The notes beneath the pieces were generated by a model. The model saw only the letters and a program-made list of their open reading frames with translations, ran no database searches and was not told the DNA's origin. Positions 1 to 64,000 of a DNA stretch of 64,000 nucleotides are shown in pieces. This DNA is from Planctomycetota bacterium (GTDB lineage: Bacteria; Planctomycetota; Planctomycetia; Pirellulales; Pirellulaceae). Location: assembly GCA_027622275.1 (NCBI GenBank), contig JAQBZB010000008.1, positions 1-64,000 of the forward strand. The letters run 5' to 3'. The translations under genes were made by a program, and so were the position numbers. Position 1 is the stretch's first letter; the number at the start of each line of letters is the position of its first letter.

Positions 1-68
1 ATCGCCCCGCTCCCAATTCGCCCTCCAGGAATTAGTTTGTCCACAGTTTGTGAGCAAGGCGTACCGCG

Positions 69-3000
69 ATGCCGACCGTCACTTGTCCTAACCAAGAGTG
101 CGAGAAGTCGTATCAGGTGAGCGAGGAGAGCTTGGGGGGCCGCGCGCGATGCAAGGCGTGTGGATCGGTCATCGAGTTGAAGTGGAGTGGCGGCGAATCG
201 GATGCCTGGCCGACGCCCGGCAGATCTTCCGGGTCGACTCCCGCGGAAACGTCACAACCGGTCGACACCAACGCAGCTGCCCCCAAAACACCCGGCCAGT
301 CGCAGATCCCCGAGACGCTTGGCAGGTTTCAGATCAAGTCCCTGCTGGGGGCCGGTGCGTTTGGCACGGTCTATCGGGCTTACGATCCCGTGCTGGAACG
401 CGAGGTGGCGCTGAAGGTGCCGCAAGCGTCGATGGTGGGCAACGAGGAAGCCGCCGCCCGGTTCTTGCGCGAGGCCAAGGCGGCCGCGCAGTTGACGCAT
501 CCCAACATTGTACCGGTCTTCGATGCAGGTTCGGACGGGGCGCACATCTTTATCGCGTCGAAGTTCATCGAAGGGCAAACACTAGATGCCGCGCTTGACG
601 AAGGTCGTATCGATCACCAGCAAGCGGCGGCGATTCTGCGTCAGTTGGCCGATGCGTTGGCTTACGCGCACAACCAAGGTGTTATCCACCGCGACATCAA
701 ACCGTCCAACATCATGCTGGACCAGCAGGGCCAGCCGCACGTGATGGACTTCGGCTTGGCTCGCCTGTCGGACGAGCAACAGAAGCTGACGCTCGATGGT
801 TCACTCTTGGGAACACCCGCTTACATGTCGCCCGAGCAGGCCGGTGAACCGGGATTGGAAGTGGGACCGGCGAGCGATCAATACAGTCTAGGTGTTGTGT
901 TGTACGAGTTGCTTTGCCACCAGAAACCTTTCTCTGGGCCACTGGCGTCGTTGATCTATCAGATCCGCAAGGAGGAGCCGCCAGCGCCACGAACAATTCG
1001 CTCAGCGATTCCTAGGGATCTGGAAATCATCTGTTTGAAAGCCATGGCGAAGGAATCGGACAAGCGGTACGTCAACTGCCATGAATTCGCCGAAGATTTG
1101 CAGCGCTGGCTTCAAGATCAACCGATACTTGCTCGTCGTGCCTCAGTGGCGGAACGGCTGCAGCGCTGGTGCCGTCGCAATCCGGTGTCCGCAGCGTTAT
1201 GTGCCCTCTCACTTTCGCTGTTGATCGCTGTGGCGATCACTGCGGGCGCGGGCTACTTCGCTACTCGAGCGGCGCTGGTCAAAGCCGATTCTGAGCGAGA
1301 TAAGGCCAAAACTGCGGAGTCAGAAGCGATGGCGGCGTTACACGCGTCGGAACGCAGTCGCTATTTCACTCAAATCGCTCTGGCAGACCGCGAATGGCAG
1401 ACTGCAAATACCGCAGAAGCTGAAAAACTGCTCCACGAAGCGCCGCCGGAATATCGCAACCTGGAGTGGTATTACCTGCAGCATCTGTGTCGTCCAAACG
1501 TCGTGACCATCGAAGGGCATGCCGGCAGATCAGTATTCGGCGTGGCATTCAGTCCCGACGGCAAGCACGTAGCGACCGCTGGTGAGGATGGTACGGCCGT
1601 CATTTGGAATAGCGAGACCGGCGAATTGCAGCGAACACTCAGTGGGCACGTCGGCACCGTCTGGTCGGTCGCCTACAGCCACGACGGGACTCTGATCGCT
1701 ACCGCCGGCCACGACAAGACCGTGCGTTTATGGAATTCCTCGACCGGGGAATCTTTGAAAGTCATGAACGGCCACAGGGCGACCGTCACAGCAGTGGCAT
1801 TCAATCCGAACTCAACCCAGGTCGTTTCTGTAGCTGGTAACTGGCCTCCGCGACCACCGGGGGAAGTACTCATCTGGGATGTGTCATCCGGCATGATCTC
1901 GAAGGAACTCACTCGCCAGATCCCGGCAGCGTGGCGCGTCGCGTGGAGTCCGGATGGTGCGCTGATCGCGGTCTCCAGGGGAGTTCAGAGACAATCAGCC
2001 GTCGATATCTGGAGTACGAAAACCGGCAGGACGCTGAAAACTCTGCCCCAGCCCCTTCGCGCGACGGAGGTCGCGTTCAATCACGATAGCAGCTCGCTCG
2101 CTTGCGCGAATATTTCAGGTACCGTCGAAGTCTGGAATGTGAGCAACTGGAGCCGGCGGTTCGAATACAACGGCCATGGTAGTGGGATTGAAGGAGTCTC
2201 ATTCAGCCCCGACGGGAGGTATCTTGCGGCAACCACCGAACGAATGACTGTGAGAATGATTGATGTCAACACAGGGCTTGAGGTCAAAGCGTTTAAGGGC
2301 CATGCCTCGTCGGCACATGCAGTTGCCTTCTGTCCCGACGGGGAGCGGCTTGTTTCGACCGATCGCAGCGGCACGGCCAAGATCTGGAAAGTCCAGACCC
2401 AGTACGAATCACGAACACTGGATGATGCCGGTGCAGATCAGTTGAGTGTTGCCTACAGCCCGACCGGAGGTCTGCTCGCAACAGGTGGCAGGAACGGAAT
2501 TGTAACCATTAGAGACAGTTCGACCGGCGAGGTGATACGTGTGCTGGAAGGACAAGGCGGCGAAGTCCGCGGTCTGGCGTTTGACCCGGCTGGCAAACGC
2601 CTAGTCAGCGGGGCGAGTGATCGGTCTGTGCGTATCTGGGATGTTGCCACCGGCACGCAGCAGCACAAACTGACGGGCCACAATGACGGAATCTGGGCCG
2701 TTACTTTCAGCCCGGATGGCCGCACCGTGGCATCGGCGGGCTTTGTGAATGACCGGACGATCAGAACCTGGGACGCAGAAACGGGGAAGCCGTTGAAGAC
2801 ACTCAAGGGTCACACGAGCATCGTCTACGATGTCGTCTACACACCTGACGGGAAACAGATCGTCAGTGCAGGAAACGATAAGACGGTTCGGCTGTGGGAC
2901 GCGGAAACGGGCGAACTACTACGAACGATCGCAGTCCATGTGGCCCCCGTGAATGGAGTTGCCTGTAGTCCAGATGGAAAGCTGATTGCGGCGGCAATCG

Positions 3001-3317
3001 GTGATAACTCACCAGGCGGACAAGACTCTCTGGTCGTGTTATACGACGCAACTTCAGGCGTTCGGCTACGCGTTCTCATGGGGCATGTTGGAAGCGTTCG
3101 AGAGGTCGCGTTCAACGCTGATGGCACCCGGCTGATTTCTGCCAGCTTTGGCGCCGTGCGTATTTGGGAGCCGACGGACGGTCGCACGGTTCTCACCTGG
3201 CGTGCCAACCATCGCGATCTCATGTCGGACATTTGCATTCGGCCCGATGGCCAACAACTCGCGACCGCCGGTGGAGATGTGAAATTATGGGATGCACCAA
3301 TCGTCACCGATGAATGA
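69..3317 (+). CDS. Membrane Ser/Thr protein kinase with WD40 repeats
   Basis: This 1082-residue protein starts with a zinc-ribbon-like segment (Cys6, Cys11, Cys28, Cys31) and a low-complexity linker. A Hanks-type kinase domain follows at about 84-345, with a glycine-rich loop near 93, the HRDIKPSN catalytic loop near 207 and DFGLA near 227. A single hydrophobic segment lies at about 376-400. The rest, from about 480 to the end, is a series of WD40 repeats with the usual GH...W(D/N) pattern, probably one or two propellers. By family knowledge it phosphorylates Ser/Thr, with the propeller acting as an outer sensing or binding surface; targets are unknown. The kinase half and the bases just before the ATG closely resemble the next gene, so the two are tandem paralogs with swapped C-terminal modules. 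Confidence 0.93.
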   Translation: MPTVTCPNQECEKSYQVSEESLGGRARCKACGSVIELKWSGGESDAWPTPGRSSGSTPAETSQPVDTNAAAPKTPGQSQIPETLGRFQIKSLLGAGAFGTVYRAYDPVLEREVALKVPQASMVGNEEAAARFLREAKAAAQLTHPNIVPVFDAGSDGAHIFIASKFIEGQTLDAALDEGRIDHQQAAAILRQLADALAYAHNQGVIHRDIKPSNIMLDQQGQPHVMDFGLARLSDEQQKLTLDGSLLGTPAYMSPEQAGEPGLEVGPASDQYSLGVVLYELLCHQKPFSGPLASLIYQIRKEEPPAPRTIRSAIPRDLEIICLKAMAKESDKRYVNCHEFAEDLQRWLQDQPILARRASVAERLQRWCRRNPVSAALCALSLSLLIAVAITAGAGYFATRAALVKADSERDKAKTAESEAMAALHASERSRYFTQIALADREWQTANTAEAEKLLHEAPPEYRNLEWYYLQHLCRPNVVTIEGHAGRSVFGVAFSPDGKHVATAGEDGTAVIWNSETGELQRTLSGHVGTVWSVAYSHDGTLIATAGHDKTVRLWNSSTGESLKVMNGHRATVTAVAFNPNSTQVVSVAGNWPPRPPGEVLIWDVSSGMISKELTRQIPAAWRVAWSPDGALIAVSRGVQRQSAVDIWSTKTGRTLKTLPQPLRATEVAFNHDSSSLACANISGTVEVWNVSNWSRRFEYNGHGSGIEGVSFSPDGRYLAATTERMTVRMIDVNTGLEVKAFKGHASSAHAVAFCPDGERLVSTDRSGTAKIWKVQTQYESRTLDDAGADQLSVAYSPTGGLLATGGRNGIVTIRDSSTGEVIRVLEGQGGEVRGLAFDPAGKRLVSGASDRSVRIWDVATGTQQHKLTGHNDGIWAVTFSPDGRTVASAGFVNDRTIRTWDAETGKPLKTLKGHTSIVYDVVYTPDGKQIVSAGNDKTVRLWDAETGELLRTIAVHVAPVNGVACSPDGKLIAAAIGDNSPGGQDSLVVLYDATSGVRLRVLMGHVGSVREVAFNADGTRLISASFGAVRIWEPTDGRTVLTWRANHRDLMSDICIRPDGQQLATAGGDVKLWDAPIVTDE

Positions 3318-3542
3318 ACCGGAACATCCCATCTTGCTGGACGAGCAAGCGGGCGGGCGCTCGCAACGATTCTGTTCCCGGATGGAACCTTCCTATGTCG
3401 AACTTCGAATAATTGTCATTCGGCTCGAAAGATTATGACCGGAAATGAAGAAGCAATTGTGTTAGAATCCTGCTCTTACGAGTCACGCACGACTGATCCG
3501 GTGAGTTGACTAAACCACTGATGCTTTGCGAGGCGTACCGAG

Positions 3543-6500
3543 ATGCCAACGGTCATCTGTCCGAACGACCAGTGTGGGAAATCGTACAACGTGAGCGACG
3601 AGAGCTTGGGCGGCCGCGCGCGATGCAAGACTTGTGGATCGGTCATCGAGTTGACATGGGGTGGTGACGAATCGGAGGTGTCCGATCACAGTGCCGATGG
3701 TGCCAGCAGCAAATCCACCGGATCGACTCACTCGGAAGCCCGACAGCTAAACGAGACCGAGGCAGACGTCCCCAAAGCGTCTGGCCGGTCACAGATCCCT
3801 GAGACGCTGGGCCGGTTCCAGATTCGATCCGTACTGGGGGCCGGTACGTTTGGCACCGTCTATCGCGCCTACGATCCGCAGCTGGATCGCGAAGTGGCCT
3901 TGAAGGTGCCTAACACCGGCGTGCTCCGAACGGAAGAAGAGGCCGAACGTTTTCTCCGCGAGGCGCGCGCGGCTGCGTCACTTCGCCATCCGAATATCTG
4001 TCCCGTCCATGAGGCGTACGAGCAAGACGGCCGGGTTTGCATCGTGATGGCCTTTATCTCTGGCAAGACGCTCACGTCGCTGATCAACCCGGACAAGCCG
4101 CTCGGCGAACGCCAAGCCGCCTTGCTCATTCACAAACTGGCCCAAGCCCTTGATCTGGCGCATAAGAAGGGAGTCATTCATCGCGACCTGAAACCGGGCA
4201 ATATCATGTTCGACCAGGAACATCGCGAGCCGGTCATCATGGACTTCGGCCTGGCACGGCGTTCCTCCGATTCCCAAATGACACAGATGGGCCAAATCCT
4301 GGGCACGCCTGCCTACATGTCACCCGAGCAAGCCATGGGACAAACCGAATCCATCGGCCCGGCTTCGGACGTGTACAGCCTGGGAGTGATTTTCTACGAG
4401 CTGTTGTGCTGCGCGCGGCCGTTCCCTGGTGCCGCCGAGCAAGTGCGGGCCGCCCACTATCTGAAGACGGAAGCCGCGCCGCCATCGACGCACCGGCCCG
4501 GGATCAACGCGACGCTGGAAGCGATCTGCCTGAAGGCCATGTCTTGCAAGATCGAAGACCGGTCGTCGATGGCCGAGCTGGCCGAAGCGCTGACACACTA
4601 TGTGCCCGGCGCGCAGCCATCGGCTGATGTTCTCCCTCCGGTGCAGATACCAGAGAACCGATCAACGGAAACTGCCGCAGCGCCCAAGGAGGCAGGCTTG
4701 TCGGCGCTGTTCGCTGTCGCCGCCGCTGACAAAAAGCCTGCCGCTGTCAAGACGAAGCATGTGAGACATCGCAAGCAATCGTCATCCCGCAAGAGCTTTT
4801 GGCGATCCCTGCCGCCCAGCGGCAAATGGGTTGCTGGTGCCGGAGCGGCCGCGTTGCTGATCTGGCTTGGTGTCGTCTTGTTCATTCAGACTGGCGAGGG
4901 ATTGGTCAAGATCGAGATTCTCTCGGACGACGTGGAAGTCACGTTCCAAAACGAAACGATCACACTTGCCGACGGCACGCAAGAGTACAATGTCAAACCC
5001 GGTGACCACACCCTGCACATCAAGTCCGGCAACGCCGAGTTCGACACCGACAAGTTCACACTCACCAAGGGCAACAACCCAACGGTTACCGTCGAACTCG
5101 TGAAGAACGAAATCGTGGCGAAGGCGGGCGATAAGCAGATTGCGCGACATGCCGTGCCGACGGTACAACCACCAACACCCGAGAACGCGTCGGCAGGGGT
5201 ACCGGCACTGACGAGCAAAGCCGCCGACTCGCCGCAACCGGCGGCGGTGCCGGAAGAGGCGGCGGCCCTTCCCGGGACCGCCCAACCTGCATGGAGCGAC
5301 GAATGGGCGCTCTCAAGACCGTTCGGACGGTCCCAATGGACGGTTTTGGAAGACGGCGTACTGGAAGGTAGCGGCGCTGGATGGCTAGCGACGAAACAAG
5401 ACTATTCGGATTTTGAAATCTCATTGGAATATCAACTCTCCGATGGCGGTAACAGCGGCATCTTCGTGCGTGCGACGCCAACCGGTGACACCAAGGGGAG
5501 CGAGTTTCTGGAGATTCAGCTCCTGGACGACAACGACTCGAAGAATCGTCGCTCCGGACCCACTGGCCAGACCGGTTCGCTGTGGAATATTGCCGCACGG
5601 AAACAGGCATTGAACACGGTGCCCGGTCAATGGCACACGTTGCTGGTGCGAGCCGTCGGGCCGCGCATCCAAGTCGAGCATGACGGCGCCGAGGCACTCG
5701 ACGTGAATCTGGATAGCGTCTCGATCCCCGCCAAGGTCAAACGCCAATCAAGTGGCCGCATCGGCTTGCAATCGTATCCCATCACGACAGTTCGTTTCCG
5801 TAACATCGTGATTCGTGATCTGACAAGTACAAGCGGTGTTAATCCGAATCCGCAAGCGCCGCTCGAAACGACCGCGCAGACCGTTTTCCCGGGCTCGCAA
5901 TCGCTGTTCAACGGTACGGACCTGACGGGTTGGACTCCCATGAGTACGTCGGGCAACGATGACGACGTTCACCAGCCGACGACGGGTGGTTGGCAGGCCG
6001 GCGACTCAGAACTGCTTTGCAACTGGTTACGTAGCAGCTGGCTAAAGTCCTCACGGCAGTATGGCGATTTCGAATTGCAGCTTGAGTACAAGTTGCTACC
6101 CGGCGGAAACAGCGGGGTCTATATCCGTTCGCCCGGACTGGGGCACCTCTCTCGAACTGGCATCGAAGTCCAGCTCTTGGACGACGACTCGCCGAGCTTC
6201 CGCAATACTGCCGCCGACAAACGCACCGGTGCGCTGTGGGGCATCGCCGCTCCCACAGTCAGGGTGCCGCAACCCGCCGGCCAGTGGCACTTGATCGCGA
6301 TTCGCTGTGAGCGGCCGCGGATTCAAGTCCACCTCGATGGCACCGAGATCGTTGACGCCGATGCCACCAAGAACTTGGCCCTTCAAGGCCGGCCTCGTTC
6401 TGGTTATATCGGCTTGACGAATTGGCACGGCGAAGCATTTGGAACCTCGTTCCGCAACATCCGCATCAAGGAGTTGGAGCGCGTCTCCGAACCCGCCGCT

Positions 6501-7058
6501 GCAAGCGGAGTTAATCCCGATCCGCAACCGCCGTCCGCATCCGTGCCTTCTCCTGCCTCAAACCTCAGCGATCTGGAGAACAAGATCTTTCCGTCGCTGG
6601 TCCGTGTCAAAGTGGCCGGAGATAACCGGATGCCGCTTGGGGTCGTTACGGAGTCAGGTGTATGTACCATCATGCCGGGATCTTTTACGAGCGTCGAACT
6701 CGAGACGCTCGACGGAAAGCGGAAGTTTGCCGGCACCGTGCGTTCGCGCTCACCGTCTCCCTTTTGCTGGATTGATTCCACCGATCTGGACCTGCGTCCG
6801 GCAGCAAGCGCCAAAACCGGAACGGCCAGCCAACTGCAAGATGCGTTCGTGGCCCTGCACCTCGACGGCGCGACGAAGCTCTACGCCGGCAAGATCGAAG
6901 CGAGCGGAGCCTTTTGGGCACCCGTCGAGGTTGCGCCACAACAAGGCGGTATCGTGGGCATTGGACCGATCTTCGCGGCCGATGGAACCTGCCTCGGCCT
7001 GAGTCTGAGATCTGATCGCGACAAACCAATCGCTATCTATCCGCTGAAAATGGAATAA
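3543..7058 (+). CDS. Membrane Ser/Thr protein kinase with two DUF1080 domains
   Basis: This 1171-residue protein has the same N-terminal zinc ribbon as the preceding kinase (Cys6, Cys11, Cys28, Cys31). The kinase domain spans about 90-345, with HRDLKPGN near 214 and a DFGLA motif. A transmembrane helix lies at about 429-450. A PEGA-like beta segment (about 455-520) and a Pro/Ala linker follow. Two DUF1080 (3-keto-disaccharide hydrolase / LamG-like) domains then occupy about 585-755 and 785-985, each with the family pattern GGNSG(I/V)(F/Y)(V/I)R. The last 150 residues resemble a degenerate trypsin-like fold (GGIVGIG near the end) without a clear catalytic triad. I infer a sugar- or glycan-sensing extracytoplasmic half. 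Only 10 bases separate it from the next kinase gene, so co-transcription is likely. Confidence 0.92.
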   Translation: MPTVICPNDQCGKSYNVSDESLGGRARCKTCGSVIELTWGGDESEVSDHSADGASSKSTGSTHSEARQLNETEADVPKASGRSQIPETLGRFQIRSVLGAGTFGTVYRAYDPQLDREVALKVPNTGVLRTEEEAERFLREARAAASLRHPNICPVHEAYEQDGRVCIVMAFISGKTLTSLINPDKPLGERQAALLIHKLAQALDLAHKKGVIHRDLKPGNIMFDQEHREPVIMDFGLARRSSDSQMTQMGQILGTPAYMSPEQAMGQTESIGPASDVYSLGVIFYELLCCARPFPGAAEQVRAAHYLKTEAAPPSTHRPGINATLEAICLKAMSCKIEDRSSMAELAEALTHYVPGAQPSADVLPPVQIPENRSTETAAAPKEAGLSALFAVAAADKKPAAVKTKHVRHRKQSSSRKSFWRSLPPSGKWVAGAGAAALLIWLGVVLFIQTGEGLVKIEILSDDVEVTFQNETITLADGTQEYNVKPGDHTLHIKSGNAEFDTDKFTLTKGNNPTVTVELVKNEIVAKAGDKQIARHAVPTVQPPTPENASAGVPALTSKAADSPQPAAVPEEAAALPGTAQPAWSDEWALSRPFGRSQWTVLEDGVLEGSGAGWLATKQDYSDFEISLEYQLSDGGNSGIFVRATPTGDTKGSEFLEIQLLDDNDSKNRRSGPTGQTGSLWNIAARKQALNTVPGQWHTLLVRAVGPRIQVEHDGAEALDVNLDSVSIPAKVKRQSSGRIGLQSYPITTVRFRNIVIRDLTSTSGVNPNPQAPLETTAQTVFPGSQSLFNGTDLTGWTPMSTSGNDDDVHQPTTGGWQAGDSELLCNWLRSSWLKSSRQYGDFELQLEYKLLPGGNSGVYIRSPGLGHLSRTGIEVQLLDDDSPSFRNTAADKRTGALWGIAAPTVRVPQPAGQWHLIAIRCERPRIQVHLDGTEIVDADATKNLALQGRPRSGYIGLTNWHGEAFGTSFRNIRIKELERVSEPAAASGVNPDPQPPSASVPSPASNLSDLENKIFPSLVRVKVAGDNRMPLGVVTESGVCTIMPGSFTSVELETLDGKRKFAGTVRSRSPSPFCWIDSTDLDLRPAASAKTGTASQLQDAFVALHLDGATKLYAGKIEASGAFWAPVEVAPQQGGIVGIGPIFAADGTCLGLSLRSDRDKPIAIYPLKME

Positions 7059-7068
7059 CTCACCTATT

Positions 7069-8562
7069 ATGCCAGCAAAAGTGCTACTGGAAGTGACGTC
7101 GGGTCCGATCAAGGGAAAGGTGTTTCCCTTTGAATCGCACGATACTTTTCTGTTCGGCCGACATGGAACGTGCCATGCTCAGATTCCGCGCGATGGTTTC
7201 GTGTCGCGGCATCACTTCATTCTCGAAGTGAATCCGCCGGACGCTCGGTTGCGCGATCTCGGCAGTCTGGGCGGCACCTATGTGAATGGCACCAAGTACG
7301 GGGGACGTGCGGTCGATAAGGCACCGGGGGATGCAACCGGACGGCAATTCGCCAATGTTGACTTATCTGACGGTGATATCATTGCGGTCGGCAAGACAAC
7401 GCTGCGAGTCAAGATTGAGGCACCGCTGCAATGCTGCCAGTGTGGCACCGAGATCCTCGAAGACAGGGTGAAAGCCGAGTGGATGCCGGGCAGCTTTATG
7501 TGTCGTAACTGCCGTGGTCAGTTATCAACGGATGCGCAGTCCTTTCCACCGCGCCCTGTTACTGTTCGTGAAGCCCCTCGTTGCGACCAATGCGGGCAAG
7601 ATGTATCGAAAGAGGTGGGCAGCCGAACGAGCGACAATTACGTGTGTCAGGAATGCCGAAAGCGGCTGCTCTCCGAGAGCGGCGGGCTGCGGCGTCTGAT
7701 GCAGGACGCGGCCAAGACCATCCAGCGCGACCAGCAACCGCTTATTTCCGGTTACGAACTTGGCGAAGTGCTTGGCAAAGGTGGCATGGGGCTTGTCTAC
7801 AAGGCGACACGAAGAAGTGATGGACAGACCGTGGCGATCAAAATGATGTTGCCCGCGGTCGCCGTCAACGAGGCATCGCGAGAAGTGTTTCAACGCGAGA
7901 TCGGAGTGACCGACTGCTTGGATCACGCAAACATTGTCAAGCTGTTCGAGCATGGAGATGGAAACGGCGTGTTCTATTTCGTCTGCGAGTTCTGCAAAGG
8001 CGGGAGCTTGGACCAATTGATGCGCCGTCAAGGCGGCAGGGTAACGCTGAAAATGTCCGCGCCGATCATGAAGCAGTGCCTCAATGGATTGGAATACGCC
8101 CATTCCGAAGGGATCGTGCATCGGGATCTCAAGCCCCAAAACATTCTCCTGTATCAGAGCGATAAGAAATGGACCGCCAAGGTCGCCGACTTTGGCTTGG
8201 CGAAAAGTTTCGAGACTGCGGGTCTGTCGGGAATGACAGCCACACGATCGGTCGGCGGAACGTTCCACTTCATGCCCCGCGAGCAACTGACCGACTTCAA
8301 GTATGTGAAGCCGGTCAGTGACATCTGGAGCATCGCAGCGGCGTTCTACAACGTTCTCACTGGGCAGTATCCACGAAACTTGACCAAGGACCGCGATCCG
8401 ATCGAGGTGATCCTCCACGACGAGGCGATTCCGATTCGCGACCGCTGTGCGGAGATACCGAGGGCTGTGGCCGAAGTGCTTGACCGGGCGTTGTCATCCG
8501 ACACGGCGGTCCGCTTTCAAAGCGCCGCGGAATTCAAACGAGCACTCGACGAGGCACTGTAA
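7069..8562 (+). CDS. FHA domain-zinc ribbon-Ser/Thr kinase
   Basis: This 497-residue protein appears cytoplasmic. An N-terminal FHA domain (about 1-110) carries the phosphopeptide-binding pattern FGRHG...SRHH...GGTYVNG. Two CxxC-type zinc ribbons follow (about 122-149 and 168-203). The kinase domain runs from about 225 to the end, with LGKGGMGLVYKA, the HRDLKPQN loop near 350 and ADFGLAKS. No transmembrane helix is visible. By analogy with other FHA-kinases it could bind the autophosphorylated membrane kinases upstream and relay the signal. It lies 10 bases after the previous gene and 4 bases before the phosphatase gene, which supports one operon. Confidence 0.93.
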   Translation: MPAKVLLEVTSGPIKGKVFPFESHDTFLFGRHGTCHAQIPRDGFVSRHHFILEVNPPDARLRDLGSLGGTYVNGTKYGGRAVDKAPGDATGRQFANVDLSDGDIIAVGKTTLRVKIEAPLQCCQCGTEILEDRVKAEWMPGSFMCRNCRGQLSTDAQSFPPRPVTVREAPRCDQCGQDVSKEVGSRTSDNYVCQECRKRLLSESGGLRRLMQDAAKTIQRDQQPLISGYELGEVLGKGGMGLVYKATRRSDGQTVAIKMMLPAVAVNEASREVFQREIGVTDCLDHANIVKLFEHGDGNGVFYFVCEFCKGGSLDQLMRRQGGRVTLKMSAPIMKQCLNGLEYAHSEGIVHRDLKPQNILLYQSDKKWTAKVADFGLAKSFETAGLSGMTATRSVGGTFHFMPREQLTDFKYVKPVSDIWSIAAAFYNVLTGQYPRNLTKDRDPIEVILHDEAIPIRDRCAEIPRAVAEVLDRALSSDTAVRFQSAAEFKRALDEAL

Positions 8563-8566
8563 TCCC

Positions 8567-9307
8567 ATGACTGCCGCACCATTTGCCGCCTTGAGCGATG
8601 TGGGCCGTGTTCGTGCCGGGAACGAAGATCGCTGGTTCGCCGATGCTGAAAAGCAAATCTACGTTGTTTCCGACGGCATGGGAGGGCAGGCAGCTGGCGA
8701 AGTGGCGTCGCGAATAGTCGTCGAGATTCTTCCAGGCCGACTGCAAAAGGTATTGGACCATGGCGAGGATCTGCGGCAACCGGTCGTCGTGGAGCGGATC
8801 GTCGACACCATCGCGAAGCTCAGCCATGACATCCGTGCCGAGAGTGCGAATCAACCAGGCCTCTCAGGAATGGGAGCGACGCTCGTGTTGGCAGTCATCC
8901 GGGGCAAGTGTGCTTTGATCGTTCATCTGGGCGACAGTCGGGCATACCTGCTCCGCGATAATAAACTCCAACAGCTGACGCGTGACCACACGGTCGCCCA
9001 GGCCCTCGTCAACGCGGGTGCAGTGGAAGAGTCCGAGGCAGCGAATCATCCTGCCGGTAGTCCCCTGGCTCGTTTCGTTGGCATGGACGGCACCGCCCGT
9101 CCGGAAGCGAGCGTGATCGACATTCATGATGCCGATCGGCTACTGCTGTGTACCGATGGATTAACGGGGCTGCTGTCACGCGAAGAGATTCGGGACATCC
9201 TGAGCCAAGAGGCCCAGAACACCCGCGCTTGCCAGCGGCTGATCGACGTGGCGAACAAGCACGGAGGCAAGGATAATATCACAGCATTGATCGTCGACGT
9301 TGTGTAA
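8567..9307 (+). CDS. PP2C-family Ser/Thr protein phosphatase
   Basis: This 246-residue protein has the metal-dependent phosphatase motifs in order: RAGNEDRW, VSDGMGGQAAGE, GMGATL, HLGDSRAYLL, LCTDGLT and GGKDNIT. These place the Asp residues that bind two Mn/Mg ions. I chose the ATG at 8567, directly after the kinase stop codon, because it fits the family N-terminus. A longer in-frame start at 8447 would lie inside the kinase gene. Its likely role is to reverse phosphorylation by the three kinases encoded upstream. The kinase-kinase-FHA kinase-phosphatase order makes a self-contained signalling unit. Confidence 0.95.
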   Translation: MTAAPFAALSDVGRVRAGNEDRWFADAEKQIYVVSDGMGGQAAGEVASRIVVEILPGRLQKVLDHGEDLRQPVVVERIVDTIAKLSHDIRAESANQPGLSGMGATLVLAVIRGKCALIVHLGDSRAYLLRDNKLQQLTRDHTVAQALVNAGAVEESEAANHPAGSPLARFVGMDGTARPEASVIDIHDADRLLLCTDGLTGLLSREEIRDILSQEAQNTRACQRLIDVANKHGGKDNITALIVDVV

Positions 9308-9326
9308 GCGACCGTTCGAGGAATTA

Positions 9327-9445
9327 TAGTCGCCTTTCGCTCCGCGGCTGTGAAAAAATCAGCCGCTGGGCGCTAGCCCGCGGTTTCCCCGCAGGAACCG
9401 GACGCTAGCGCGTACCGGCTGATTTTACGGAGCGAAAGGCGACTA
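9327..9445. repeat. Inverted-repeat element of REP type
   Basis: Perfect 18-base arms lie at 9327-9344 and 9428-9445. A nested inner pair lies at 9355-9365 and 9416-9426, containing ATCAGCC and GGCTGAT. The GC-rich middle carries two GCTAGC words. The element ends just before the double-FHA gene. Shorter relatives of the outer arm (CGCCTTTCGCT) recur near 53460 and 44610. It could fold into a long cruciform or hairpin and could attenuate transcription between the phosphatase and FHA genes. Confidence 0.85.
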
Positions 9446-9480
9446 TGCGATCAGAATTCCTTTGCTGCCTTGAGGTGCTT

Positions 9481-10047
9481 ATGAAATCGTGGTTGATCGG
9501 CGGAGCCTCTGAGTGCGATCTGATCGTCGACGTTGACGTCGTATCCGCTCATCATTGCCGCCTGACACAAGCATCCGACGGATTCTATGTGGAGGATCTC
9601 GGCTCGACGAACGGCACCTTCGTGAATGGCGAGCGGTTGGCGGGCAAAGTTCGGATCTCACTGGCCGACAGTGTGACGTTGGGCCGTGATATAAAAATGC
9701 CCTGGCCGGAAGTAGCACTTCGGACGATTGCTCCCGACTCTGCGGCGCAAAAGATACCGACGGCGCAGCAGGTGCTCACCATCGGACGCGCGCCCGATTG
9801 CGACCTGGTGGTCGATAGCCCCTCGGTATCCAACCTTCATGCTCGCTTATTTGTCCGCGCCGAGAACACGCTGCTTGAGGATCTCAGTTCCGACAACGGA
9901 ACCTACGTTGACGGACGCAAGATCACTCGAGCCTTGCTCTCCAAGTCATCGTCGGTACGTCTGGGAGATTACGACGTCCCACCGAGCCTGATCAACAAAT
10001 ACTTGCCCGCAGGCCCCGTCGACTCCTCTTCCGGAGCAACGGAATAA
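9481..10047 (+). CDS. Double FHA-domain protein
   Basis: This 188-residue protein consists of two FHA domains back to back. The first (about 1-75) has GGASECDLIV and the DLGSTNGTFVNGE signature. The second (about 95-170) has IGRAPDCDLVV and DNGTYVDGRK. The start at 9481 is preferred over 9445 because a GAGGTG ribosome binding site precedes it and the shorter product begins at the domain boundary. FHA domains bind phosphothreonine peptides, so this is probably an adaptor for the neighbouring kinases. No catalytic or membrane segment is visible. Confidence 0.88.
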   Translation: MKSWLIGGASECDLIVDVDVVSAHHCRLTQASDGFYVEDLGSTNGTFVNGERLAGKVRISLADSVTLGRDIKMPWPEVALRTIAPDSAAQKIPTAQQVLTIGRAPDCDLVVDSPSVSNLHARLFVRAENTLLEDLSSDNGTYVDGRKITRALLSKSSSVRLGDYDVPPSLINKYLPAGPVDSSSGATE

Positions 10048-10471
10048 GCTCCCCACTTACCGCTCCTCCGTTCGCTTCAGAACTTCTGTCGACGCTAGGT
10101 TAACGTCGTGTCCGAGCCCAGCAATGTAGTTGCCTGCATCGGCCAGAGCTTGGCTGCCGGACACAATCCCGAGCCGCGACGACGGCAGATACATTCGTTC
10201 CAGCCGTCATAACTCGATTCAAGTGACCGCGTAACCGCTACGATCTCATCGCGGTTGTGCCACGCCTAAGTAATGCGTCGATCAAGTTAAAGCGGCTCAC
10301 GCGATACCGCTCGCGGTTGAAAAATGGCACTGTCACAAAACCTGTACGATGGCCTTCCGAGGCCGTCGATCGGTTCACAACGGCCTTGGAAGGCCATCGT
10401 ACAAAAGCGTCAACGCCATCCGCTCGCGAGTACGGACAGGAACGATAGGCTCAGCAGGAAAGGACGCAATC
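10048..10471. other. Intergenic region with inverted-repeat element
   Basis: No credible gene is seen in these 424 bases. The right third holds the inverted-repeat element described separately. The rest shows no RNA gene or obvious promoter. Short ORFs here have no recognisable content. Confidence 0.6.
10303..10432. repeat. Inverted-repeat element, copy A (related to 54490-54589)
   Basis: The element begins ATACCGCTCGCGG and contains near-complementary inner arms TGTACGATGGCCTTCC and GGAAGGCCATCGTACA. It shares the order ATACCGCTCGCGGTTGAAA, TGGCACT, AAAACCTGTACG, GGCCTTCC and AAAGCGTCAACGCC with the copy at 54490-54589. Its right outer arm (CCGCTCGCGAGTA) has decayed compared with that copy, and it carries an extra internal arm. 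It is probably a dispersed non-coding repeat. Confidence 0.85.
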
Positions 10472-10729
10472 ATGTGGCGAGCATTCTTTGGAGCAATTGG
10501 CGCGGCGTTGTTGATCTTGGGAGGCGAATGCCTCGTTGTGGAAAAAGCCGTTTTCGCGAGTTCGCCGAAGAAAGACGCTGCTCCGACAAGTCCATTCGAT
10601 GAACCTCACGCCCTGCGACCGCCGGCAAATCGCGAGTTGCGACCGCCCGAATGGGCACCTTGGAGCCTGCTGTCCGCGGGTGCCGTGATCATGCTTTACA
10701 CATTTACAGTCAAACGCGACAGCCACTAG
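10472..10729 (+). CDS. Small membrane protein, unknown function
   Basis: This 85-residue product is preceded by an AGGAAAGGA ribosome binding site 8-16 bases before the ATG at 10472; the longer upstream reading runs through the repeat element and is rejected. An N-terminal hydrophobic segment (about 4-17) and a C-terminal one (about 62-77) flank a Pro-rich middle containing PPANRELRPPEW. It probably has two membrane passes or a signal anchor. I do not recognise a family with a known role. It converges on the terminator of the coiled-coil gene. Confidence 0.65.
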   Translation: MWRAFFGAIGAALLILGGECLVVEKAVFASSPKKDAAPTSPFDEPHALRPPANRELRPPEWAPWSLLSAGAVIMLYTFTVKRDSH

Positions 10730-10733
10730 TTGG

Positions 10734-10769
10734 CAAAAAAACCGGCTCGACCAATTGGGCCGAGCCGGC
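10734..10769 (-). terminator. Intrinsic terminator for the leftward coiled-coil gene
   Basis: On the minus strand the stem arms CCGGCTCG and CGAGCCGG are separated by an 11-base loop (stem bases at 10742-10749 and 10761-10768). A run of seven T follows. It sits about 30 bases after the stop codon at 10797. The plus strand lacks a T run, so it serves mainly the leftward gene. Confidence 0.8.
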
Positions 10770-10796
10770 TTGATTACTCTTTCATAACGCTGGCGA

Positions 10797-12455
10797 TCAC
10801 TCTTCGAATCGTTTGTAGTATTCGCGGACGTGATCTTGCTGTTCTTTTGGCAAGCGTTGGTCGCTGAGCGGATCGGAGTCGTTCTTGACCGCGCTCAGAA
10901 TCTCTTGCTTGACGCTCTCCAGACTCTGCCCTGCTTTATTCGGGCCGATAGCATCTCCCACCCGAACGGCCTCGCCAGCCTGCGGATTGCCGCGCACTTT
11001 GGATTCATAGACGCCAGTGTCGGTTTCCTGCTCCGGGCGATATCCCTCACCCTGGCCTTCACCCAAACCGTTGCCGTAACCGAACTGATCGCGACCCATT
11101 CCTGACTGACCAAACTGGTCAGAACCTTGGCAGCTCTGTCATCCAGCCCCTGCACATTCTTCGCAGTTCATGGCATTCTTGGCATCGCCGATCTCGTCCA
11201 TCATCTCGTCTAGCGACGCCAACTGCTGCATCTCGGACTGCATCTCTTGCAGCTGATCGGAGAATTCGGAAAGCTGTGACTGTGCCGATTCCATGTCGCC
11301 GTTTTGCATCGCTTCAGAAGCTTGCCCGAGCTTGTCGGCCATTTGGTCCAACTGCTGCATCTGCCGGTCTTGTTGTTGCAACTGATCGAGCTTTCGCTGC
11401 AGCTTGCCAGCCCCTTCCATATCGCCTTCCGCCACCTTTTGCCGGATTTGGCGTTCCAATTCGGCCTTCGCTTCGCGCTGGGCGTCCGCCATCTCTTGCA
11501 TCTTCTGCTGCATTTGTTGCAACTGCTGAGCGAGTTGCTGCTTGTCCTGCTCGTTCAAATCGCCCTTTTCCATCTTGTCTTGCAACTGCTTCAACTGCTC
11601 GATCGCCTTTTCGAAGTTGCCTTCCTTCATGGCGTCGGCGATCTTGTCGGCGGGGCCTTGCTCGATGTTCTTCAAGCCCTCGAATTGCTTCTGCATTTTC
11701 TCGGGGTCACCAAGATCCTTGCGGCGCTGTTCTAATTCCTTCGCCAGGTCGTTGATCTTTACCAGCGCCTTCTTGCGGTCGACACTGCCGTCTTTCGACA
11801 TCTCGTCGAGACCTTGGTGCAGCTTCTTAAAAATCTGTTCCGCGTCCTTGAGGCCACTCTCTTCGACGCGTTTTTGCTTTTCGGCGAGACGGTTTTTCAG
11901 TTCTTGAGCCGATCGTTTGACCTGTTCGCGAATCGCGGCACTGTCGCTTGACGCCGCCTTCACCTTGTCTTGCGCATCGGGAACCAGCACCAACGCGAAC
12001 GCGACGAGCGCGGGGAGGACCGGCAACAGGGCTCGCGCGTTGATCGAGATGCCGAACTTCTCACGGACTTCCAGCGATTCGACGCGCCGCGCGGCGTCGT
12101 TCAACAACGCTTTCCCAGCTTCTGTTTCCAAGTCTTCCTGTTGAAGCGAGAGCGCGCTCGACACGCGCTCCTTCAGTCCGAATCGACGGTCGAGTTCGAT
12201 GGCCGCATCCATCGCCTGACGTCCGGTGGCCGCCGTCCATCCGATTGCGAACAACAAGCCTGCCGCCAAGGCACCGCCCATCCAACTGGCGAACCAGACG
12301 TTGCCATCGACGTTGACGATCATGAACTTGGGAACCGCCAGCCCGACCAAGGCAGTCAACATCGCGACCAACAGCGCCCAGGGGAGCACTCCCAAGAATT
12401 GCTGCATGACGAGTCTTCGGCGGGCCGCTGCAACTTGACGTCGAATTTCTTCCAT
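10797..12455 (-). CDS. Coiled-coil membrane protein with in-frame TGA at a zinc-finger Cys
   Basis: The frame starts at 12455 and runs 438 codons to a TGA (11139-11141). It then continues open in the same frame to a stop at 10797, for a total of 552 codons counting the TGA. Hydrophobic segments lie at about 20-42, 52-75 and 145-160; residues 165-425 are a Gln/Glu/Lys-rich coiled coil. Around the TGA the product reads C431-EE-C434-AGAG-[TGA439]-QS-C442-QG, i.e. the DnaJ-like pattern CxxCxGxGCxxCxG with TGA in place of the third Cys. The downstream part (GNGLGEGQGEGYRPE, then a charged tail ending YYKRFEE) matches the C-terminus I expect for this planctomycete family. It may therefore be a selenocysteine codon, a nonsense mutation or a sequence error. 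Function unknown; a membrane-anchored scaffold is plausible. Confidence 0.75.
11106..11122 (-). promoter_or_regulatory. Candidate SECIS hairpin downstream of in-frame TGA
   Basis: On the minus strand CTGACCA-GTT-TGGTCAG forms a perfect 7-bp stem. Sixteen bases separate it from the TGA and 23 separate the TGA from the loop; the loop begins with G. These values fit the general bacterial SECIS description (loop roughly 16-37 nt after UGA, G among the first loop bases). The surrounding coding sequence is Gly/Gln-rich, so a chance hairpin is possible. Confidence 0.4.
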
Positions 12456-12684
12456 CGTTCATTCCTTCATGACCATTGCGGACGGAATGCGTGCGTTTCG
12501 TTCCCCCGCATTATATCGAGCCGCTTCGCAGCGATCTCGCCTGATTTCCAGAAATCTCCCGCGATTTTGCGTTCTCCTCGAAATCGAGGCCGCGAGCTGC
12601 TCCGGCATATGCAATCATGCCTGGATGCTATAGTTAAGTCTACCGCTAATATGCGGTTACGGTTTCGGAGATCGTCCAATTGCC
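12456..12684. other. Divergent intergenic region
   Basis: These 229 bases separate the leftward coiled-coil gene from the rightward DCC-family gene and must hold promoters for both. No clear -35/-10 pair or operator stands out. Confidence 0.5.
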
Positions 12685-13134
12685 ATGAAAACCACCACCC
12701 ACACAGCTCCAAAATCGATCGCGTTGCCCAGCTTGTCCAATCGTCCGGGCGCGGACGTCGTCATTTTCGATGGCGAGTGTATCTTCTGCCGTGGCCAGGT
12801 CCAGCGGCTTGCGCGGTGGGACCGGGCAGGGCGATTGGCGTTCATTTCGCTGCACGACCCGGTTGTCGCCCAACGCTATCCCGATCTGACTCATGATCAA
12901 ATGATGGAGCAGATGTATCTGATCGACCGAGCCGGCAACCTTCACTGCGGCGCAGCGGCATTTCGCTACTTGAGCCGCAAGATGCCAAGACTCTGGCTGC
13001 TTGCTCCGCTGATGCACATTCCCTTTAGCCTACCGCTATGGCAGTGGTGCTACCGGCAGGTCGCCAGCCGGCGTTACAGGATCGCCGGGAAACAGGCGTG
13101 TGACGGCGACGCGTGCGACGTGCATTTCAAGTAG
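12685..13134 (+). CDS. DCC-family (DUF393) thiol-disulfide oxidoreductase-like protein
   Basis: This 149-residue protein has the family signature VVIFDGECIFCRGQV at about 26-40, where the CxxC pair forms a thioredoxin-like active site. A later Asp/Gly-rich region precedes a hydrophobic stretch (about 105-125) in the usual place. Length and layout match DUF393 proteins. Their substrate is unknown; they are thought to act in thiol exchange. It is transcribed divergently from the coiled-coil gene and converges on the Uma2 gene with a 13-base gap. Confidence 0.85.
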   Translation: MKTTTHTAPKSIALPSLSNRPGADVVIFDGECIFCRGQVQRLARWDRAGRLAFISLHDPVVAQRYPDLTHDQMMEQMYLIDRAGNLHCGAAAFRYLSRKMPRLWLLAPLMHIPFSLPLWQWCYRQVASRRYRIAGKQACDGDACDVHFK

Positions 13135-13147
13135 TCGCTGCCGTCAA

Positions 13148-13762
13148 CTACTCCTCGAACACTCCACTCAATTCGATTCGCAGTCCCGGTAGCCGCGGAG
13201 AAGTATAGGCGTCACCAGCGCGCAGCCAACTGTCCGAGAAGTCGTTTTCCTCCCATGTCAGCACCAAAACAGCTTGCTTGAAGCGATCGACGATGACGTA
13301 CTCCTTTACGCCGATCGAGTGATATTCGGCTCGCTTGTCAATATAGTCGCGCTCCTGGTCGGATCGATTCGCGCTGACAAACTCGAATATCAAATCAGGA
13401 ACTCGTCGGGGAACTTGTTCCTTTGACGAGTCGCCTGCCAGATAAACGCAGATGTCTGGAATCCGGTCGTCCTCATCGCTGGTCGATACCCAACCTTCAA
13501 TGTCGACATCATCGATCACATCGGGATTGGAATTCCAATACCCTCCCAAAACTCGACGGAACGGTCTTGATACATACCGATGTTCCGGTCCCGCTGGTGA
13601 CATGACGACAAGCCTCCCCTTCACACGCTCATAGATGAATGGCGGTTCATAGCTCGCGGCGGCGAACTCTTCCGCGGAGAGTTGCATTCCCGCGTCGTTG
13701 GGGCCGAGTTTCAATGCTGTCTTGACCATGCGGCTGCCTTCTTCGCTAAGTGAGCGACTCAC
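13148..13762 (-). CDS. Uma2-family (DUF820) putative endonuclease
   Basis: This product of up to 204 residues has the DUF820 core. Conserved points include SPAGPEHRYVSRPF, VDIEGWVSTSDEDDRIPDICVYLAG, a PDLIFEFVS segment and KRAEYHSIGVKEYVIVD. The family adopts a PD-(D/E)xK nuclease-like fold; here D and E in PDLIFEFVS and K in RAEYHSIGVKEY are the likely catalytic residues. Biological role is unknown. A second start at 13729 (MVKTAL) has GAAGAAGG upstream and may be the true one. It lies 22 bases or more after the aminotransferase-like gene and could be transcribed with it. Confidence 0.8.
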   Translation of the reverse strand: MSRSLSEEGSRMVKTALKLGPNDAGMQLSAEEFAAASYEPPFIYERVKGRLVVMSPAGPEHRYVSRPFRRVLGGYWNSNPDVIDDVDIEGWVSTSDEDDRIPDICVYLAGDSSKEQVPRRVPDLIFEFVSANRSDQERDYIDKRAEYHSIGVKEYVIVDRFKQAVLVLTWEENDFSDSWLRAGDAYTSPRLPGLRIELSGVFEE

Positions 13763-13784
13763 TGGGGCTTCGATCGCCCTCGCA

Positions 13785-14684
13785 TTATACCACGATCGTT
13801 CCTTCGCGACTTGTCAACTCGCGGAACAACTCGGCGAGACGTTTGCTGACCGGCCCCGGTTCCCCGCTTCCGATCTTGCGGCCATCGACTTCACTCACGG
13901 TTGCCAACTCGCCCATCGTCCCGGTGCAGAACATTTCATCGGCTCGGAACACTTCGGTCAGCGAGATGTCGCGGACTTCATGCGGAATCTCATGCTCGCG
14001 ACACAACCCAAGGACCACCTCGCGCGTGATGCCTTCGGGACACGCATTCGTCCGCGACGTGAGCACGATTCCATCGTGAACCAGAAAAATGTGAGTTGCA
14101 TTCGTTTCCGCCACAAATCCCTGCGCGTCCAGCATCAATGCGTCATCCGCCCCGGCGGCGTTCGCTTGGATCTTGGCGAGAATCGAGTTCAGCAAGTTGT
14201 TGTGATGAATGTTCGGGTCCAAAACGTCCGGCGTCGGCCGCCTCATGCCGCTGGTGATCAAACGAATCCCGGACTTGTCGTACACGGGCGCTTTGAACTC
14301 GGCGAGTACGATCAACGTGGGACCGGCTTGATTCAGACGCGGGTCCATCCCGCTCGTAATCTTCACGCCGCGCGTGAGCGTCAGACGAATATGAACGCCA
14401 TCCGTCATGTTGTTCGCGGCGAGCGTCTTCCCGATCTCCTCGATAATCGCATCGTGCGTCGGAATCTCCGTAAACGCCAGGGCCAATGCCGACGATCGCA
14501 AGCGGTCCAGGTGCTCGATCAGCCGGAAGATCCGGCCGTTATACAAACGCAAGCCTTCCCAAACGGCGTCTCCGCCCTGGACGACGGAATCGAACGGGCT
14601 GATGCCGGCCGCATCGCGATGCGAAAGCTGGCCGTTGATGTTGACCTGAAGGTTTCGATTTCGTTCGTCGTATTTCTGAAGCAT
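13785..14684 (-). CDS. Class IV aminotransferase-like protein lacking the catalytic Lys
   Basis: This 299-residue protein has the fold-type IV PLP aminotransferase layout of BCAT and D-amino-acid transaminase. Visible points are GGDAVWEGLRLYNG near 38-51, the sheet region ending DALMLDAQGFVAETNATHIF, and TGTMGELATVSEVDGR near the C-terminus. In relatives the PLP Lys lies in a motif of the form IK(S/T)xNYL(N/P)N; here the matching stretch is IHHNNLLN, placing His160 where Lys is expected. The DNA reads cat cac there. It may be a non-canonical enzyme, use another residue, or bind a ligand without transamination. It follows the sulfotransferase-like gene by only 6 bases; the same two domains are fused in some eukaryotic BCAT-like proteins. 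Confidence 0.85.
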   Translation of the reverse strand: MLQKYDERNRNLQVNINGQLSHRDAAGISPFDSVVQGGDAVWEGLRLYNGRIFRLIEHLDRLRSSALALAFTEIPTHDAIIEEIGKTLAANNMTDGVHIRLTLTRGVKITSGMDPRLNQAGPTLIVLAEFKAPVYDKSGIRLITSGMRRPTPDVLDPNIHHNNLLNSILAKIQANAAGADDALMLDAQGFVAETNATHIFLVHDGIVLTSRTNACPEGITREVVLGLCREHEIPHEVRDISLTEVFRADEMFCTGTMGELATVSEVDGRKIGSGEPGPVSKRLAELFRELTSREGTIVV

Positions 14685-14690
14685 GGAAAG

Positions 14691-15422
14691 TTAACCTGCC
14701 GTAATTCGATGTTGGTACAGCCGCCCGTACAATGCATTGCACTCGGCGAGGACGCCCCGTAGCGAATCGGGCACCGGATCGAGCTTCGCGCGGTAAGGAG
14801 CGAACGTCGTTGTATGTTCGACTTTCGCGTACCAGTGCTTCGCCCACGACCCGTCCGTGTCGCGGAAGCCGGGTGGCCAATGAAGCATCTCGTCGCAAAA
14901 GACAAGCCCCACCATCCCGCAAACTCTTTCCAGCACACCCCGCGGGTTCTCCAGCACATCGCGCGAATCGAGAACTGGGGGCACGCATCCCGTTTGTTCC
15001 CGGATCAGGTCGAAGATCCGAACCTGCTGCGGCAACCCCGTATCTTCGACCCGCGGCTCGGGAATGAACTCGATGAGCGACGTGATCATCTCGCGCGGCT
15101 CGCGGATCAAGAAGCAGTTAGTCAGCGCGGTGAGCCAATCGAGTTCGATGTGCGGTAGTAAATGATGCGCCATGTGCTTCTGATAGAAGACTGACTTGCC
15201 TTTGGGCAGCGGTCCCGTCAGCCACCGGACAACTTGGCGCCACTCCGCTTCATGGGTCGCGATGGTCTCCGCCGCGCCGGGATGATTCAGCCCCGTGACC
15301 TGCAAGTAGTGAGCGTAGAGTGGTTCGTCACAGACGACCGTGTCCGGGCGGTTCCCCCAGGACCGCATCATCGCCGTGGAAATGTTTCGTGGTCCCGACC
15401 ACATTGCGAGTCTTGTTGTCAT
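14691..15422 (-). CDS. Sulfotransferase-like protein paired with the BCAT-like gene
   Basis: This 243-residue protein begins with MWSGPRNISTAMMRSW, a P-loop-like PAPS-binding signature of the sulfotransferase superfamily. A second conserved block CFLIREPREMITSLIEF resembles the 3'-phosphate-binding region with its RxP and Ser. It matches the N-terminal half of the animal and plant BCAT-like proteins that carry a sulfotransferase-like domain. The reaction is not established. It sits between pfkA (36-base gap) and the aminotransferase-like gene (6-base gap) on the same strand, so the three are probably one transcript and the pair act together. Confidence 0.82.
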   Translation of the reverse strand: MTTRLAMWSGPRNISTAMMRSWGNRPDTVVCDEPLYAHYLQVTGLNHPGAAETIATHEAEWRQVVRWLTGPLPKGKSVFYQKHMAHHLLPHIELDWLTALTNCFLIREPREMITSLIEFIPEPRVEDTGLPQQVRIFDLIREQTGCVPPVLDSRDVLENPRGVLERVCGMVGLVFCDEMLHWPPGFRDTDGSWAKHWYAKVEHTTTFAPYRAKLDPVPDSLRGVLAECNALYGRLYQHRITAG

Positions 15423-15458
15423 CGTCGTGCAGGGAGTGGGAAAGGTGCGTGACGTTAC

Positions 15459-16448
15459 TCACCGGGCGAGTCGTTCGATCAGCGAGGACAGCTCCGGCGG
15501 GATCGGTTTATGCTCGGCATACGTGTCTTCGAAGCGGGTCAATCGCGACTGGCCGCCGACGATGCCCGCCATGACGCCGGTCTGGCCGTTGACAATGGCT
15601 TGCACAGCGGAGTCGCCGACCGAACTGGCCAGAATCCGATCTTCCGGCGAAGGCGATCCGCCGCGTTGCAGGTGTCCGAGGATGACGCAACGAGTCGAGA
15701 AGGGGTTGCCCGCCGCTTGCAGTTCTTCGTTCAACTTGACGGCGTCACCTTCTTCGTCCCCTTCGGCGACGATCATCATGACCGAATTCTTGCCGCGAGA
15801 TTTCAAGTCGCGCAAGTCCCGGACGATGGCGGGAATGTCTGTTTTCGTTTCCGGGATGCAGACACACTCGGCCGCACCCGCCAATGCCGTATGCACGGCG
15901 ATAAAGCCGCTGTGGCGGCCCATGACTTCGACCAAGAACATCCGCTCGTGACTTTCGGCCGTGTCGCGGATCTTGTCGACCGCTTCGACCGCCGTTTGCA
16001 CCGCCGTCGAAAATCCGATCGTAAAATCCGTTCCCATCAAGTCGTTGTCGATGGTTCCGGGACAGCCCACGATGCGGCCGTCCCAGCACTTGGCGAGATC
16101 GACGGCCCCGTGAAACGTGCCGTCTCCGCCAATCGGCACCAAGCCGTCGATACGGTGCTTCGCCAGGTTCGCCGCGGCTTTCTTCACTCCCACGTCCGAT
16201 TGAAATTCGGCGCTGCGGCTGCTGCGTAGAAACGCCCCGCCGAACCGAGACCATCCCGAGACAGAGCGCAGAGTCATCAGCGGCTCGCCCGCTTCGTTGG
16301 TGAAGAAGTCTTCGTCGAGCAGTCCCTGGTAGCCCCGGTTGATTCCGACGACTTCGTGGCCTTCCGATATCGCCCGGCGAACGACCGCCCGGATACAAGC
16401 GTTCATCCCCGGCGCATCGCCGCCGCTGCAAAAGACCCCGATTCTCAC
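15459..16448 (-). CDS. pfkA: ATP-dependent 6-phosphofructokinase
   Basis: This 329-residue protein phosphorylates fructose 6-phosphate to fructose 1,6-bisphosphate in glycolysis. The N-terminus MRIGVFCSGGDAPGMNA holds the nucleotide loop. GIGGDGTFHGA-type sequence (here PIGGDGTFHGA) and PGTIDND carry the active site; GGDGT with PGTIDND indicates ATP rather than pyrophosphate as donor. EVMGRHSGFIA is the substrate-binding segment. The length is normal for bacterial PfkA. It leads the leftward operon with the sulfotransferase-like and aminotransferase-like genes and diverges from the SDR gene. Confidence 0.94.
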   Translation of the reverse strand: MRIGVFCSGGDAPGMNACIRAVVRRAISEGHEVVGINRGYQGLLDEDFFTNEAGEPLMTLRSVSGWSRFGGAFLRSSRSAEFQSDVGVKKAAANLAKHRIDGLVPIGGDGTFHGAVDLAKCWDGRIVGCPGTIDNDLMGTDFTIGFSTAVQTAVEAVDKIRDTAESHERMFLVEVMGRHSGFIAVHTALAGAAECVCIPETKTDIPAIVRDLRDLKSRGKNSVMMIVAEGDEEGDAVKLNEELQAAGNPFSTRCVILGHLQRGGSPSPEDRILASSVGDSAVQAIVNGQTGVMAGIVGGQSRLTRFEDTYAEHKPIPPELSSLIERLAR

Positions 16449-16553
16449 TCGACACCTCGTTCAATTCGTGACGTTTGTTTGACAGGCCGCTCGCGGTTCG
16501 TTAAACCAACTCGGTTCTACAGCGACGCAACTTATATTTCAACGGTGGTAACG

Positions 16554-17336
16554 ATGAGTGTACTCGATCGCTTTCGACTGGACGGCAAACGGCTCTTCAT
16601 CACCGGCGGCAGCCGCGGACTCGGCCGCGAGATGGCGTTGGCCATCGCCGATGCCGGCGCGGACGTGATCCTGGTTGGGCGCGATGAGCCCAGCCTGAAC
16701 AAAACCGCCGATGACATCCGCCAGCTGGGCCGCGAGGCAATCCCCTTGCAAGCGGACATGAACGACATGGCCGCTTGCGAGGCGGTCTGCGAGCGAGCCG
16801 TCGCCGAACACGGCCCGATCGATATCTTGATCAACAACGTCGGCGGACGTCGCGAGAACATTCCGACCGAAGAGATGCCGTTGGCAAAGTGGCGCGAGCT
16901 GATGGATCTGAACCTGACCAGCGTCTTTCTTTGCACCAAGATCATCGGCGGCGCGATGATCGCGCGGGGGCAAGGCGGCCGGATCATTAACATCTCGTCG
17001 ATCAACGCCTTCGTGTCCGGCAGATTGATCCGGGGGCGGCACTACGAAACGGCCAAGGCCGCGATCGTTCAATTCACGCGCGCGACGGCGGTCGACTGGG
17101 CGGAACACAACATCACCGTCAACGCGATTTGTCCCGGCGGATTCATGACCGAGCCGAACGTCCGCTGGTCGAAGCTGCACCCCGAAGTCGTCGCCAACTT
17201 CCGCCAGCAGATCCCCATGGGCGATTACGGCCAGCCCGAAGACCTTGGGCCATTGGCCGTCTACCTCGCCAGTGAGGCCGCGCGGTATATGACCGGAGCG
17301 GCCTTGGTCATCGACGGCGGATATACGTTGTGTTGA
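16554..17336 (+). CDS. SDR-family NAD(P)-dependent oxidoreductase
   Basis: This 260-residue classical short-chain dehydrogenase has the cofactor motif TGGSRGLG at about 17-24, an NNVGG segment near 92, and the catalytic Ser (SSINAF) with YETAK forming the Ser-Tyr-Lys set. The C-terminus GAALVIDGGYTLC is typical. It resembles gluconate 5-dehydrogenase and 3-oxoacyl-ACP reductase-like members; the substrate cannot be fixed from sequence. The start at 16554 is chosen because it begins at the family N-terminus; the longer frame from 16356 overlaps pfkA. Confidence 0.9.
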   Translation: MSVLDRFRLDGKRLFITGGSRGLGREMALAIADAGADVILVGRDEPSLNKTADDIRQLGREAIPLQADMNDMAACEAVCERAVAEHGPIDILINNVGGRRENIPTEEMPLAKWRELMDLNLTSVFLCTKIIGGAMIARGQGGRIINISSINAFVSGRLIRGRHYETAKAAIVQFTRATAVDWAEHNITVNAICPGGFMTEPNVRWSKLHPEVVANFRQQIPMGDYGQPEDLGPLAVYLASEAARYMTGAALVIDGGYTLC

Positions 17337-17350
17337 GTTGGGGGACGATG

Positions 17351-17407
17351 TACGTGGTCGTTTGCTCCGCGAACGAAGTCTCCTTTCGTGGGGCGATTGG
17401 CCACGTA
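17351..17407. repeat. Imperfect inverted repeat
   Basis: Outer arms TACGTGG (17351-17357) and CCACGTA (17401-17407) flank partly complementary GCTCCGCGAACGA-like and TTTCGTGGGGC-like sequence. It resembles the better-preserved element at 44574-44629 and follows the SDR stop codon, as these elements often do. Confidence 0.6.
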
Positions 17408-17460
17408 CGATCAAGCCGCGGCCACCTCTGCGTCGATAAGGAGAAGTGGAGGACTGGATC

Positions 17461-18099
17461 ATGAATGCGCGATGGGTTTGCGTGATCGCAATTGCTAGCA
17501 GCTGGTTCGCTTCGTCCGTTTGTGCCCAATACCACACCCAGCGCGGTGCCGTCCTGGGCGGGTTGACGGGAGCTGCGGCGGGGGCGGCGATCGGCCATCA
17601 GAACGGCGAGACTACGGAAGGTGCTCTCATCGGAAGCGCCATCGGCCTGTTCAGCGGAGCCTTGATCGGCAACTCGATCGATGCCGAGCAGTCTCGCCAA
17701 CGCTACGTCGAACAGCAATACATCGCGCTAAACTCCCGGGCCGTGACGATCAGCGAAGTGTTAAGCATGACCAAGAGCGGCGTGAGCGATGGCGTGATTG
17801 TCAATCACATCAACCAACACGGCGTCCAGCAGCGGCTGGAGGTCTCGGACGTCATCCTGCTCCACCGCGAAGGGGTCAGCGAGCCGGTGCTCACAGCGTT
17901 ACAGCGAGCCCCGATCGGCGGCGCGCCTGTCTATGCCGCTCCTTCGCGTGCGTACGCAGCGCCCGTCATCGTCCATGATTATCACTATGTGAGACCTGCG
18001 TATCCGGTTTGTGCACCGCGTTATTACCATCCACATTACCCGCACCACGGCCACTACCACTCGCCCGGCGCGAGCATCGGATTCTCGTTCGGGCGTTGA
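17461..18099 (+). CDS. Exported glycine-zipper protein
   Basis: This 212-residue protein is preceded by a strong AAGGAGAAGTGGAGG tract. It has a signal peptide (about 1-22, ending SSVCA). A glycine-zipper membrane segment of small residues follows at about 29-70 (GGLTGAAAGAAIG and GSAIGLFSGALIG), as in Rick_17kDa/YMGG outer-membrane lipoprotein-like families. A helical middle region (about 90-140) is followed by a His/Tyr/Pro-rich tail with several YHP and HYH clusters. The tail might bind metal, by inference. Function unknown; cell-envelope location is likely. Confidence 0.8.
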   Translation: MNARWVCVIAIASSWFASSVCAQYHTQRGAVLGGLTGAAAGAAIGHQNGETTEGALIGSAIGLFSGALIGNSIDAEQSRQRYVEQQYIALNSRAVTISEVLSMTKSGVSDGVIVNHINQHGVQQRLEVSDVILLHREGVSEPVLTALQRAPIGGAPVYAAPSRAYAAPVIVHDYHYVRPAYPVCAPRYYHPHYPHHGHYHSPGASIGFSFGR

Positions 18100-18137
18100 T
18101 TCGGGATGCGGTGCGACTGACGTCGGCACTCGACGAA

Positions 18138-19322
18138 CTATGAACTGAGGTCTGGTTTCGCCTCTGCGGGTTTGTTGTCCTCGGCGGCATCGGGTTTCAT
18201 GTCGGCGGAGTCTTTGTCCTTGGCCTCTTTCTTCGGTGCGGCGTCGGGCTCGTCTTCTTTGGCAGTTGGATGGACGGGAAACTTCGCGACCGGCGTCAAA
18301 CCGCGATCGATCAGCCAAATGTTGCGGAAGCAAACCGGATCTTTGTGGTTCTGGAAGCGAATCGGCAACAGGGTCGGCGCCTCTTCCTGGCCGGCACCCG
18401 TTTTGTTTGGCAACTCGACATCGTCTTGAACCTTCACTCCGTTCAGCCAAGCCGTGACGCGCGCGTTTCGAACCTTGCTGCCGTCGGCCGCCCACCGCGG
18501 TGCCGTAAAGGCGACGTCGTACGTCTGCCATTGGAGCGGCGGCAAGCACATGTTCACATCGGGCGCGCGAAAGCGATACAGGCTGCCAATGCCATTAATC
18601 GTCGGCTGTTCGGCAAACGAATCGAGCACTTGCAACTCGTAGCGGCTTTGCAGATACAGACCACTATTACCACGAGCCTGTCCTGTCGCGGCTGGCATGT
18701 ACGGCAAACGAAACTCGACATGCAGATTGAAGTCCTGAAACATCGGCTTCAGATCGGCACCCGCCATGAGCAATCCGTCGGCGGTCATCTCGCCGACCGT
18801 GAATTGATCGGTGCTGGTGCCGTCGAACAAGACGATGGCATCCTTGGGTGGTTGCGCGCCGAGCGTCGAGCTTTCCCGCGTCACGCGTTCCAAGCGACCG
18901 ACTTGCTTTCCTTCGCGATCGACGAGCAAGCAATGCTCCTTCTCGACAAAGATCGCCCACGGACCGCCCGACATCACCACAAAGTCACCGGACCGGCGGC
19001 CGATCAGCGGGATCGCTTCGGGCTTGTGAGCCTTCTGCCCCGGCAAGCCGCCTCGATACTGCAACGCCTCGAAATTGTCGCCGCCCACCGGGCGAATCTG
19101 CAATGCCAACGGCTCGTACTTGTTCTCGCCGACCAAGATCGGCCCAACGAATTCACCCAACAGCGCGTACACAGGATCGTCGTTAGGAACACTCGTCGAG
19201 GCCACGTCCTGGGGACCATCGTCGGCATGAACCGCACTCGTCAGGGCGACCGTCATCGCGAAGAGCGAGTTGACTAGCAACAACAGCGAACGGGGCGTTC
19301 GAATAGACATTTGCATCCTCAA
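18138..19322 (-). CDS. Secreted DUF1080 (3-keto-disaccharide hydrolase-like) protein
   Basis: This 394-residue product has a signal peptide (about 1-33, ending AVHA). The first half is a beta-rich region of unknown role. The DUF1080 domain follows (about 160-350), starting IVLFDGTSTDQF and containing GNSGLYLQSRYELQVLDSF and FRNIWLID. A charged Asp/Lys/Ala-rich tail ends the protein. The family has a concanavalin-like jelly-roll fold, and some members hydrolyse 3-keto-glycosides. Planctomycetes carry many copies. It converges on the glycine-zipper gene and stands alone. Confidence 0.88.
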   Translation of the reverse strand: MRMQMSIRTPRSLLLLVNSLFAMTVALTSAVHADDGPQDVASTSVPNDDPVYALLGEFVGPILVGENKYEPLALQIRPVGGDNFEALQYRGGLPGQKAHKPEAIPLIGRRSGDFVVMSGGPWAIFVEKEHCLLVDREGKQVGRLERVTRESSTLGAQPPKDAIVLFDGTSTDQFTVGEMTADGLLMAGADLKPMFQDFNLHVEFRLPYMPAATGQARGNSGLYLQSRYELQVLDSFAEQPTINGIGSLYRFRAPDVNMCLPPLQWQTYDVAFTAPRWAADGSKVRNARVTAWLNGVKVQDDVELPNKTGAGQEEAPTLLPIRFQNHKDPVCFRNIWLIDRGLTPVAKFPVHPTAKEDEPDAAPKKEAKDKDSADMKPDAAEDNKPAEAKPDLSS

Positions 19323-19433
19323 TGGGAACCGGGGTGTCGAGCCAAGGGGGCGAAGAATTTAGTCGGTTCAATTCTGATTGCGGCGTGCGGGGAATGCAAC
19401 CCGCGGCACCGCCTGACGCTCGGCAGCCTTGGT

Positions 19434-21080
19434 CTATTCCGGACCGTCCGCGAAGTTGATCTTGTTCTGCTCGTACCACTTGTGTTCGGGGCGGGCGAGA
19501 ATCTCGTCAATCACAGCCAACACGGCTTTCGCTTGCTCGGCTTTACCGGCCGCGGCAGCGTGGTGGGCGATCTCCCGGGCTTGCGGGATCAACGCTTGAT
19601 AGAACCGCTCCGCGACCTCATACATCCCGTGCCAATGAGCGTAATCAGGAGCCATCATCGAAGCACCGTGACGCGCCCGACGGCCTTCATGGTGCCAGAG
19701 ATAGAACCACGTCCATTCGATCTCGTCGTCGAATTGCGCCTTGCTGATCAGCTCGTTGCCGGTGAGCGCGCCCATGATCGCTTGGCCGGGCTTCGCGAAC
19801 TTCTCGTTGTAGTTGACGACGAAGTCGTCGTATTGTTGGTAAAACGAGTTGATGTAACTCTGTGTGTGGCAGTGGAGACAGGCTTGTTGCATGTTTTGGC
19901 GTTTGTCTTGCCAGGTGTTCGTCACCAATTGCCGCCGCTTGGCGGGATCCGTTTCCTTCACAATTTCACCGTTGATGTCCGTGTCCATCACCATACTGAC
20001 GGGCGGACGGTTCGTCCACGACAACCGCTCGCCTGGATCGTGCGTGATCTTCCCGCCGTTCAAGGTGTTGGCCGACATGTGACAGGAAGCGCACGTGGGA
20101 GCCTGTGTGTAGTCGCGTCCTAGCACCCAATCCTTGGCATCGAGATTCATGTGTTCCTTCAAATCGCGGAATGCCACGCCATGCTTCGATTCTTCGTAGA
20201 CCTCCTTCTGTGGATGGTCGGGGCCCAGATGGCACTTGCCGCAATTCTCCGGTTGCCGGGCGCGGCGCGGCGAGAAGTCATGCCGCGAGTGACACGCCGA
20301 GCAAGAGCCCAGCGACCCATCGAGATTCAATCGGCCGATGCCCGTGTTGGGCCACGAACTGGCGTGCAGTACCGGCCGGCCGCTGGCGTCGTGCTTGACA
20401 AGCGCGACGGCCTCCGGATTCGTTGGCTTACCCGCCGCGTCCGGTTTCAACTGATCAACCGTGATCAAGCTGCCGTCCGTTCCTTCGAGAGCGATCTTGC
20501 TGCCGTGGCATTGCTTGCAGCCAACATTGACACTGGCCATGCCATCCACCGTTTCGATGCTCATCCCAGGCGTCGGCGAATGAGGATTGAAACGTGTCAG
20601 CGTCTCGATAATCTTCCCTTCCTCATCGGTCACATCTTCGCGAAACCCTTCCACGGTCTCGGCCAGGCGATTGTCGAGCGACGCCAGGATGTTGCCGGCT
20701 TTGGCATGGTGGCTCCGCTCGAATTCCTGGTGCTCGTTCTGATGGCAATGGCCGCAATCGCGCGGCGTGACGACGGTGGCAATGGTTTGGCCATAGTGAA
20801 CGAAGGCATCCACGTCGTGCGGTTCGGCTTTGTGGCATTCCACACAGCCGACGCCCTTCACGGCATGAGTGCTGCCTTTCCAATGATCGATAATGCCGGG
20901 CGAGGACTTCGCGTGACATTCAACACATTGCCGTGATTTCATCGGCACCGCAACGTGATGCGCGGTCAGTCCCGCTTCCTCCTGTTTGCGAGCCACTTCC
21001 ACCCACTGGACGAATACCAGGGAGAGCAGAAAGATGAAACCAAGAATCGCAATGATGATTTGTTTAGCTCGTAGACTCAT
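19434..21080 (-). CDS. Membrane-anchored octaheme cytochrome c, HAO-like
   Basis: This 548-residue protein has an N-terminal transmembrane anchor (about 7-27) and eight CxxCH heme-binding motifs: CVECH, CVECH, CGHCH, CKQCH, CSACH, CGKCH, CASCH and CLHCH. Their spacing, together with YEESKHGVAF before the seventh and PDYAHWHGMYEV near the C-terminus, recalls the hydroxylamine oxidoreductase / octaheme nitrite reductase group. Whether a Tyr cross-links a P460-type heme cannot be judged here. It is the last gene of a leftward series after Rieske and cytochrome b genes (51-base gap), so it probably replaces cytochrome c1 as electron exit or as a catalytic module. Confidence 0.9.
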   Translation of the reverse strand: MSLRAKQIIIAILGFIFLLSLVFVQWVEVARKQEEAGLTAHHVAVPMKSRQCVECHAKSSPGIIDHWKGSTHAVKGVGCVECHKAEPHDVDAFVHYGQTIATVVTPRDCGHCHQNEHQEFERSHHAKAGNILASLDNRLAETVEGFREDVTDEEGKIIETLTRFNPHSPTPGMSIETVDGMASVNVGCKQCHGSKIALEGTDGSLITVDQLKPDAAGKPTNPEAVALVKHDASGRPVLHASSWPNTGIGRLNLDGSLGSCSACHSRHDFSPRRARQPENCGKCHLGPDHPQKEVYEESKHGVAFRDLKEHMNLDAKDWVLGRDYTQAPTCASCHMSANTLNGGKITHDPGERLSWTNRPPVSMVMDTDINGEIVKETDPAKRRQLVTNTWQDKRQNMQQACLHCHTQSYINSFYQQYDDFVVNYNEKFAKPGQAIMGALTGNELISKAQFDDEIEWTWFYLWHHEGRRARHGASMMAPDYAHWHGMYEVAERFYQALIPQAREIAHHAAAAGKAEQAKAVLAVIDEILARPEHKWYEQNKINFADGPE

Positions 21081-21131
21081 CTTCTTTTCTCTTTGAACTT
21101 CAGGGATGTTTAGTGCGGGGCGCGTGTCCGT

Positions 21132-22181
21132 CTAGTGAGTGACAACCGCTTCCCAGACGGTCAATCCGACCAGCAGCAACGTGGCGACAATGCCGATATA
21201 GACGCTGATGTCTTCTTTGCCGGTAAGCTTCCGCAACCCGCCATCGATCCACGGCCACAGGAACATGGCGGCGACGATAAAGCCGGTGCTGAGCACGGCG
21301 AAAGAGAGCGAAAACAGTTTCAACCAGCGAAACGATACGTAGAACCACCACTCCGGCTTGATCACCTCGGGCGTCGTCAGCGGGTCCGCCCGCGGTCCCA
21401 TCATGACGGGAAAGATCGTCGAGATGGCACTGAGCATGATCATCAGCACCAAGCCGATGGTGAGCTCGGTGAGCAGATGATCCGGAAAGAAGTTGAAGTG
21501 GCGAGGTGCGTCGTCCGCCGCGTCGTCCGCCGGAAACTCCGACACGCCGTGGAGCCGGATGAACATAATGTGAACGGCTATCAGCAGGATCATCGCTGTC
21601 GGCAGGACCGCTGCGTGCAGGATATAGAACCGCGAGAGCGTGTGTTCGTTGTAGCTGTCGCCACCCAGCAGCATTTGCTTCGCGAATCGTCCGGCCACCG
21701 GGACGGCGTCGCTGATGTTGGCCGCGACCGTCGCGCCCCAGTAGCTGAGTTGCTCGAACGCCAGACTGTATCCCGTGAATCCGACCAGCAGCGTACACAT
21801 CAACAGACACATGCCGATCAGCCAGTTGATCTCACGTGGACGCCGATAGGCCCCCGTGAAATAGACCCGCATCTGATGCAAGATCACCGCGGCGATCATG
21901 AACGTCGCGGCCCATTTGTGCATGCTGCGGATGAACCAGCCGTAATTCGCCTGCTCGGTGATGTAGGAAATCGAATCGTACGCCGTCGACGCGGAGGGCT
22001 GATAGTAAAACGCCAACAAGATGCCCGTGACGATTTGCACGACGAACAAGTACGCGGGCGTTCCGCCCAGGCAGAACCACCAACGCTTCAGGTGATTGGG
22101 AACAGGCTCGTTCGTGAGCTCGTGAAGCTGCGCGCCGCTGATGGGAACACGTTCCGAGAGCCACTCTCCAATTCGTGACAA
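21132..22181 (-). CDS. Cytochrome b subunit of a bc-type quinol oxidase complex
   Basis: This 349-residue integral membrane protein has the b-type core. Two His pairs lie in helices containing MHKWAATFMIAAVILHQMR and YILHAAVLPTAMILLIAVHI. A Q-site motif reads KPEWWF in place of the common PEWY. The C-terminal part after the PADPLTTPE stretch corresponds to subunit IV, so b6 and subunit IV are joined. It oxidises quinol together with the Rieske protein. Its start lies 3 bases after the Rieske stop, and the octaheme cytochrome follows, which points to one complex. Confidence 0.92.
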   Translation of the reverse strand: MSRIGEWLSERVPISGAQLHELTNEPVPNHLKRWWFCLGGTPAYLFVVQIVTGILLAFYYQPSASTAYDSISYITEQANYGWFIRSMHKWAATFMIAAVILHQMRVYFTGAYRRPREINWLIGMCLLMCTLLVGFTGYSLAFEQLSYWGATVAANISDAVPVAGRFAKQMLLGGDSYNEHTLSRFYILHAAVLPTAMILLIAVHIMFIRLHGVSEFPADDAADDAPRHFNFFPDHLLTELTIGLVLMIMLSAISTIFPVMMGPRADPLTTPEVIKPEWWFYVSFRWLKLFSLSFAVLSTGFIVAAMFLWPWIDGGLRKLTGKEDISVYIGIVATLLLVGLTVWEAVVTH

Positions 22182-22184
22182 GAC

Positions 22185-22739
22185 CTACGCCTCCAGGCAA
22201 TCGGAACGGGTGTGGGCCGCGGGTGTGGCCGCCGCGGCAACTTGCGTACTCGTGTCGAGCACCGACCGCAAGGGAACTTCGATAAACAGCAAGCCGTCTT
22301 CAACTTGCAACGGGAACCGAGTGAGTTGCTGGCCGGCTGCCGCGGGCGGTCCCGCGGTCGGATTGCCTTGCGCGTCGAAAGCTCCGTTGTGGCAAGGGCA
22401 GAAGAACCGGTCGTTTTGTGATTCCCAATGCACGGCGCATCCCAGATGGGGACAGACGCTGGAGAGTGCGATGAAATTATCGGCGGTATCTCCGTCACCG
22501 TGCCGCGCGACGACGACCTTCGATCCGTTGGGTGCTGTGTACGGCAAAGATCCGCCGCGGGAAAGCTCGTCGGTCCTGCACAAGACCTGCCAGCCAACGG
22601 CATCGCCATCGCCGGCATGAAGAAATCGAATCGCCATGACGCCCAGCGTGCCATATCCTGCCGCGAGGCCGCCGGCCATCGCCGACGATTCCATGAAATG
22701 GCGGCGATTCACCGGCCCGCCTGATTGTTCTGTAGACAT
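22185..22739 (-). CDS. Rieske iron-sulfur protein of the bc-type complex
   Basis: This 184-residue protein has a Tat-like N-terminus (NRRHFMES) followed by a hydrophobic anchor (about 18-40). The Rieske domain carries the two cluster motifs CPHLGC and CPCHNGAF, giving two Cys and two His ligands to the 2Fe-2S centre plus the disulfide Cys pair. An Ala-rich tail ends the protein. It transfers electrons from quinol to the c-type partner. It starts 17 bases after the stop of the upstream universal stress protein gene. Confidence 0.94.
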   Translation of the reverse strand: MSTEQSGGPVNRRHFMESSAMAGGLAAGYGTLGVMAIRFLHAGDGDAVGWQVLCRTDELSRGGSLPYTAPNGSKVVVARHGDGDTADNFIALSSVCPHLGCAVHWESQNDRFFCPCHNGAFDAQGNPTAGPPAAAGQQLTRFPLQVEDGLLFIEVPLRSVLDTSTQVAAAATPAAHTRSDCLEA

Positions 22740-22756
22740 CGTGTTCGCCTGCCGTG

Positions 22757-23191
22757 TTAGCTTGCCGTTCGCAAAACCATGACCGGGCAGTGAGCGAGAC
22801 GCACCACACGTTCCGCCACCGAACCGATTAACATCCGTTTAATGCCAGTGCGTCCATGCGACGGCATGACGATCAGATCGACTGCCTCGCGTTCGGCGAT
22901 CTCCGCGATCTCATGACCTGGATCGCCGATCACGACGTCGATGTGAATGTGCTTGTATTTTTCGTCGGCCAATCGCTCGCGCAGTGCCTTTGCGGCGTGC
23001 CGAATCCGCGATTCGTGATCGACCGTCCCCCACATTTCACCAGGTTCCATCGGCGACAAATCCTGAAGCACATACACCACCATGACATCGCTGCCGCTGT
23101 CGACGAACTCCAACGCCGAATCAACCGCGGCAAACGATTCGTCCGAAAAGTCGACTGGCACCAGTACCTTCTTTTTCGCAAACCAGTTCAT
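22757..23191 (-). CDS. Universal stress protein (UspA family)
   Basis: This 144-residue Usp-domain protein has a beta-strand start VLVPVDFSDES. The ATP-binding signature appears as SHGRTGIKRMLIGSVAERVVR, the G-2x-G-9x-G(S/T) pattern. The start at 23191 is set by a GGAAAGGAG site just upstream and by the family N-terminus; the much longer frame from 23809 covers other genes. Usp proteins help cells survive energy or redox stress. Here it is embedded between a cytochrome c gene and the Rieske gene, so it probably belongs to the same stress-respiration transcript. Confidence 0.93.
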   Translation of the reverse strand: MNWFAKKKVLVPVDFSDESFAAVDSALEFVDSGSDVMVVYVLQDLSPMEPGEMWGTVDHESRIRHAAKALRERLADEKYKHIHIDVVIGDPGHEIAEIAEREAVDLIVMPSHGRTGIKRMLIGSVAERVVRLAHCPVMVLRTAS

Positions 23192-23235
23192 CGCATACTC
23201 CTTTCCAAAATGTGCCACGAGAGAACGCAGGGCGC

Positions 23236-23670
23236 TCATCGAGTCAGCCCAAGACTCGGCATTGGGTTGGGGACATCCAGCCGGGCCTGCTGAACGCTGC
23301 GGACATGCTTGTGGCATTCGACACAGTTGAGCGTGACTTGTACGAACGCCAAGGTGCATCCGTCCAGGTTTTGTTTCCGGGCCGCCTCGGTCAGCGCGCG
23401 GGTATTGCGGCGAAACAGATCGCTTTGCCGCGTGTACTCGGCGGTCTGGATGACTCTCCAGCCAGCCTCTTCGCTCAACAGCGTCAGCGACTGCGCACTC
23501 TTGGCGATTTGGTCGAAGTTCTCGATAGCCAGCCCCTCCAAGACGCTTTGCGAGTGCGCCAACTTGGCGTGCATGAACGTTTTGACCGGCGTTTCTGCTT
23601 GCTCGCCTTCGGTTGTGGCCAGCAACATCCCCATCCCTAACACGACTGCGAGTCCGATCGTACGTTTCAT
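23236..23670 (-). CDS. Exported monoheme cytochrome c, class II-like
   Basis: This 144-residue product starts at 23670 with a signal peptide (about 1-24) and has a single heme motif CVECHKHV near its C-terminus (about 115-122). A C-terminal CxxCH in a mainly helical 14-kDa protein is typical of cytochrome c' and related class II cytochromes, which can bind NO or move electrons. The ATG overlaps the hemerythrin stop codon (ATGA), indicating translational coupling. Assignment to cytochrome c' proper is tentative. Confidence 0.82.
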   Translation of the reverse strand: MKRTIGLAVVLGMGMLLATTEGEQAETPVKTFMHAKLAHSQSVLEGLAIENFDQIAKSAQSLTLLSEEAGWRVIQTAEYTRQSDLFRRNTRALTEAARKQNLDGCTLAFVQVTLNCVECHKHVRSVQQARLDVPNPMPSLGLTR

Positions 23671-24122
23671 GATGTTTCTCCTGTGGCCACCACCGTCCCA
23701 AAAGCTTGCTCCAAAATGCGTGTCTCGGCAGCCTCGTGAACCCGCAGTGTCTTCGCAAGCCGAGCGAATGACTCGACGAAGTCCACGTTGCTGCATCCAT
23801 CACATCCACGGCTTGCCCGGCTAATCAGTCGATCGAGCAGCTTGAGCAAGGCGGGGTGCTCGTGCTCGATCATCGTCACGTCGTGAGCGAGGCTCGGGCA
23901 CTGACAAGCAGCTTGCTCCAGACATCCGTCCGCTTCCTCCTCTTCGAAGTGATGAGCCAGGGTGTTGCGCAGCTCTACCAAGCCGTCGCGGACTCGCCCC
24001 GGATCCCGCTTCTCGTCTCCATGCAGTTCCGATTCGATCGTCTGGACAGCGCGATGCAGGTTCGCATGCACGGCGCACATGCGATCGACTAGTGCCTTGC
24101 ATTCGTTGAAGTCTCTCACCAC
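23667..24122 (-). CDS. Hemerythrin-like domain protein
   Basis: This 151-residue, mainly helical protein has the hemerythrin HHE pattern: a His in MCAVHANLH, HHFEEEEADGC, EHEHPALL and, near the end, LRVHEAAE. These can bind a diiron centre for oxygen or NO. A CxCP cluster and CDGC are extra Cys features that could give redox sensitivity. It lies 19 bases after a Usp gene and overlaps the cytochrome c gene by 4 bases. A role in O2/NO sensing or detoxification within the operon is inferred. Confidence 0.88.
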   Translation of the reverse strand: MVRDFNECKALVDRMCAVHANLHRAVQTIESELHGDEKRDPGRVRDGLVELRNTLAHHFEEEEADGCLEQAACQCPSLAHDVTMIEHEHPALLKLLDRLISRASRGCDGCSNVDFVESFARLAKTLRVHEAAETRILEQAFGTVVATGETS

Positions 24123-24141
24123 TCATGCCCTCACTTTCTTG

Positions 24142-24585
24142 CTAGGCATCGGCCGTCGCCTGCTCCGGTTTTCGATAGCTCAAGACCGGGCACTTGGCTC
24201 GGCGGACGATCGCTTCCGCGACGCTTCCCATTAACAACCGCGAGAGCCCGGTTCGGCCATGCGTACCCAGCACGATCATGTCGACGCCTTCCTCTTCGGC
24301 CAATCGCACCACCGCGTTGGCTGGATCACCGGTGACAAGCCGGTGCTCGTAAGGCACGGCAGGATCCGTCGGCTCGACCTTGTGCAACATCTTACGCAGG
24401 TCTTCGGTGGCCGGCTCGGGGATGCCGTAGTACAGTTCACCTCCGCCATACGCCGTCGGAGGCTCTTCGACGTGAACGATCAACAAAGTCGCTCCCGTAT
24501 CGCGGGCCAACGACGTTGCCAACGCCAACGCGGCGTCGCCCGTGTGCGAGAAGTCCGTCGGGAACAAAATTTTGCTGGCTTTCAT
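24142..24585 (-). CDS. Universal stress protein, first gene of the respiratory/stress operon
   Basis: This 147-residue Usp-domain protein starts at 24585 after a strong GGAGGAAGAA site. It has ILFPTDFSHTGD at the N-terminus and THGRTGLSRLLMGSVAEAIVRR as nucleotide-binding signature. A Tyr/Gly insertion (GGGELYYG) lies in the middle. A sigma-54-like promoter lies about 60 bases before the start. Seven genes on the same strand follow with small gaps (hemerythrin to octaheme cytochrome), so this is probably the operon's first gene. Confidence 0.93.
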   Translation of the reverse strand: MKASKILFPTDFSHTGDAALALATSLARDTGATLLIVHVEEPPTAYGGGELYYGIPEPATEDLRKMLHKVEPTDPAVPYEHRLVTGDPANAVVRLAEEEGVDMIVLGTHGRTGLSRLLMGSVAEAIVRRAKCPVLSYRKPEQATADA

Positions 24586-24644
24586 AATTCTTCCTCCTGG
24601 TTGCATGGCAACCTCGATTGGATCTGACTGATTGACATCTTAAC

Positions 24645-24659
24645 GCAATTGCTGGGCCA
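24645..24659 (-). promoter_or_regulatory. Sigma-54-like promoter of the Usp/respiratory operon
   Basis: On the minus strand the sequence TGGCCCAGCAATTGC has the -24 GG and -12 GC dinucleotides separated by exactly ten bases, as sigma-54 promoters require. It fits TGGCAC-N5-TTGC with one or two changes. It lies about 60 bases before the Usp start at 24585. The same 14-base core stands before the CBS gene. Confidence 0.75.
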
Positions 24660-24681
24660 AACCCAAAGGTCTCCGCGGTTC

Positions 24682-25182
24682 TCACGATTTCTTCAATGCA
24701 TCGACCGCCATTTCATCGAGCGCGTTCATCATTGCCGCGATGACATCCATCGTGCTGATCAAGCCAACCAGCCGATCACCGTCGATCACCGGCAAATGAT
24801 GAATGTGCCCGACGCACATGATTCGAGCCGCATTCAACAGAGGTTGGTCCGGCGCGATAGATTGAACGGCGTCGGTCATATAGGCCCCGACCCGATCGCC
24901 CGTCGGCACGGTCTGCGATGCGCGTTCGGGATCTTCCTGCGTCAGAACATGCGATTCAACGTTGCGGTGGTCGCCACCACAATCGCGACGCAGGAAATCG
25001 GCAGCGCTGAGGATGCCGATGCAACGGCCTTGTTTGTCAATCACCGGAGCGGACGAGACATCACGCGCGGCGAAGACGGCAGCAGCTTCGCCCATGCCTT
25101 GGCTTACGGAAACCTCGACGATCGAACGCGACATCACATCTGACACCTTCAACGAAAGAAGTCGATTGATTGCGGTCCACAT
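24682..25182 (-). CDS. CBS-domain protein
   Basis: This 166-residue protein consists of a tandem CBS pair (about 12-75 and 98-160): VSDVMSRSIVEVS, SSAPVIDKQGRCIGILSAADFLRRD, VGAYMTDAVQSI and HHLPVIDGDRLVGLISTMDVIAAMM. CBS pairs bind adenine nucleotides and report energy state. No catalytic domain is attached. It diverges from the NtrC-type regulator and has its own sigma-54-like promoter. The Usp operon starts about 100 bases downstream, so it probably belongs to the same regulon. Confidence 0.92.
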   Translation of the reverse strand: MWTAINRLLSLKVSDVMSRSIVEVSVSQGMGEAAAVFAARDVSSAPVIDKQGRCIGILSAADFLRRDCGGDHRNVESHVLTQEDPERASQTVPTGDRVGAYMTDAVQSIAPDQPLLNAARIMCVGHIHHLPVIDGDRLVGLISTMDVIAAMMNALDEMAVDALKKS

Positions 25183-25541
25183 GGTTGTCTCCCCCTCTAA
25201 ACGTCACCTTACTGCACCCCAACGAACCTTCTTGCAATTGCTGGGCCGTGAGCGGGAATGCCACGACGACTTCCTTGCGGCACGGGTGTCCAACATCGAC
25301 GCACACCGATTTGCAACTACCGGAGCACTCGTTGGTGTGCTTTAATGCACGGAGTGTGCGTATCAGCGCGCATGATGGCACTGTGGCAACGACCGTGGAC
25401 TCAGCTCGGCAAGTCGCCAGCAGGCCGTACAACTGATTTCCACCAGTGGCAACGCAGCCAGAGCTGATACTCGGGAACGACGGGCGGCGCGCGGTTTGCC
25501 TAAACCAGCGAAGGAGGATTCTGTTGGCCAGGAGAAATCAG
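25183..25541. other. Divergent control region between CBS and NtrC-type regulator genes
   Basis: These 359 bases hold the sigma-54-like promoter of the CBS gene (described separately). The remainder is free of genes and is the natural place for activator-binding sites. Repeated words such as GTGGCAACG occur near 25384 and 25446 on the plus strand, but no convincing palindrome was found. Confidence 0.55.
25234..25248 (-). promoter_or_regulatory. Sigma-54-like promoter of the CBS gene
   Basis: On the minus strand CGGCCCAGCAATTGC carries GG and GC ten bases apart, with TTGC at -12. It shares the 14-mer GGCCCAGCAATTGC with the promoter at 24645-24659. It lies about 50 bases before the CBS start, a suitable distance. 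Confidence 0.72.
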
Positions 25542-26906
25542 ATGCCAGATGCAGATGAGGTCGACCTGCTAGTGGTCGATGACGACGATGAGTTTCGCGA
25601 TACACTCGTGCGTCGTTATGCGCGTTGCGGGTTCCGGGTGTCGGATGCGTCTTGTGCGGATGAAGCACTCGACATGGTTCAGCGGCGAGATTTCGATGTC
25701 GCGGTGTTTGACATGATGATGCCTGGGCTGAGTGGGCTGGAACTCCTCCAAAAGTTCAAAGAGAGTCAAGTCGAGTGCGAAGTGATTCTGCTGACAGGCA
25801 AAGGTTCGATCGATACCGCGGTCCAAGCGATGAAGGCCGGAGCATTTGATTACCTGCAGAAGCCCTTTCCGCTACAGGATCTGGAAACGGTCATCCGTCG
25901 CGCCAAGGAGCGCCGGGCGTTGCGGAAGGAAAATCAACAACTCAAAGCGCTCCTCGAAAGGAACCAGCCGCGGCCCAACATGGTTGGGCAATCGCCCGCC
26001 ATGCGCGAAGTCTACCGCTTGATTGAACGCGGCGGACCGAGCGACAAAGCGATCCTGATTCAAGGTGAAAGCGGCACGGGCAAGGAACTTGTCGCCCAGG
26101 CACTTCACCGGCAAAGCCAGCGGGCGAATAAGCCGTTGGTCGTCATCAACTGTGCCGCGCTCCCCGAGACGCTGCTCGAAAGCGAACTCTTCGGTCACGA
26201 GAAGGGATCGTTTACCGGCGCGGTTGGCACCAAGCAAGGTTTGTTCGAGGTCGCGGACGGCGGAACGCTGTTTATCGACGAGATCGGCGAGATGCCGGGA
26301 TCGCTGCAAGCAAAGTTGCTGCGCGTGCTCGAAGACGGTTCGATGCGGCGCGTGGGATCGATCAAAGAGCGGAAAGTGAATGTCCGCATCCTCGCCGCCA
26401 CGAACCGCAACCTGACGGACGAAGTCAAAGCCGGGAACTTCCGGGAAGATCTCTTCTATCGCATCAACGTGATGTCGCTCGAGTTGCCGCCGATTCGTGA
26501 ACGGCAAGGCGACTTGCCAATCCTCATCGCGCACATCCTCGGTGAAGGCTGGGAGATGGAGCCCGACGCCATGAAGACGCTTGAGCGGTACGATTGGCCG
26601 GGCAACGTGAGGCAACTGATCAATGCCATCGAGCGCGGCAAGATCATGGCCGAGGGAAACACGGTACGGCTTCGTGATCTGCCTCGCGAGATCATGACTC
26701 GATCGACGACCGACTCCCCGACGATACTGATCGAGACCGACGATCTCTCGTCGATCGAGCGGGCTAAGGTGATCGAAGTCCTACGGCGTGAGTCCGGCAA
26801 CAAGACGCGCGCCGCGAAAACACTTGGCATCGATCGTCGCAAGCTCTACCGGCTGGTTGAAAAGTACGACATCAAAGCCAACGAGGTTGTGGCGACTCGA
26901 AGTTGA
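25542..26906 (+). CDS. NtrC-family sigma-54 response regulator
   Basis: This 454-residue protein starts at 25542 after AGGAGA. It has a receiver domain (about 1-120) with acidic pocket DDDDE and phospho-Asp in [10 protein letters not shown]. The AAA+ domain (about 145-370) has Walker A GESGTGKE, the sigma-54 contact loop GSFTGA and Walker [14 protein letters not shown] Fis-type helix-turn-helix closes it ([19 protein letters not shown]). It should activate sigma-54 promoters after phosphorylation; two such promoters lie just to its left. No sensor kinase is encoded next to it, so the partner is elsewhere. Confidence 0.95.
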
Positions 26907-26912
26907 CAGACT

Positions 26913-28037
26913 TCAATCTGACTCGATCCAGCCACCGCCGAGTACACGATCACCGTCGTAGCAAACGACTGCCTGTCCGGGCGCGATCCCGAAGGGAGCT
27001 TCGTCGAACTTGACGTGCAGACGCCGGTCGGCCAACACTTCAGCCGTCGCTGGCACGGCGGGTGCGTTGTAGCGGATCTGAGCATCGCAGCGAAACCGCC
27101 CGGCGGGCGGATCGGCCAGCCAATTCGTGTCGGCTGCCGTCAACTCGTCTCTGGCCAATTCATGGCGCTCGCCGATGACAACTTGCCGGAGCGCCGCGTC
27201 GATTCGCGTCACAAAGTACGGCTCGCCCATCGCGACGCCGAGCCCCTTGCGTTGTCCGACGGTAAATCGCTCGATGCCGGTATGCTCGCCGACAACTCGG
27301 CCATTTGTCGTGACGATCTCGCCCGCCGTGTCGATGCCGGTGCGACGTGCGCGGACGAATTCGTCGTGCTTGCCGCTGGTGACGAAGCAGATTTCCTGGC
27401 TGTCTTTCTTTTCGGCAACATTCAATCCCAAGCCGCTTGCGATCTCACGGATCTCGGACTTCTCATAACCGCCGACCGGCAGCAGCATCCGCGACAGGCA
27501 GCGTCGCTCAATGCCGAACAGGACGTACGATTGATCCTTCGAATCGTCGCTGCCTCGACAGAGCCGAGGTAAAACCTCGTCCGTCGACAGCAACCTCGCG
27601 TAGTGCCCCGTCGCCACAAACTCGGCATCGACGCTGTCCGCATAGTCGAATAGCTTCCCAAACTTGATCCAGTTGTTACACATCACGCATGGGTTCGGCG
27701 TGCGGCCGACGGTGTATTCGTCGACAAAGTAATCGATGATCTGCCGGAACTCGGCCTGAAGATTCAGGGCGTAGAACGGAATGCCCAGCCTGTCGGCGAC
27801 GCGCCGTCCGTCTTCGGCGTCCGACGCGCTGCAGCAGCCTTGTTTGTGGTCGGCACGGTTGTTCAGCAGCGGCAGCAGCGGGCTGTTGGCTTGGCTGCCG
27901 TCGACCGAACACGCCTCGACCGCTTCCTCGCCGTGCCGCATGAACACACCGATCACTTCGTGTCCTTGCTCGACCAGCAAATGCGCGGCGACACTGCTAT
28001 CAACACCGCCAGACATGGCCAAGACAACACGCGACAT
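26913..28037 (-). CDS. mnmA: tRNA-specific 2-thiouridylase MnmA
   Basis: This 374-residue enzyme thiolates U34 of Glu, Gln and Lys tRNAs. The PP-loop is at the N-terminus (AMSGGVDSSVAAHLL). The catalytic Cys pair lies in NPCVMCNNWIKFG and DSQEICFV, and the C-terminal beta-barrel ends GQAVVCYDGDRVLGGGWI. An insert of about 25 residues after the first strand (containing LLPLLNNRADHKQGCCSA) is of a type seen in some relatives. It follows the TGA-containing redoxin gene by 54 bases and is probably co-transcribed. It converges on the NtrC-type gene with a 6-base gap. Confidence 0.95.
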   Translation of the reverse strand: MSRVVLAMSGGVDSSVAAHLLVEQGHEVIGVFMRHGEEAVEACSVDGSQANSPLLPLLNNRADHKQGCCSASDAEDGRRVADRLGIPFYALNLQAEFRQIIDYFVDEYTVGRTPNPCVMCNNWIKFGKLFDYADSVDAEFVATGHYARLLSTDEVLPRLCRGSDDSKDQSYVLFGIERRCLSRMLLPVGGYEKSEIREIASGLGLNVAEKKDSQEICFVTSGKHDEFVRARRTGIDTAGEIVTTNGRVVGEHTGIERFTVGQRKGLGVAMGEPYFVTRIDAALRQVVIGERHELARDELTAADTNWLADPPAGRFRCDAQIRYNAPAVPATAEVLADRRLHVKFDEAPFGIAPGQAVVCYDGDRVLGGGWIESD

Positions 28038-28091
28038 CGTAGATCGAGAATCCCAAAGAGGAAGAAAGCGGACGCTTCCATCCTATCGGCG

Positions 28092-28688
28092 TCAACGCTC
28101 GCCAACAATGTTACTCCCGGCGAGAAGCTCCAACTGCGCGATCAATTCTCCGTTGGTCGGCTGGTCCGCCGTGTGCTTCGGCAAGTGGATGTAGCGTAAG
28201 ACACCCGCGCGATCGACGATAAACGATCCATGCAGTTGCAGAACGTCCCCGACGGGTTTGCCGACCCCGGCTCGCAAGGTCGCCTTGAGTCCACCGGCCC
28301 AGACGGCTGGGCCGGCTACTTGCCAGACACTCGCGCGTGGAACGCCATACGCTTGGTAAGCGAGACGCTTAGGATCGGCCAGACAAACGAAAGGCAATCG
28401 GTTTCGGTCGCGGAAGGCGGCAGTCTGCTCGACCGATCCCATCGTAATCACGGCGACTTCGCCGCCAGCATCGAGGAACCGCTGGTAGTCTTCACGCACG
28501 TCGACCACGTGCTCGCGGCACATCGGTCAGCCGAAGTGGCGGACAAACAACAACACGCAAGGCCGCGACTGCCAGAGCGAAGACAGCCTAACCGTGTTCC
28601 CCGCATGGTCCGCGAGGCTGACATCTGGCGCCCGGTCGCCAACGGCGAGTGTCGTCTTCACAGCTTGTCTCGGACTATTCCTATTCAT
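28092..28688 (-). CDS. Peroxiredoxin-like protein, probable selenoprotein (UxxC)
   Basis: The frame from 28688 to 28092 gives 198 residues if the TGA at 28527-28529 is read through. The first half is a thioredoxin-fold start (VGDRAPDVSLADHAG, then CVLLFVRHFG). The TGA is codon 54 and is followed by PMCREHVVDVREDYQ. AhpC/TSA-like redoxins have FGCPxCRxH here, so TGA replaces the first active-site Cys, giving U54-P-M-C57. The rest is normal for the family (AVITMGSVEQTAAFRD, LADPKRLAYQAYGV, HGSFIVDRAGVLRYIH). A SECIS-like hairpin follows at the right distance. Without read-through the product would be a useless 53-residue stub. The start is uncertain: an in-frame ATG at 28802 also exists. Confidence 0.8.
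28496..28512 (-). promoter_or_regulatory. Candidate bacterial SECIS element
   Basis: On the minus strand GCACGT-GGTCG-ACGTGC forms a perfect 6-bp stem with a five-base loop GGTCG. Twenty bases lie between the TGA (28527-28529) and the loop. The loop core GGTC matches that of the well-known E. coli fdhF element, at almost the same distance from UGA. It would let SelB deliver selenocysteinyl-tRNA at codon 54. Confidence 0.65.
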
Positions 28689-29168
28689 GGCCGATTCTGC
28701 TTGCGTCGGTGTTGTTGAGCGGTCGCATTCCTTGTGCGGGTATGAACGAGCGATTTGGACTGCGGCGACTTGTCGCCGCTTTCCCTCTTGTGGCGCAGCC
28801 ACTTTCCAAGTCTTGCTGACCTTCCAGGATTAAAGCGGCCTCGCCGCAAACGAAAGCTGTGACAAGTCACAGCACTCCAAATGTCTGATTGGCACGCGCA
28901 ATGCTTTCGTTGGTATCCAGCATAACAGAGGACTCGAAACCGTTGGTTATCCGCCAACCGTGACTGCCTGGAACGACAACTTTACAATTTGCCAAAGATT
29001 GGGGTTGTAAAGATTTCAAAACCGAGTCACATTCTGGCCTCGGTTAGACGGAAGATTCTGCTAGCACGCGCCGCAGGATTTGGCTCGCGCCGGCGGCGGC
29101 AACAGGACGTTGCTGCTTGACGTTGTCTAACAATTCGTAAACGACTGATCGATCCACGGAGGGACACG
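28689..29168. other. Divergent intergenic region
   Basis: These 480 bases separate the leftward redoxin gene from the rightward thioredoxin-protease gene. The only clear structure is the palindrome at 28856-28873. The part around 28980-29020 is relatively AT-rich and may hold a promoter. No RNA gene was recognised. Confidence 0.5.
28856..28873. promoter_or_regulatory. CRP/FNR-like palindrome
   Basis: GCTGTGAC-AA-GTCACAGC has perfect 8-base arms with a 2-base centre. The half-site TGTGA is that of CRP/FNR-family regulators, although the spacing between TGTGA and TCACA is four rather than six bases. It lies about 170 bases before the redoxin start and 295 before the thioredoxin-protease start. 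Confidence 0.45.
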
Positions 29169-30584
29169 ATGGTCACTCTCAACGCGCTTGCACTCGTTGT
29201 CGCCCTGGCCGGAAGCGGCGAAACCGTCTTGCTCGACTTTACGTCGCGGTCATGTGGGCCTTGCCAAACAATGGAGCCGACGATCGGGCGGCTGACTCGC
29301 GATGGCTATCCTGTCAGACAGATCGACGTCGCGCAGCATCCGGAAATCGCCGCCCAGTTCCAAGTCACGGGCGTACCGTGCTTCGTCATGTTATCGGACG
29401 GCCGAGAAATCGATCGTGTTGTCGGCGCGTGCAGTCACGCCCGGCTTGTCGAGATGTTCGCCAACGCACAGCCCCAATCATCGAGCGCCGCACCCAACCG
29501 TCTCCGTCCGGCTTCAAACAACGATATCGTGCGGGCTCAATCGCCCGAATCGACACTCGTCGCCATAGCCTCTCCAAAGACGAACGTCGCCGACCCTCGC
29601 CGCCGTGCGTTCGACGCCACGATTCGACTTCGAATCGAAGACGCGGGCGGCCACTCGGTCGGCACCGGCACGATCGTGGATACGCATGGCGACGAAGCAC
29701 TGGCCATTACTTGCGGCCACATCTTCCGCGACTCGGGCGGGCAAGGCCGCGTCCTGGTAGACCTGTTTCCCGAGGGACAACCGCGCACCGTCGAAGGTAT
29801 CCTCATCAGCTACGACCTCACGCGCGACATCGGCCTGGTGAGATTCGTGCCGGGATTCGCTGTGTCGCCCGTGAGGATCGCCCCCGCCGGCCATCGCTTT
29901 GCCAATGGCGATGTCGTCTTCACCGTCGGCTGTGACAACGGTCGCGAGCCGAGCGTCCGAGACAGCCGGATCACGTCGATCGATCGTTATCTGGGTCCGC
30001 CCAACATCGAAGCGACCGGCGAACCGGCACAAGGACGCAGCGGCGGCGGCTTGTTCTCGCAGGATGGCTTTTTGATCGGCATCTGCAATCACGGCGATCC
30101 CAAGGACGACGAAGGGATCTATGCCTCGTTGCCAACGATTCACTGGGAACTCGACCGCGTCGGCCAACGACGGCTGTATCAGCCGAACGCCGAGGCACTC
30201 GCCATGCAAGGATTATCTCCCAGCCGAATCGAGCCGCGGCGGATCGGAGCGAATCCCGAGGCGACCGCTCGAACCGTCTCGCCGGTGGCCATGGCAAGCG
30301 CCACGCTAAAAGACGTCGCGAGAAGTGATCTCGCAAACAGTGACACCGAGGTCATTTGCATCGTCCGCTCTCGCGGCAATCCTCAGGCACAGGAGCGAGT
30401 TTACGTCCTGGAGCAACCGTCGTCTGAGTTACTGGACCGATTGGCGCGGGAATCGCGGGGGGCGATGACAGCAAGCCAAGTCGCCACGCGACACGTACGA
30501 CCAGTCACGCCGAGACCAAACTCGCTCCAAGCCACCGCGGCAGGCGAGCCAGTCGTTCGGGCGCAGTCAGCCGACGGCCGGTAG
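29169..30584 (+). CDS. Thioredoxin-trypsin-like protease fusion
   Basis: This 471-residue protein follows a GGAGGG site. Residues 10-105 form a thioredoxin domain with C29-G-P-C32 and a cis-Pro segment GVPCFV. A trypsin-like (S1) domain follows at about 155-340. His184 lies in TCGHIF, Asp220 in TRDIGLV and Ser291 in GRSGGGLF, giving a complete triad. The C-terminal 120 residues are low in complexity with no recognised domain. The N-terminus is only weakly hydrophobic, so export is uncertain. I infer a redox-linked quality-control protease. It stands as a single gene. Confidence 0.85.
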   Translation: MVTLNALALVVALAGSGETVLLDFTSRSCGPCQTMEPTIGRLTRDGYPVRQIDVAQHPEIAAQFQVTGVPCFVMLSDGREIDRVVGACSHARLVEMFANAQPQSSSAAPNRLRPASNNDIVRAQSPESTLVAIASPKTNVADPRRRAFDATIRLRIEDAGGHSVGTGTIVDTHGDEALAITCGHIFRDSGGQGRVLVDLFPEGQPRTVEGILISYDLTRDIGLVRFVPGFAVSPVRIAPAGHRFANGDVVFTVGCDNGREPSVRDSRITSIDRYLGPPNIEATGEPAQGRSGGGLFSQDGFLIGICNHGDPKDDEGIYASLPTIHWELDRVGQRRLYQPNAEALAMQGLSPSRIEPRRIGANPEATARTVSPVAMASATLKDVARSDLANSDTEVICIVRSRGNPQAQERVYVLEQPSSELLDRLARESRGAMTASQVATRHVRPVTPRPNSLQATAAGEPVVRAQSADGR

Positions 30585-30787
30585 GTCGCGGTCGCCGGCC
30601 CAACCAGCGTCGAAACGGTTGCACATCGATACTCACTTCAACCGTCACGATCAACACAATCGTACGTCGTTCCGGCCAGCGTCGCGGCATACCGCGCTTC
30701 CTTTCGCGCTCGAAGTCCGCGTCCGCTGACCTGATCTATACTTTGGGCAGGGCAGCGGGGAAGATCTCCTACAAGTTGTGCGGTTCG

Positions 30788-31012
30788 ATGCATGCGTCAT
30801 TAATACAGTTCAGCTTCTTGTGTCTGGTTGCTCTGGTGAATCTCTGTTTGGGCTTCGCCATCGCGTCGCGTTTGGGATGGGGGCCACCTTTGGCGGCGCT
30901 GTTTCAGATCTACCAAGCGGCACCAACCGAACCGCCCGAAACTCGTAATTGCAAATCGGCGCCGAACGCTCGCGCAGAACGGTCGGCTTCCGAAGAAACA
31001 ACCGTCGAATAG
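30788..31012 (+). CDS. Small membrane-anchored protein, N-terminal part of a TAG-split frame
   Basis: From the ATG at 30788 the 74-residue product has one transmembrane helix (about 5-28, LCLVALVNLCLGFAIA) followed by an Ala/Glu-rich tail. A TAG at 31010-31012 ends it. The same frame then stays open for 200 codons with the same acidic composition, so this may be the first part of a longer protein. Membrane anchors of this form precede charged regions in other planctomycete proteins of unknown function. Confidence 0.55.
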   Translation: MHASLIQFSFLCLVALVNLCLGFAIASRLGWGPPLAALFQIYQAAPTEPPETRNCKSAPNARAERSASEETTVE

Positions 31013-31015
31013 CAA

Positions 31016-31612
31016 GTGGATGCTGACGAGCGAACCGCCGCCGACGAACCGTCCAGCGATGACGCAGCTCAAGTCAATGATGGTACGCCTGAAGGCGAAG
31101 CGGACTCGGAGTCCGGCCTGGAAGAGACGACGTCTGCTGGAAGCGACAAGCCGCTTCCGTCTGTTGAGACAACGATCGAGGAACTCGATCGCCTCTTGAA
31201 CATCATCGAGGAAGTCGATCGCTTACTGGAAATCAGCTTGGCGAACCTGTCAGCTTTGCGCGGCCAATTCGCGACACACGACGCGTCACTCGAAACCGGC
31301 GACGTTGAATCGCTCGCTGAGCAATTGAACAAGTCCGCTCAGGATGTCTTACAGCAACTGGACACGCAATCGAACCGTCTCCGGCAGGCCGTCGGCCTGA
31401 GCGACCCGTCTCTTCGTGTCGGGCGACTGGTTTCCGGTCTTCGGTCGGAGATGAACGACGCGTTGGTCCAACTTGTCGTGTTAGATGTCGATGAATCATC
31501 CCTTGCCGATTCAATGGCAACGCTGACTGCAACGATCGATTCGATCACGGATCATTACCGTGCAACCCGCAGCCAGCTTGACGAAGCTGCGGCGACAGCA
31601 GTCGCAGGATAA
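31016..31612 (+). CDS. Acidic coiled-coil protein, C-terminal part of a TAG-split frame
   Basis: This frame begins with a possible GTG at 31016, four bases after the TAG of the preceding small gene and in the same frame. Residues 1-45 are a Glu/Asp/Ser-rich linker. Residues 50-195 are predicted to be helical and amphipathic (IEELDRLLNIIEEVDRLLEI and later repeats). No ribosome binding site stands out, which favours one gene interrupted by a stop. Function unknown. Confidence 0.55.
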   Translation: MDADERTAADEPSSDDAAQVNDGTPEGEADSESGLEETTSAGSDKPLPSVETTIEELDRLLNIIEEVDRLLEISLANLSALRGQFATHDASLETGDVESLAEQLNKSAQDVLQQLDTQSNRLRQAVGLSDPSLRVGRLVSGLRSEMNDALVQLVVLDVDESSLADSMATLTATIDSITDHYRATRSQLDEAAATAVAG

Positions 31613-31646
31613 TGACAGGCAGGAATCCGGCAGAATCCGCTGACGC

Positions 31647-32888
31647 CTACCACACGCCGGAAGCTTGATTCGCCTCGAGCCGCCGCTCGCGATCGGGATC
31701 GGCCAAATAGACGGCCGTTCGCGCCAGGATGCGGGCTCCGATGCGGAGTGCCTCTTCGTCGATATCGAACGTCGGCGTATGCAGTCCCGATCCGCCAACG
31801 CGATCGGACGTGCAACCAAGCCGAATCATCGCGCCTGGAACTTGGTCGAGATAAAACGCAAAGTCCTCGCTCCCCATGCTCGGTCGCGAGATCTCTTCGA
31901 CTCCGTCCGGCTCAAGCACTTCGCGCGCCGCGAGCCGCAACACTTGGATGATCTTCGCGTCGTTCACGACCGACTTGCAACCAAGTCCGAATTGCACATC
32001 GATCTTCGTCTCGCTGGTCTGACCGACGGAACTGGCGATCCGACAGATGTGCTCCATCGTCTTACGTCGCACGACTCCATCCAACGTTCGAATCGTACCT
32101 CGCAGCGTCACGCATTCGGGAATCACGTTCGCATGATCACCACCATCGATCTGGCCGATCGTCACGACAACGGCATCCTGGCTGTCCGTGACGCGTGGAA
32201 TGAACAAGTAGAGCGCGTTCACGAGTTGAGCCGCCGCCGCGATCGGGTCGCTCGCTTCGTGCGGTCGCGCCGCATGACCACCCCGGCCATGAATAACGAT
32301 CACCATTTCGTCACAGTTGGCGGTCAGCACACCGGCTCGGAAGCCGACGTGTCCGACCTGACGAGTCGGGTCCATGTGAACGGCAATCAGCGACGTGACG
32401 TCTTCCAACGCACCGGCCTTGATCATGCCGGTCGCACCCGCGCAAGTCTCTTCCGCGGGCTGAAAGATCCCGCGAAACGCGACATCCCACGGCAACTCGC
32501 CGCTGTCTTGAAGCGTCTTCAAAGCGGTAACCGCTCCGAAGACCGTGGCCGTGTGGGCGTCATGGCCACAGGCGTGCATCACACCGTCGTTTTGACTGCG
32601 ATAGTCGACTTGCTTCGCGTCGTGAATGTGCAGGGCATCGAGATCCGCGCGAATCGCGACGCGTGACGTCGCCGGCTTGGCATTATGATCCACGATCAGG
32701 CCGCAACCCTCTGGCCCCATCCGAACCGCGAAGCCCAAATCGCCGAGCAACTGGTAGAGATACAAGCTTGTATCGCGTTCTTGCCCAGAGAGTTCGGGAT
32801 GGGCGTGCAGGTGGCGACGGATCTTAACCAGTTGCGGATACTGCTGGTCGATAGCTCGATCGAGTGATTCCCGCCAATCGTTGGACAT
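31647..32888 (-). CDS. M20-family amidohydrolase
   Basis: This 413-residue enzyme belongs to the M20D peptidase group, like hippurate hydrolase or N-acyl-L-amino-acid amidohydrolase. Metal and catalytic residues are visible in LHAHPELSGQE, ACGHDAHTATVFG and FQPAEETCAGATGMI, with GRGGHAARPHEASDP in the dimerisation/lid domain and MGSEDFAFYL near the end. The start at 32888 matches the family N-terminus (MSNDWRESLD); the longer frame to 33074 is rejected. It probably removes acyl groups from amino acids. A small membrane protein gene starts 21 bases upstream on the same strand. Confidence 0.92.
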   Translation of the reverse strand: MSNDWRESLDRAIDQQYPQLVKIRRHLHAHPELSGQERDTSLYLYQLLGDLGFAVRMGPEGCGLIVDHNAKPATSRVAIRADLDALHIHDAKQVDYRSQNDGVMHACGHDAHTATVFGAVTALKTLQDSGELPWDVAFRGIFQPAEETCAGATGMIKAGALEDVTSLIAVHMDPTRQVGHVGFRAGVLTANCDEMVIVIHGRGGHAARPHEASDPIAAAAQLVNALYLFIPRVTDSQDAVVVTIGQIDGGDHANVIPECVTLRGTIRTLDGVVRRKTMEHICRIASSVGQTSETKIDVQFGLGCKSVVNDAKIIQVLRLAAREVLEPDGVEEISRPSMGSEDFAFYLDQVPGAMIRLGCTSDRVGGSGLHTPTFDIDEEALRIGARILARTAVYLADPDRERRLEANQASGVW

Positions 32889-32908
32889 CGTCAACTCGCT
32901 GCTGGTTC

Positions 32909-33166
32909 CTAGTCGTCCTGCTCTTCTTGGAGAGCTTCTTCGCGAAGCACACGCGTCATCCAGCGGCCCCAGACGACATAATGAAATCCAATCATCCCAA
33001 AAAATAACAAGCCGCCGAACACCAAGGCCGACCCGATGGCACCGGTCGGCAGCATCAACAGCGTGCCGGAGCAAACCGTCCCGATGACTAATACCATGAT
33101 GACCGTCAGAAGGGAGTTACTCGCTCGCTGCGGCGGATCTGGCGGTTGTGGGGGGCGTTCGAGCAT
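32909..33166 (-). CDS. Small membrane protein
   Basis: This 85-residue product has a Pro-rich N-terminus and two hydrophobic helices (about 18-40 and 44-66), then a charged tail ending EEQDD. No family with a known role is recognised. It lies 20 bases before the M20 amidohydrolase on the same strand and may be coupled to it. Confidence 0.7.
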   Translation of the reverse strand: MLERPPQPPDPPQRASNSLLTVIMVLVIGTVCSGTLLMLPTGAIGSALVFGGLLFFGMIGFHYVVWGRWMTRVLREEALQEEQDD

Positions 33167-33324
33167 GGAGTGCTAAGCTGGAAGTGGTTTCGTCAGTTGG
33201 CTCGTCGCATTCTAGTCGACTGTTCACGGTTCGGCCAGCTTCACGCTGTGGGCTATTAAGCACGAGGTCTGGTCGAGTAGAGTCAACGACGGCATCGATG
33301 TATGCCAGATTCGTTCGCTGGTCC

Positions 33325-33564
33325 CCAACGGGCTTGCCCCGTTGGAACCAAAGATTAACTAGTTAGAAACTGCCGCAGGCAACGCAAGGCCCCCACGAGC
33401 TTGTCTCGTGGGTGAATAAGGTTCTTGCGGGCACGTCGCCATTCAAGCCGCGTTAGCCTCGAATCTCATTCACCGAACGGGACAAGCCCGTTGGGGTCTC
33501 GCCGTTGGTCCCGTTCGTTACTAACTCACCAATCTAGTGTTCCAACGAGACAAGCTCGTTGGGG
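33325..33564. repeat. Cluster of four short hairpin repeats
   Basis: Four palindromes of one pattern occur: CCAACGGGCTTGCCCCGTTGG (33325-33345), CCCACGAGCTTGTCTCGTGGG-like (about 33392-33412), AACGGGACAAGCCCGTT (about 33477-33493) and AACGAGACAAGCTCGTT (about 33544-33560). They vary between ACGGG and ACGAG arms around a GCTTG or ACAAG centre, so arms co-vary and stems are kept. They look like dispersed planctomycete hairpins. Confidence 0.8.
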
Positions 33565-33591
33565 ACAGGAGTCCCGCGGAGAACCCACGTT

Positions 33592-33723
33592 GGTAGTGGT
33601 ACAGTTTGGCGATTTCCATGGAAACCCGACGCGTCAGCGAGGACGCCGCGTGTTGCCTCGCTGACGCGTCGGGTTACGAGGCATTCACCTCTACGCATCG
33701 AGATCGTCAAACTGTACCACTAC
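33592..33723. repeat. Nested long inverted repeat
   Basis: Outer arms of 21 bases (33592-33612 and 33703-33723, one mismatch) contain GTGGTACAGTTTG. Inner arms of 20 bases (33623-33642 and 33656-33675) are perfect and contain GACGCGTCAGCGAGG. The inner unit resembles a repeat common in Pirellulales genomes. The outer unit may be a second element into which the first inserted. Confidence 0.85.
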
Positions 33724-33807
33724 CCCCACGTTCACTCCCTGGACGCCGAAGTGCTACGCAGTAAACTCAATCGTTCCCTGCCCCGAACTCAACATGTCAC
33801 AACGCTA

Positions 33808-34629
33808 ATGTGTTCCCCCTGCGCCATCGAAATCGTCAACCACGATCATCCACGCGGGCCGTTTCGTGCCGCGATCTTCGATTTCGACGGCACCTTGTCG
33901 CTGCTCCGCCGAAACTGGCAAGCTGTCATGATTCCGATGATGGTCGAGATCCTGGCGGAGACGGGAACGACGGAGACCCGCGACGAGTTGCACCATTGCG
34001 TCGACGAGTTCGTGATGCGGCTGAACGGCAAGCAAACGATCTATCAGATGATTCAGCTCGCCGAAGAAGTTACGAAGCGAGCCGGCGCGGCGTTGGAGCC
34101 GCTGGCGTTTAAGCGTCAGTATCACGATCTTCTGTGGGAGCAAGTCGGCGAGCGAGTCGAGTCGGTACGCGACGGCCGCATCCCAGCCGACTTGCTGACC
34201 GTCCCCGGCTCGCGGCCAATTCTGGAATGGCTCAAACAGCAAGGCACGGCCATGTACCTCGCCTCGGGCACGGACATCACCTACGTCCGTGACGAGGTAG
34301 CCGTGCTGGGACTCGATCACTTCTTCGGCGATGACATCTACGGAGCGATTGACGATTACAAGAATTTCTCGAAAGCCATGATTCTCGAACGGATGATTTG
34401 CGCTGCAGGTTTCGCTGGCGGCGAAATTGTTGGCTTTGGTGATGGTTTCGTCGAAATCGAAGAGATTAAGAAGGTTGGAGGCTTGGCGATTGGTGTGGCG
34501 AGCGACGAGGAAGCTCGCGAAGGGATCAACGCCTGGAAGCGGAACCGGTTGATCCAGGCTGGTGCCGACATCATCATTGGTGACTATCGCGAGCTTGACT
34601 CGCTGGCCGGTCTGATTCCACTCGCCTGA
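33808..34629 (+). CDS. HAD-superfamily hydrolase
   Basis: This 273-residue protein has HAD motif I FDFDGTLSLL near 25, motif II around YLASGTD, and motif IV GFGDGFVEIEEIKKVGG, with a helical cap between I and II. It should be a phosphatase of small molecules. The start at 33808 begins shortly before motif I; the longer frame runs through the repeat region. It is followed directly by the deoxyhypusine-synthase-like and PfkB-type genes, and the three appear to form a module. Confidence 0.87.
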   Translation: MCSPCAIEIVNHDHPRGPFRAAIFDFDGTLSLLRRNWQAVMIPMMVEILAETGTTETRDELHHCVDEFVMRLNGKQTIYQMIQLAEEVTKRAGAALEPLAFKRQYHDLLWEQVGERVESVRDGRIPADLLTVPGSRPILEWLKQQGTAMYLASGTDITYVRDEVAVLGLDHFFGDDIYGAIDDYKNFSKAMILERMICAAGFAGGEIVGFGDGFVEIEEIKKVGGLAIGVASDEEAREGINAWKRNRLIQAGADIIIGDYRELDSLAGLIPLA

Positions 34630-34644
34630 TTGGGTCGCCTTCGC

Positions 34645-35664
34645 ATGACGATGTATCCCCAATTCGATCGTTCGCGTCTGATCATCAAACCGCTCGACGA
34701 GCGGACACACGACCTTCAGCACTCGACGCTGCTTTCGCTCGACGATGTGCCGCAAGCGTTGGACGACGTGTCGATGCAGCGCGTCGCGATACTGGGGCAG
34801 CGACTGGTCGCCGCCCGCGAGCGCGGCGCGTCGATCTTGATGTTGATGGGTGCTCACGTGCTGCGCGCCGGTGTCCAGCGGCAGTTCATTGACATGCTTG
34901 AGCGCGGCCTGATCACGCACGTCGGCATGAATGGTGCCGGGCCGATTCACGATTACGAATTGTCGCGGATCGGCGCGACTTGCGAGAGCGTCGCCCGCTA
35001 CATCCGCTCCGGCGAATTTGGCCTGTGGCGGGAAACAGGCGAGATCAACGACATCGTCCGCGAGGGCGCAGCGGCCGGGATGGGACTCGGCGAAGCCATC
35101 GGTCGCGCGATCTTGGAGAGCGACTTTCCTTATAAAGAGACGAGCGTGACAGCGGCCTGCGTCCGGCTCGGCATTCCGATCACGGTTCACCCAGGGATCG
35201 GCTACGACATCATTCACGAGCACCCGAACTTCGATCCCGCCGCTTTCGGCACCGCCAGCTACCGCGACTTTCTCACCGTCTGCGACACCGTCAGCAAGCT
35301 CGAAGGGGGCGTCTTCCTGTGCTTTGGTTCAGCCGTCATGGGGCCGGAGGTTTATCTCAAGGCGTTGTCGATGGCCAGGAACGTCGCACATCAGGAAGGA
35401 CGTCGGATCGCGAACTTCACGACAGCGGCCTTCGACTTGATTTCAATCGATGGCGACTTTCAGCAGGAAGCTTCCAAGTCGAACCCGCAGTATTACTACC
35501 GGCCTTGGAAAACGATCCTCGTGCGGACCGTCGCCGACGGCGGCGAGAGTTTTTATGTTTGCGGCGATCATCGGCGAACGCTCCCGCAACTGCGACGAGC
35601 CGCCTTGGCCGCGGAAATCTCAGCCGCTGAAATCTCAGCCGCGGAAGCCTCAGACACGGAGTGA
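34645..35664 (+). CDS. Deoxyhypusine-synthase-like protein
   Basis: This product of about 339 residues has stretches that recall the deoxyhypusine synthase superfamily: LMLMGAHVLRAGVQ, HVGMNGAGPIHDYELS, FGLWRETGEIND and VHPGIGYDIIHEHP. That superfamily binds NAD in a Rossmann fold. True deoxyhypusine synthase modifies eIF5A, which bacteria lack, so this member must do something else. A TTG at 34630 directly after the HAD stop is an alternative start. It ends 9 bases before the PfkB gene. The C-terminal (AEISAAE) repeat is odd and probably of no function. Confidence 0.75.
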   Translation: MTMYPQFDRSRLIIKPLDERTHDLQHSTLLSLDDVPQALDDVSMQRVAILGQRLVAARERGASILMLMGAHVLRAGVQRQFIDMLERGLITHVGMNGAGPIHDYELSRIGATCESVARYIRSGEFGLWRETGEINDIVREGAAAGMGLGEAIGRAILESDFPYKETSVTAACVRLGIPITVHPGIGYDIIHEHPNFDPAAFGTASYRDFLTVCDTVSKLEGGVFLCFGSAVMGPEVYLKALSMARNVAHQEGRRIANFTTAAFDLISIDGDFQQEASKSNPQYYYRPWKTILVRTVADGGESFYVCGDHRRTLPQLRRAALAAEISAAEISAAEASDTE

Positions 35665-35673
35665 GCCGACGGT

Positions 35674-36702
35674 ATGCTTGCACGCTCGCGACTCGAATCG
35701 CTGCTCTCGAACTTCCCGAACCTGACGATCGGGTTGGTCGGCGATTTGTTCCTGGACCGCTATCTCGACATCGAGCCGGGAGTCGAAGAGATTTCGATCG
35801 AGACGGATCTCGAAGCCTATCAAATCGACTTGGTTCGCAACTCGCCCGGTGCGCTCGGCACGGTCATGAACAACCTCGCCGCGCTAGGCGTCGGGCGACT
35901 CGTTCCCATCACCGTGATCGGCGACGACGGGCAGGCGTATGATCTGCTCAAAGAACTTCGTCGGCTGCCGGTCGACGACTCGTACATGATCCAAGACGAG
36001 CATCGCTTGACGCCGACCTATACCAAGCCACTGAAGCAAGACGCTGGCGGCCATTGGCGTGAGCTGAATCGACTCGATCTCCGCACCCGAGCGCCGCTGT
36101 CGGTTGCCACGTCGAAGAAGCTTTACCGAAACTTGTCGGAGGCGCTGGCCAAGTGTGACGGGCTGATCGTGCTCGATCAAATCAACGAGACGAATTGGGG
36201 CGTCGTCAACGACCAGACGCGACAAGTGCTCGACGGACTGACCGCCGCGGACCCCGAGAAGCTGGTCTTTGTCGACAGCCGCAATCATCTCGGCTGGTTT
36301 CAAAGCGGCGTGTTGAAGGGCAATCGCGCGGAATTGCTCGGCGCGATCGAAACCCCCGACGACGAATCACTCACAGTCGAACAGGCCGCACAACAGCTGT
36401 CGCGCCGCACCGGCCGAGCGGTCTACGCGACGCTCGGTGAAGCCGGGATCTTGATTGCCCGGCCGGATGGCACATTGTCGCGTTCGCCGGCGCACCCCGT
36501 GAGTGGTCCAATCGACATCGTGGGAGCCGGCGACAGCGCGACCAGCGGCATTGTTGCGTCTTTGCTCAGTGGCGCGAGCGACCTCGAAGCCGCCGACATC
36601 GCGAACCTCGTGGCTGGAATCACCATCCAGCAACTCGGAACGACCGGAACTGCGACACCGCAACAGGTCTTCGATCGCCATGCGGAACTAACGTCGCACT
36701 AA
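35674..36702 (+). CDS. PfkB/ribokinase-family sugar kinase
   Basis: This 342-residue protein has an N-terminal strand IGLVGDLFLDRY, GALGTVMNNLAALG and the PfkB signature GPIDIVGAGDSATSGI with catalytic Asp. It resembles the kinase half of heptose kinase/adenylyltransferase HldE (RfaE domain I) more than ribokinase, but lacks the nucleotidyltransferase half. It probably phosphorylates a sugar or sugar phosphate that the adjacent HAD phosphatase also handles. Confidence 0.87.
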   Translation: MLARSRLESLLSNFPNLTIGLVGDLFLDRYLDIEPGVEEISIETDLEAYQIDLVRNSPGALGTVMNNLAALGVGRLVPITVIGDDGQAYDLLKELRRLPVDDSYMIQDEHRLTPTYTKPLKQDAGGHWRELNRLDLRTRAPLSVATSKKLYRNLSEALAKCDGLIVLDQINETNWGVVNDQTRQVLDGLTAADPEKLVFVDSRNHLGWFQSGVLKGNRAELLGAIETPDDESLTVEQAAQQLSRRTGRAVYATLGEAGILIARPDGTLSRSPAHPVSGPIDIVGAGDSATSGIVASLLSGASDLEAADIANLVAGITIQQLGTTGTATPQQVFDRHAELTSH

Positions 36703-36731
36703 CTGTTTCCGGGACAATCGAACGACTGATT

Positions 36732-36799
36732 GAACAGAAGGAAACGGCGGAAACGAAGGGGTCGAATCACACCTTCGTTTCCTCCGTTACCTTCTGTTC
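36732..36799. repeat. Inverted repeat after the PfkB gene
   Basis: Arms of 28 bases (36732-36759 and 36772-36799) begin GAACAGAAGG and end CCTTCTGTTC with two mismatches and a short loop. It may act as a transcription barrier between the PfkB gene and the sialidase-like gene. Confidence 0.8.
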
Positions 36800-36975
36800 G
36801 AAGAGCGCCACTCGCCTCCGAACTGTCGACTAGAGAACACGTATCAGCTACCAAGCGGCAACAAGAATGATCACATTGAAGACATGTGGGCGAGTCCTTG
36901 CTTCGTGGTGCGTGCGCGGGGAGACTAGTGATTCCAGCAAGAGATACCAAAACGCCTTGAACGGAGGATTGAAAA

Positions 36976-38121
36976 ATGCGACTTGACTTGTGCGGCTTCA
37001 CCATACTTTTGTGCTACTTCGTGAGTACGGCAACCGCCGCCGAACCTCTCCCGGCTGCCTACACGATCCCCACCATCGACCTTGCCGGTCAGAAGCATCG
37101 CCAGGTCGTCGTCGATCGCGAGGCGGGACAATATCTCGGCCATCCGACGACGGTGATGTTGGAAGACAATAAGACGTTGCTGTGCGTCTATCCAAAAGGT
37201 CACGGCCGAGGAGCGATTGTCTACAAACGCAGTGACGATGCAGGGTTGACCTGGTCGGATCGATTACCGACTCCGGAGAGCTGGGCGACGAGCCAGGAAG
37301 TACCGACGATCCATCGCGTTGTCGACGCGGAAGGAAAGAAGCGGCTGATTATGTGGTCTGGTTTGTACCCGGCCCGGCTGGCCGTCAGCGAGGACGATGG
37401 CGCGAGTTGGTCCGAGCTGAAACCGGTCGGTGAGTGGGGCGGGATCGTGGTCATGGGCTTCGTTGGCAAGCTTCAACGGCCCGGGCGCTACTTGGCGATG
37501 TTTCATGACGACGGACGCTTCTTCACCGAGAACGGCGTTCGCCAGAATCCCGTCGAGTTTCGTTTGTACAAGACGTTCTCGAACGACGGCGGAGTGACTT
37601 GGTCCCCGCCAGCGATGATTCAGAAAGACGCGGCCGTTCATCTTTGCGAGCCGGGTCTGATCCGCTCGCCGGACGGGAAACAGTTCGCGGTGTTGCTGCG
37701 CGAGAACAGCCGGCGTCGCAACTCGCACGTGATCTTCTCCGACGACGAAGGCCTGACCTGGAGCGAGCCGCGCGAGCTGCCGGCGTCTCTCACCGGCGAC
37801 CGGCACACGGGAGTCTATGGTCCGGACGGCCGATTGTTCATCTCGTTCCGCGACACGACTCGCGAGAGTCCGACGAAAGGCGACTGGGTCGCGTGGGTGG
37901 GAACTTACGAGGACATTGTGGACGGTCGCGAAGGACAATATCGCGTCCGCTTGATGGACAATCACAAAGGTGCCGACTGTGCGTATCCGGCTGTTGAGAT
38001 TCTGCCCGATGGGACGATCGTGACCACGACGTATGGACACTGGGAAAAGGACGAAACAGCGTATATCGTGAGCGTTCGATTGAAATTGAACGAACTCGAC
38101 GAGATGCAGGCCGACAAGTAG
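36976..38121 (+). CDS. Secreted sialidase-like (Asp-box beta-propeller) protein
   Basis: This 381-residue protein follows a GGAGG site. It has a signal peptide (about 1-22, ending ATA) and four Asp-boxes of the S-x-D-x-G-x-(T/S)-W type: SDDAGLTW, SEDDGASW, SNDGGVTW and SDDEGLTW. These mark a six-bladed sialidase/neuraminidase-type propeller. An Arg near HRQVVVDREAG and FRDTTRES late in the protein could serve substrate binding. Planctomycetes have many such proteins, and sialic acid is not necessarily the substrate. Confidence 0.87.
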   Translation: MRLDLCGFTILLCYFVSTATAAEPLPAAYTIPTIDLAGQKHRQVVVDREAGQYLGHPTTVMLEDNKTLLCVYPKGHGRGAIVYKRSDDAGLTWSDRLPTPESWATSQEVPTIHRVVDAEGKKRLIMWSGLYPARLAVSEDDGASWSELKPVGEWGGIVVMGFVGKLQRPGRYLAMFHDDGRFFTENGVRQNPVEFRLYKTFSNDGGVTWSPPAMIQKDAAVHLCEPGLIRSPDGKQFAVLLRENSRRRNSHVIFSDDEGLTWSEPRELPASLTGDRHTGVYGPDGRLFISFRDTTRESPTKGDWVAWVGTYEDIVDGREGQYRVRLMDNHKGADCAYPAVEILPDGTIVTTTYGHWEKDETAYIVSVRLKLNELDEMQADK

Positions 38122-38214
38122 TCAAACCGCTCGCCAGGGGTCAAGGCTTTCGCTGGTCGACGGACGGTATAATCCTCGGTTTCGCTTGTTGGTATCCACG
38201 CAGGGAGTCCTCAC

Positions 38215-39318
38215 GTGATTATTGGTGTACCCAAAGAGGTCAAACAAGACGAATACCGTGTCGGCATGTTGCCGGTTGGCGTCGAGGAACTCGTGCGAGC
38301 GGGGCATACGGTCTTAATCGAAGCCGGCGCGGGATTGGGATCGGGGTTGCCGGACCACGAGTACCTCCAGGCCGGAGCCGAGTTGATCGTGTCGGCCAGC
38401 GAGATCTTCGGACGGGCCAACTTGATCGTCAAAGTGAAGGAGCCTCAGCCGAGCGAGCTGCCGTTGATTCGTCCCGGACAGGCGCTGTTTACTTACTTTC
38501 ACTTTGCCGCCGATCGGGAGCTGACGGATGCGATGGTCGACTCGCAAGCAACCTGCGTCGCCTACGAAACATTGCAGGACCGCCAAGGCCGCTTGCCTTT
38601 GCTGACACCGATGAGCGAAGTCGCCGGCCGGATGAGCATTCAAGAAGGAGCCAAGTATCTCGAGCGGCCTCAGATGGGACGCGGGATTCTGTTGGGCGGA
38701 GTGCCCGGCGTGGCGCCGGCTCACATCACGATCCTTGGCGGCGGCGTGGTGGGAGCGAACGCGGCGAAGATCGCCGCCGGCTTTCAGGCCGATGTTGCCA
38801 TTCTCGATATCAATATGGATCGCTTGCGGTACTTGGACGACATCATGCCAGCCAATGTCAACGTCTTGTATAGTGACCGCCATGTCATTCGGGAGCAGCT
38901 TCGGATGGCGGATTTGGTGATTGGCTCGGTGCTGATACCCGGTGCGAAAGCTCCGCGACTTGTCACGCGCGAGGACCTCAAGATCATGAAGCAAGGGAGC
39001 GTCGTGATTGATGTCTGCATTGACCAGGGCGGTTGTCTCGAATCAAGCCGGCCGACGACGCACAGCGACCCGACGTACATCGAAAGCGATGTCGTTCACT
39101 ATTGCGTCACCAACATGCCGGGTGCCGTCGGACGGACCAGCACTTTCGCCTTATGTAACGTCACGCTCCCTTGGGTTCTTCAGATCGCCAAGCGAGGCAT
39201 CGACGATGCCGCCCGGGACCTGGCACCGATCGCCTCTGCGATCAATATTCGCGGCGGAGCCATTACGAACCAGGCGGTTGCGGAGACGTTCGGGATGCCG
39301 TACAAACCGTTGTTCTGA
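38215..39318 (+). CDS. ald: Alanine dehydrogenase
   Basis: This 367-residue enzyme converts L-alanine and NAD to pyruvate, ammonia and NADH. It has MIIGVPKEVKQDEYRVG at the N-terminus, a catalytic Lys in VKVKEPQ, His in YFHFAADR, and the NAD site ILGGGVVGANAAKIA. The end region NMPGAVGRTSTFALCNVTLPW is family-specific. Length and motifs are complete. A GTG at 38215 is the start used, directly before IIGVPKE. No operon partner is evident. Confidence 0.95.
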   Translation: MIIGVPKEVKQDEYRVGMLPVGVEELVRAGHTVLIEAGAGLGSGLPDHEYLQAGAELIVSASEIFGRANLIVKVKEPQPSELPLIRPGQALFTYFHFAADRELTDAMVDSQATCVAYETLQDRQGRLPLLTPMSEVAGRMSIQEGAKYLERPQMGRGILLGGVPGVAPAHITILGGGVVGANAAKIAAGFQADVAILDINMDRLRYLDDIMPANVNVLYSDRHVIREQLRMADLVIGSVLIPGAKAPRLVTREDLKIMKQGSVVIDVCIDQGGCLESSRPTTHSDPTYIESDVVHYCVTNMPGAVGRTSTFALCNVTLPWVLQIAKRGIDDAARDLAPIASAINIRGGAITNQAVAETFGMPYKPLF

Positions 39319-39332
39319 GAAGCAGGAACGGA

Positions 39333-39423
39333 ATATCGAATATCGAACAAGGAATGCTGAAGTCCGAAGAAACGCCAACCGATCCACTTTCCCCTTCGAC
39401 ATTCCTTGTTCGATATTCGATAT
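39333..39423. repeat. Perfect 24-bp inverted repeat
   Basis: Arms at 39333-39356 and 39400-39423 are perfect complements and contain ATATCGAACAAGGAATG. They flank a 43-base spacer. The element lies between ald and purE. It is of the type found repeatedly between genes in Pirellulales genomes. Confidence 0.88.
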
Positions 39424-39472
39424 TCAACACCTGCGCTGACCGCTCTCCGAATTAGAACGGAAGTTAAAGGAA

Positions 39473-39979
39473 ATGACAGACAAAACTCCTCGCGTCGGGA
39501 TTCTGATGGGAAGCGACAGCGACTGGCCCAAGATCAAGAAGGTCGCCGACGCATTGAATGAATTCGACGTGGCTTTTGAAGTCCGCGTGATGAGCGCGCA
39601 TCGCACGCCGCATCTCGTCGCCGACTACGCCACGACCGCGATTGACCGCGGCTTGCAAGTGATCATCGCGGCTGCCGGTGGCGCGGCTCACTTGGCCGGC
39701 GTCGTGGCGGCGCACACGACGTTGCCCGTCATCGGCTTGCCAGTTCCCACGCCGGATCTCGGCGGACTCGATTCGTTACTGTCCACGGTCCAGATGCCAG
39801 GTGATGTTCCCGTCGCCAGCATGGCGGTCGGCATGGGCGGGCCTCGCAATGCGGGCTTGTTCGCCGTTCAAATCATGGCCACCGCCGACCCGGAACTCCG
39901 CCGCAAGCTCGTCGAGTTCAAGGCTCGGCTCATCGATCAGGTTGTGGAGAAAGACGCGAAGCTGCAACAAAGTCTGTAG
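39473..39979 (+). CDS. purE: N5-carboxyaminoimidazole ribonucleotide mutase PurE
   Basis: This 168-residue enzyme rearranges N5-CAIR to CAIR in purine synthesis. It has the class I signatures GILMGSDSDWP, SAHRTPHL, AAAGGAAHLAGVVAAHT and VATMAVG-like sequence (here ASMAVGMGGPRNAG). The length is normal. A PurK gene is not adjacent. Confidence 0.95.
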   Translation: MTDKTPRVGILMGSDSDWPKIKKVADALNEFDVAFEVRVMSAHRTPHLVADYATTAIDRGLQVIIAAAGGAAHLAGVVAAHTTLPVIGLPVPTPDLGGLDSLLSTVQMPGDVPVASMAVGMGGPRNAGLFAVQIMATADPELRRKLVEFKARLIDQVVEKDAKLQQSL

Positions 39980-40139
39980 CCGGTAGCGAGGTAGGCCGGA
40001 GCAAGGCTTCGCGCAGCTCCGGCAGCGGTATAAGGTTTGGGGAGGGCGAAGCTCCCGCTGAGCCGGTTCGGCAGGAGCCTCACTCCGCCGGTAACCTTTC
40101 ATCCGCCGTTCGCCTTAACAGGGTCCGGCAGGTCACAAA
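39980..40139. repeat. Short repeat elements between purE and mtnA
   Basis: The spacer contains two hairpin-like GC-rich words, GCCGGAGC...GCTCCGGC (about 39992-40022) and GGAGGGCGAAGCTCC (about 40039-40053), typical of dispersed planctomycete repeats. No gene is seen. Confidence 0.6.
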
Positions 40140-41198
40140 ATGTCCAACAACGACAAGATCGAGACGTTGCGTTGGGTCGGCGACGTCGACGGGCATCTGG
40201 TGATGATCGATCAGACGCTGTTGCCGGTTGAGTTCCGGGAGTTGGAATGCCGGTCGATCGAGCAAGTCTGGGAAGCGATCAAGCAACTGCGCGTCCGTGG
40301 CGCGCCGGCGATCGGAATCGCGGCTGGTTATGGCGTCTGTCTCGGGCTGCGAGGTGCCAATGACGCCGCCGCGCTACGGACTCGACTGGACAAGTCCGTT
40401 GACTATCTGGCCACAAGCCGTCCGACGGCAGTGAATTTATTTTGGGCACTCGATCGGATGCAGGCCAAAGCCGCGTCGCTCGAGGGTGAATCAGCCGCTT
40501 CGATCCGTGATGTCTTGCTCGCCGAAGCTCGCGCGATCCACGAAGAAGATCGCGCGATGTGTCACGCCATCGGGCGCTATGGTGCTGCCTTGCTGGAAGA
40601 CGGACAGGGAGTCCTCACGCATTGCAACGCCGGTGGGCTCGCGACCGCGGAGTACGGCACAGCGCTATCCGTTTTCTTTACCGCCCAAGACGAAGGCAAG
40701 AACTTGCGCGTGTTCGTCGACGAGACACGGCCCTTGCTGCAAGGCGCGCGATTGACTGCGTGGGAGCTGACCAGGCGGAACATCGACGCCACGCTAATCT
40801 GCGACTCGATGGCGGCCCAAGTGATGCGGGAAGGCAAGGTCCAAGCCGTGATCACGGGCGCGGACCGCATCGCGGCCAACGGCGACACGGCCAACAAGAT
40901 CGGCACCTATTCGATCGCCGTCTTGGCGCGAGCGCACGGCATCCCCTTCTACATTGCGGCCCCTTCCTCGACGTTCGACCTCTCGATCCCCAACGGCACC
41001 AACATCCCGATCGAAGAGCGCTCCTCCGAAGAGATCACCCACGGCTTCGGTCGCCAAACAGCTCCGACCGGCGTCAAAGTCTACAACCCCGCCTTCGACG
41101 TCACGCCTGCCGAGTACATTCAAGCCATCATCACCGAGCGCGGGCTGATCGATCCGGTCTCGGAAGCCAATATCCGGCGGATGCTTGGCTGCGTGTGA
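40140..41198 (+). CDS. mtnA: S-methyl-5-thioribose-1-phosphate isomerase
   Basis: This 352-residue enzyme of methionine salvage isomerises methylthioribose 1-phosphate to methylthioribulose 1-phosphate. It carries VRGAPAIGIAAGYG at about 51-64, the catalytic Cys in THCNAGGLAT and the Asp in ITGADRIAANGDTANKIGTY. The C-terminal FDVTPAEYI block is typical. The length is normal. No other salvage genes are adjacent. Confidence 0.95.
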   Translation: MSNNDKIETLRWVGDVDGHLVMIDQTLLPVEFRELECRSIEQVWEAIKQLRVRGAPAIGIAAGYGVCLGLRGANDAAALRTRLDKSVDYLATSRPTAVNLFWALDRMQAKAASLEGESAASIRDVLLAEARAIHEEDRAMCHAIGRYGAALLEDGQGVLTHCNAGGLATAEYGTALSVFFTAQDEGKNLRVFVDETRPLLQGARLTAWELTRRNIDATLICDSMAAQVMREGKVQAVITGADRIAANGDTANKIGTYSIAVLARAHGIPFYIAAPSSTFDLSIPNGTNIPIEERSSEEITHGFGRQTAPTGVKVYNPAFDVTPAEYIQAIITERGLIDPVSEANIRRMLGCV

Positions 41199-41597
41199 CG
41201 ATGTCAGTCACATGGTTTGGTGCAGCACTGGCTCACCTCTCTCGCGTCCCGATCTTTGCTGCAATGGAGCTGCTATCTCAGCAAACGGTGGTTAACCGTT
41301 GCATCCCTCTGCCAATCGTCCCGCGAATCGTTTGTTCGCGAGAGCGGAGTCACCGTGACCGCGGAACACAGGGCGATTGTTTGTTCGAAGTTGCGGAAGA
41401 AGTAGCATGTCCCCGTGGGCGTGCCAGCTCGCGAACGCCTGAACACACACGGCCCACGGGGCCATGCTACTCATTCGAAGGCACCGCAGATTAAACAAAA
41501 CAAATACGCTGCCACGGAACAAGTCTAGAGGTTTTTCTCGCATCGACAGGTTATCCTTAGAAGAACCTTTGCCCCTACTGCACCTGGAGAATGATCG
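41199..41597. other. Intergenic region with inverted repeat
   Basis: No gene is credible here. An inverted repeat occupies 41401-41471. The start signal of the following gene lies at the right end (GGAGAATGATCG before the ATG). Confidence 0.6.
41401..41471. repeat. Inverted repeat between mtnA and the PVC dehydrogenase
   Basis: Arms of 20 bases (41401-41420 and 41452-41471) with one mismatch contain AGTAGCATG and CATGCTACT and a GTGGGC/GCCCAC inner end. The outer word CATGCTAC and CCCCGTGGGC recur in many planctomycete intergenic repeats, by recollection. Confidence 0.8.
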
Positions 41598-44570
41598 ATG
41601 GCTGTGGTTGTTCAACGATGTCTTGGATTTCTGGCTCTGTGCGTTGCCACTTCGATGGGAGTGATCGTCGCTGCGCAAGAGGCCCCGTCGCAAGTCGCGA
41701 GTCCGCTGTCGCCGGAAGATTCGCTGAAGCATTTCAAACTGCTGGACGGTCTGCGGATGGAGCTGGTGGCCAGCGAACCGCAGGTGATCGACCCGGTGGC
41801 TGTTCGCTTTGATGAGAACGGACGGATGTGGGTTGTCGAGATGCGGGATTATCCGCACGGTCCGGCCGAAGGTGAGCAGCCGCGGAGCATGATCAAGACA
41901 TTGGAAGATCGCGACGGCGACGGGTACTTCGAACATGTGCAAGTCTTCGCCGACAAACTGCTGTTTGTGACCGGAGTTCAACCGTGGCGCGGCGGTGTGA
42001 TCGTGACGATGGCGGGCGAAGTCGCCTACATGAAGGACACGGACGGCGATGGACAAGTCGACTTGCGCGAGTCGTGGTACAAGGGCTTCACCCAAGAGAA
42101 CTCCCAGCTGCGAGCCAATCACCCGTACTTCGGGCTGGACAATCACATCTACATCTCGAACGGTTTGCGCGGTGGTTCCGTGGTCGATGCGCGCAATCCG
42201 GACAGCAAGGTCGTGGTGCTGAACGGCAAGGACTTCCGCTTCGATCCGACAAGCTTCGAGTTCGAGGCGTTGACCGGTGTTGGTCAGTTCGGTTTGACCT
42301 TCGACGACTTCGGCAATCGCTTTGTTTGCAGCAACCGCAATCCGCTGATCCATATTGTTCTCGAAGATCGCTTTATCGCTCGCAATCCGAGCTACGCGCC
42401 ACCGGCTGCGGTCCATGACGTCGCCGCGTCCGGCGAGGATTCGCGGATCTTCCCGATCAGCCGCGCTTGGACGACGTCGAACCTGCATGCCGGTCAATTC
42501 ACGGCGGCTTGCGGTTGTATGATCTACCGCGGCAACGCCTTGCCCAAACGTTTCTACGGCAACGGCTTCACTTGCGACCCGACCGGCAATCTCGTCCATC
42601 GCGAACTTGTCGGCGCTGACGGCGCGACATTTTCTTCACGGCCCGCACGGGATGGCGTCGAGTTCCTCGCGTCGCCCGACGAATGGTTTCGCCCCGTTAA
42701 CTTGGCGGACGGGCCGGATGGAGCTTTGTATGTCGTCGACATGTATCGGGCCGTGATTGAGCATCCGCAGTTCATGCCCGACGAATTGAAGCAGCGGCCC
42801 GATTTGGCGCTCGGAACCGATCGGGGCCGCATCTGGCGGATCACCGCTCAAGTGAAACCCGATCTGTACCGCTGGCCCAAGCTGTCCGATACAGCGGGCA
42901 GTTCGCTGCCCACTTTGCTCGAACATCCCAACTCGTGGCAGCGCGAAACCGCCGCACGGCTGTTGTACGAGCGGCAAGATCAAGCGGCCGCCGAGGGGCT
43001 GAACCGCTTGGTCACCAGCGGCAACATTCCGGCGGCGCGAGTGCATGCTCTCGGGGCACTTGCGGGACTTGGCGCGCTCAGCAACGAACAGATTCAGCAC
43101 GGCTTGCGCGACGAAGATCCCTCCGTTCGAGCACAGGCGATTGTGCTCTCGTCGGCACGCGTGACCGACGCGCCGAGCCTTCGAAAAACGATCATTGCGT
43201 TAGCCGGCGATGACTTTCCGCAAGTTCGCTTTCAAGCGGCACTCGCGCTAGCGCCGGTAGTTGATTCTGAAGAGGTCACTGCCCTGCGCAACATCGTCCT
43301 TGCCGATCCCACGGACGTTTGGACGAGAAGAGCAGTCGCCATCGCCAGCGGCCAGCGGAGCTTGGAACTCTTGGAGGGCATCGTCAGCCAGCTGCCGTGG
43401 GGCGGACGGGCGGCCAAGCCGGACGAGATCGACCTGATCCGCGAGTTTGTCACGCTGGCGACCGCGAGCCAGGAAGAGGATGCTGAGTCGCGCGTCCTCG
43501 CGGCGATCCTCGACCTGCCGTCCAATGAACAAGCGGATCGTTTGAGACGCATCTCACTACAAACCTTCGCGGCAGCATTGCCGCGCCGTCGAACGAGTCT
43601 CGCGGCCGTGCTGAAGGACACGGTTGAACCGGAACGTGTGGAGGCGGTCGAGGCGATGTTCGCTCACGCGGCAGTCATTGCGCAGGATCCGTCGCAGGAG
43701 CCAACCGATCGAGTTGAAGCGGTGAAGCTGCTGGCCAACGACGAGGCTAACCACGCCGCGATCGTTGCGCTGGCTTTGTCCGAGCCGGTCCAGTTGGTAC
43801 GAATCCAAGCGATCAACCAGCTGAGCCGTTCCGCCGACCCAATGCCTTGGCACGAACTGCTCGCCAAGTTCCCCGGCCACTCGCCCTCGATTCGCCGCGC
43901 CGTGATTGATGCTGCGCTAGCGAACGCGGATCGCACGACGATGCTGCTCGACGCGATCGAATCAAGCGAAATCAAACCCGCTGAACTCGAGCCGGCGCAA
44001 GTTAGCCGCTTATTGAAACATCGCAGCAGCGAACTGCGGGATCGCGCGGGCAAGCTGTTGGCGGCGGCCGTTCCCGAGGACCGCCAGAAAGTGCTGGCCG
44101 ATTATCAGGTCGTGCTAAAGTTGGAAGCGGATTCCAAGCGGGGCCAACCCATCTTCCAAAAGAATTGCGCCACTTGCCATCGCATCGGCGACATCGGCGT
44201 GAACGTGGCACCCGACATCTCGGATTCACGCACCAAGCAGCCAGCACAGATCTTGGCCGACGTGTTGCAACCCAATCGCGCGATCGACAACAACTACATC
44301 AGCTATTCCGTACTCACGGTCGACGGGCAAGCCCTCACCGGGATCATCGCCGCCGACACGGCAACTTCGATCACGTTGCGACAGCCAGAGAACAAATCGA
44401 TCACGTTGCTCCGCACCGACATCGAAGAGATGCGGTCGAACGGCGTTTCGCTGATGCCGGAAGGCCTCGAAAAAACGATCCCGCCGCAAGACATGGCGGA
44501 TCTGATTGCGTTCATTAAGAACTGGCGTTATCTCGACGGCAGGACGCCGTTGGGTTCCGGCGGCGAGTAG
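41598..44570 (+). CDS. PVC-type dehydrogenase with HEAT repeats and heme-binding C-terminus
   Basis: This 990-residue protein has a signal peptide (about 1-24). The N-terminal half is a membrane-bound dehydrogenase-type beta-propeller (TIGR02604-like) starting GLRMELVASEPQVIDPVAVRF. It includes YPHGPAEGEQPRS, FRFDPTSFEFEALTG and GADGATFSSRPARDG. HEAT-type helical repeats follow at about 430-800. A C-terminal single-heme domain (about 830-985, TIGR02603-like) has NCATCHRIG and the trailing SYSVLTVDGQALTGIIA segment. The family is large in planctomycetes and oxidises unknown sugars or alcohols in the periplasm. Confidence 0.93.
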   Translation: MAVVVQRCLGFLALCVATSMGVIVAAQEAPSQVASPLSPEDSLKHFKLLDGLRMELVASEPQVIDPVAVRFDENGRMWVVEMRDYPHGPAEGEQPRSMIKTLEDRDGDGYFEHVQVFADKLLFVTGVQPWRGGVIVTMAGEVAYMKDTDGDGQVDLRESWYKGFTQENSQLRANHPYFGLDNHIYISNGLRGGSVVDARNPDSKVVVLNGKDFRFDPTSFEFEALTGVGQFGLTFDDFGNRFVCSNRNPLIHIVLEDRFIARNPSYAPPAAVHDVAASGEDSRIFPISRAWTTSNLHAGQFTAACGCMIYRGNALPKRFYGNGFTCDPTGNLVHRELVGADGATFSSRPARDGVEFLASPDEWFRPVNLADGPDGALYVVDMYRAVIEHPQFMPDELKQRPDLALGTDRGRIWRITAQVKPDLYRWPKLSDTAGSSLPTLLEHPNSWQRETAARLLYERQDQAAAEGLNRLVTSGNIPAARVHALGALAGLGALSNEQIQHGLRDEDPSVRAQAIVLSSARVTDAPSLRKTIIALAGDDFPQVRFQAALALAPVVDSEEVTALRNIVLADPTDVWTRRAVAIASGQRSLELLEGIVSQLPWGGRAAKPDEIDLIREFVTLATASQEEDAESRVLAAILDLPSNEQADRLRRISLQTFAAALPRRRTSLAAVLKDTVEPERVEAVEAMFAHAAVIAQDPSQEPTDRVEAVKLLANDEANHAAIVALALSEPVQLVRIQAINQLSRSADPMPWHELLAKFPGHSPSIRRAVIDAALANADRTTMLLDAIESSEIKPAELEPAQVSRLLKHRSSELRDRAGKLLAAAVPEDRQKVLADYQVVLKLEADSKRGQPIFQKNCATCHRIGDIGVNVAPDISDSRTKQPAQILADVLQPNRAIDNNYISYSVLTVDGQALTGIIAADTATSITLRQPENKSITLLRTDIEEMRSNGVSLMPEGLEKTIPPQDMADLIAFIKNWRYLDGRTPLGSGGE

Positions 44571-44573
44571 TGG

Positions 44574-44629
44574 TACGTGGCTGTTCGCTCCGCGAACATG
44601 CGCACTTTCGCGGAGCGAAAGGCCACGTA
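44574..44629. repeat. Inverted repeat after the PVC dehydrogenase
   Basis: Arms begin TACGTGG...GCTCCGCGAA (from 44574) and end TTCGCGGAGCGAAAGGCCACGTA (to 44629), with a few mismatches. The inner stem GCTCCGCGAA/TTCGCGGAGC is perfect. It lies between two converging genes and may act as a bidirectional terminator. Confidence 0.8.
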
Positions 44630-44632
44630 TGA

Positions 44633-45226
44633 CTACCCGGTTCCAGCCGGATCGAAGTAGTCGGGTTCGCAACCTTCCTTCCACTTGATGTTGCAACCGA
44701 TGCTCGGTGTCTGGTCTTCGGGCACTGCTTCGCCGGCCAGGACGGTATCGATCGCGCGGCGAAGATCCTCGCCCGTCACGGGAATCCCGTTGCCGGGACG
44801 ACTTGCATCGAGTTGGCCGCGATAGACCAGTTTCTGCTCGCCATCGAACAGGAAGAAGTCCGGCGTGCAGGCGGCTTTGTAAGCCTTGGCGACTTCCTGC
44901 GTCTCGTCATACAGGTAGGGGAACGAGTAGCCTTGAAGTTCCGCCTCGTGAATCATTTGTTCCGGCGAGTCGGCGGGATGACCGCTCACGTCGTTCGAAC
45001 TGATTCCGACGATGGCGACGCCGCGCGATTGGTATTCGTGGCCAAGGCGAGCCAGTTCCGACGCGACATGTTTGACGAATGGGCAGTGGTTGCACATGAA
45101 GATCACGAGCAACGCGGGGCTGCCGTCAAAATCGGACAGCGAAACCGTCCGGCCGTCGACGTTGACCAATGAAAAATCGGGAGCCTTCGTCCCAAGCAGT
45201 AGCATCGTACTTGCTGTCTTGACCAT
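44633..45226 (-). CDS. Redoxin/thioredoxin-family protein with CxxC
   Basis: This 197-residue protein starts at 45226 after CAGGAGATCGG. It has an AhpC/TSA-type thioredoxin fold: LGTKAPDFSLVNVDG, then LLVIFMCNHCPFVKH with a CxxC pair, and ACTPDFFLFDGEQKLVYRGQ. A Cys near the end (GCNIKWKEGCEPDYF) is typical of this subfamily. Unlike the redoxin at 28092-28688 its Cys codons are intact. Its likely role is thiol peroxidase or disulfide exchange in the cytosol. It stands alone. Confidence 0.9.
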   Translation of the reverse strand: MVKTASTMLLLGTKAPDFSLVNVDGRTVSLSDFDGSPALLVIFMCNHCPFVKHVASELARLGHEYQSRGVAIVGISSNDVSGHPADSPEQMIHEAELQGYSFPYLYDETQEVAKAYKAACTPDFFLFDGEQKLVYRGQLDASRPGNGIPVTGEDLRRAIDTVLAGEAVPEDQTPSIGCNIKWKEGCEPDYFDPAGTG

Positions 45227-46449
45227 GATCCGATCTCCTGTGTTTCGATAGCTGTTGTCTTGCAGCGAGTTTAGCGCATGCGAGTGGACTCGTCTATTGG
45301 TTGGGGTGCGTGGTAGCGTCGATTCTATCTCGGACCAGCTGCCCAGCTCAGGACGCGATGCGGTTGATGTGTTATTCTTCGTTGCAGCCGCAATGTCAGT
45401 CCGCGGGTTCCTGCCGCCAGACTTTGGCTCACATCCACAGAACACCGCGTCAGATGACTAAGCTCACCCTTAACCAGCTTTCCAGCCTGCTGTTCGACGC
45501 CTGCGATGACTTGCGCGGGAACATGGATGCGTCGGAGTACAAGGAATACATCTTCGGCATGTTGATTCAGACGCGCGACTACATCAGCCAGTGCGGCGGG
45601 AACGCAAAGGATGTGGCGGTCTTTCGGGCAGGAGAGCATTGGCACGACGAGGTCCATCTGCAAAATGAACATGCTGCTGCACGGCATCCCGCACGCCGAC
45701 ATCCGGCAGGAAGACACGCTCCGCCGGCCGCAGCACAAGGCGGACAGCAACGAGCTCAAACGCTACGACCGCGTGCTGGCCAATCCGCCGTTCAGTCAGA
45801 ACTACATCAGAAAGGTCATCGAATACCCCGGCCGCTTCGCCGTCTGGATGCCAGAGAAGGGGAAGAAGGCGGACCTGATGTTCGTGCGGCACATGGTCGC
45901 GGTGCTGAAGGCGGACGGGAAAATGGCCACCGTCATGCCGCATGGCGTGCTGTTCCGAGGCGGCGAAGAGAAGGAAGCTCGCAAGCACTTCATCGAGCGC
46001 GGTTGGCTGGACGCGGCGATCGGTCTGCCGGCCGGGCTGTTCTATGGCACGGGCATTCCCGCCTGTGTGCTGGTGATGAACAAGAAGGCCGCCGCGCAGC
46101 GGAAGCACGTCATCTTCATCAACGCCGACCGCGAGTTCCGCGAAGGCAAGGCGCAGAACTTCCTGCGTCCCGAAGACATCTCCAAGATCGTCCACGTCTA
46201 TCGCACGTTGTCGCAGGGGACCGAGACCGAAGTCCACGTCTATGCCCGCCGCGTACCGGTCAGCGAGATTGAGGCCGAGGATTTCAATTGCAACATCCGG
46301 CGTTACGTGGACAACGCGCCGCCTCCCGAGCCGCACGATGTGCGGGCTCATCTGCATGGTGGAGTCCCCCGTCGTCGAGATCGAATCGCTCGGCCGTTAC
46401 TGGTCGAACTACGCCGGCCTGCGCGAGCGTGTGTTTCAACCGCGTAAAA

Positions 46450-46684
46450 GGTCTTGCTCGATGGCAACAAGTCCTGACCCCGGAGGGGTCGCAGCCATTA
46501 GCCGGGGGTTGAGGAGCGTCAGCGACGATACCCCCGGTCGCAAATCATCAACGACATGCACCCCGGCAGGGGTGCCAGCGCTGTCCGCGCCGACGCTGCG
46601 ACCCCTGCCGGGGTCGAATCCCGATGCCTCCGATTCCGGTTCCGGGGGTGTCGCTGCGCTCAACCCCCGGCTAATGGCTGCGAA
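46450..46684. repeat. Inserted intergenic-type repeats inside hsdM
   Basis: The segment contains complementary words such as CCCCGGCAGGGGTGCCAGCG and CGCTGCGACCCCTGCCGGGG, and GCAGCCATTAGCCGGGGGTTG with its complement CAACCCCCGGCTAATGGCTG. These look like nested inverted repeats of the common planctomycete type. They were inserted into the decaying gene. Confidence 0.75.
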
Positions 46685-46817
46685 GCCTCCGGCTTCAAAC
46701 GCTGACCAGCCTCCGGCTTCAAACGCTGACCAGCCTCCGGCTTCAAACGCTGACCAGCCTCCGGCTTCAAACGCTGACCAGCCTCCGGCCTCAAACGCTG
46801 ACCAGCCTCCGGCCTCC
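46685..46817 (+). repeat. 24-bp tandem repeat, five copies plus part
   Basis: The unit GCCTCCGGCTTCAAACGCTG + ACCA recurs five times, then as a partial copy. In one frame it encodes PPASNADQ. The later units carry one base change (GGCCTC for GGCTTC). Because 24 is a multiple of three, the frame stays open across the array. It is not a CRISPR array: there are no spacers. Confidence 0.92.
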
Positions 46818-47555
46818 ATGAATGCAACTGACGTCTACGCCGACTTCTCTCCCGCCGTGACGGATCGCCGAGCGTTGGCCGAACTGGTGAAGACCGACCC
46901 CGGCATCGCCGCAGCACAGGCGACGTTTCAGACGACGCTCGAAGCGTGGTGGCAGAAGAACGCGCCGAGCATCGAACAACTCGCGCCTCAGAACGGACAA
47001 AAGGGAAACGTCTACGAATTGCGGCGTACACTGCTGGCCGACATTGCCGAGACGTTCGCCGGGCAGAGCTTGCTGACCGATCATCAGGTGCGTGGCGAGT
47101 TTGCTCGGTATGTGGATGACCTCAAGGCCGAACTGAAAGAATTGAACGCCCAGGCCAAGCTGGCCAAGAAGGAGAAGCAGCCTGGTGATTGGGAGACCTG
47201 CAAAGCCGCAGCGGCCGCGATCGAAGCGCGACTGGCTCGGCACAAGGGGCTGGAGGACGAAGCGAAGCAATTGAAGTCGGACCTGCGGGCCACGGAGAAG
47301 AAGCAGGAAGAACTCGTTGCCGCCGCGCGAGCGAAGATCGACCGGGACGAAGCCCGCCGAGTGATCCTCGACCGCCTCCACCGTCTGCTGATCGAGACTT
47401 ACGCCGGCTACCTGCGCGCCGACCAGCGGGCGTGCCTAGCCGCGTTGGAGAACCTGCACGCGAAGTACGCCGTCACCGCCCAGGCCATCGAGAGCCAACG
47501 CGACGCAGCCGCCGCGAAGCTCAAGGGGTTCTTGAAGGAGTTGGGATATGAGTGA

Positions 47556-48431
47556 GGCATCAATGACAACTCGCATTGAAGCCGGAGGCTTCAATGCGAG
47601 TAGCCGGTGGTCGAGCGCAGCGATACCACCGGTTCACGGTCCCGATCCATTGCATTGCATCCCGGCAAGGATGCCAGCGTCGGGCGTCGCTCGGCTGCGC
47701 CCCCTACCGGGGTCGAATGTTTTTTGGGGGCGGCGAACCGAGCGTCACATCGACGTGGCAAGGGTGTTCGTCCGCGAGTCGTCGTGCCAAGGACAGCGGG
47801 CGGAAGTCGTGACTACCGACGGCTTCCATTGCTTCTGCCCAGTTTGCCTTATTCAGCGTGACGCCGCCGTAGTCGGACCAGCTTCGCGATCTGGCGGGGC
47901 CGACCAGGATCGGAGCATTTGCGCCGCGAGCACGGGTGCCGAGAATTCGCAACAGGCTCCGCGCACAGACACCTTTGCCGTAATCGGAAATCAGCAGCAC
48001 GTCGCCAGGCGGCGGTGCGGACAGGAATCTCGCCCCGTGGTCACCGATGGGCGTCGTTACCTCACGATCACAACGGTCTGTCCGGCGGCGATGGCTGTTG
48101 ATGCGCGGCTTGCTGGTGTCGATCGACGCAGCAAACAAGCAGAATAGAAGAAACTCGCAAAATCGCAAAATCCACCACCGCGCACAGTGAAGCTGATGCA
48201 TATTCGTGTTCGCTGCCTGCGGAGGTGATCGCGACCGAGGGCTCGAACCGCAATCGCTAACTCGCGGAGGTCGCCCCCACCGCCGCGTCGAAAGTCACTC
48301 GGGGTAATAAATAGCGGCGGTGTGCGCCACCGCATGCACGGAGGTCGCTCCGCCTTGGAGACAGACCTCCTTTGGCCGGGGGATAGACGTCCTGCCAGCG
48401 TCTGGACCCAGGCGACGAATTCAAACGAGTT
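47556..48431. other. Repeat- and remnant-rich region
   Basis: Apart from the kinase remnant at about 47745-48050, this stretch holds repeat words. Near 47565-47605 CATTGAAGCCGGAGGCTTCAATG is a perfect hairpin related to the tandem unit of hsdM. Around 48220-48380 CGGAGGTCGC recurs. No intact gene is supported. Confidence 0.6.
47745..48050 (-). pseudogene. Remnant of a heptose-kinase-like (HldE/RfaE domain I) gene
   Basis: On the minus strand a frame of about 100 residues contains DVLLISDYGKGVC, then APILVGPARSRSWSDYGG and TLNKANWAEAMEA. This is the central part of an RfaE/PfkB-type kinase (usually xxDYGKGV...PVIVDPARG...LIKANRAEA). N-terminal and C-terminal parts, including the GAGD signature, are missing. 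VDPARG has become VGPARS. The intact PfkB gene at 35674 is a different type. Confidence 0.7.
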
Positions 48432-48716
48432 CTACGGTGCCGTCACGGTGATCCCGAATTGAACCGGTAGAAAACCGACGGTGACTTCCTGCCCGGCGAA
48501 TTCGTTTTGGGTCACACAGGCGAGGCCGATCGGGGGGTCTTCATCGATTTGGCCGTCCTCGTGCTTGTCGATACCATCGATGGGGTCTTCGTTGAAAAAT
48601 CCATCGCCGTCATCGTCCACTGCCGGTTCGATCCTCCACTCGACAAGTCCGTCGTCGTTTGTATCGCCCCGACTGATCCACACTGAACCCTCGAGCGTCG
48701 CTACAATTCGCTTCAC
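48432..48716 (-). CDS. Small Asp-rich protein, possibly a fragment
   Basis: This 94-residue frame starts MKRIVATLEG. It holds calcium-loop-like runs DTNDDGLVEW, DDDGDGFFNEDPIDGID and EDGQIDEDPP, reminiscent of dockerin or thrombospondin type 3 repeats. The end QFGITVTAP is hydrophobic. It has no signal peptide. It may be a displaced fragment of a larger surface protein. It is read divergently from the PSCyt gene. Confidence 0.4.
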   Translation of the reverse strand: MKRIVATLEGSVWISRGDTNDDGLVEWRIEPAVDDDGDGFFNEDPIDGIDKHEDGQIDEDPPIGLACVTQNEFAGQEVTVGFLPVQFGITVTAP

Positions 48717-48789
48717 AACGTTGTCGGTCAGGGCTTAGAATAGTCACTGGTTTGAACTAGCAATTGCTTCCTTTCGAGTCGATTCCGTC

Positions 48790-51700
48790 ATGAAATTTTG
48801 GGTGAAAAGCTGTCGTCTCTTCTCCATAACGCTTCTACCCTTCGTTTTCGCGGTCACCATCGGTCATGGCCAGGAGGCACCTGCGGTGGAGAATACGAAA
48901 ATCTCCTTCCGCCGGGAGATCCAACCGATTTTTGCCGAGCATTGTGGGAAGTGCCACGGCCTGGACTCGTCGACGCGCAAGAGCGGCCTACGCCTGGACG
49001 TCCGTGATCAGGCACTCCAGGGGGGCGATTCGGAACGTCCGGCGATCATTCCGAACAAGCCGGAGAAGAGTCACTTGATCGAGCGAGTCTCCGCGACGGA
49101 TGAGGATCTGCTCATGCCCCCTCTGGGTGAAAAGAATCCACTATCGAAAGAACAGATCGATGCGCTTGCGACGTGGATTCAACAGGGAGCGGAATACGAT
49201 GCTCACTGGGCGTTTGAGCGGCCGCGAAAGATACCGCTTCGGGCAGACCTCGATCATCCCGCGAAAGCCCACCCCGTGGACGCAATCGTGGCCGAGAAAC
49301 TCGGTCAAGGCAACCTGCAATTGTCACCGCCGGCCCCGCCCGACATCCTTTGCCGACGCGTTTACCTGGACCTGATCGGGTTACCGCCATCTCCGGCTGA
49401 GTTGGATGCCTTCGGTCGCGACGGATTGGAGGCGACCGTCGACCGCTTGCTCGCCGACGAGCGGTTCGGCGAGAAATGGGCGCAGCATTGGCTCGACGTC
49501 GCTCGCTATTCCGACACAAACGGTTACGAGAAAGACATGAGTCGTGAGCAATGGATTTGGCGCAATTGGGTGATTAATGCGATCAACGCCGATATGCCGT
49601 ACGATCAGTTCATCATTGAACAACTCGCTGGAGATCTTCTTCCCAACGCAACGCAGGAGCAGATCATCGCGACGGGGTTCCTTCGAAACAGCATGATCAA
49701 CGAGGAAGGCGCGATTGTTGCCGAGCAGTTTCGGATGGTCGAGATGTTCGACCGCATGGACTGTGTCGGCAAGGCAGTGTTGGGGCTGACCATTCAGTGT
49801 GCGCAGTGCCACAGCCACAAGTTCGACCCGATCACGCACGACGAATATTACGGCCTGTTCGCGTTTTTCAACAATTCCTTCGAAGCGCGGTCGAACGTCT
49901 ATTCGCCGGCCAAGTTACAGGAGATCGCTGCAATCCAACAGGTGATTGGCGCGATTGAAGATGGGGTCCGCGAGCAGAAGCCTGATTGGAAGAATGAAAT
50001 CTCCGCCTGGGAGCAGCAGGTACTCGCCAAGGAGCCCGAATGGAACGTCCTCAAGTCGATCGAGTTGGGCAGCGTCAGTGGGTTGAATCACCCCCGGCAA
50101 CTGGACGACGGTTCGCTGATCATGTTGGGTCATTCGAGTGCCGAATTCTTCGTGGTGGCCGAGCCCGATGTGATGGGAGTGACAGGAGTGCGACTCGAGG
50201 TCCTGACGCATGGCGATTTGCCGAGCCGAGGGCCCGGGCGAGATCGTGTTGGCAGCTGGGACATCACGGAATTCGAGGTATTGACCAAATCACCCGACGA
50301 TAAGGAATGGAAGGCTTTGGAGTTGGCTGAAGCGACAGCCGACTTCTCGCAGGCATTGGAAGAGACCAAGGATTCGAAGCAACGCCGAGGCCCTGTCTCA
50401 CTCATGATCGACAAGGTGAAGGAATCGCGCTGGACGGCGGATCGTGGGCTAGAGCGTCGCAACCAAGCCTCCGTTGCCGTCGTTCGCCTGGCCAGTCCGG
50501 TTGATGTTCCGTTGGGGACGCACATCAAATTCGTATTGCATATGACTCAAATGGTCGGCTGCTGCCGGATTAGTATCACGACGGCGGAAGCTCCCGCGGC
50601 ACAGCCGGTCGATTATCAAGCGATACTCGCCATGAAGAGGGCACCTGAAGAGCGAACGGACGCGGACAATGCGACCATTTTTTCGGCCTGGGCAAAGACC
50701 CTTCCCGGCAACGAGTCGCGGGCCACTTCGATCGACGAGCAATGGAAGCGATTCCCGTCCGCGGACACCTCGGTATTGCATCTTGCCGAACGCACCGGCC
50801 CCTATCGTCGTGTCAGTCACCTATTAGGCCGAGGGGCGTGGGACCAACCGCAGCAGGCGGTGCAGCCACACGCACTCTCGATCCTCCACGAGTTTCCCGA
50901 GACAAAGCGGAGCGACCGACTGGCGCTGGCACGTTGGCTGACCAGCAAGGAATCGCCGTTAACGGCTCGAGTTGCGGTGAATCGAGCGTGGCAGGTGATA
51001 TTTGGCGAAGGGTTGGTGTCGAACGCGGAGGACTTTGGAACTCGCACGCCTGTCCCGGAGTATTTGGAACTATTGGACTGGCTGGCGGTCGATTTGATGG
51101 AGAGCCAATGGAGCCACAAGGCTCTGCTGCGAAGAATCGTGACGAGCAAGGTATATCAACAGACATCCACGGTAGATGCCGAGCGGTTTCGCCAGGATCC
51201 CCGAAATCGGCTCCTGGCCCGCGGACCGCGTTTTCGAGTCGATGCGGAAGTGGTACGCGATCTCGCCCTCTCGGTATCCGGGCTGATGACACAAAAAGTC
51301 GGGGGCCCGAGCATCATTCCTCCAGTGCCAAAGAACGTGCTGGACTACAACTTCGTCGTGCCGAATTTTTGGACGCCGGCTGAGGGGGCGGAGCGATATC
51401 GCCGAGCGATCTACGTGTTTCGAAAACGGTCGATGCCCGATCCTGTCTTGTCCAATTTTGACGCCCCCAATGGCGACATGGCCTGTGCGCGTCGGCCCCG
51501 ATCGAATACGCCGTTGGCTGCATTGACCGGCTTGAACGAGACGGTCTTTGTCGAGGCAGCTCGAGCGTTGGCGTTGCGAATTCTTCGCGAGGGCGGCGCA
51601 GGAGTGGAAGATCGCATCAACTACGGCTTCCGTCTTTGCACATCACGATACCCCAACGAAGCGGAACAGCGAGCGATTACGGGACTGCTTTCATCGCAGC

Positions 51701-51864
51701 GCGTACGGATTGCCGAAGGTTGGCTCAACCCTCGTGAAATCACGACTGGCGATGCGGGCAAGCTTCCCGATTTGCCTCCCGACACGACACCCCAGGACGC
51801 CGCCGCGTGGACGCTCGTCGCCCGCGTGTTGTTAAATCTGGACGAAACGGTCAGTAAGAATTGA
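48790..51864 (+). CDS. PSCyt1-DUF1549-DUF1553 planctomycete cytochrome c protein
   Basis: This 1024-residue protein has a signal peptide (about 1-28). The PSCyt1 domain (about 38-140) carries the heme motif CGKCHGLD and the signature GLRLDVRDQALQGGDS. DUF1549 (about 160-365) contains RRVYLDLIGLPPS and a second CxxCH (CAQCHSHKFDP). A jelly-roll-like middle region follows. DUF1553 (about 690-985) contains RLALARWLTSKESPLTARV and GPRFRVDAEVVRDLALSVSG. Such proteins are exported and widespread in planctomycetes; reaction unknown, possibly polysaccharide or sulfate-ester related. It is paired with the DUF1501 gene 29 bases downstream. Confidence 0.94.
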   Translation: MKFWVKSCRLFSITLLPFVFAVTIGHGQEAPAVENTKISFRREIQPIFAEHCGKCHGLDSSTRKSGLRLDVRDQALQGGDSERPAIIPNKPEKSHLIERVSATDEDLLMPPLGEKNPLSKEQIDALATWIQQGAEYDAHWAFERPRKIPLRADLDHPAKAHPVDAIVAEKLGQGNLQLSPPAPPDILCRRVYLDLIGLPPSPAELDAFGRDGLEATVDRLLADERFGEKWAQHWLDVARYSDTNGYEKDMSREQWIWRNWVINAINADMPYDQFIIEQLAGDLLPNATQEQIIATGFLRNSMINEEGAIVAEQFRMVEMFDRMDCVGKAVLGLTIQCAQCHSHKFDPITHDEYYGLFAFFNNSFEARSNVYSPAKLQEIAAIQQVIGAIEDGVREQKPDWKNEISAWEQQVLAKEPEWNVLKSIELGSVSGLNHPRQLDDGSLIMLGHSSAEFFVVAEPDVMGVTGVRLEVLTHGDLPSRGPGRDRVGSWDITEFEVLTKSPDDKEWKALELAEATADFSQALEETKDSKQRRGPVSLMIDKVKESRWTADRGLERRNQASVAVVRLASPVDVPLGTHIKFVLHMTQMVGCCRISITTAEAPAAQPVDYQAILAMKRAPEERTDADNATIFSAWAKTLPGNESRATSIDEQWKRFPSADTSVLHLAERTGPYRRVSHLLGRGAWDQPQQAVQPHALSILHEFPETKRSDRLALARWLTSKESPLTARVAVNRAWQVIFGEGLVSNAEDFGTRTPVPEYLELLDWLAVDLMESQWSHKALLRRIVTSKVYQQTSTVDAERFRQDPRNRLLARGPRFRVDAEVVRDLALSVSGLMTQKVGGPSIIPPVPKNVLDYNFVVPNFWTPAEGAERYRRAIYVFRKRSMPDPVLSNFDAPNGDMACARRPRSNTPLAALTGLNETVFVEAARALALRILREGGAGVEDRINYGFRLCTSRYPNEAEQRAITGLLSSQRVRIAEGWLNPREITTGDAGKLPDLPPDTTPQDAAAWTLVARVLLNLDETVSKN

Positions 51865-51893
51865 TTTATTTCGGAAAGTGCAGAGTCGATAAC

Positions 51894-53333
51894 ATGAACA
51901 TTGAACGCCCAATTCACGAGGCTCTCGCGACGACACTCCGTCGACGCTGGTTCCTCGGCCAATGTGGCGTAGGCCTGGCCGGAATCGCAGCCAATACGCT
52001 CGGCGCCCATGCCGGCCTGAATTCCTTGGTAGCCGCCGAGAGCGCGAATCCGCTGGCGGCTCGCACGCCACATTTCCCCGCCCAGGCGAAACGCGTCATC
52101 TACATGTTCAATGCGGGTGCTCCGAGCCATCTGGAGCTGTTTGATCACAAGCCAGAGCTCACGAAGCGAGATGGGCAATTGCCCCCTGCCGAGCTCTTGA
52201 AGGGTTACCGCGCGGCGTTTATTAATCCGAACTCGGCACTCTTGGGGCCCAAGTACAAATTCGCGCAACACGGCGAATGCGGGATGGAATTGAGCGAAGT
52301 GTTACCGCATACAGCTCAAATTGCCGACGATATTTGCCTGATCCGTACGATGCAGACCGAGGCGGTCAATCACGCGCCCGCCCAAATCATGATGAATTCG
52401 GGTTCGCAGCAGTTTGGGCGGCCGAGCTTTGGTGCCTGGACGCTCTACGGACTTGGTTGCCCTGCCGAGGAATTGCCAGGATTCGTGGTACTCACCAGCG
52501 CCAAGGGGACTAGTGGTGGCGCGAGCAATTATGGAGGTGGGTTCCTGCCGACGCTGTACGGTGGCGTGCCATTTCGATCGGCCGGCGACCCGATCCTCTA
52601 CCTTTCGAATCCGAGTGGAGTGGATGCCCAGGCGCAACGTGCTTCGCTAGATGCACTCAACCAACTCAACCGCCAGGCCCTTGAGAGTGCAGGCGACCCC
52701 GAGACAGCGGCGCGCATCCAGAGTTACGAGATGGCGTATCGGCTACAGACCAGTGCCCCCGAGTTAATGGACCTCGGGAGCGAATCGAAGGAGACGCTTG
52801 AATCGTACGGAGTGAAAGATCCCAACGAAGCGAGCTACTCGCGAAATTGCCTCTTAGCCAGGAGGCTGGTCGAGCGGGGCGTACGGTTTGTTCAGCTGTT
52901 TCACGAGGCGTGGGATCAGCATGGGAACTTGACGGCTGATGTGAAGAAAAACACGGACGCCACGGATAAACCGAGTGCCGCCTTGGTCAAGGACCTCAAA
53001 CAACGCGGGCTCCTCAAGGATACACTCGTCATTTGGGGAGGCGAGTTTGGCCGAACTCCGATGGTTCAGGGAGGCAATGACGGAAGGGATCATCACAATC
53101 GCTGCTTTTCAGTCTGGCTCGCCGGCGGTGGCATCAAAGCGGGGCACACCTACGGAGAGACCGACGACTTGGGCTTTAATGTGGCGGACAATCCGGTCCA
53201 CGTGCATGACCTCCATGCAACGCTGCTTCAGCAACTCGGCCTGGACCACACTCGCCTCACCTATCGGTACCAAGGACGCGATTTCCGTCTCACCGATGTG
53301 CATGGCAAGGTCGTCGAAGGGGTCCTCAGTTAG
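51894..53333 (+). CDS. DUF1501 protein with Tat-like signal
   Basis: This 479-residue protein begins with a Tat-like leader ([19 protein letters not shown]). It has the DUF1501 core, an alkaline-phosphatase/sulfatase-type fold: [52 protein letters not shown] and [20 protein letters not shown] with His/Asp metal-site residues. It almost always follows a PSCyt/DUF1553 gene, as here. Start 51894 is chosen over 51861 because the twin-Arg leader then sits near the N-terminus. Function unknown. Confidence 0.93.
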
Positions 53334-53351
53334 CGTCTCAAGAAAAGATAG

Positions 53352-53371
53352 GACGGGCACTCTTGCCCGTC
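53352..53371 (+). terminator. Hairpin after the DUF1501 gene
   Basis: GACGGGCACTCTTGCCCGTC forms an 8-bp stem with a 4-base loop, followed by a T-rich stretch (TATTGATTTTGATTT). It lies about 20 bases after the stop codon, where a terminator is expected. The T run is interrupted, so the strength is uncertain. Confidence 0.55.
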
Positions 53372-53419
53372 TATTGATTTTGATTTGATCCGCACACCAG
53401 CGACAAGATCGCCAATTTC

Positions 53420-53604
53420 CGGGAGAGGCTGTGAAAAAATAGTCTCGCAGCGATATAGTCGCCTTTCGCTTCGCGAAAATAGCGGGGAACCATCGGCACG
53501 GTGTTACAGTCACCGAATTGCTTCAAGCGTCGGTGAGCGCAACCGACGTCGTTTGGCCAATGTCGTTGCGCGCACAGGACGACAACACATGAGCGCGCAA
53601 GCGA
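53420..53604. repeat. Degenerate REP-type repeat segment
   Basis: The words GGCTGTGAAAAAAT and TAGTCGCCTTTCGCT, which belong to the element at 9327-9445, recur here without a complementary right arm. The next part contains AAGCGTCGGTGAGCGCAACCG, of which a near-copy (GGTGGGC) lies near 58086. It appears to be a decayed element. Confidence 0.6.
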
Positions 53605-54399
53605 TTACTTAAGAAAACCGCTACGGATAACGGATGCTGCACTCAACTCGTCGTTTGCAGCGTCATCGAGAGCAAGTAACTCGCGCAATTGCGCAGTCAG
53701 ACTCGCTTGAGCTTCTTGGTCGAGCATTTGCTTCTGATATTGTTGCTGCGGCTTGTCGCGGCGACAGTAAAATGCGTGAACCGCTGTGCGTGGCTTGGCG
53801 GTCTGATTCGCTAATCCACCGTGCCACAGATGGGCATTCATTACAATCACCGAGCCAGCTTTGCCTGTCAATATGATTTCATCCTCGTGCGGTGCGGACG
53901 CGTCGTTCAAAACATCTTGGGGAAGCTGTCGCCAACGATGCGAACCTGGAACTGCGCGCATAGCTCCGTTGCGATTTGTGAAGTCGTCGAGCATCCATAC
54001 ACTGTTGCAGACCCAATCGCCATGATCATCCGGTATCGCGCCCATGTCGCAATGCAGTGGCTGCGGATTGGAGTTGTGTGGGTTTGCCGACCGAGCATTT
54101 GCGCTGCTCAGTTTGCAGTCACCGCCGAGAACGTGACGAACCAGTTCGAGTACACGTACATCGGAGACGACCCTTTGAAAGATAGAACCCTTGTTGACGA
54201 GGTTCGCCAACCGTCTAGCGCCGGATTCCTGCCGAAATTCTGCGCCGGCGGCTTGTCCCTCTGCTTCGAACAGCTCCTCGACTCGTATGCGCAACTCGGC
54301 CAGCAATGCATCAGACATCAAGGCTGGCAACACGACGTAGCCCAGTTCATCGAGTTGACGTTGCTGCAATGTGAGGTAGGACATTGTCACGCTTGGCAT
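53605..54399 (-). CDS. Phytanoyl-CoA dioxygenase (PhyH) family protein
   Basis: This 264-residue Fe(II)/2-oxoglutarate-dependent oxygenase has the facial triad HCDMG (His and Asp) and a distal His in HLWHGG, with Arg in KPRTAVHAFYCRR for 2-oxoglutarate. The beginning FELGYVVLP-like (here LDELGYVVLPALMS) is normal. The substrate is unknown. It is a single gene; repeat DNA flanks both sides. Confidence 0.9.
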   Translation of the reverse strand: MPSVTMSYLTLQQRQLDELGYVVLPALMSDALLAELRIRVEELFEAEGQAAGAEFRQESGARRLANLVNKGSIFQRVVSDVRVLELVRHVLGGDCKLSSANARSANPHNSNPQPLHCDMGAIPDDHGDWVCNSVWMLDDFTNRNGAMRAVPGSHRWRQLPQDVLNDASAPHEDEIILTGKAGSVIVMNAHLWHGGLANQTAKPRTAVHAFYCRRDKPQQQYQKQMLDQEAQASLTAQLRELLALDDAANDELSAASVIRSGFLK

Positions 54400-54489
54400 T
54401 CTGAATCAGGCGTTTCCATCATAGATCATCATAAGCGAGATACGGGCGGACGGCACCTAGCGGCTCCACGGCATCCACTTTGAGATCGA

Positions 54490-54589
54490 TATACCGCTCG
54501 CGGTTGAAAGTGGCACTTTCATAAAACCTGTACGTTGGCCTTCCAAGGCCGTCGTACGAAAGCGTCAACGCCCTCCGCGAGCGGTATAT
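54490..54589. repeat. Inverted-repeat element, copy B (related to 10303-10432)
   Basis: Outer arms ATACCGCTCGCGG (54491-54503) and CCGCGAGCGGTAT (54575-54587) are perfect. The inner sequence GTACGTTGGCCTTCCAAGGCC is partly self-complementary. The order of shared words matches copy A over about 100 bases, but this copy keeps both outer arms and lacks copy A's extra inner arm. Confidence 0.88.
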
Positions 54590-54690
54590 TGATACGCCTC
54601 CGCCTCCAGAACACAGTCGAATTATCTAGCCGCGCTGCTATGATTGACAGCGATTCGGAGCACCACCATGACAATCAACAGAGCCTCTAC

Positions 54691-55710
54691 ATGAAGCGAA
54701 TCGCGCTCCTTGCGCTGTTACTAGTGCCGATCGCTGGCGTCGTGTCCGTCGTCTCGTCTCGGCCGCGACACGCCAATTCGTCGCATCAAGAGACGGTCAT
54801 CGTGCTCAAGGGCGCGGTTCAGTTCGGCGAGGACCATGCGTTTACGCGGACAATCCGCAAGTTTGAAGAGCTTGTCGAGAAATACTACGACAAGCCGATT
54901 CGGTTTGAACTTTACAAAAACAGTGAACTGGGACTCGAGAAGGACTACTTCACCTATATGAGTTTGGGCTACGCCATCGACTACGCAGTCGTATCGCCCG
55001 CCCACATGTCGACCTTTTCGGAAGCTGCACCCTTGATGGACATGCCATTCTTGTTCCGCGATTTAGAGCATTGGAACAAGACGCTCCAGAGCGACGCGTT
55101 ACAACCCATTGGCGACGAGCTGGCAAATAAGGCAGACGTGATGTTGATCGGTTACGCGGGCGGCGGCATTCGAAATCTGATTGTGAACCGGCCGATCCGC
55201 AACGTGCAGGAACTCAAGGGACTGAGCATGCGTGTGATGGGCGCGCCGATTCAGACTCGTATCTTCCAAGAGATGGGTGCGTCGCCAAGCGTGATTGCGT
55301 ACAGCGAAGTTTATAACGCGATTCAAACGGGCGTCATCGACGCGGCGGAAAACGAAGCGGCCGGGATACAACAAATGAAATTTTATGAAGTGGGACCAGA
55401 GATTTCGCAGACTCAGCATGCAATCACAGTCCGGCCATTGTGTTTTAGCGGCAAGACGTTTCGAGGATTGCCAGCCGATTTGCAAAAGGCGATTGTTCGT
55501 GCCGGTCGCGAAGCCGGCGCGTTCGGACGCCAGCTCGAGTCGGGGGAAGATGCGGCGATCCTGGCCCGCCTGGAGAATGAAGACAAATTACGTACACACA
55601 CCTTTACCGACCGCGACGAGTTACTGCGGTTGGTCGAGCCGGTGCAAAGAGCCTACGCCCAGCAAATCAACGCTGAAGATCTTTTGGACCGCATCAACTC
55701 GCTTCGATAG
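54691..55710 (+). CDS. dctP: TRAP transporter solute-binding protein
   Basis: This 339-residue protein has a signal peptide or anchor at the N-terminus (about 1-24). The DctP/TAXI-type fold shows in KFEELVEKYYDKPIRFELYKNSELG and GAAPIMDMPFLFRD-like (here EAAPLMDMPFLFRD). The TRAP signature GLSMRVMGAPIQTRIFQEMGA follows, with Arg for a carboxylate substrate, then EVYNAIQTGVIDAAENEA. It captures an acid substrate for the membrane subunits encoded next. The start at 54691 has only a weak ribosome binding site; an ATG at 54640 is possible. Confidence 0.92.
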   Translation: MKRIALLALLLVPIAGVVSVVSSRPRHANSSHQETVIVLKGAVQFGEDHAFTRTIRKFEELVEKYYDKPIRFELYKNSELGLEKDYFTYMSLGYAIDYAVVSPAHMSTFSEAAPLMDMPFLFRDLEHWNKTLQSDALQPIGDELANKADVMLIGYAGGGIRNLIVNRPIRNVQELKGLSMRVMGAPIQTRIFQEMGASPSVIAYSEVYNAIQTGVIDAAENEAAGIQQMKFYEVGPEISQTQHAITVRPLCFSGKTFRGLPADLQKAIVRAGREAGAFGRQLESGEDAAILARLENEDKLRTHTFTDRDELLRLVEPVQRAYAQQINAEDLLDRINSLR

Positions 55711-55711
55711 C

Positions 55712-56254
55712 ATGACAACGCTTGCCAAAATCACAACATCGTCAATCGACATGTACTACGTGTTGCTCAAGTTCGTGCTTGGGTTGTTGATGTTCTTGAT
55801 GACCGCTGTCGTTTTGATGCAGATTCTCTCGCGCTATTCGGGGATCATCCCACGCTACGTTTGGACGGAAGAGGCGGCCCGATTCTGTTTCGTGTGGATT
55901 GTGATGATCGGCTCGATGATCGCCGTCCGCGACGATTCGCATTTCAAAGTCGATCTACTGTCTTTCGCGGAAAACGATCGACAGAAGGGAATCGGCCAGT
56001 TGATCGTCCACCTTGCGATGTTGCTGCTGGCGATTGTGTTTGCCTGGTACGGCTGCCTGTTCGCCAGCTTCGGGCTGATGCAACACTCCGAGATGAGTGG
56101 CATCAATATGCTGAGCATCTACGTCGCGTTTCCGTTGGCGGGCGTGACCTGGGCGGTCTTTCTGTTGGAACGAATTGTCGGTGACGCGCGATTGCTCACT
56201 GGCCCCGCGGCGAAAGCTCGCGCAATCATGCCTAGCCAGAAAGAAGATGAATGA
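55712..56254 (+). CDS. dctQ: TRAP transporter small membrane subunit (DctQ)
   Basis: This 180-residue protein has four hydrophobic helices, with VWTEEAARFCFVWIVMIGS and AVRDDSHFKVDLL matching the DctQ signature. It starts one base after the DctP stop and overlaps DctM by four bases (ATGA). It joins DctM to form the membrane carrier. Confidence 0.92.
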   Translation: MTTLAKITTSSIDMYYVLLKFVLGLLMFLMTAVVLMQILSRYSGIIPRYVWTEEAARFCFVWIVMIGSMIAVRDDSHFKVDLLSFAENDRQKGIGQLIVHLAMLLLAIVFAWYGCLFASFGLMQHSEMSGINMLSIYVAFPLAGVTWAVFLLERIVGDARLLTGPAAKARAIMPSQKEDE

Positions 56255-57552
56255 GTTCGGGTGAAGCCGCCGTCATCATGTTTGGCACATTTGCAGTGCT
56301 GGTTGTGCTGCGCATCCCCGTTTCGTTTGCGCTGGGACTCGCCTGCGTGCCGATGATGTTGCTTGACGAGCGGCTGACGCCCATCTTATTGATCAACGAA
56401 ATGTGGAAGTCATACAACTCCTTCATTCTGCTGGCCGTACCATTCTTTCTGCTGGCCGCCAACTTGATGAACGCAGCGGGAATTACCCAGCGGTTGGTTG
56501 ATCTGTCACGAGCGACGGTTGGACATCTGCCGGGTGGTTTGGGGCACGTCAATGTTCTGGTCAGTATGTTGTTCGCCGGCATCTCTGGTTCGTCGACGGC
56601 AGATGCGGCGGGGATTGGTTCATTGATGATTCCCGCGATGAAGAAACAGGGTTACGACCCGAGTTTTTCGGTTGCGATCACAGCATGCTCGTCTGTGATG
56701 GGTGTGATCATTCCTCCCAGTATCATGATGATCGTCTGGGGCGGATTGATGTCGGTCTCGATCGGTGGTTTGTTCATGGCCGGCATCGTCCCTGGAATCA
56801 TGATCGCGCTGTTCATGATGGGTACAGTACTGGTGTATGCCAAACGCCGCAACTATCCGGTTTACGAACGGGCCACTCGCAAAGAGTTCTTCAGGGCACT
56901 CGGCAGCGCCAGTCTCGCGTTGGTGACGCCAGCGATCATCGTGGGGGGCATCGTGGGTGGTTTTTTCACACCCACCGAGGCGTCGGTGATCGCAGTGGTT
57001 TACTCGGCTGTTTTGGGCGGCGTCATCTACCGATCAATTACGCCCCGACAATTTCCCAAAGTGTTTTACGAGTCGGCTCGTTTCGCCGCGATCTCGCTTT
57101 TTTGCATCGGCACGGCGTCGGCGTTTGGCTGGTTGCTGGCCTACTACCGAGTGCCCCAGGCTGTGGTTGATGTGATGGCGGGATGGGGGACGGGCCTGGT
57201 GGCCACAGGCTTCTTGATCGCCGCATCATTCTTGTTCGTCGGCATGTTCATCGACGCGATTCCCGCCATCATCATCCTCGGCACAGTGCTCGTTCCACTG
57301 GCAGACAACGTCGGCATGCACCCCATTCACTTCGCGATTATCGGCGTGATCGCGCTGGCGTTCGGCCTGGTTACGCCGCCGTATGGATTGTGCTTGCTGA
57401 TCTCGTGTTCGCTGGGCGAAATCAAAGTAGTCAATGCTTTGAAAGACGTCGGCATCATTTTGGTTCCCATGATGATTCTGCTGATCCTTGTGATTGTCTT
57501 TCCCGAGTTTGTCTTGTTCCTTCCTCGGTGGATCACACCGCAGTTTCTATAG
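56251..57552 (+). CDS. dctM: TRAP transporter large permease (DctM)
   Basis: This 433-residue protein has about twelve helices and the DctM family marks: NLMNAAGITQRLVDLSRA, GGLGHVNVLVSMLFAGISGS, ITACSSVMGVIIPPSI, and late VTPPYGLCLLISC. It uses an ion gradient to move the acid bound by DctP. The start overlaps the DctQ stop. It is the last gene of the operon. Confidence 0.95.
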   Translation: MSSGEAAVIMFGTFAVLVVLRIPVSFALGLACVPMMLLDERLTPILLINEMWKSYNSFILLAVPFFLLAANLMNAAGITQRLVDLSRATVGHLPGGLGHVNVLVSMLFAGISGSSTADAAGIGSLMIPAMKKQGYDPSFSVAITACSSVMGVIIPPSIMMIVWGGLMSVSIGGLFMAGIVPGIMIALFMMGTVLVYAKRRNYPVYERATRKEFFRALGSASLALVTPAIIVGGIVGGFFTPTEASVIAVVYSAVLGGVIYRSITPRQFPKVFYESARFAAISLFCIGTASAFGWLLAYYRVPQAVVDVMAGWGTGLVATGFLIAASFLFVGMFIDAIPAIIILGTVLVPLADNVGMHPIHFAIIGVIALAFGLVTPPYGLCLLISCSLGEIKVVNALKDVGIILVPMMILLILVIVFPEFVLFLPRWITPQFL

Positions 57553-58947
57553 TGATTGCGTATTCAAAACGAACGTCGGCAAGAACAGGGGACGGAGTCA
57601 AAGAAGTTATTGCTGAAAGTTGTGGACTAGCTGATAAGTAAAAAGGCGGCGTTTCCTGCTGGTGGTCTTCAGCTTTGTTTCATCAGTGGCCCGACGAGGG
57701 TAACGAGGATACGCCTTGAGGAAAACGTGGAGCCGAACGACACTGCCGACTTTGCATCTTCGCCGGGCTTCACCGGATGAACGGCGTGGTCGCACGAAAC
57801 TCGCATCGGCCGCCCGCGTCTGCGCCCAACCTAAACCTGCGTCGGTGTCCGCGACCCGAGGGCAGTTTCGCGTTTGCCGAAGATCACCACTGGTGTGTCA
57901 GAATGATGGTGCGCGGCGTAGGCGGTCTCGGTTGCTTGACGGCCGCGCTACTGCCACATGACGACAACTCCGCAGTCAGTTGGGCCGAAACCGTTCGGCG
58001 TACATGACGTCAACCGAATGCGAGATACCGGGATTCCCCCCGCGCGTCGGTGTAGCCATCCAGGGTCGTGATCGCGGGAGGGTTCGAAGCGTCGGTGGGC
58101 GCAACCGAAGTCTCGAACCCGCATGGCTTGCGCGGGTCGGTCGTTTCGACCGACGCACTCAACAGCTCGCAAGATCGCCGGTCATGAATCGTTCATTTCG
58201 ACGTGCAAGCCAGATCGGGGCTGTCATCCATTCGATTGCTCGCCGCGATGAATTCCGGCGACCTTGTGGATCAAATGGTTAGCTGCAATGCCTGACCCCC
58301 GCGCGCGAGAGTCGCGGCCGCCTCGCGGTTGCTCCGCTGGCATTCAATCGTGGCCAATTGGGGGAGCGGAAGCCACGGCGGAAGGCACGTTCTTCGGCTT
58401 CGTCTCCCGTATAATCAACGCTGTCGCTCAATCGGCCTCAGATGGCGACCGGCAGAGCTGTGCCGTTTGTTTTCACGATGCGTCAGAATCGGGAATCTCT
58501 TGAAACTTTTCGCTGGCGATGATCGTCGCTATCTGAAGCAGGCTCCGATTCGTTGGTTCAAGGAACATCCGATGCGTTTCTTCGCGGCACCGCGGAACGT
58601 CTCATTTATGACCAGTCAGCGCTTGTGATGCGCCGGCGCAAGTGCGTACACCGACGTTGGCGGGCTCTCGTAGCGGGGCTTGAGTTGCAGCGACGGGAAC
58701 TGCGAATAGTGCCGGTTCTGGTGCAGATTGGCGTCCTGCTACCAGTCACAATATTCTGGACTTTTGGACGCGAGTTCTCGCGCGGAAAACTCCAGAATGT
58801 CGTGGTAAACAGCACGGCAACCGTTGCCAGTTGCGGTTAGGCTGAATACTTTCACTTCACGGGATCAACTCCCGAAGCCCCTGACTTCCCAGCTTATTAA
58901 GTAGCAATTCGAAAACAATTATTGAAAATCTACTAAGAAAGCAGGCC
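57553..58947. other. Long gene-free or degenerate region
   Basis: No recognisable gene is seen in these 1395 bases; several short frames exist but none has a plausible start signal plus family resemblance. The word AAGCGTCGGTGGGCGCAACCG at about 58084-58104 repeats that near 53525. The last 50 bases before the sigma factor gene are AT-rich (AATTCGAAAACAATTATTG) and may be its promoter. I see no RNA gene. Confidence 0.55.
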
Positions 58948-59574
58948 GTGGTGGTTCTTCCCCTCAGAGAGGATGAACTGGTTGTGAATCAAAACTGCCA
59001 GACGCAGCAAATAGAGTTAATGGTGAAACCGACTCTCCGAGTCAACCAGTCTGCTGCCCAGGGTGTGAGCAAGATCACCCTACGGACTTTGTTTGACAGC
59101 GAGGAAACTCCGCTGCTGCGCTACGCGTTCTCACTGACCGGTCGCCGCGCGGTGGCCGAGGAAATCGTGCAAGAAGTGTTTCTGCAACTACACACGCACT
59201 GGGACAATGTTGATTCTCCCAGAGCTTGGCTTTTCCGCAGTGTGCGTAACCGGGCCTACAATCACATCCGGGACAATAGACGGGAAATTCTGCACAGTGA
59301 CGATCACAACGTGCAATCCCCGACCGACGAAGACGAAACGCCAGAGGCTGGGCTCTTGCGCATGGAGGCGATCGGAACTCTGCGGCAGATGGTGGAGGGG
59401 CTCGGTGAGACCGATCGACAACTGGTGAAGTTGAAGTATTTCGAAGACCTCAAGTATCGCGACATCAGCGCTCAAACGGGGCTCAGCATCAGCAACGTAG
59501 GCTACCGCCTGCATCATATTTTAAAAGAGCTGGCCGACAAATTGCGTCCACTCGGAATCGACGGAATGTCATGA
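58948..59574 (+). CDS. ECF RNA polymerase sigma factor
   Basis: This protein has sigma region 2 (LFDSEETPLLRYAFSLTGRRAVAEEIVQEVFLQLH, in parts) and region 4 (LVKLKYFEDLKYRDISAQTGLSISNVGYRLH) with no regions 1 or 3, as ECF factors do. With the GTG at 58948 it has 208 residues; with the ATG at 59020 it has 184, close to the usual length. It overlaps the next gene by 4 bases (ATGA), which suggests that the next product controls it as an anti-sigma partner. Confidence 0.9.
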   Translation: MVVLPLREDELVVNQNCQTQQIELMVKPTLRVNQSAAQGVSKITLRTLFDSEETPLLRYAFSLTGRRAVAEEIVQEVFLQLHTHWDNVDSPRAWLFRSVRNRAYNHIRDNRREILHSDDHNVQSPTDEDETPEAGLLRMEAIGTLRQMVEGLGETDRQLVKLKYFEDLKYRDISAQTGLSISNVGYRLHHILKELADKLRPLGIDGMS

Positions 59575-62500
59575 AAGAAGAATCGCACAATCCTCGGATC
59601 GATCCGGAACTCGAAGCTCGCATCGTAGCTCTCGTGTTAGGCGAAGCTTCCGACTTCGAGCGCGATGAACTGGAGCGTCTTATCGAGGAACGATCGGAGC
59701 TCGTGGCGTTCAAGAAACAGATCCAAAGCGTGCATGGCCTATTGAGTGACGTGGCGACGGGGGAATCGATTGCAGAGGATGATGACTGGAAGCTGTCTGG
59801 TGAAAAACGCAGCGCGGTCCTGGCGGTGATTAGTGGCGAGGCGGAGGAGCAACCGGCGAAACAAGTTATCAACAACTCTGTCGACAGACAGAATTATTCG
59901 AAGGGGAATGTTTTCTGGAACTTCACCAAAATTGCGGCCGTACTTTGTGTCGTAGTTGGGATCACCGGTGCTTTGTTGCTATCCGGTGTCCAGCGCGCGC
60001 GAGAGGTCGCTCGGAGGCATTTGTCGGTTAACAGCTTAAAGCAGTCGGCCTTGGCCGTGCACAACTTTCATGACACATATAAGTCTCTTGCAGATGATGA
60101 AAAGGGTTTTGTAACAGCAGAACCTGAAGCAGTCGCAGGATTTCGCTACGAGATGGACTCGAAATCAGCCCTGGCGGACATCCGGGACAGCCTGGATTTT
60201 GGGACGACGGCACCCGCAGAAGCAGGGAACGGCGCGGAGCCACGGTCACAGCCGGCTGCCCGTTTGCCCAATCTCCTAACCGATGGCATCGAGCGTCGCT
60301 TTGCCGCTCCGTCGGCGGCCGAGGCGAACCGCCTGGGACTCTCCGAACATTCGTTGAATGGGATAGCTGAAGAGCATAGCAGCCGTTTGGGACTCTTTGC
60401 CACAGATGGAGCTGGATGGGCAGACAGACGCGTTGAAGATGGCGATCCTCCGACGGTTGCGGAACCGACCGTTCCGAACGCAGGTAACGGCACTGGGGCA
60501 TTGGGCTTTGGCGACCAGCCTGCAGAGGCTGGTAGACCTGAGAGTTTCGGGCTTACAGTCGATGCGATTCAAGACATCGGAGGTGAGACTGGACAGTTAA
60601 TGTCAGAACGAGGAGCGGCTCGGAGATATCGGGGCCGAAGTCTGGAGCAACTGAAATCGGCAGTTCCGTCCTTCGAATCTCAAGGGTCAGGTCAGGGGCA
60701 AGCGCCCTCGCAGGGATTGTCACGCCAGCTCGAAGCCATCGATTCGCCGGCCACCGAATTTGATGAAGATGCCGATGGCATTGTGCTAGGCGGCAAGAGC
60801 TTGAACAGCAGCGGCAGGTACGGCGGCGGCGGGCTCGCTGGCGACAGGACGGTGCCGGAGGGCGAACTCAGCAATGAGAGTTCCGCAGACCATATGCCAG
60901 AGGGAAATGTAACGAGCGACTTACGACGCGGGCACCGTACTGCTGATTCGAAAAAGAGCGCACCATCTGGCCCGATCGCTGCTGAAATGAGCGATAGGAC
61001 AATGGAATTGAAAGCTGAAAGGGCTTTTGGCAAAGAGGTCTTCGACGTGGAGGGTTTCGACTCCGGTGTGGTTGCGAATCCATTGCCAAGTCCCACAAAA
61101 AAACCGGTGGCTTCGAGCGAAAATTTGATGGCGAAGGGAAGCCTCATAGTTGCCGATGGTGACGGGGAAGAACTGGCTAGGGAGAGTGTCCCCTTGTCCA
61201 GCGATCTCAATGGTGACGTCACGCTCCCTCACAGCCGCAATCTCCACCAACACGACTATTACAGTCACCAGATGTCGGACCCAGTGACAGACCCAGTGAC
61301 CGGTACGTCACCAAGCCAGCCGAGTGTCGAGCTATGGAACGGGCAGGCAGAACATACTGACCGATGGAGCTACTCTCAGAAGTGGAGTATTGAAGATCGT
61401 CGAAGCAGCAGAGAATTTGTGGCCGGTTCGCGAGCCTGGTCTAAGGAGCAGGAGGCCAACCAAGCGAGCACGAGAGGTGAAGTTACGCACGAAATTGAGA
61501 AGCGGGCGAAGGACTCCCTCGGCAGCATCTCTGCACTTAACGAACTCTATGAGAACGCCATCAATGCCGGAGATCTGCTTCTTGATGACTACGCCACAAC
61601 AGTCAACGGAAAAGGAGTAGACGCCCAGCCCGAGCCAAAAGATAGACGAATTAAATCGCTACAGCAACGTGATCAGCTGTCAGTCGCCGGCCAGTACCAA
61701 TGGAAAGGGTATGTTCCTCCCATCTTGGCGAACAGTTCCACGTCAATGCCGAAGGCCGCGGTGAGAAAATCTCCTGCCTCCGCCGGTCTCAACGAACAAA
61801 CCGCCGAGGACGAAGCCTTTTCCACCTTCTCGCTGCACGTTAGCGACGTTGCTTTCAAACTGGCCCGGGCGGCACTCGCAAATGGCGAATGGCCAGAAGC
61901 TGCACAAGTTCGCATCGAAGAATTCGTCAACGCTTTCGACTACGGCGATCCGATGCCAAGCAGAAGCGAAAAAGTCGCTTGCCGCTTGGAACAGTCCGTT
62001 CATCCTTTCCTTCAACAGCGGAACCTGTTGCGCGTCTCGATGCGGACGGCTGCCGCGGGACGCTCGAGCAATACTCCGCTCAGATTAACTTTGCTGCTGG
62101 ACAACTCAGGTTCGATGGAACGAGCCGATCGTCAGCAAACCGTCCGCTTGGCCGTGGCCCTGCTCGCCCAGCAACTCAAACCGATCGATCAAGTCACCTT
62201 GATCAGCTTCGCTCGCCAACCGCGACTATTGGCCGACAGGGTCAGCGGAGCCCAAACGCGACAACTGGTTCAACTCATTCAAGGTTTGCCCCGTGAAGGC
62301 GGCACAAACATCGAAGCCGCCCTGCAACTGGCCTTTGAAAAAGCGCAGGAGCAACGGATCGACAACACCCAAAATCGCATCATTTTGGTTACTGACGGCG
62401 CTGTCAATCTGGGCGATGCCAATCCCGAAAGCTTGTCGCGAATGATCACAACAATTCGAGACGCGGGCATCGCTTTCGATGCGGCCGGGATCAGCGCCGA

Positions 62501-63119
62501 CGGTTTGAACGACGAAGTACTTGAAGCCCTGACACGCCAAGGCGACGGCCGCTACTACCTGCTCGATTCCCCCGAAGACGCCGCGGATGGTTTTGCCCGC
62601 CAGATTGCCGGTGCCCTGCGTCCGTCGGCCAAAAATGTGAAAGTGCAAATCGAGTTTAATCCCAAACGTGTTGGCCGGTACAAATTGCTTGGCTTTGAGA
62701 AACACCGCCTGAAACAAGAAGACTTCCGTAACGACAAAGTAGACGCCGCCGAAATGACAGCAGCTGAGGCCGGCGTGGCCATGTATCAATTTGAAGCCAA
62801 GCCGGACGGCGAAGGAGATGTTGGTTCCGTGTCAGTGCGATTTCGTGATCTGTCGACCGGACAGATGATTGAAAACCGCTGGCCCATCCCCTACGAAGCC
62901 AACGCCCCGCGCGTGGACCAGGCCGCCCCGTCCCTACGCATCGCTATCTCCGCCGCTCTGCTCGCAGCGAGACTCCGAGGCGAACCGCTGGGAGAATCCG
63001 TCGATCTGCAAACGTTGTCCAATCTGATTGCTGGATTGCCGGATCGAGATCGCAATGCCATTCGCGTCCAACAGCTTCAACTGATGATTCAACAAGCCCG
63101 GCAAGTGAGCGGGAAATAG
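59571..63119 (+). CDS. VWA-domain protein with anti-sigma-like N-terminus and DUF1559-like segment
   Basis: This 1182-residue protein starts inside the sigma factor stop. Residues 10-60 (RIVALVLGEASDFERDELERLI) resemble the cytosolic part of planctomycete anti-sigma factors. A membrane helix (about 123-143) runs into QRAREVARRHLSVNSLKQSA and HNFHDTYKSL, the pattern following the helix in DUF1559 pseudopilin-like proteins. A long low-complexity region follows (about 180-720). The von Willebrand A domain begins near 838 with the MIDAS motif LLLDNSGSM; residues about 1015-1180 match the DUF3520 domain that follows VWA in YfbK-type proteins. It may sense adhesion or envelope state and hold the sigma factor. 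Confidence 0.85.
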   Translation: MKEESHNPRIDPELEARIVALVLGEASDFERDELERLIEERSELVAFKKQIQSVHGLLSDVATGESIAEDDDWKLSGEKRSAVLAVISGEAEEQPAKQVINNSVDRQNYSKGNVFWNFTKIAAVLCVVVGITGALLLSGVQRAREVARRHLSVNSLKQSALAVHNFHDTYKSLADDEKGFVTAEPEAVAGFRYEMDSKSALADIRDSLDFGTTAPAEAGNGAEPRSQPAARLPNLLTDGIERRFAAPSAAEANRLGLSEHSLNGIAEEHSSRLGLFATDGAGWADRRVEDGDPPTVAEPTVPNAGNGTGALGFGDQPAEAGRPESFGLTVDAIQDIGGETGQLMSERGAARRYRGRSLEQLKSAVPSFESQGSGQGQAPSQGLSRQLEAIDSPATEFDEDADGIVLGGKSLNSSGRYGGGGLAGDRTVPEGELSNESSADHMPEGNVTSDLRRGHRTADSKKSAPSGPIAAEMSDRTMELKAERAFGKEVFDVEGFDSGVVANPLPSPTKKPVASSENLMAKGSLIVADGDGEELARESVPLSSDLNGDVTLPHSRNLHQHDYYSHQMSDPVTDPVTGTSPSQPSVELWNGQAEHTDRWSYSQKWSIEDRRSSREFVAGSRAWSKEQEANQASTRGEVTHEIEKRAKDSLGSISALNELYENAINAGDLLLDDYATTVNGKGVDAQPEPKDRRIKSLQQRDQLSVAGQYQWKGYVPPILANSSTSMPKAAVRKSPASAGLNEQTAEDEAFSTFSLHVSDVAFKLARAALANGEWPEAAQVRIEEFVNAFDYGDPMPSRSEKVACRLEQSVHPFLQQRNLLRVSMRTAAAGRSSNTPLRLTLLLDNSGSMERADRQQTVRLAVALLAQQLKPIDQVTLISFARQPRLLADRVSGAQTRQLVQLIQGLPREGGTNIEAALQLAFEKAQEQRIDNTQNRIILVTDGAVNLGDANPESLSRMITTIRDAGIAFDAAGISADGLNDEVLEALTRQGDGRYYLLDSPEDAADGFARQIAGALRPSAKNVKVQIEFNPKRVGRYKLLGFEKHRLKQEDFRNDKVDAAEMTAAEAGVAMYQFEAKPDGEGDVGSVSVRFRDLSTGQMIENRWPIPYEANAPRVDQAAPSLRIAISAALLAARLRGEPLGESVDLQTLSNLIAGLPDRDRNAIRVQQLQLMIQQARQVSGK

Positions 63120-63277
63120 GCAGCTCTACTGTTTATCAACGCCCCAACTAGTTCCACGACAAGACCCACTACAAACGTTTCGCGAGATCCTTTCATTTGG
63201 CTGGCGCCTTTTTACAAAGAGTCGTCATGTTTCCAACAAAGTGAGCAAGGAAATCGCACTCCAAGGAGCATGCACTC

Positions 63278-64000
63278 ATGAGCATGACAACAATGCCGAT
63301 GTTCAGAAAACGGATTTCCTTTTTCACACCAATTGGTCTGCTCGGGCTCATCAGCTTGGCGAGCCTGATGAGTATTCCCGGTCTCGCTCAGGAAGAGTCG
63401 GACCAAGCCAAGGTCAGCACCTCTGTCGGTAGCAATGGCACCGGGACCATCATCGTTGAAGCCCGCGGTCAATTACCTCAGCCGCCAGTTTTTTATACCG
63501 CCAGTGCCAAGGCTACGGCACAAGTCGGATCTGCACGCATTGAGCAGGTCATTCAGTTAACGATCAAAGTCATCCAGGGTGATGCTAAAACATTGAGCTT
63601 TGGATTCAACGGCAACGGCCAAGTGACCGAGGTCCAAGGCGAGAATCTTCAGTCGTGGTCCATTCGCCAAGCGGGCTCCGCACGCTTCCTCGATCTACAT
63701 CTCAAGGAGAACGTCACGGAGCTAAAACCTGTGATCAAGATTCGCTCTCCCGAACTGAAGCTTCCCGTCGAGATCGATTTGACTCACCTCACGCCGGGAG
63801 AATCGGTCGGCTTCGATTCAACGGTGATTATTAACTACGCTCCAGAAGTGGAAGGTGCCGTCACGACAGCAGAAGGATTTGCTCCGCTCGGACCGGGCGA
63901 CAAGGCGAACAGTTTTCAGACCACGACCGGGGGTCAGTTGAAGCTCTCCCTGACTCGGGACGGTGCTTCTCCTGCTCCGGTCGAACTGGTCGCTACCACG
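63278..64000 (+). CDS. Secreted protein of unknown function, cut by the window edge
   Basis: An ATG at 63278, after CCAAGGAGCATGCACTC, opens a frame that continues without stop to the last base of the window (241 codons). It begins with a signal peptide (about 1-38, ending SIPGLAQ). The rest appears beta-rich and has no Cys. VFYTASAKATAQVGSARIEQ is followed by stretches like VIKIRSPELKLPVEIDLTHL. I do not recognise a family. It follows the VWA gene by 158 bases and may share its transcript. Confidence 0.75.
   Translation, partial: MSMTTMPMFRKRISFFTPIGLLGLISLASLMSIPGLAQEESDQAKVSTSVGSNGTGTIIVEARGQLPQPPVFYTASAKATAQVGSARIEQVIQLTIKVIQGDAKTLSFGFNGNGQVTEVQGENLQSWSIRQAGSARFLDLHLKENVTELKPVIKIRSPELKLPVEIDLTHLTPGESVGFDSTVIINYAPEVEGAVTTAEGFAPLGPGDKANSFQTTTGGQLKLSLTRDGASPAPVELVATT

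Follow-up and report, generated by a model that had tools for sequence, protein, structure and literature searches.

An in-frame TGA in the active-site motif of a planctomycete redoxin: a predicted SelL-related, peroxiredoxin-like selenoprotein and its SECIS-like hairpin

The stretch of DNA analysed here (the window: 64,000 nucleotides of contig JAQBZB010000008.1, assembly GCA_027622275.1, from a Planctomycetota bacterium) contains a redoxin gene with an in-frame TGA at its active site. The locus raises the question of whether this codon is a sequence error, a true stop, a site of ordinary readthrough or a codon for selenocysteine (Sec). Judged by sequence comparison, the gene is almost certainly a genuine selenoprotein gene, and with very high probability encodes a SelL-related, peroxiredoxin (Prx)-like protein in which Sec would be inserted at codon 54 by means of a downstream hairpin and SelB. 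The features of the locus are as follows.

28688-28092, minus strand: gene of the predicted SelL-related, peroxiredoxin-like selenoprotein, 198 residues with Sec predicted at residue 54, assigned from the translation and from matches to NF040769 and PF00578
28688-28686, minus strand: start codon ATG, from the translation
28529-28527, minus strand: in-frame TGA at codon 54, predicted Sec, first position of a UxxC motif with Cys57 as partner; the codon is kept in close relatives
28512-28496, minus strand: bacterial SECIS-like hairpin with a 6-bp stem (GCACGT/ACGTGC) and apical loop GGTCG, recognised from the sequence, the same register in TGA rows and covariation
28094-28092, minus strand: terminal stop TGA at codon 199, the next in-frame TGA after codon 54, from the translation
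28037-26913, minus strand: mnmA, encoding tRNA 2-thiouridylase, 54 bases downstream of the redoxin gene (PF03054, 234 bits)

From the ATG, the frame spans 198 residues and contains a single internal stop, the TGA at codon 54. The initial annotation had described a frame open on both sides of this codon, and the flanking codons do read RHFG-[TGA]-PMCREH; the gene lies on the minus strand, a point left unstated there. Codon-position G+C (positions 1/2/3) is 0.58/0.51/0.72 before the TGA and 0.72/0.45/0.69 after it, and mnmA has 0.65/0.45/0.74. In profile searches the protein matches AhpC-TSA (PF00578) at 83.6 bits, with a cut-off of 26, and, with C substituted for U, the NCBIfam family NF040769 "SelL-related redox protein" at 139.5 bits, with a curated cut-off of 120, the latter alignment spanning profile positions 2-172 of 173. 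A plain stop-to-stop reading divides the gene at the TGA and lists it as two frames, and the gene is therefore easily misannotated.

Matches to the redoxin at E <= 0.001 are present in 184 of the 199 genomes of the family. The TGA is kept at codon 54 in two rows of the alignment from the same genus (78-79% identical) and in the next two rows, from other genera of the family (76% and 57% identical). The initial annotation had contrasted the TGA with a Cys codon in relatives, which needs qualification: the four closest rows besides the window itself, among the matches listed, all carry TGA, whereas the Cys-form rows examined share at most 48% identity with the redoxin and have the motif RHxGCxxC. 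Sixteen more distant rows have TGC or TGT at codon 54, and other distant rows again have TGA, so that the alignment at this codon, which the initial annotation had named as a check, reveals an exchange of Cys and Sec codons (16 Cys and 36 TGA rows examined). Compared with the three nearest rows, the sequence after the TGA has 23/9/68, 18/9/61 and 25/14/75 differences at codon positions 1/2/3; the two same-genus rows keep the residue in 118 of the 142-143 codons compared, and the differences are concentrated at third positions. This is the pattern of a translated protein, and codon 54 itself appears to be under selection. A tree of the 52 rows needs three Sec/Cys changes, just one of which is forced by its starred branches. 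With both TGA and Cys forms among its members, the family allows gain, loss and movement of the SECIS to be followed.

The hairpin had been described as a 6-bp stem with a GGTCG loop, at distances from the TGA of 14 bases for the stem and 20 for the loop, and these positions are confirmed. The published bacterial SECIS (bSECIS) model, as given in one review, calls for a loop of 3-9 nt, an upper stem of 4-16 bp and a G within the first two nucleotides of the loop, with a UGA-to-loop distance of 16-37 nt and a minimum free energy (MFE) of at most -7.5 kcal/mol (PMC13188914). Checked by hand and by script, the hairpin falls within all of these bounds (loop 5, stem 6, GGTCG, 20 nt, -11 kcal/mol), the energy being that of the segment 28517-28487, which adds two outer pairs. 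A stem at least as good appears somewhere after the TGA in 1168 of 4000 synonymous recodings, which is not significant, and at exactly the window's register in 4.1% of 20000. Dinucleotide shuffling gives folding z-scores of -0.84, -1.15 and -0.32, that is, no significant stability, and single-sequence folding was for this reason used for the MFE criterion alone. For a 50-base stretch containing the UGA (z -0.84), the preferred fold is a different one that pairs the UGA itself and would be expected to be unavailable to a decoding ribosome. An Rfam scan of 28380-28700 returned no SECIS family and two sub-threshold matches to unrelated families. Since recodings often reach an equal stem and the z-scores are low, the hairpin is weak evidence in one sequence; across relatives, by contrast, it is strong evidence.

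This comparison covers 36 TGA rows, namely 14 loaded automatically, 19 of 39 further listed ones (the 39 being a hand count), L056, and the paralogs L059 and L060 from the window's own genome. Left out of the helix count were L053, L054 and L055, which repeat L025, L024 and L026, and L057, in which the motif is missing. When either of two registers is accepted, 32/36 TGA rows and 0/16 Cys rows have a full helix (Fisher P 4.7e-10, relatedness ignored): pairing is complete in the window's register (loop at +20) in 17 TGA rows, and in a second register (AGTT loop at +25) in 15. Under synonymous recoding of the 32 helix rows, 1.5 would be expected to retain it. As the two registers were defined after inspection of the rows, the comparison was repeated with the register left free, and a helix of at least 6 pairs that obeys the loop and spacing rules is then present in 32/36 TGA rows against 3/16 Cys rows (L028, L029, L031; P 1.5e-6, relatedness ignored). 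Any stem of at least 6 pairs occurs in 33/36 and 6/16 rows, respectively.

The 14 automatically loaded TGA rows, which were not chosen for pairing, provide a control. The window's register is present in all of them, and 100% of their cells pair, against 12-41% in slid registers. Their covariation score is 0.350, compared with a shuffled mean of 0.128 and with 0/500 shuffles as high, and two of the six stem pairs change on both sides (GC, CG, AU and AU, GC, GU); the number of additional pair types does not reach significance (277/500). In the 17 rows chosen for pairing, the score is 0.413 against 0.094 after shuffling. Among the remaining TGA rows, L077, L079 and L080 form five of the six pairs in each register but no full helix, and L056, from Chloroflexi, has a differently placed hairpin; L082 is counted as a helix only with two G-U pairs.

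The second register characterises L064-L082 and L060, the first L023-L027 and L038-L052. L066 and L070 have the first register (GGT-type loop at +20) yet stand among the second group in the tree. It is a tentative suggestion that the SECIS moved by about 5 bases along the mRNA within the family, the protein remaining unshifted. On this doubtful reading, a GGU-type loop at +20 and an AGUU loop at +25 would represent the two positions, and the rows with 5 of 6 pairs in both registers a possible bridge. If true, the family would offer a natural case of SECIS hopping under a kept coding constraint. Separately, in the Cys-form row L028 (genome G019) a stem of 6 pairs with a GAT loop at +21 conforms to the rules, and that genome has selA and tRNA-Sec over the cut-offs; this stem could be a SECIS relic left after a Sec-to-Cys change.

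The genome that contains the window is a 9.78-Mb draft in 555 contigs, 96.2% complete. All of the components that the initial annotation had pointed to as a check on its reading are found there over their cut-offs: selA (567.8 bits, cut-off 267.9), selB (344.2 bits, cut-off 242.25), selD (276.5 bits, cut-off 125) and one tRNA-Sec (score 67, gathering cut-off 47), the anticodon of which is tca according to ARAGORN. The selA and selB genes share a contig and a strand and are about 3 kb apart, and between them are two small genes (L063, 7147-8108, minus strand, contig C170 of the window's genome, G000), one of them TIR-type-like by eye. SelD is fused behind an oxidoreductase-like N-terminal domain, assigned by eye, in one 768-residue frame (L021, 1321-3627, minus strand, contig C340 of the same genome); Ndh-SelD fusions have been described (PMC2398784).

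Across the family, selA is over the cut-off in 43/49 genomes with a listed TGA-form match and in 59/150 others (Fisher P 2e-9, uncorrected), the latter being a set that may include TGA forms beyond the matches listed. Four of the six TGA-form genomes without selA over the cut-off have a tRNA-Sec over the gathering score (G002, G063, G119, G151), and the other two, G102 and G168, have neither. Cys-form genomes have selA over the cut-off in 5/16 cases and tRNA-Sec in 2 of the six tested. The Cys-form genomes of genus g19 (G018, G080, G107, G123) encode a divergent SelA near the cut-off, at 255-280 bits. This SelA-like protein may have another role, because no tRNA-Sec exceeds the gathering score in G018, the one genome tested among these four.

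Sec insertion has to be weighed against other accounts of the TGA. That the redoxin is seen in one draft genome of 555 contigs would suit a sequencing or assembly error, in which the true codon would be TGC or TGT and the product an ordinary CxxC redoxin. However, separate genomes, both within the genus and in further genera of the family (57-79% identical), carry the same TGA with coding sequence after it, and a covarying helix would not arise from an error; a mistaken base is exceedingly improbable. No more credible is a decaying pseudogene, truncated at residue 53 by a true stop. The conservation of 118 of 142-143 residues after the TGA, with mostly third-position differences, argues against decay, as does the occurrence of this catalytic-site TGA in several genera, with Cys in its place elsewhere, even if TGA also serves as a normal stop here, for both the redoxin gene and mnmA.

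Readthrough of the UGA with an ordinary amino acid, Trp or Cys, would make the protein selenium-free. Sec insertion is a prediction here, and an in-frame TGA in a functional gene is in principle compatible with such readthrough, which is nevertheless very unlikely: the genome has the full Sec machinery with a UCA tRNA, the helix accompanies TGA and not Cys codons, the TGA forms are associated with selA, and homologs carry an active-site Cys at codon 54. The Sec machinery, the Cys/Sec exchange and the covarying, TGA-linked helix thus uphold the reading of the gene as a genuine UxxC selenoprotein, as the initial annotation had proposed.

After its terminal TGA the gene continues with CGC CGA TAG and a hairpin (GGAAGC/GCTTTC, loop GTCC at +18) that formally agrees with the bSECIS rules and is terminator-like; this region, from the TGA onwards, is 28094-28064 on the minus strand. 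In the two same-genus relatives the corresponding codon is AGC (Ser) or GAG (Glu), the frame runs three codons further to the shared TAG, and neither has a comparable stem. A second Sec at this position is unlikely, and the codon is read as an ordinary stop. Because the terminal TGA and 3/16 Cys rows also have conforming stems, the loop and spacing criteria are not specific when applied to single sequences.

The window's genome encodes two further AhpC-TSA proteins with a TGA at the same active-site place and a SECIS-like helix after it.

Contig C190 of the window's genome (G000), 37349-37657: sister redoxin L059, in-frame TGA, motif WUPFC, stem GCAGTT/AACTGC, loop GGTCG
Contig C335 of the window's genome (G000), 27480-27788: sister redoxin L060, in-frame TGA, motif TUPVC, stem TCGCGC/GCGCGA, loop AGTT

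The mnmA gene had been proposed as a further link to selenium, through conversion of its 2-thiouridine by SelU. A search for SelU/MnmH (TIGR03167) gave 0 matches in the 96.2%-complete genome, and the proposal is not borne out. The gene stands beside the redoxin gene in all three rows of the genus and was not found in the 5 kb to either side in L055, the next relative; most of the other loci offered about 1.5 kb of flank. As the SelU/MnmH match is absent and the adjacency is limited to the genus rows, the adjacency is no evidence of a further selenium pathway; on present evidence mnmA is not part of the selenium system. A separate gene at 29169-30584 (plus strand), divergent from the redoxin gene, encodes a thioredoxin domain (PF00085) joined to a trypsin-like peptidase (PF13365).

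An AlphaFold2 model of the redoxin, built from 20 aligned rows, has a mean pLDDT of 85.7 and a helix from residue 55, directly after residue 54. In a fold search the model best matches PDB peroxiredoxins of the Bcp/PrxQ and AhpE types, and the PF00578 domain together with the thioredoxin-like fold of the model places the protein in the AhpC/TSA peroxiredoxin fold. All 20 aligned rows have Cys at residue 57.

In the proposed mechanism, a ribosome reaching the UGA at codon 54 would meet the hairpin just downstream, which would recruit SelB with Sec-tRNA(UCA), and Sec would be inserted where translation would otherwise stop. The protein most likely ends at the in-frame TGA of codon 199. The resulting Sec54-Pro-Met-Cys57 would stand where the first active-site helix begins. 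Sec54 may then attack the substrate, for which a peroxide or a protein disulfide is the candidate, and Cys57 would resolve the intermediate to a selenenylsulfide, which a thioredoxin-like partner could reduce. By analogy with its family, the protein is most likely a Sec-accelerated thiol:disulfide oxidoreductase or peroxidase; insertion, chemistry and substrate are all inferred.

The redoxin passes the curated cut-off of the SelL-related family NF040769. SelL proper is a Prx-like selenoprotein with a UxxU diselenide motif. The redoxin, by contrast, has U54-P-M-C57 (UxxC), and by this motif it falls outside SelL proper. The classical Prx site is TxxC, and the UxxC active site of the redoxin differs from this as well. 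The best fold match, the Bcp/PrxQ fold (PDB 3hjp), has a TM-score of 0.71 by query and 0.88 by target and is 21% identical. A literature search for "SelL-related" selenoproteins gave no match.

Planctomycetes P1 and P2 from Porphyra are reported to have full Sec-insertion gene sets and predicted selenoproteins (PMC4807772). They also carry a 2-selenouridine synthase (PMC4807772), which was not found in the window's genome. Prx-like UxxC selenoproteins have been reported from the Sargasso Sea (PMC1088965) and from the GOS data (PMC2398784), and a "Prx-like thiol:disulfide oxidoreductase" is listed in reviews (PMC9312934; PMC13188914). The redoxin resembles these surveyed proteins in its PF00578 domain, its UxxC motif and a bacterial SECIS just downstream; the surveys split Prx-like proteins into several subfamilies, and the likeness drawn here is to the class as a whole. 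Prx-like UxxC selenoproteins are already known, and the redoxin is a further example, giving a large planctomycete-type genome a well-supported predicted selenoprotein together with two sister candidates.
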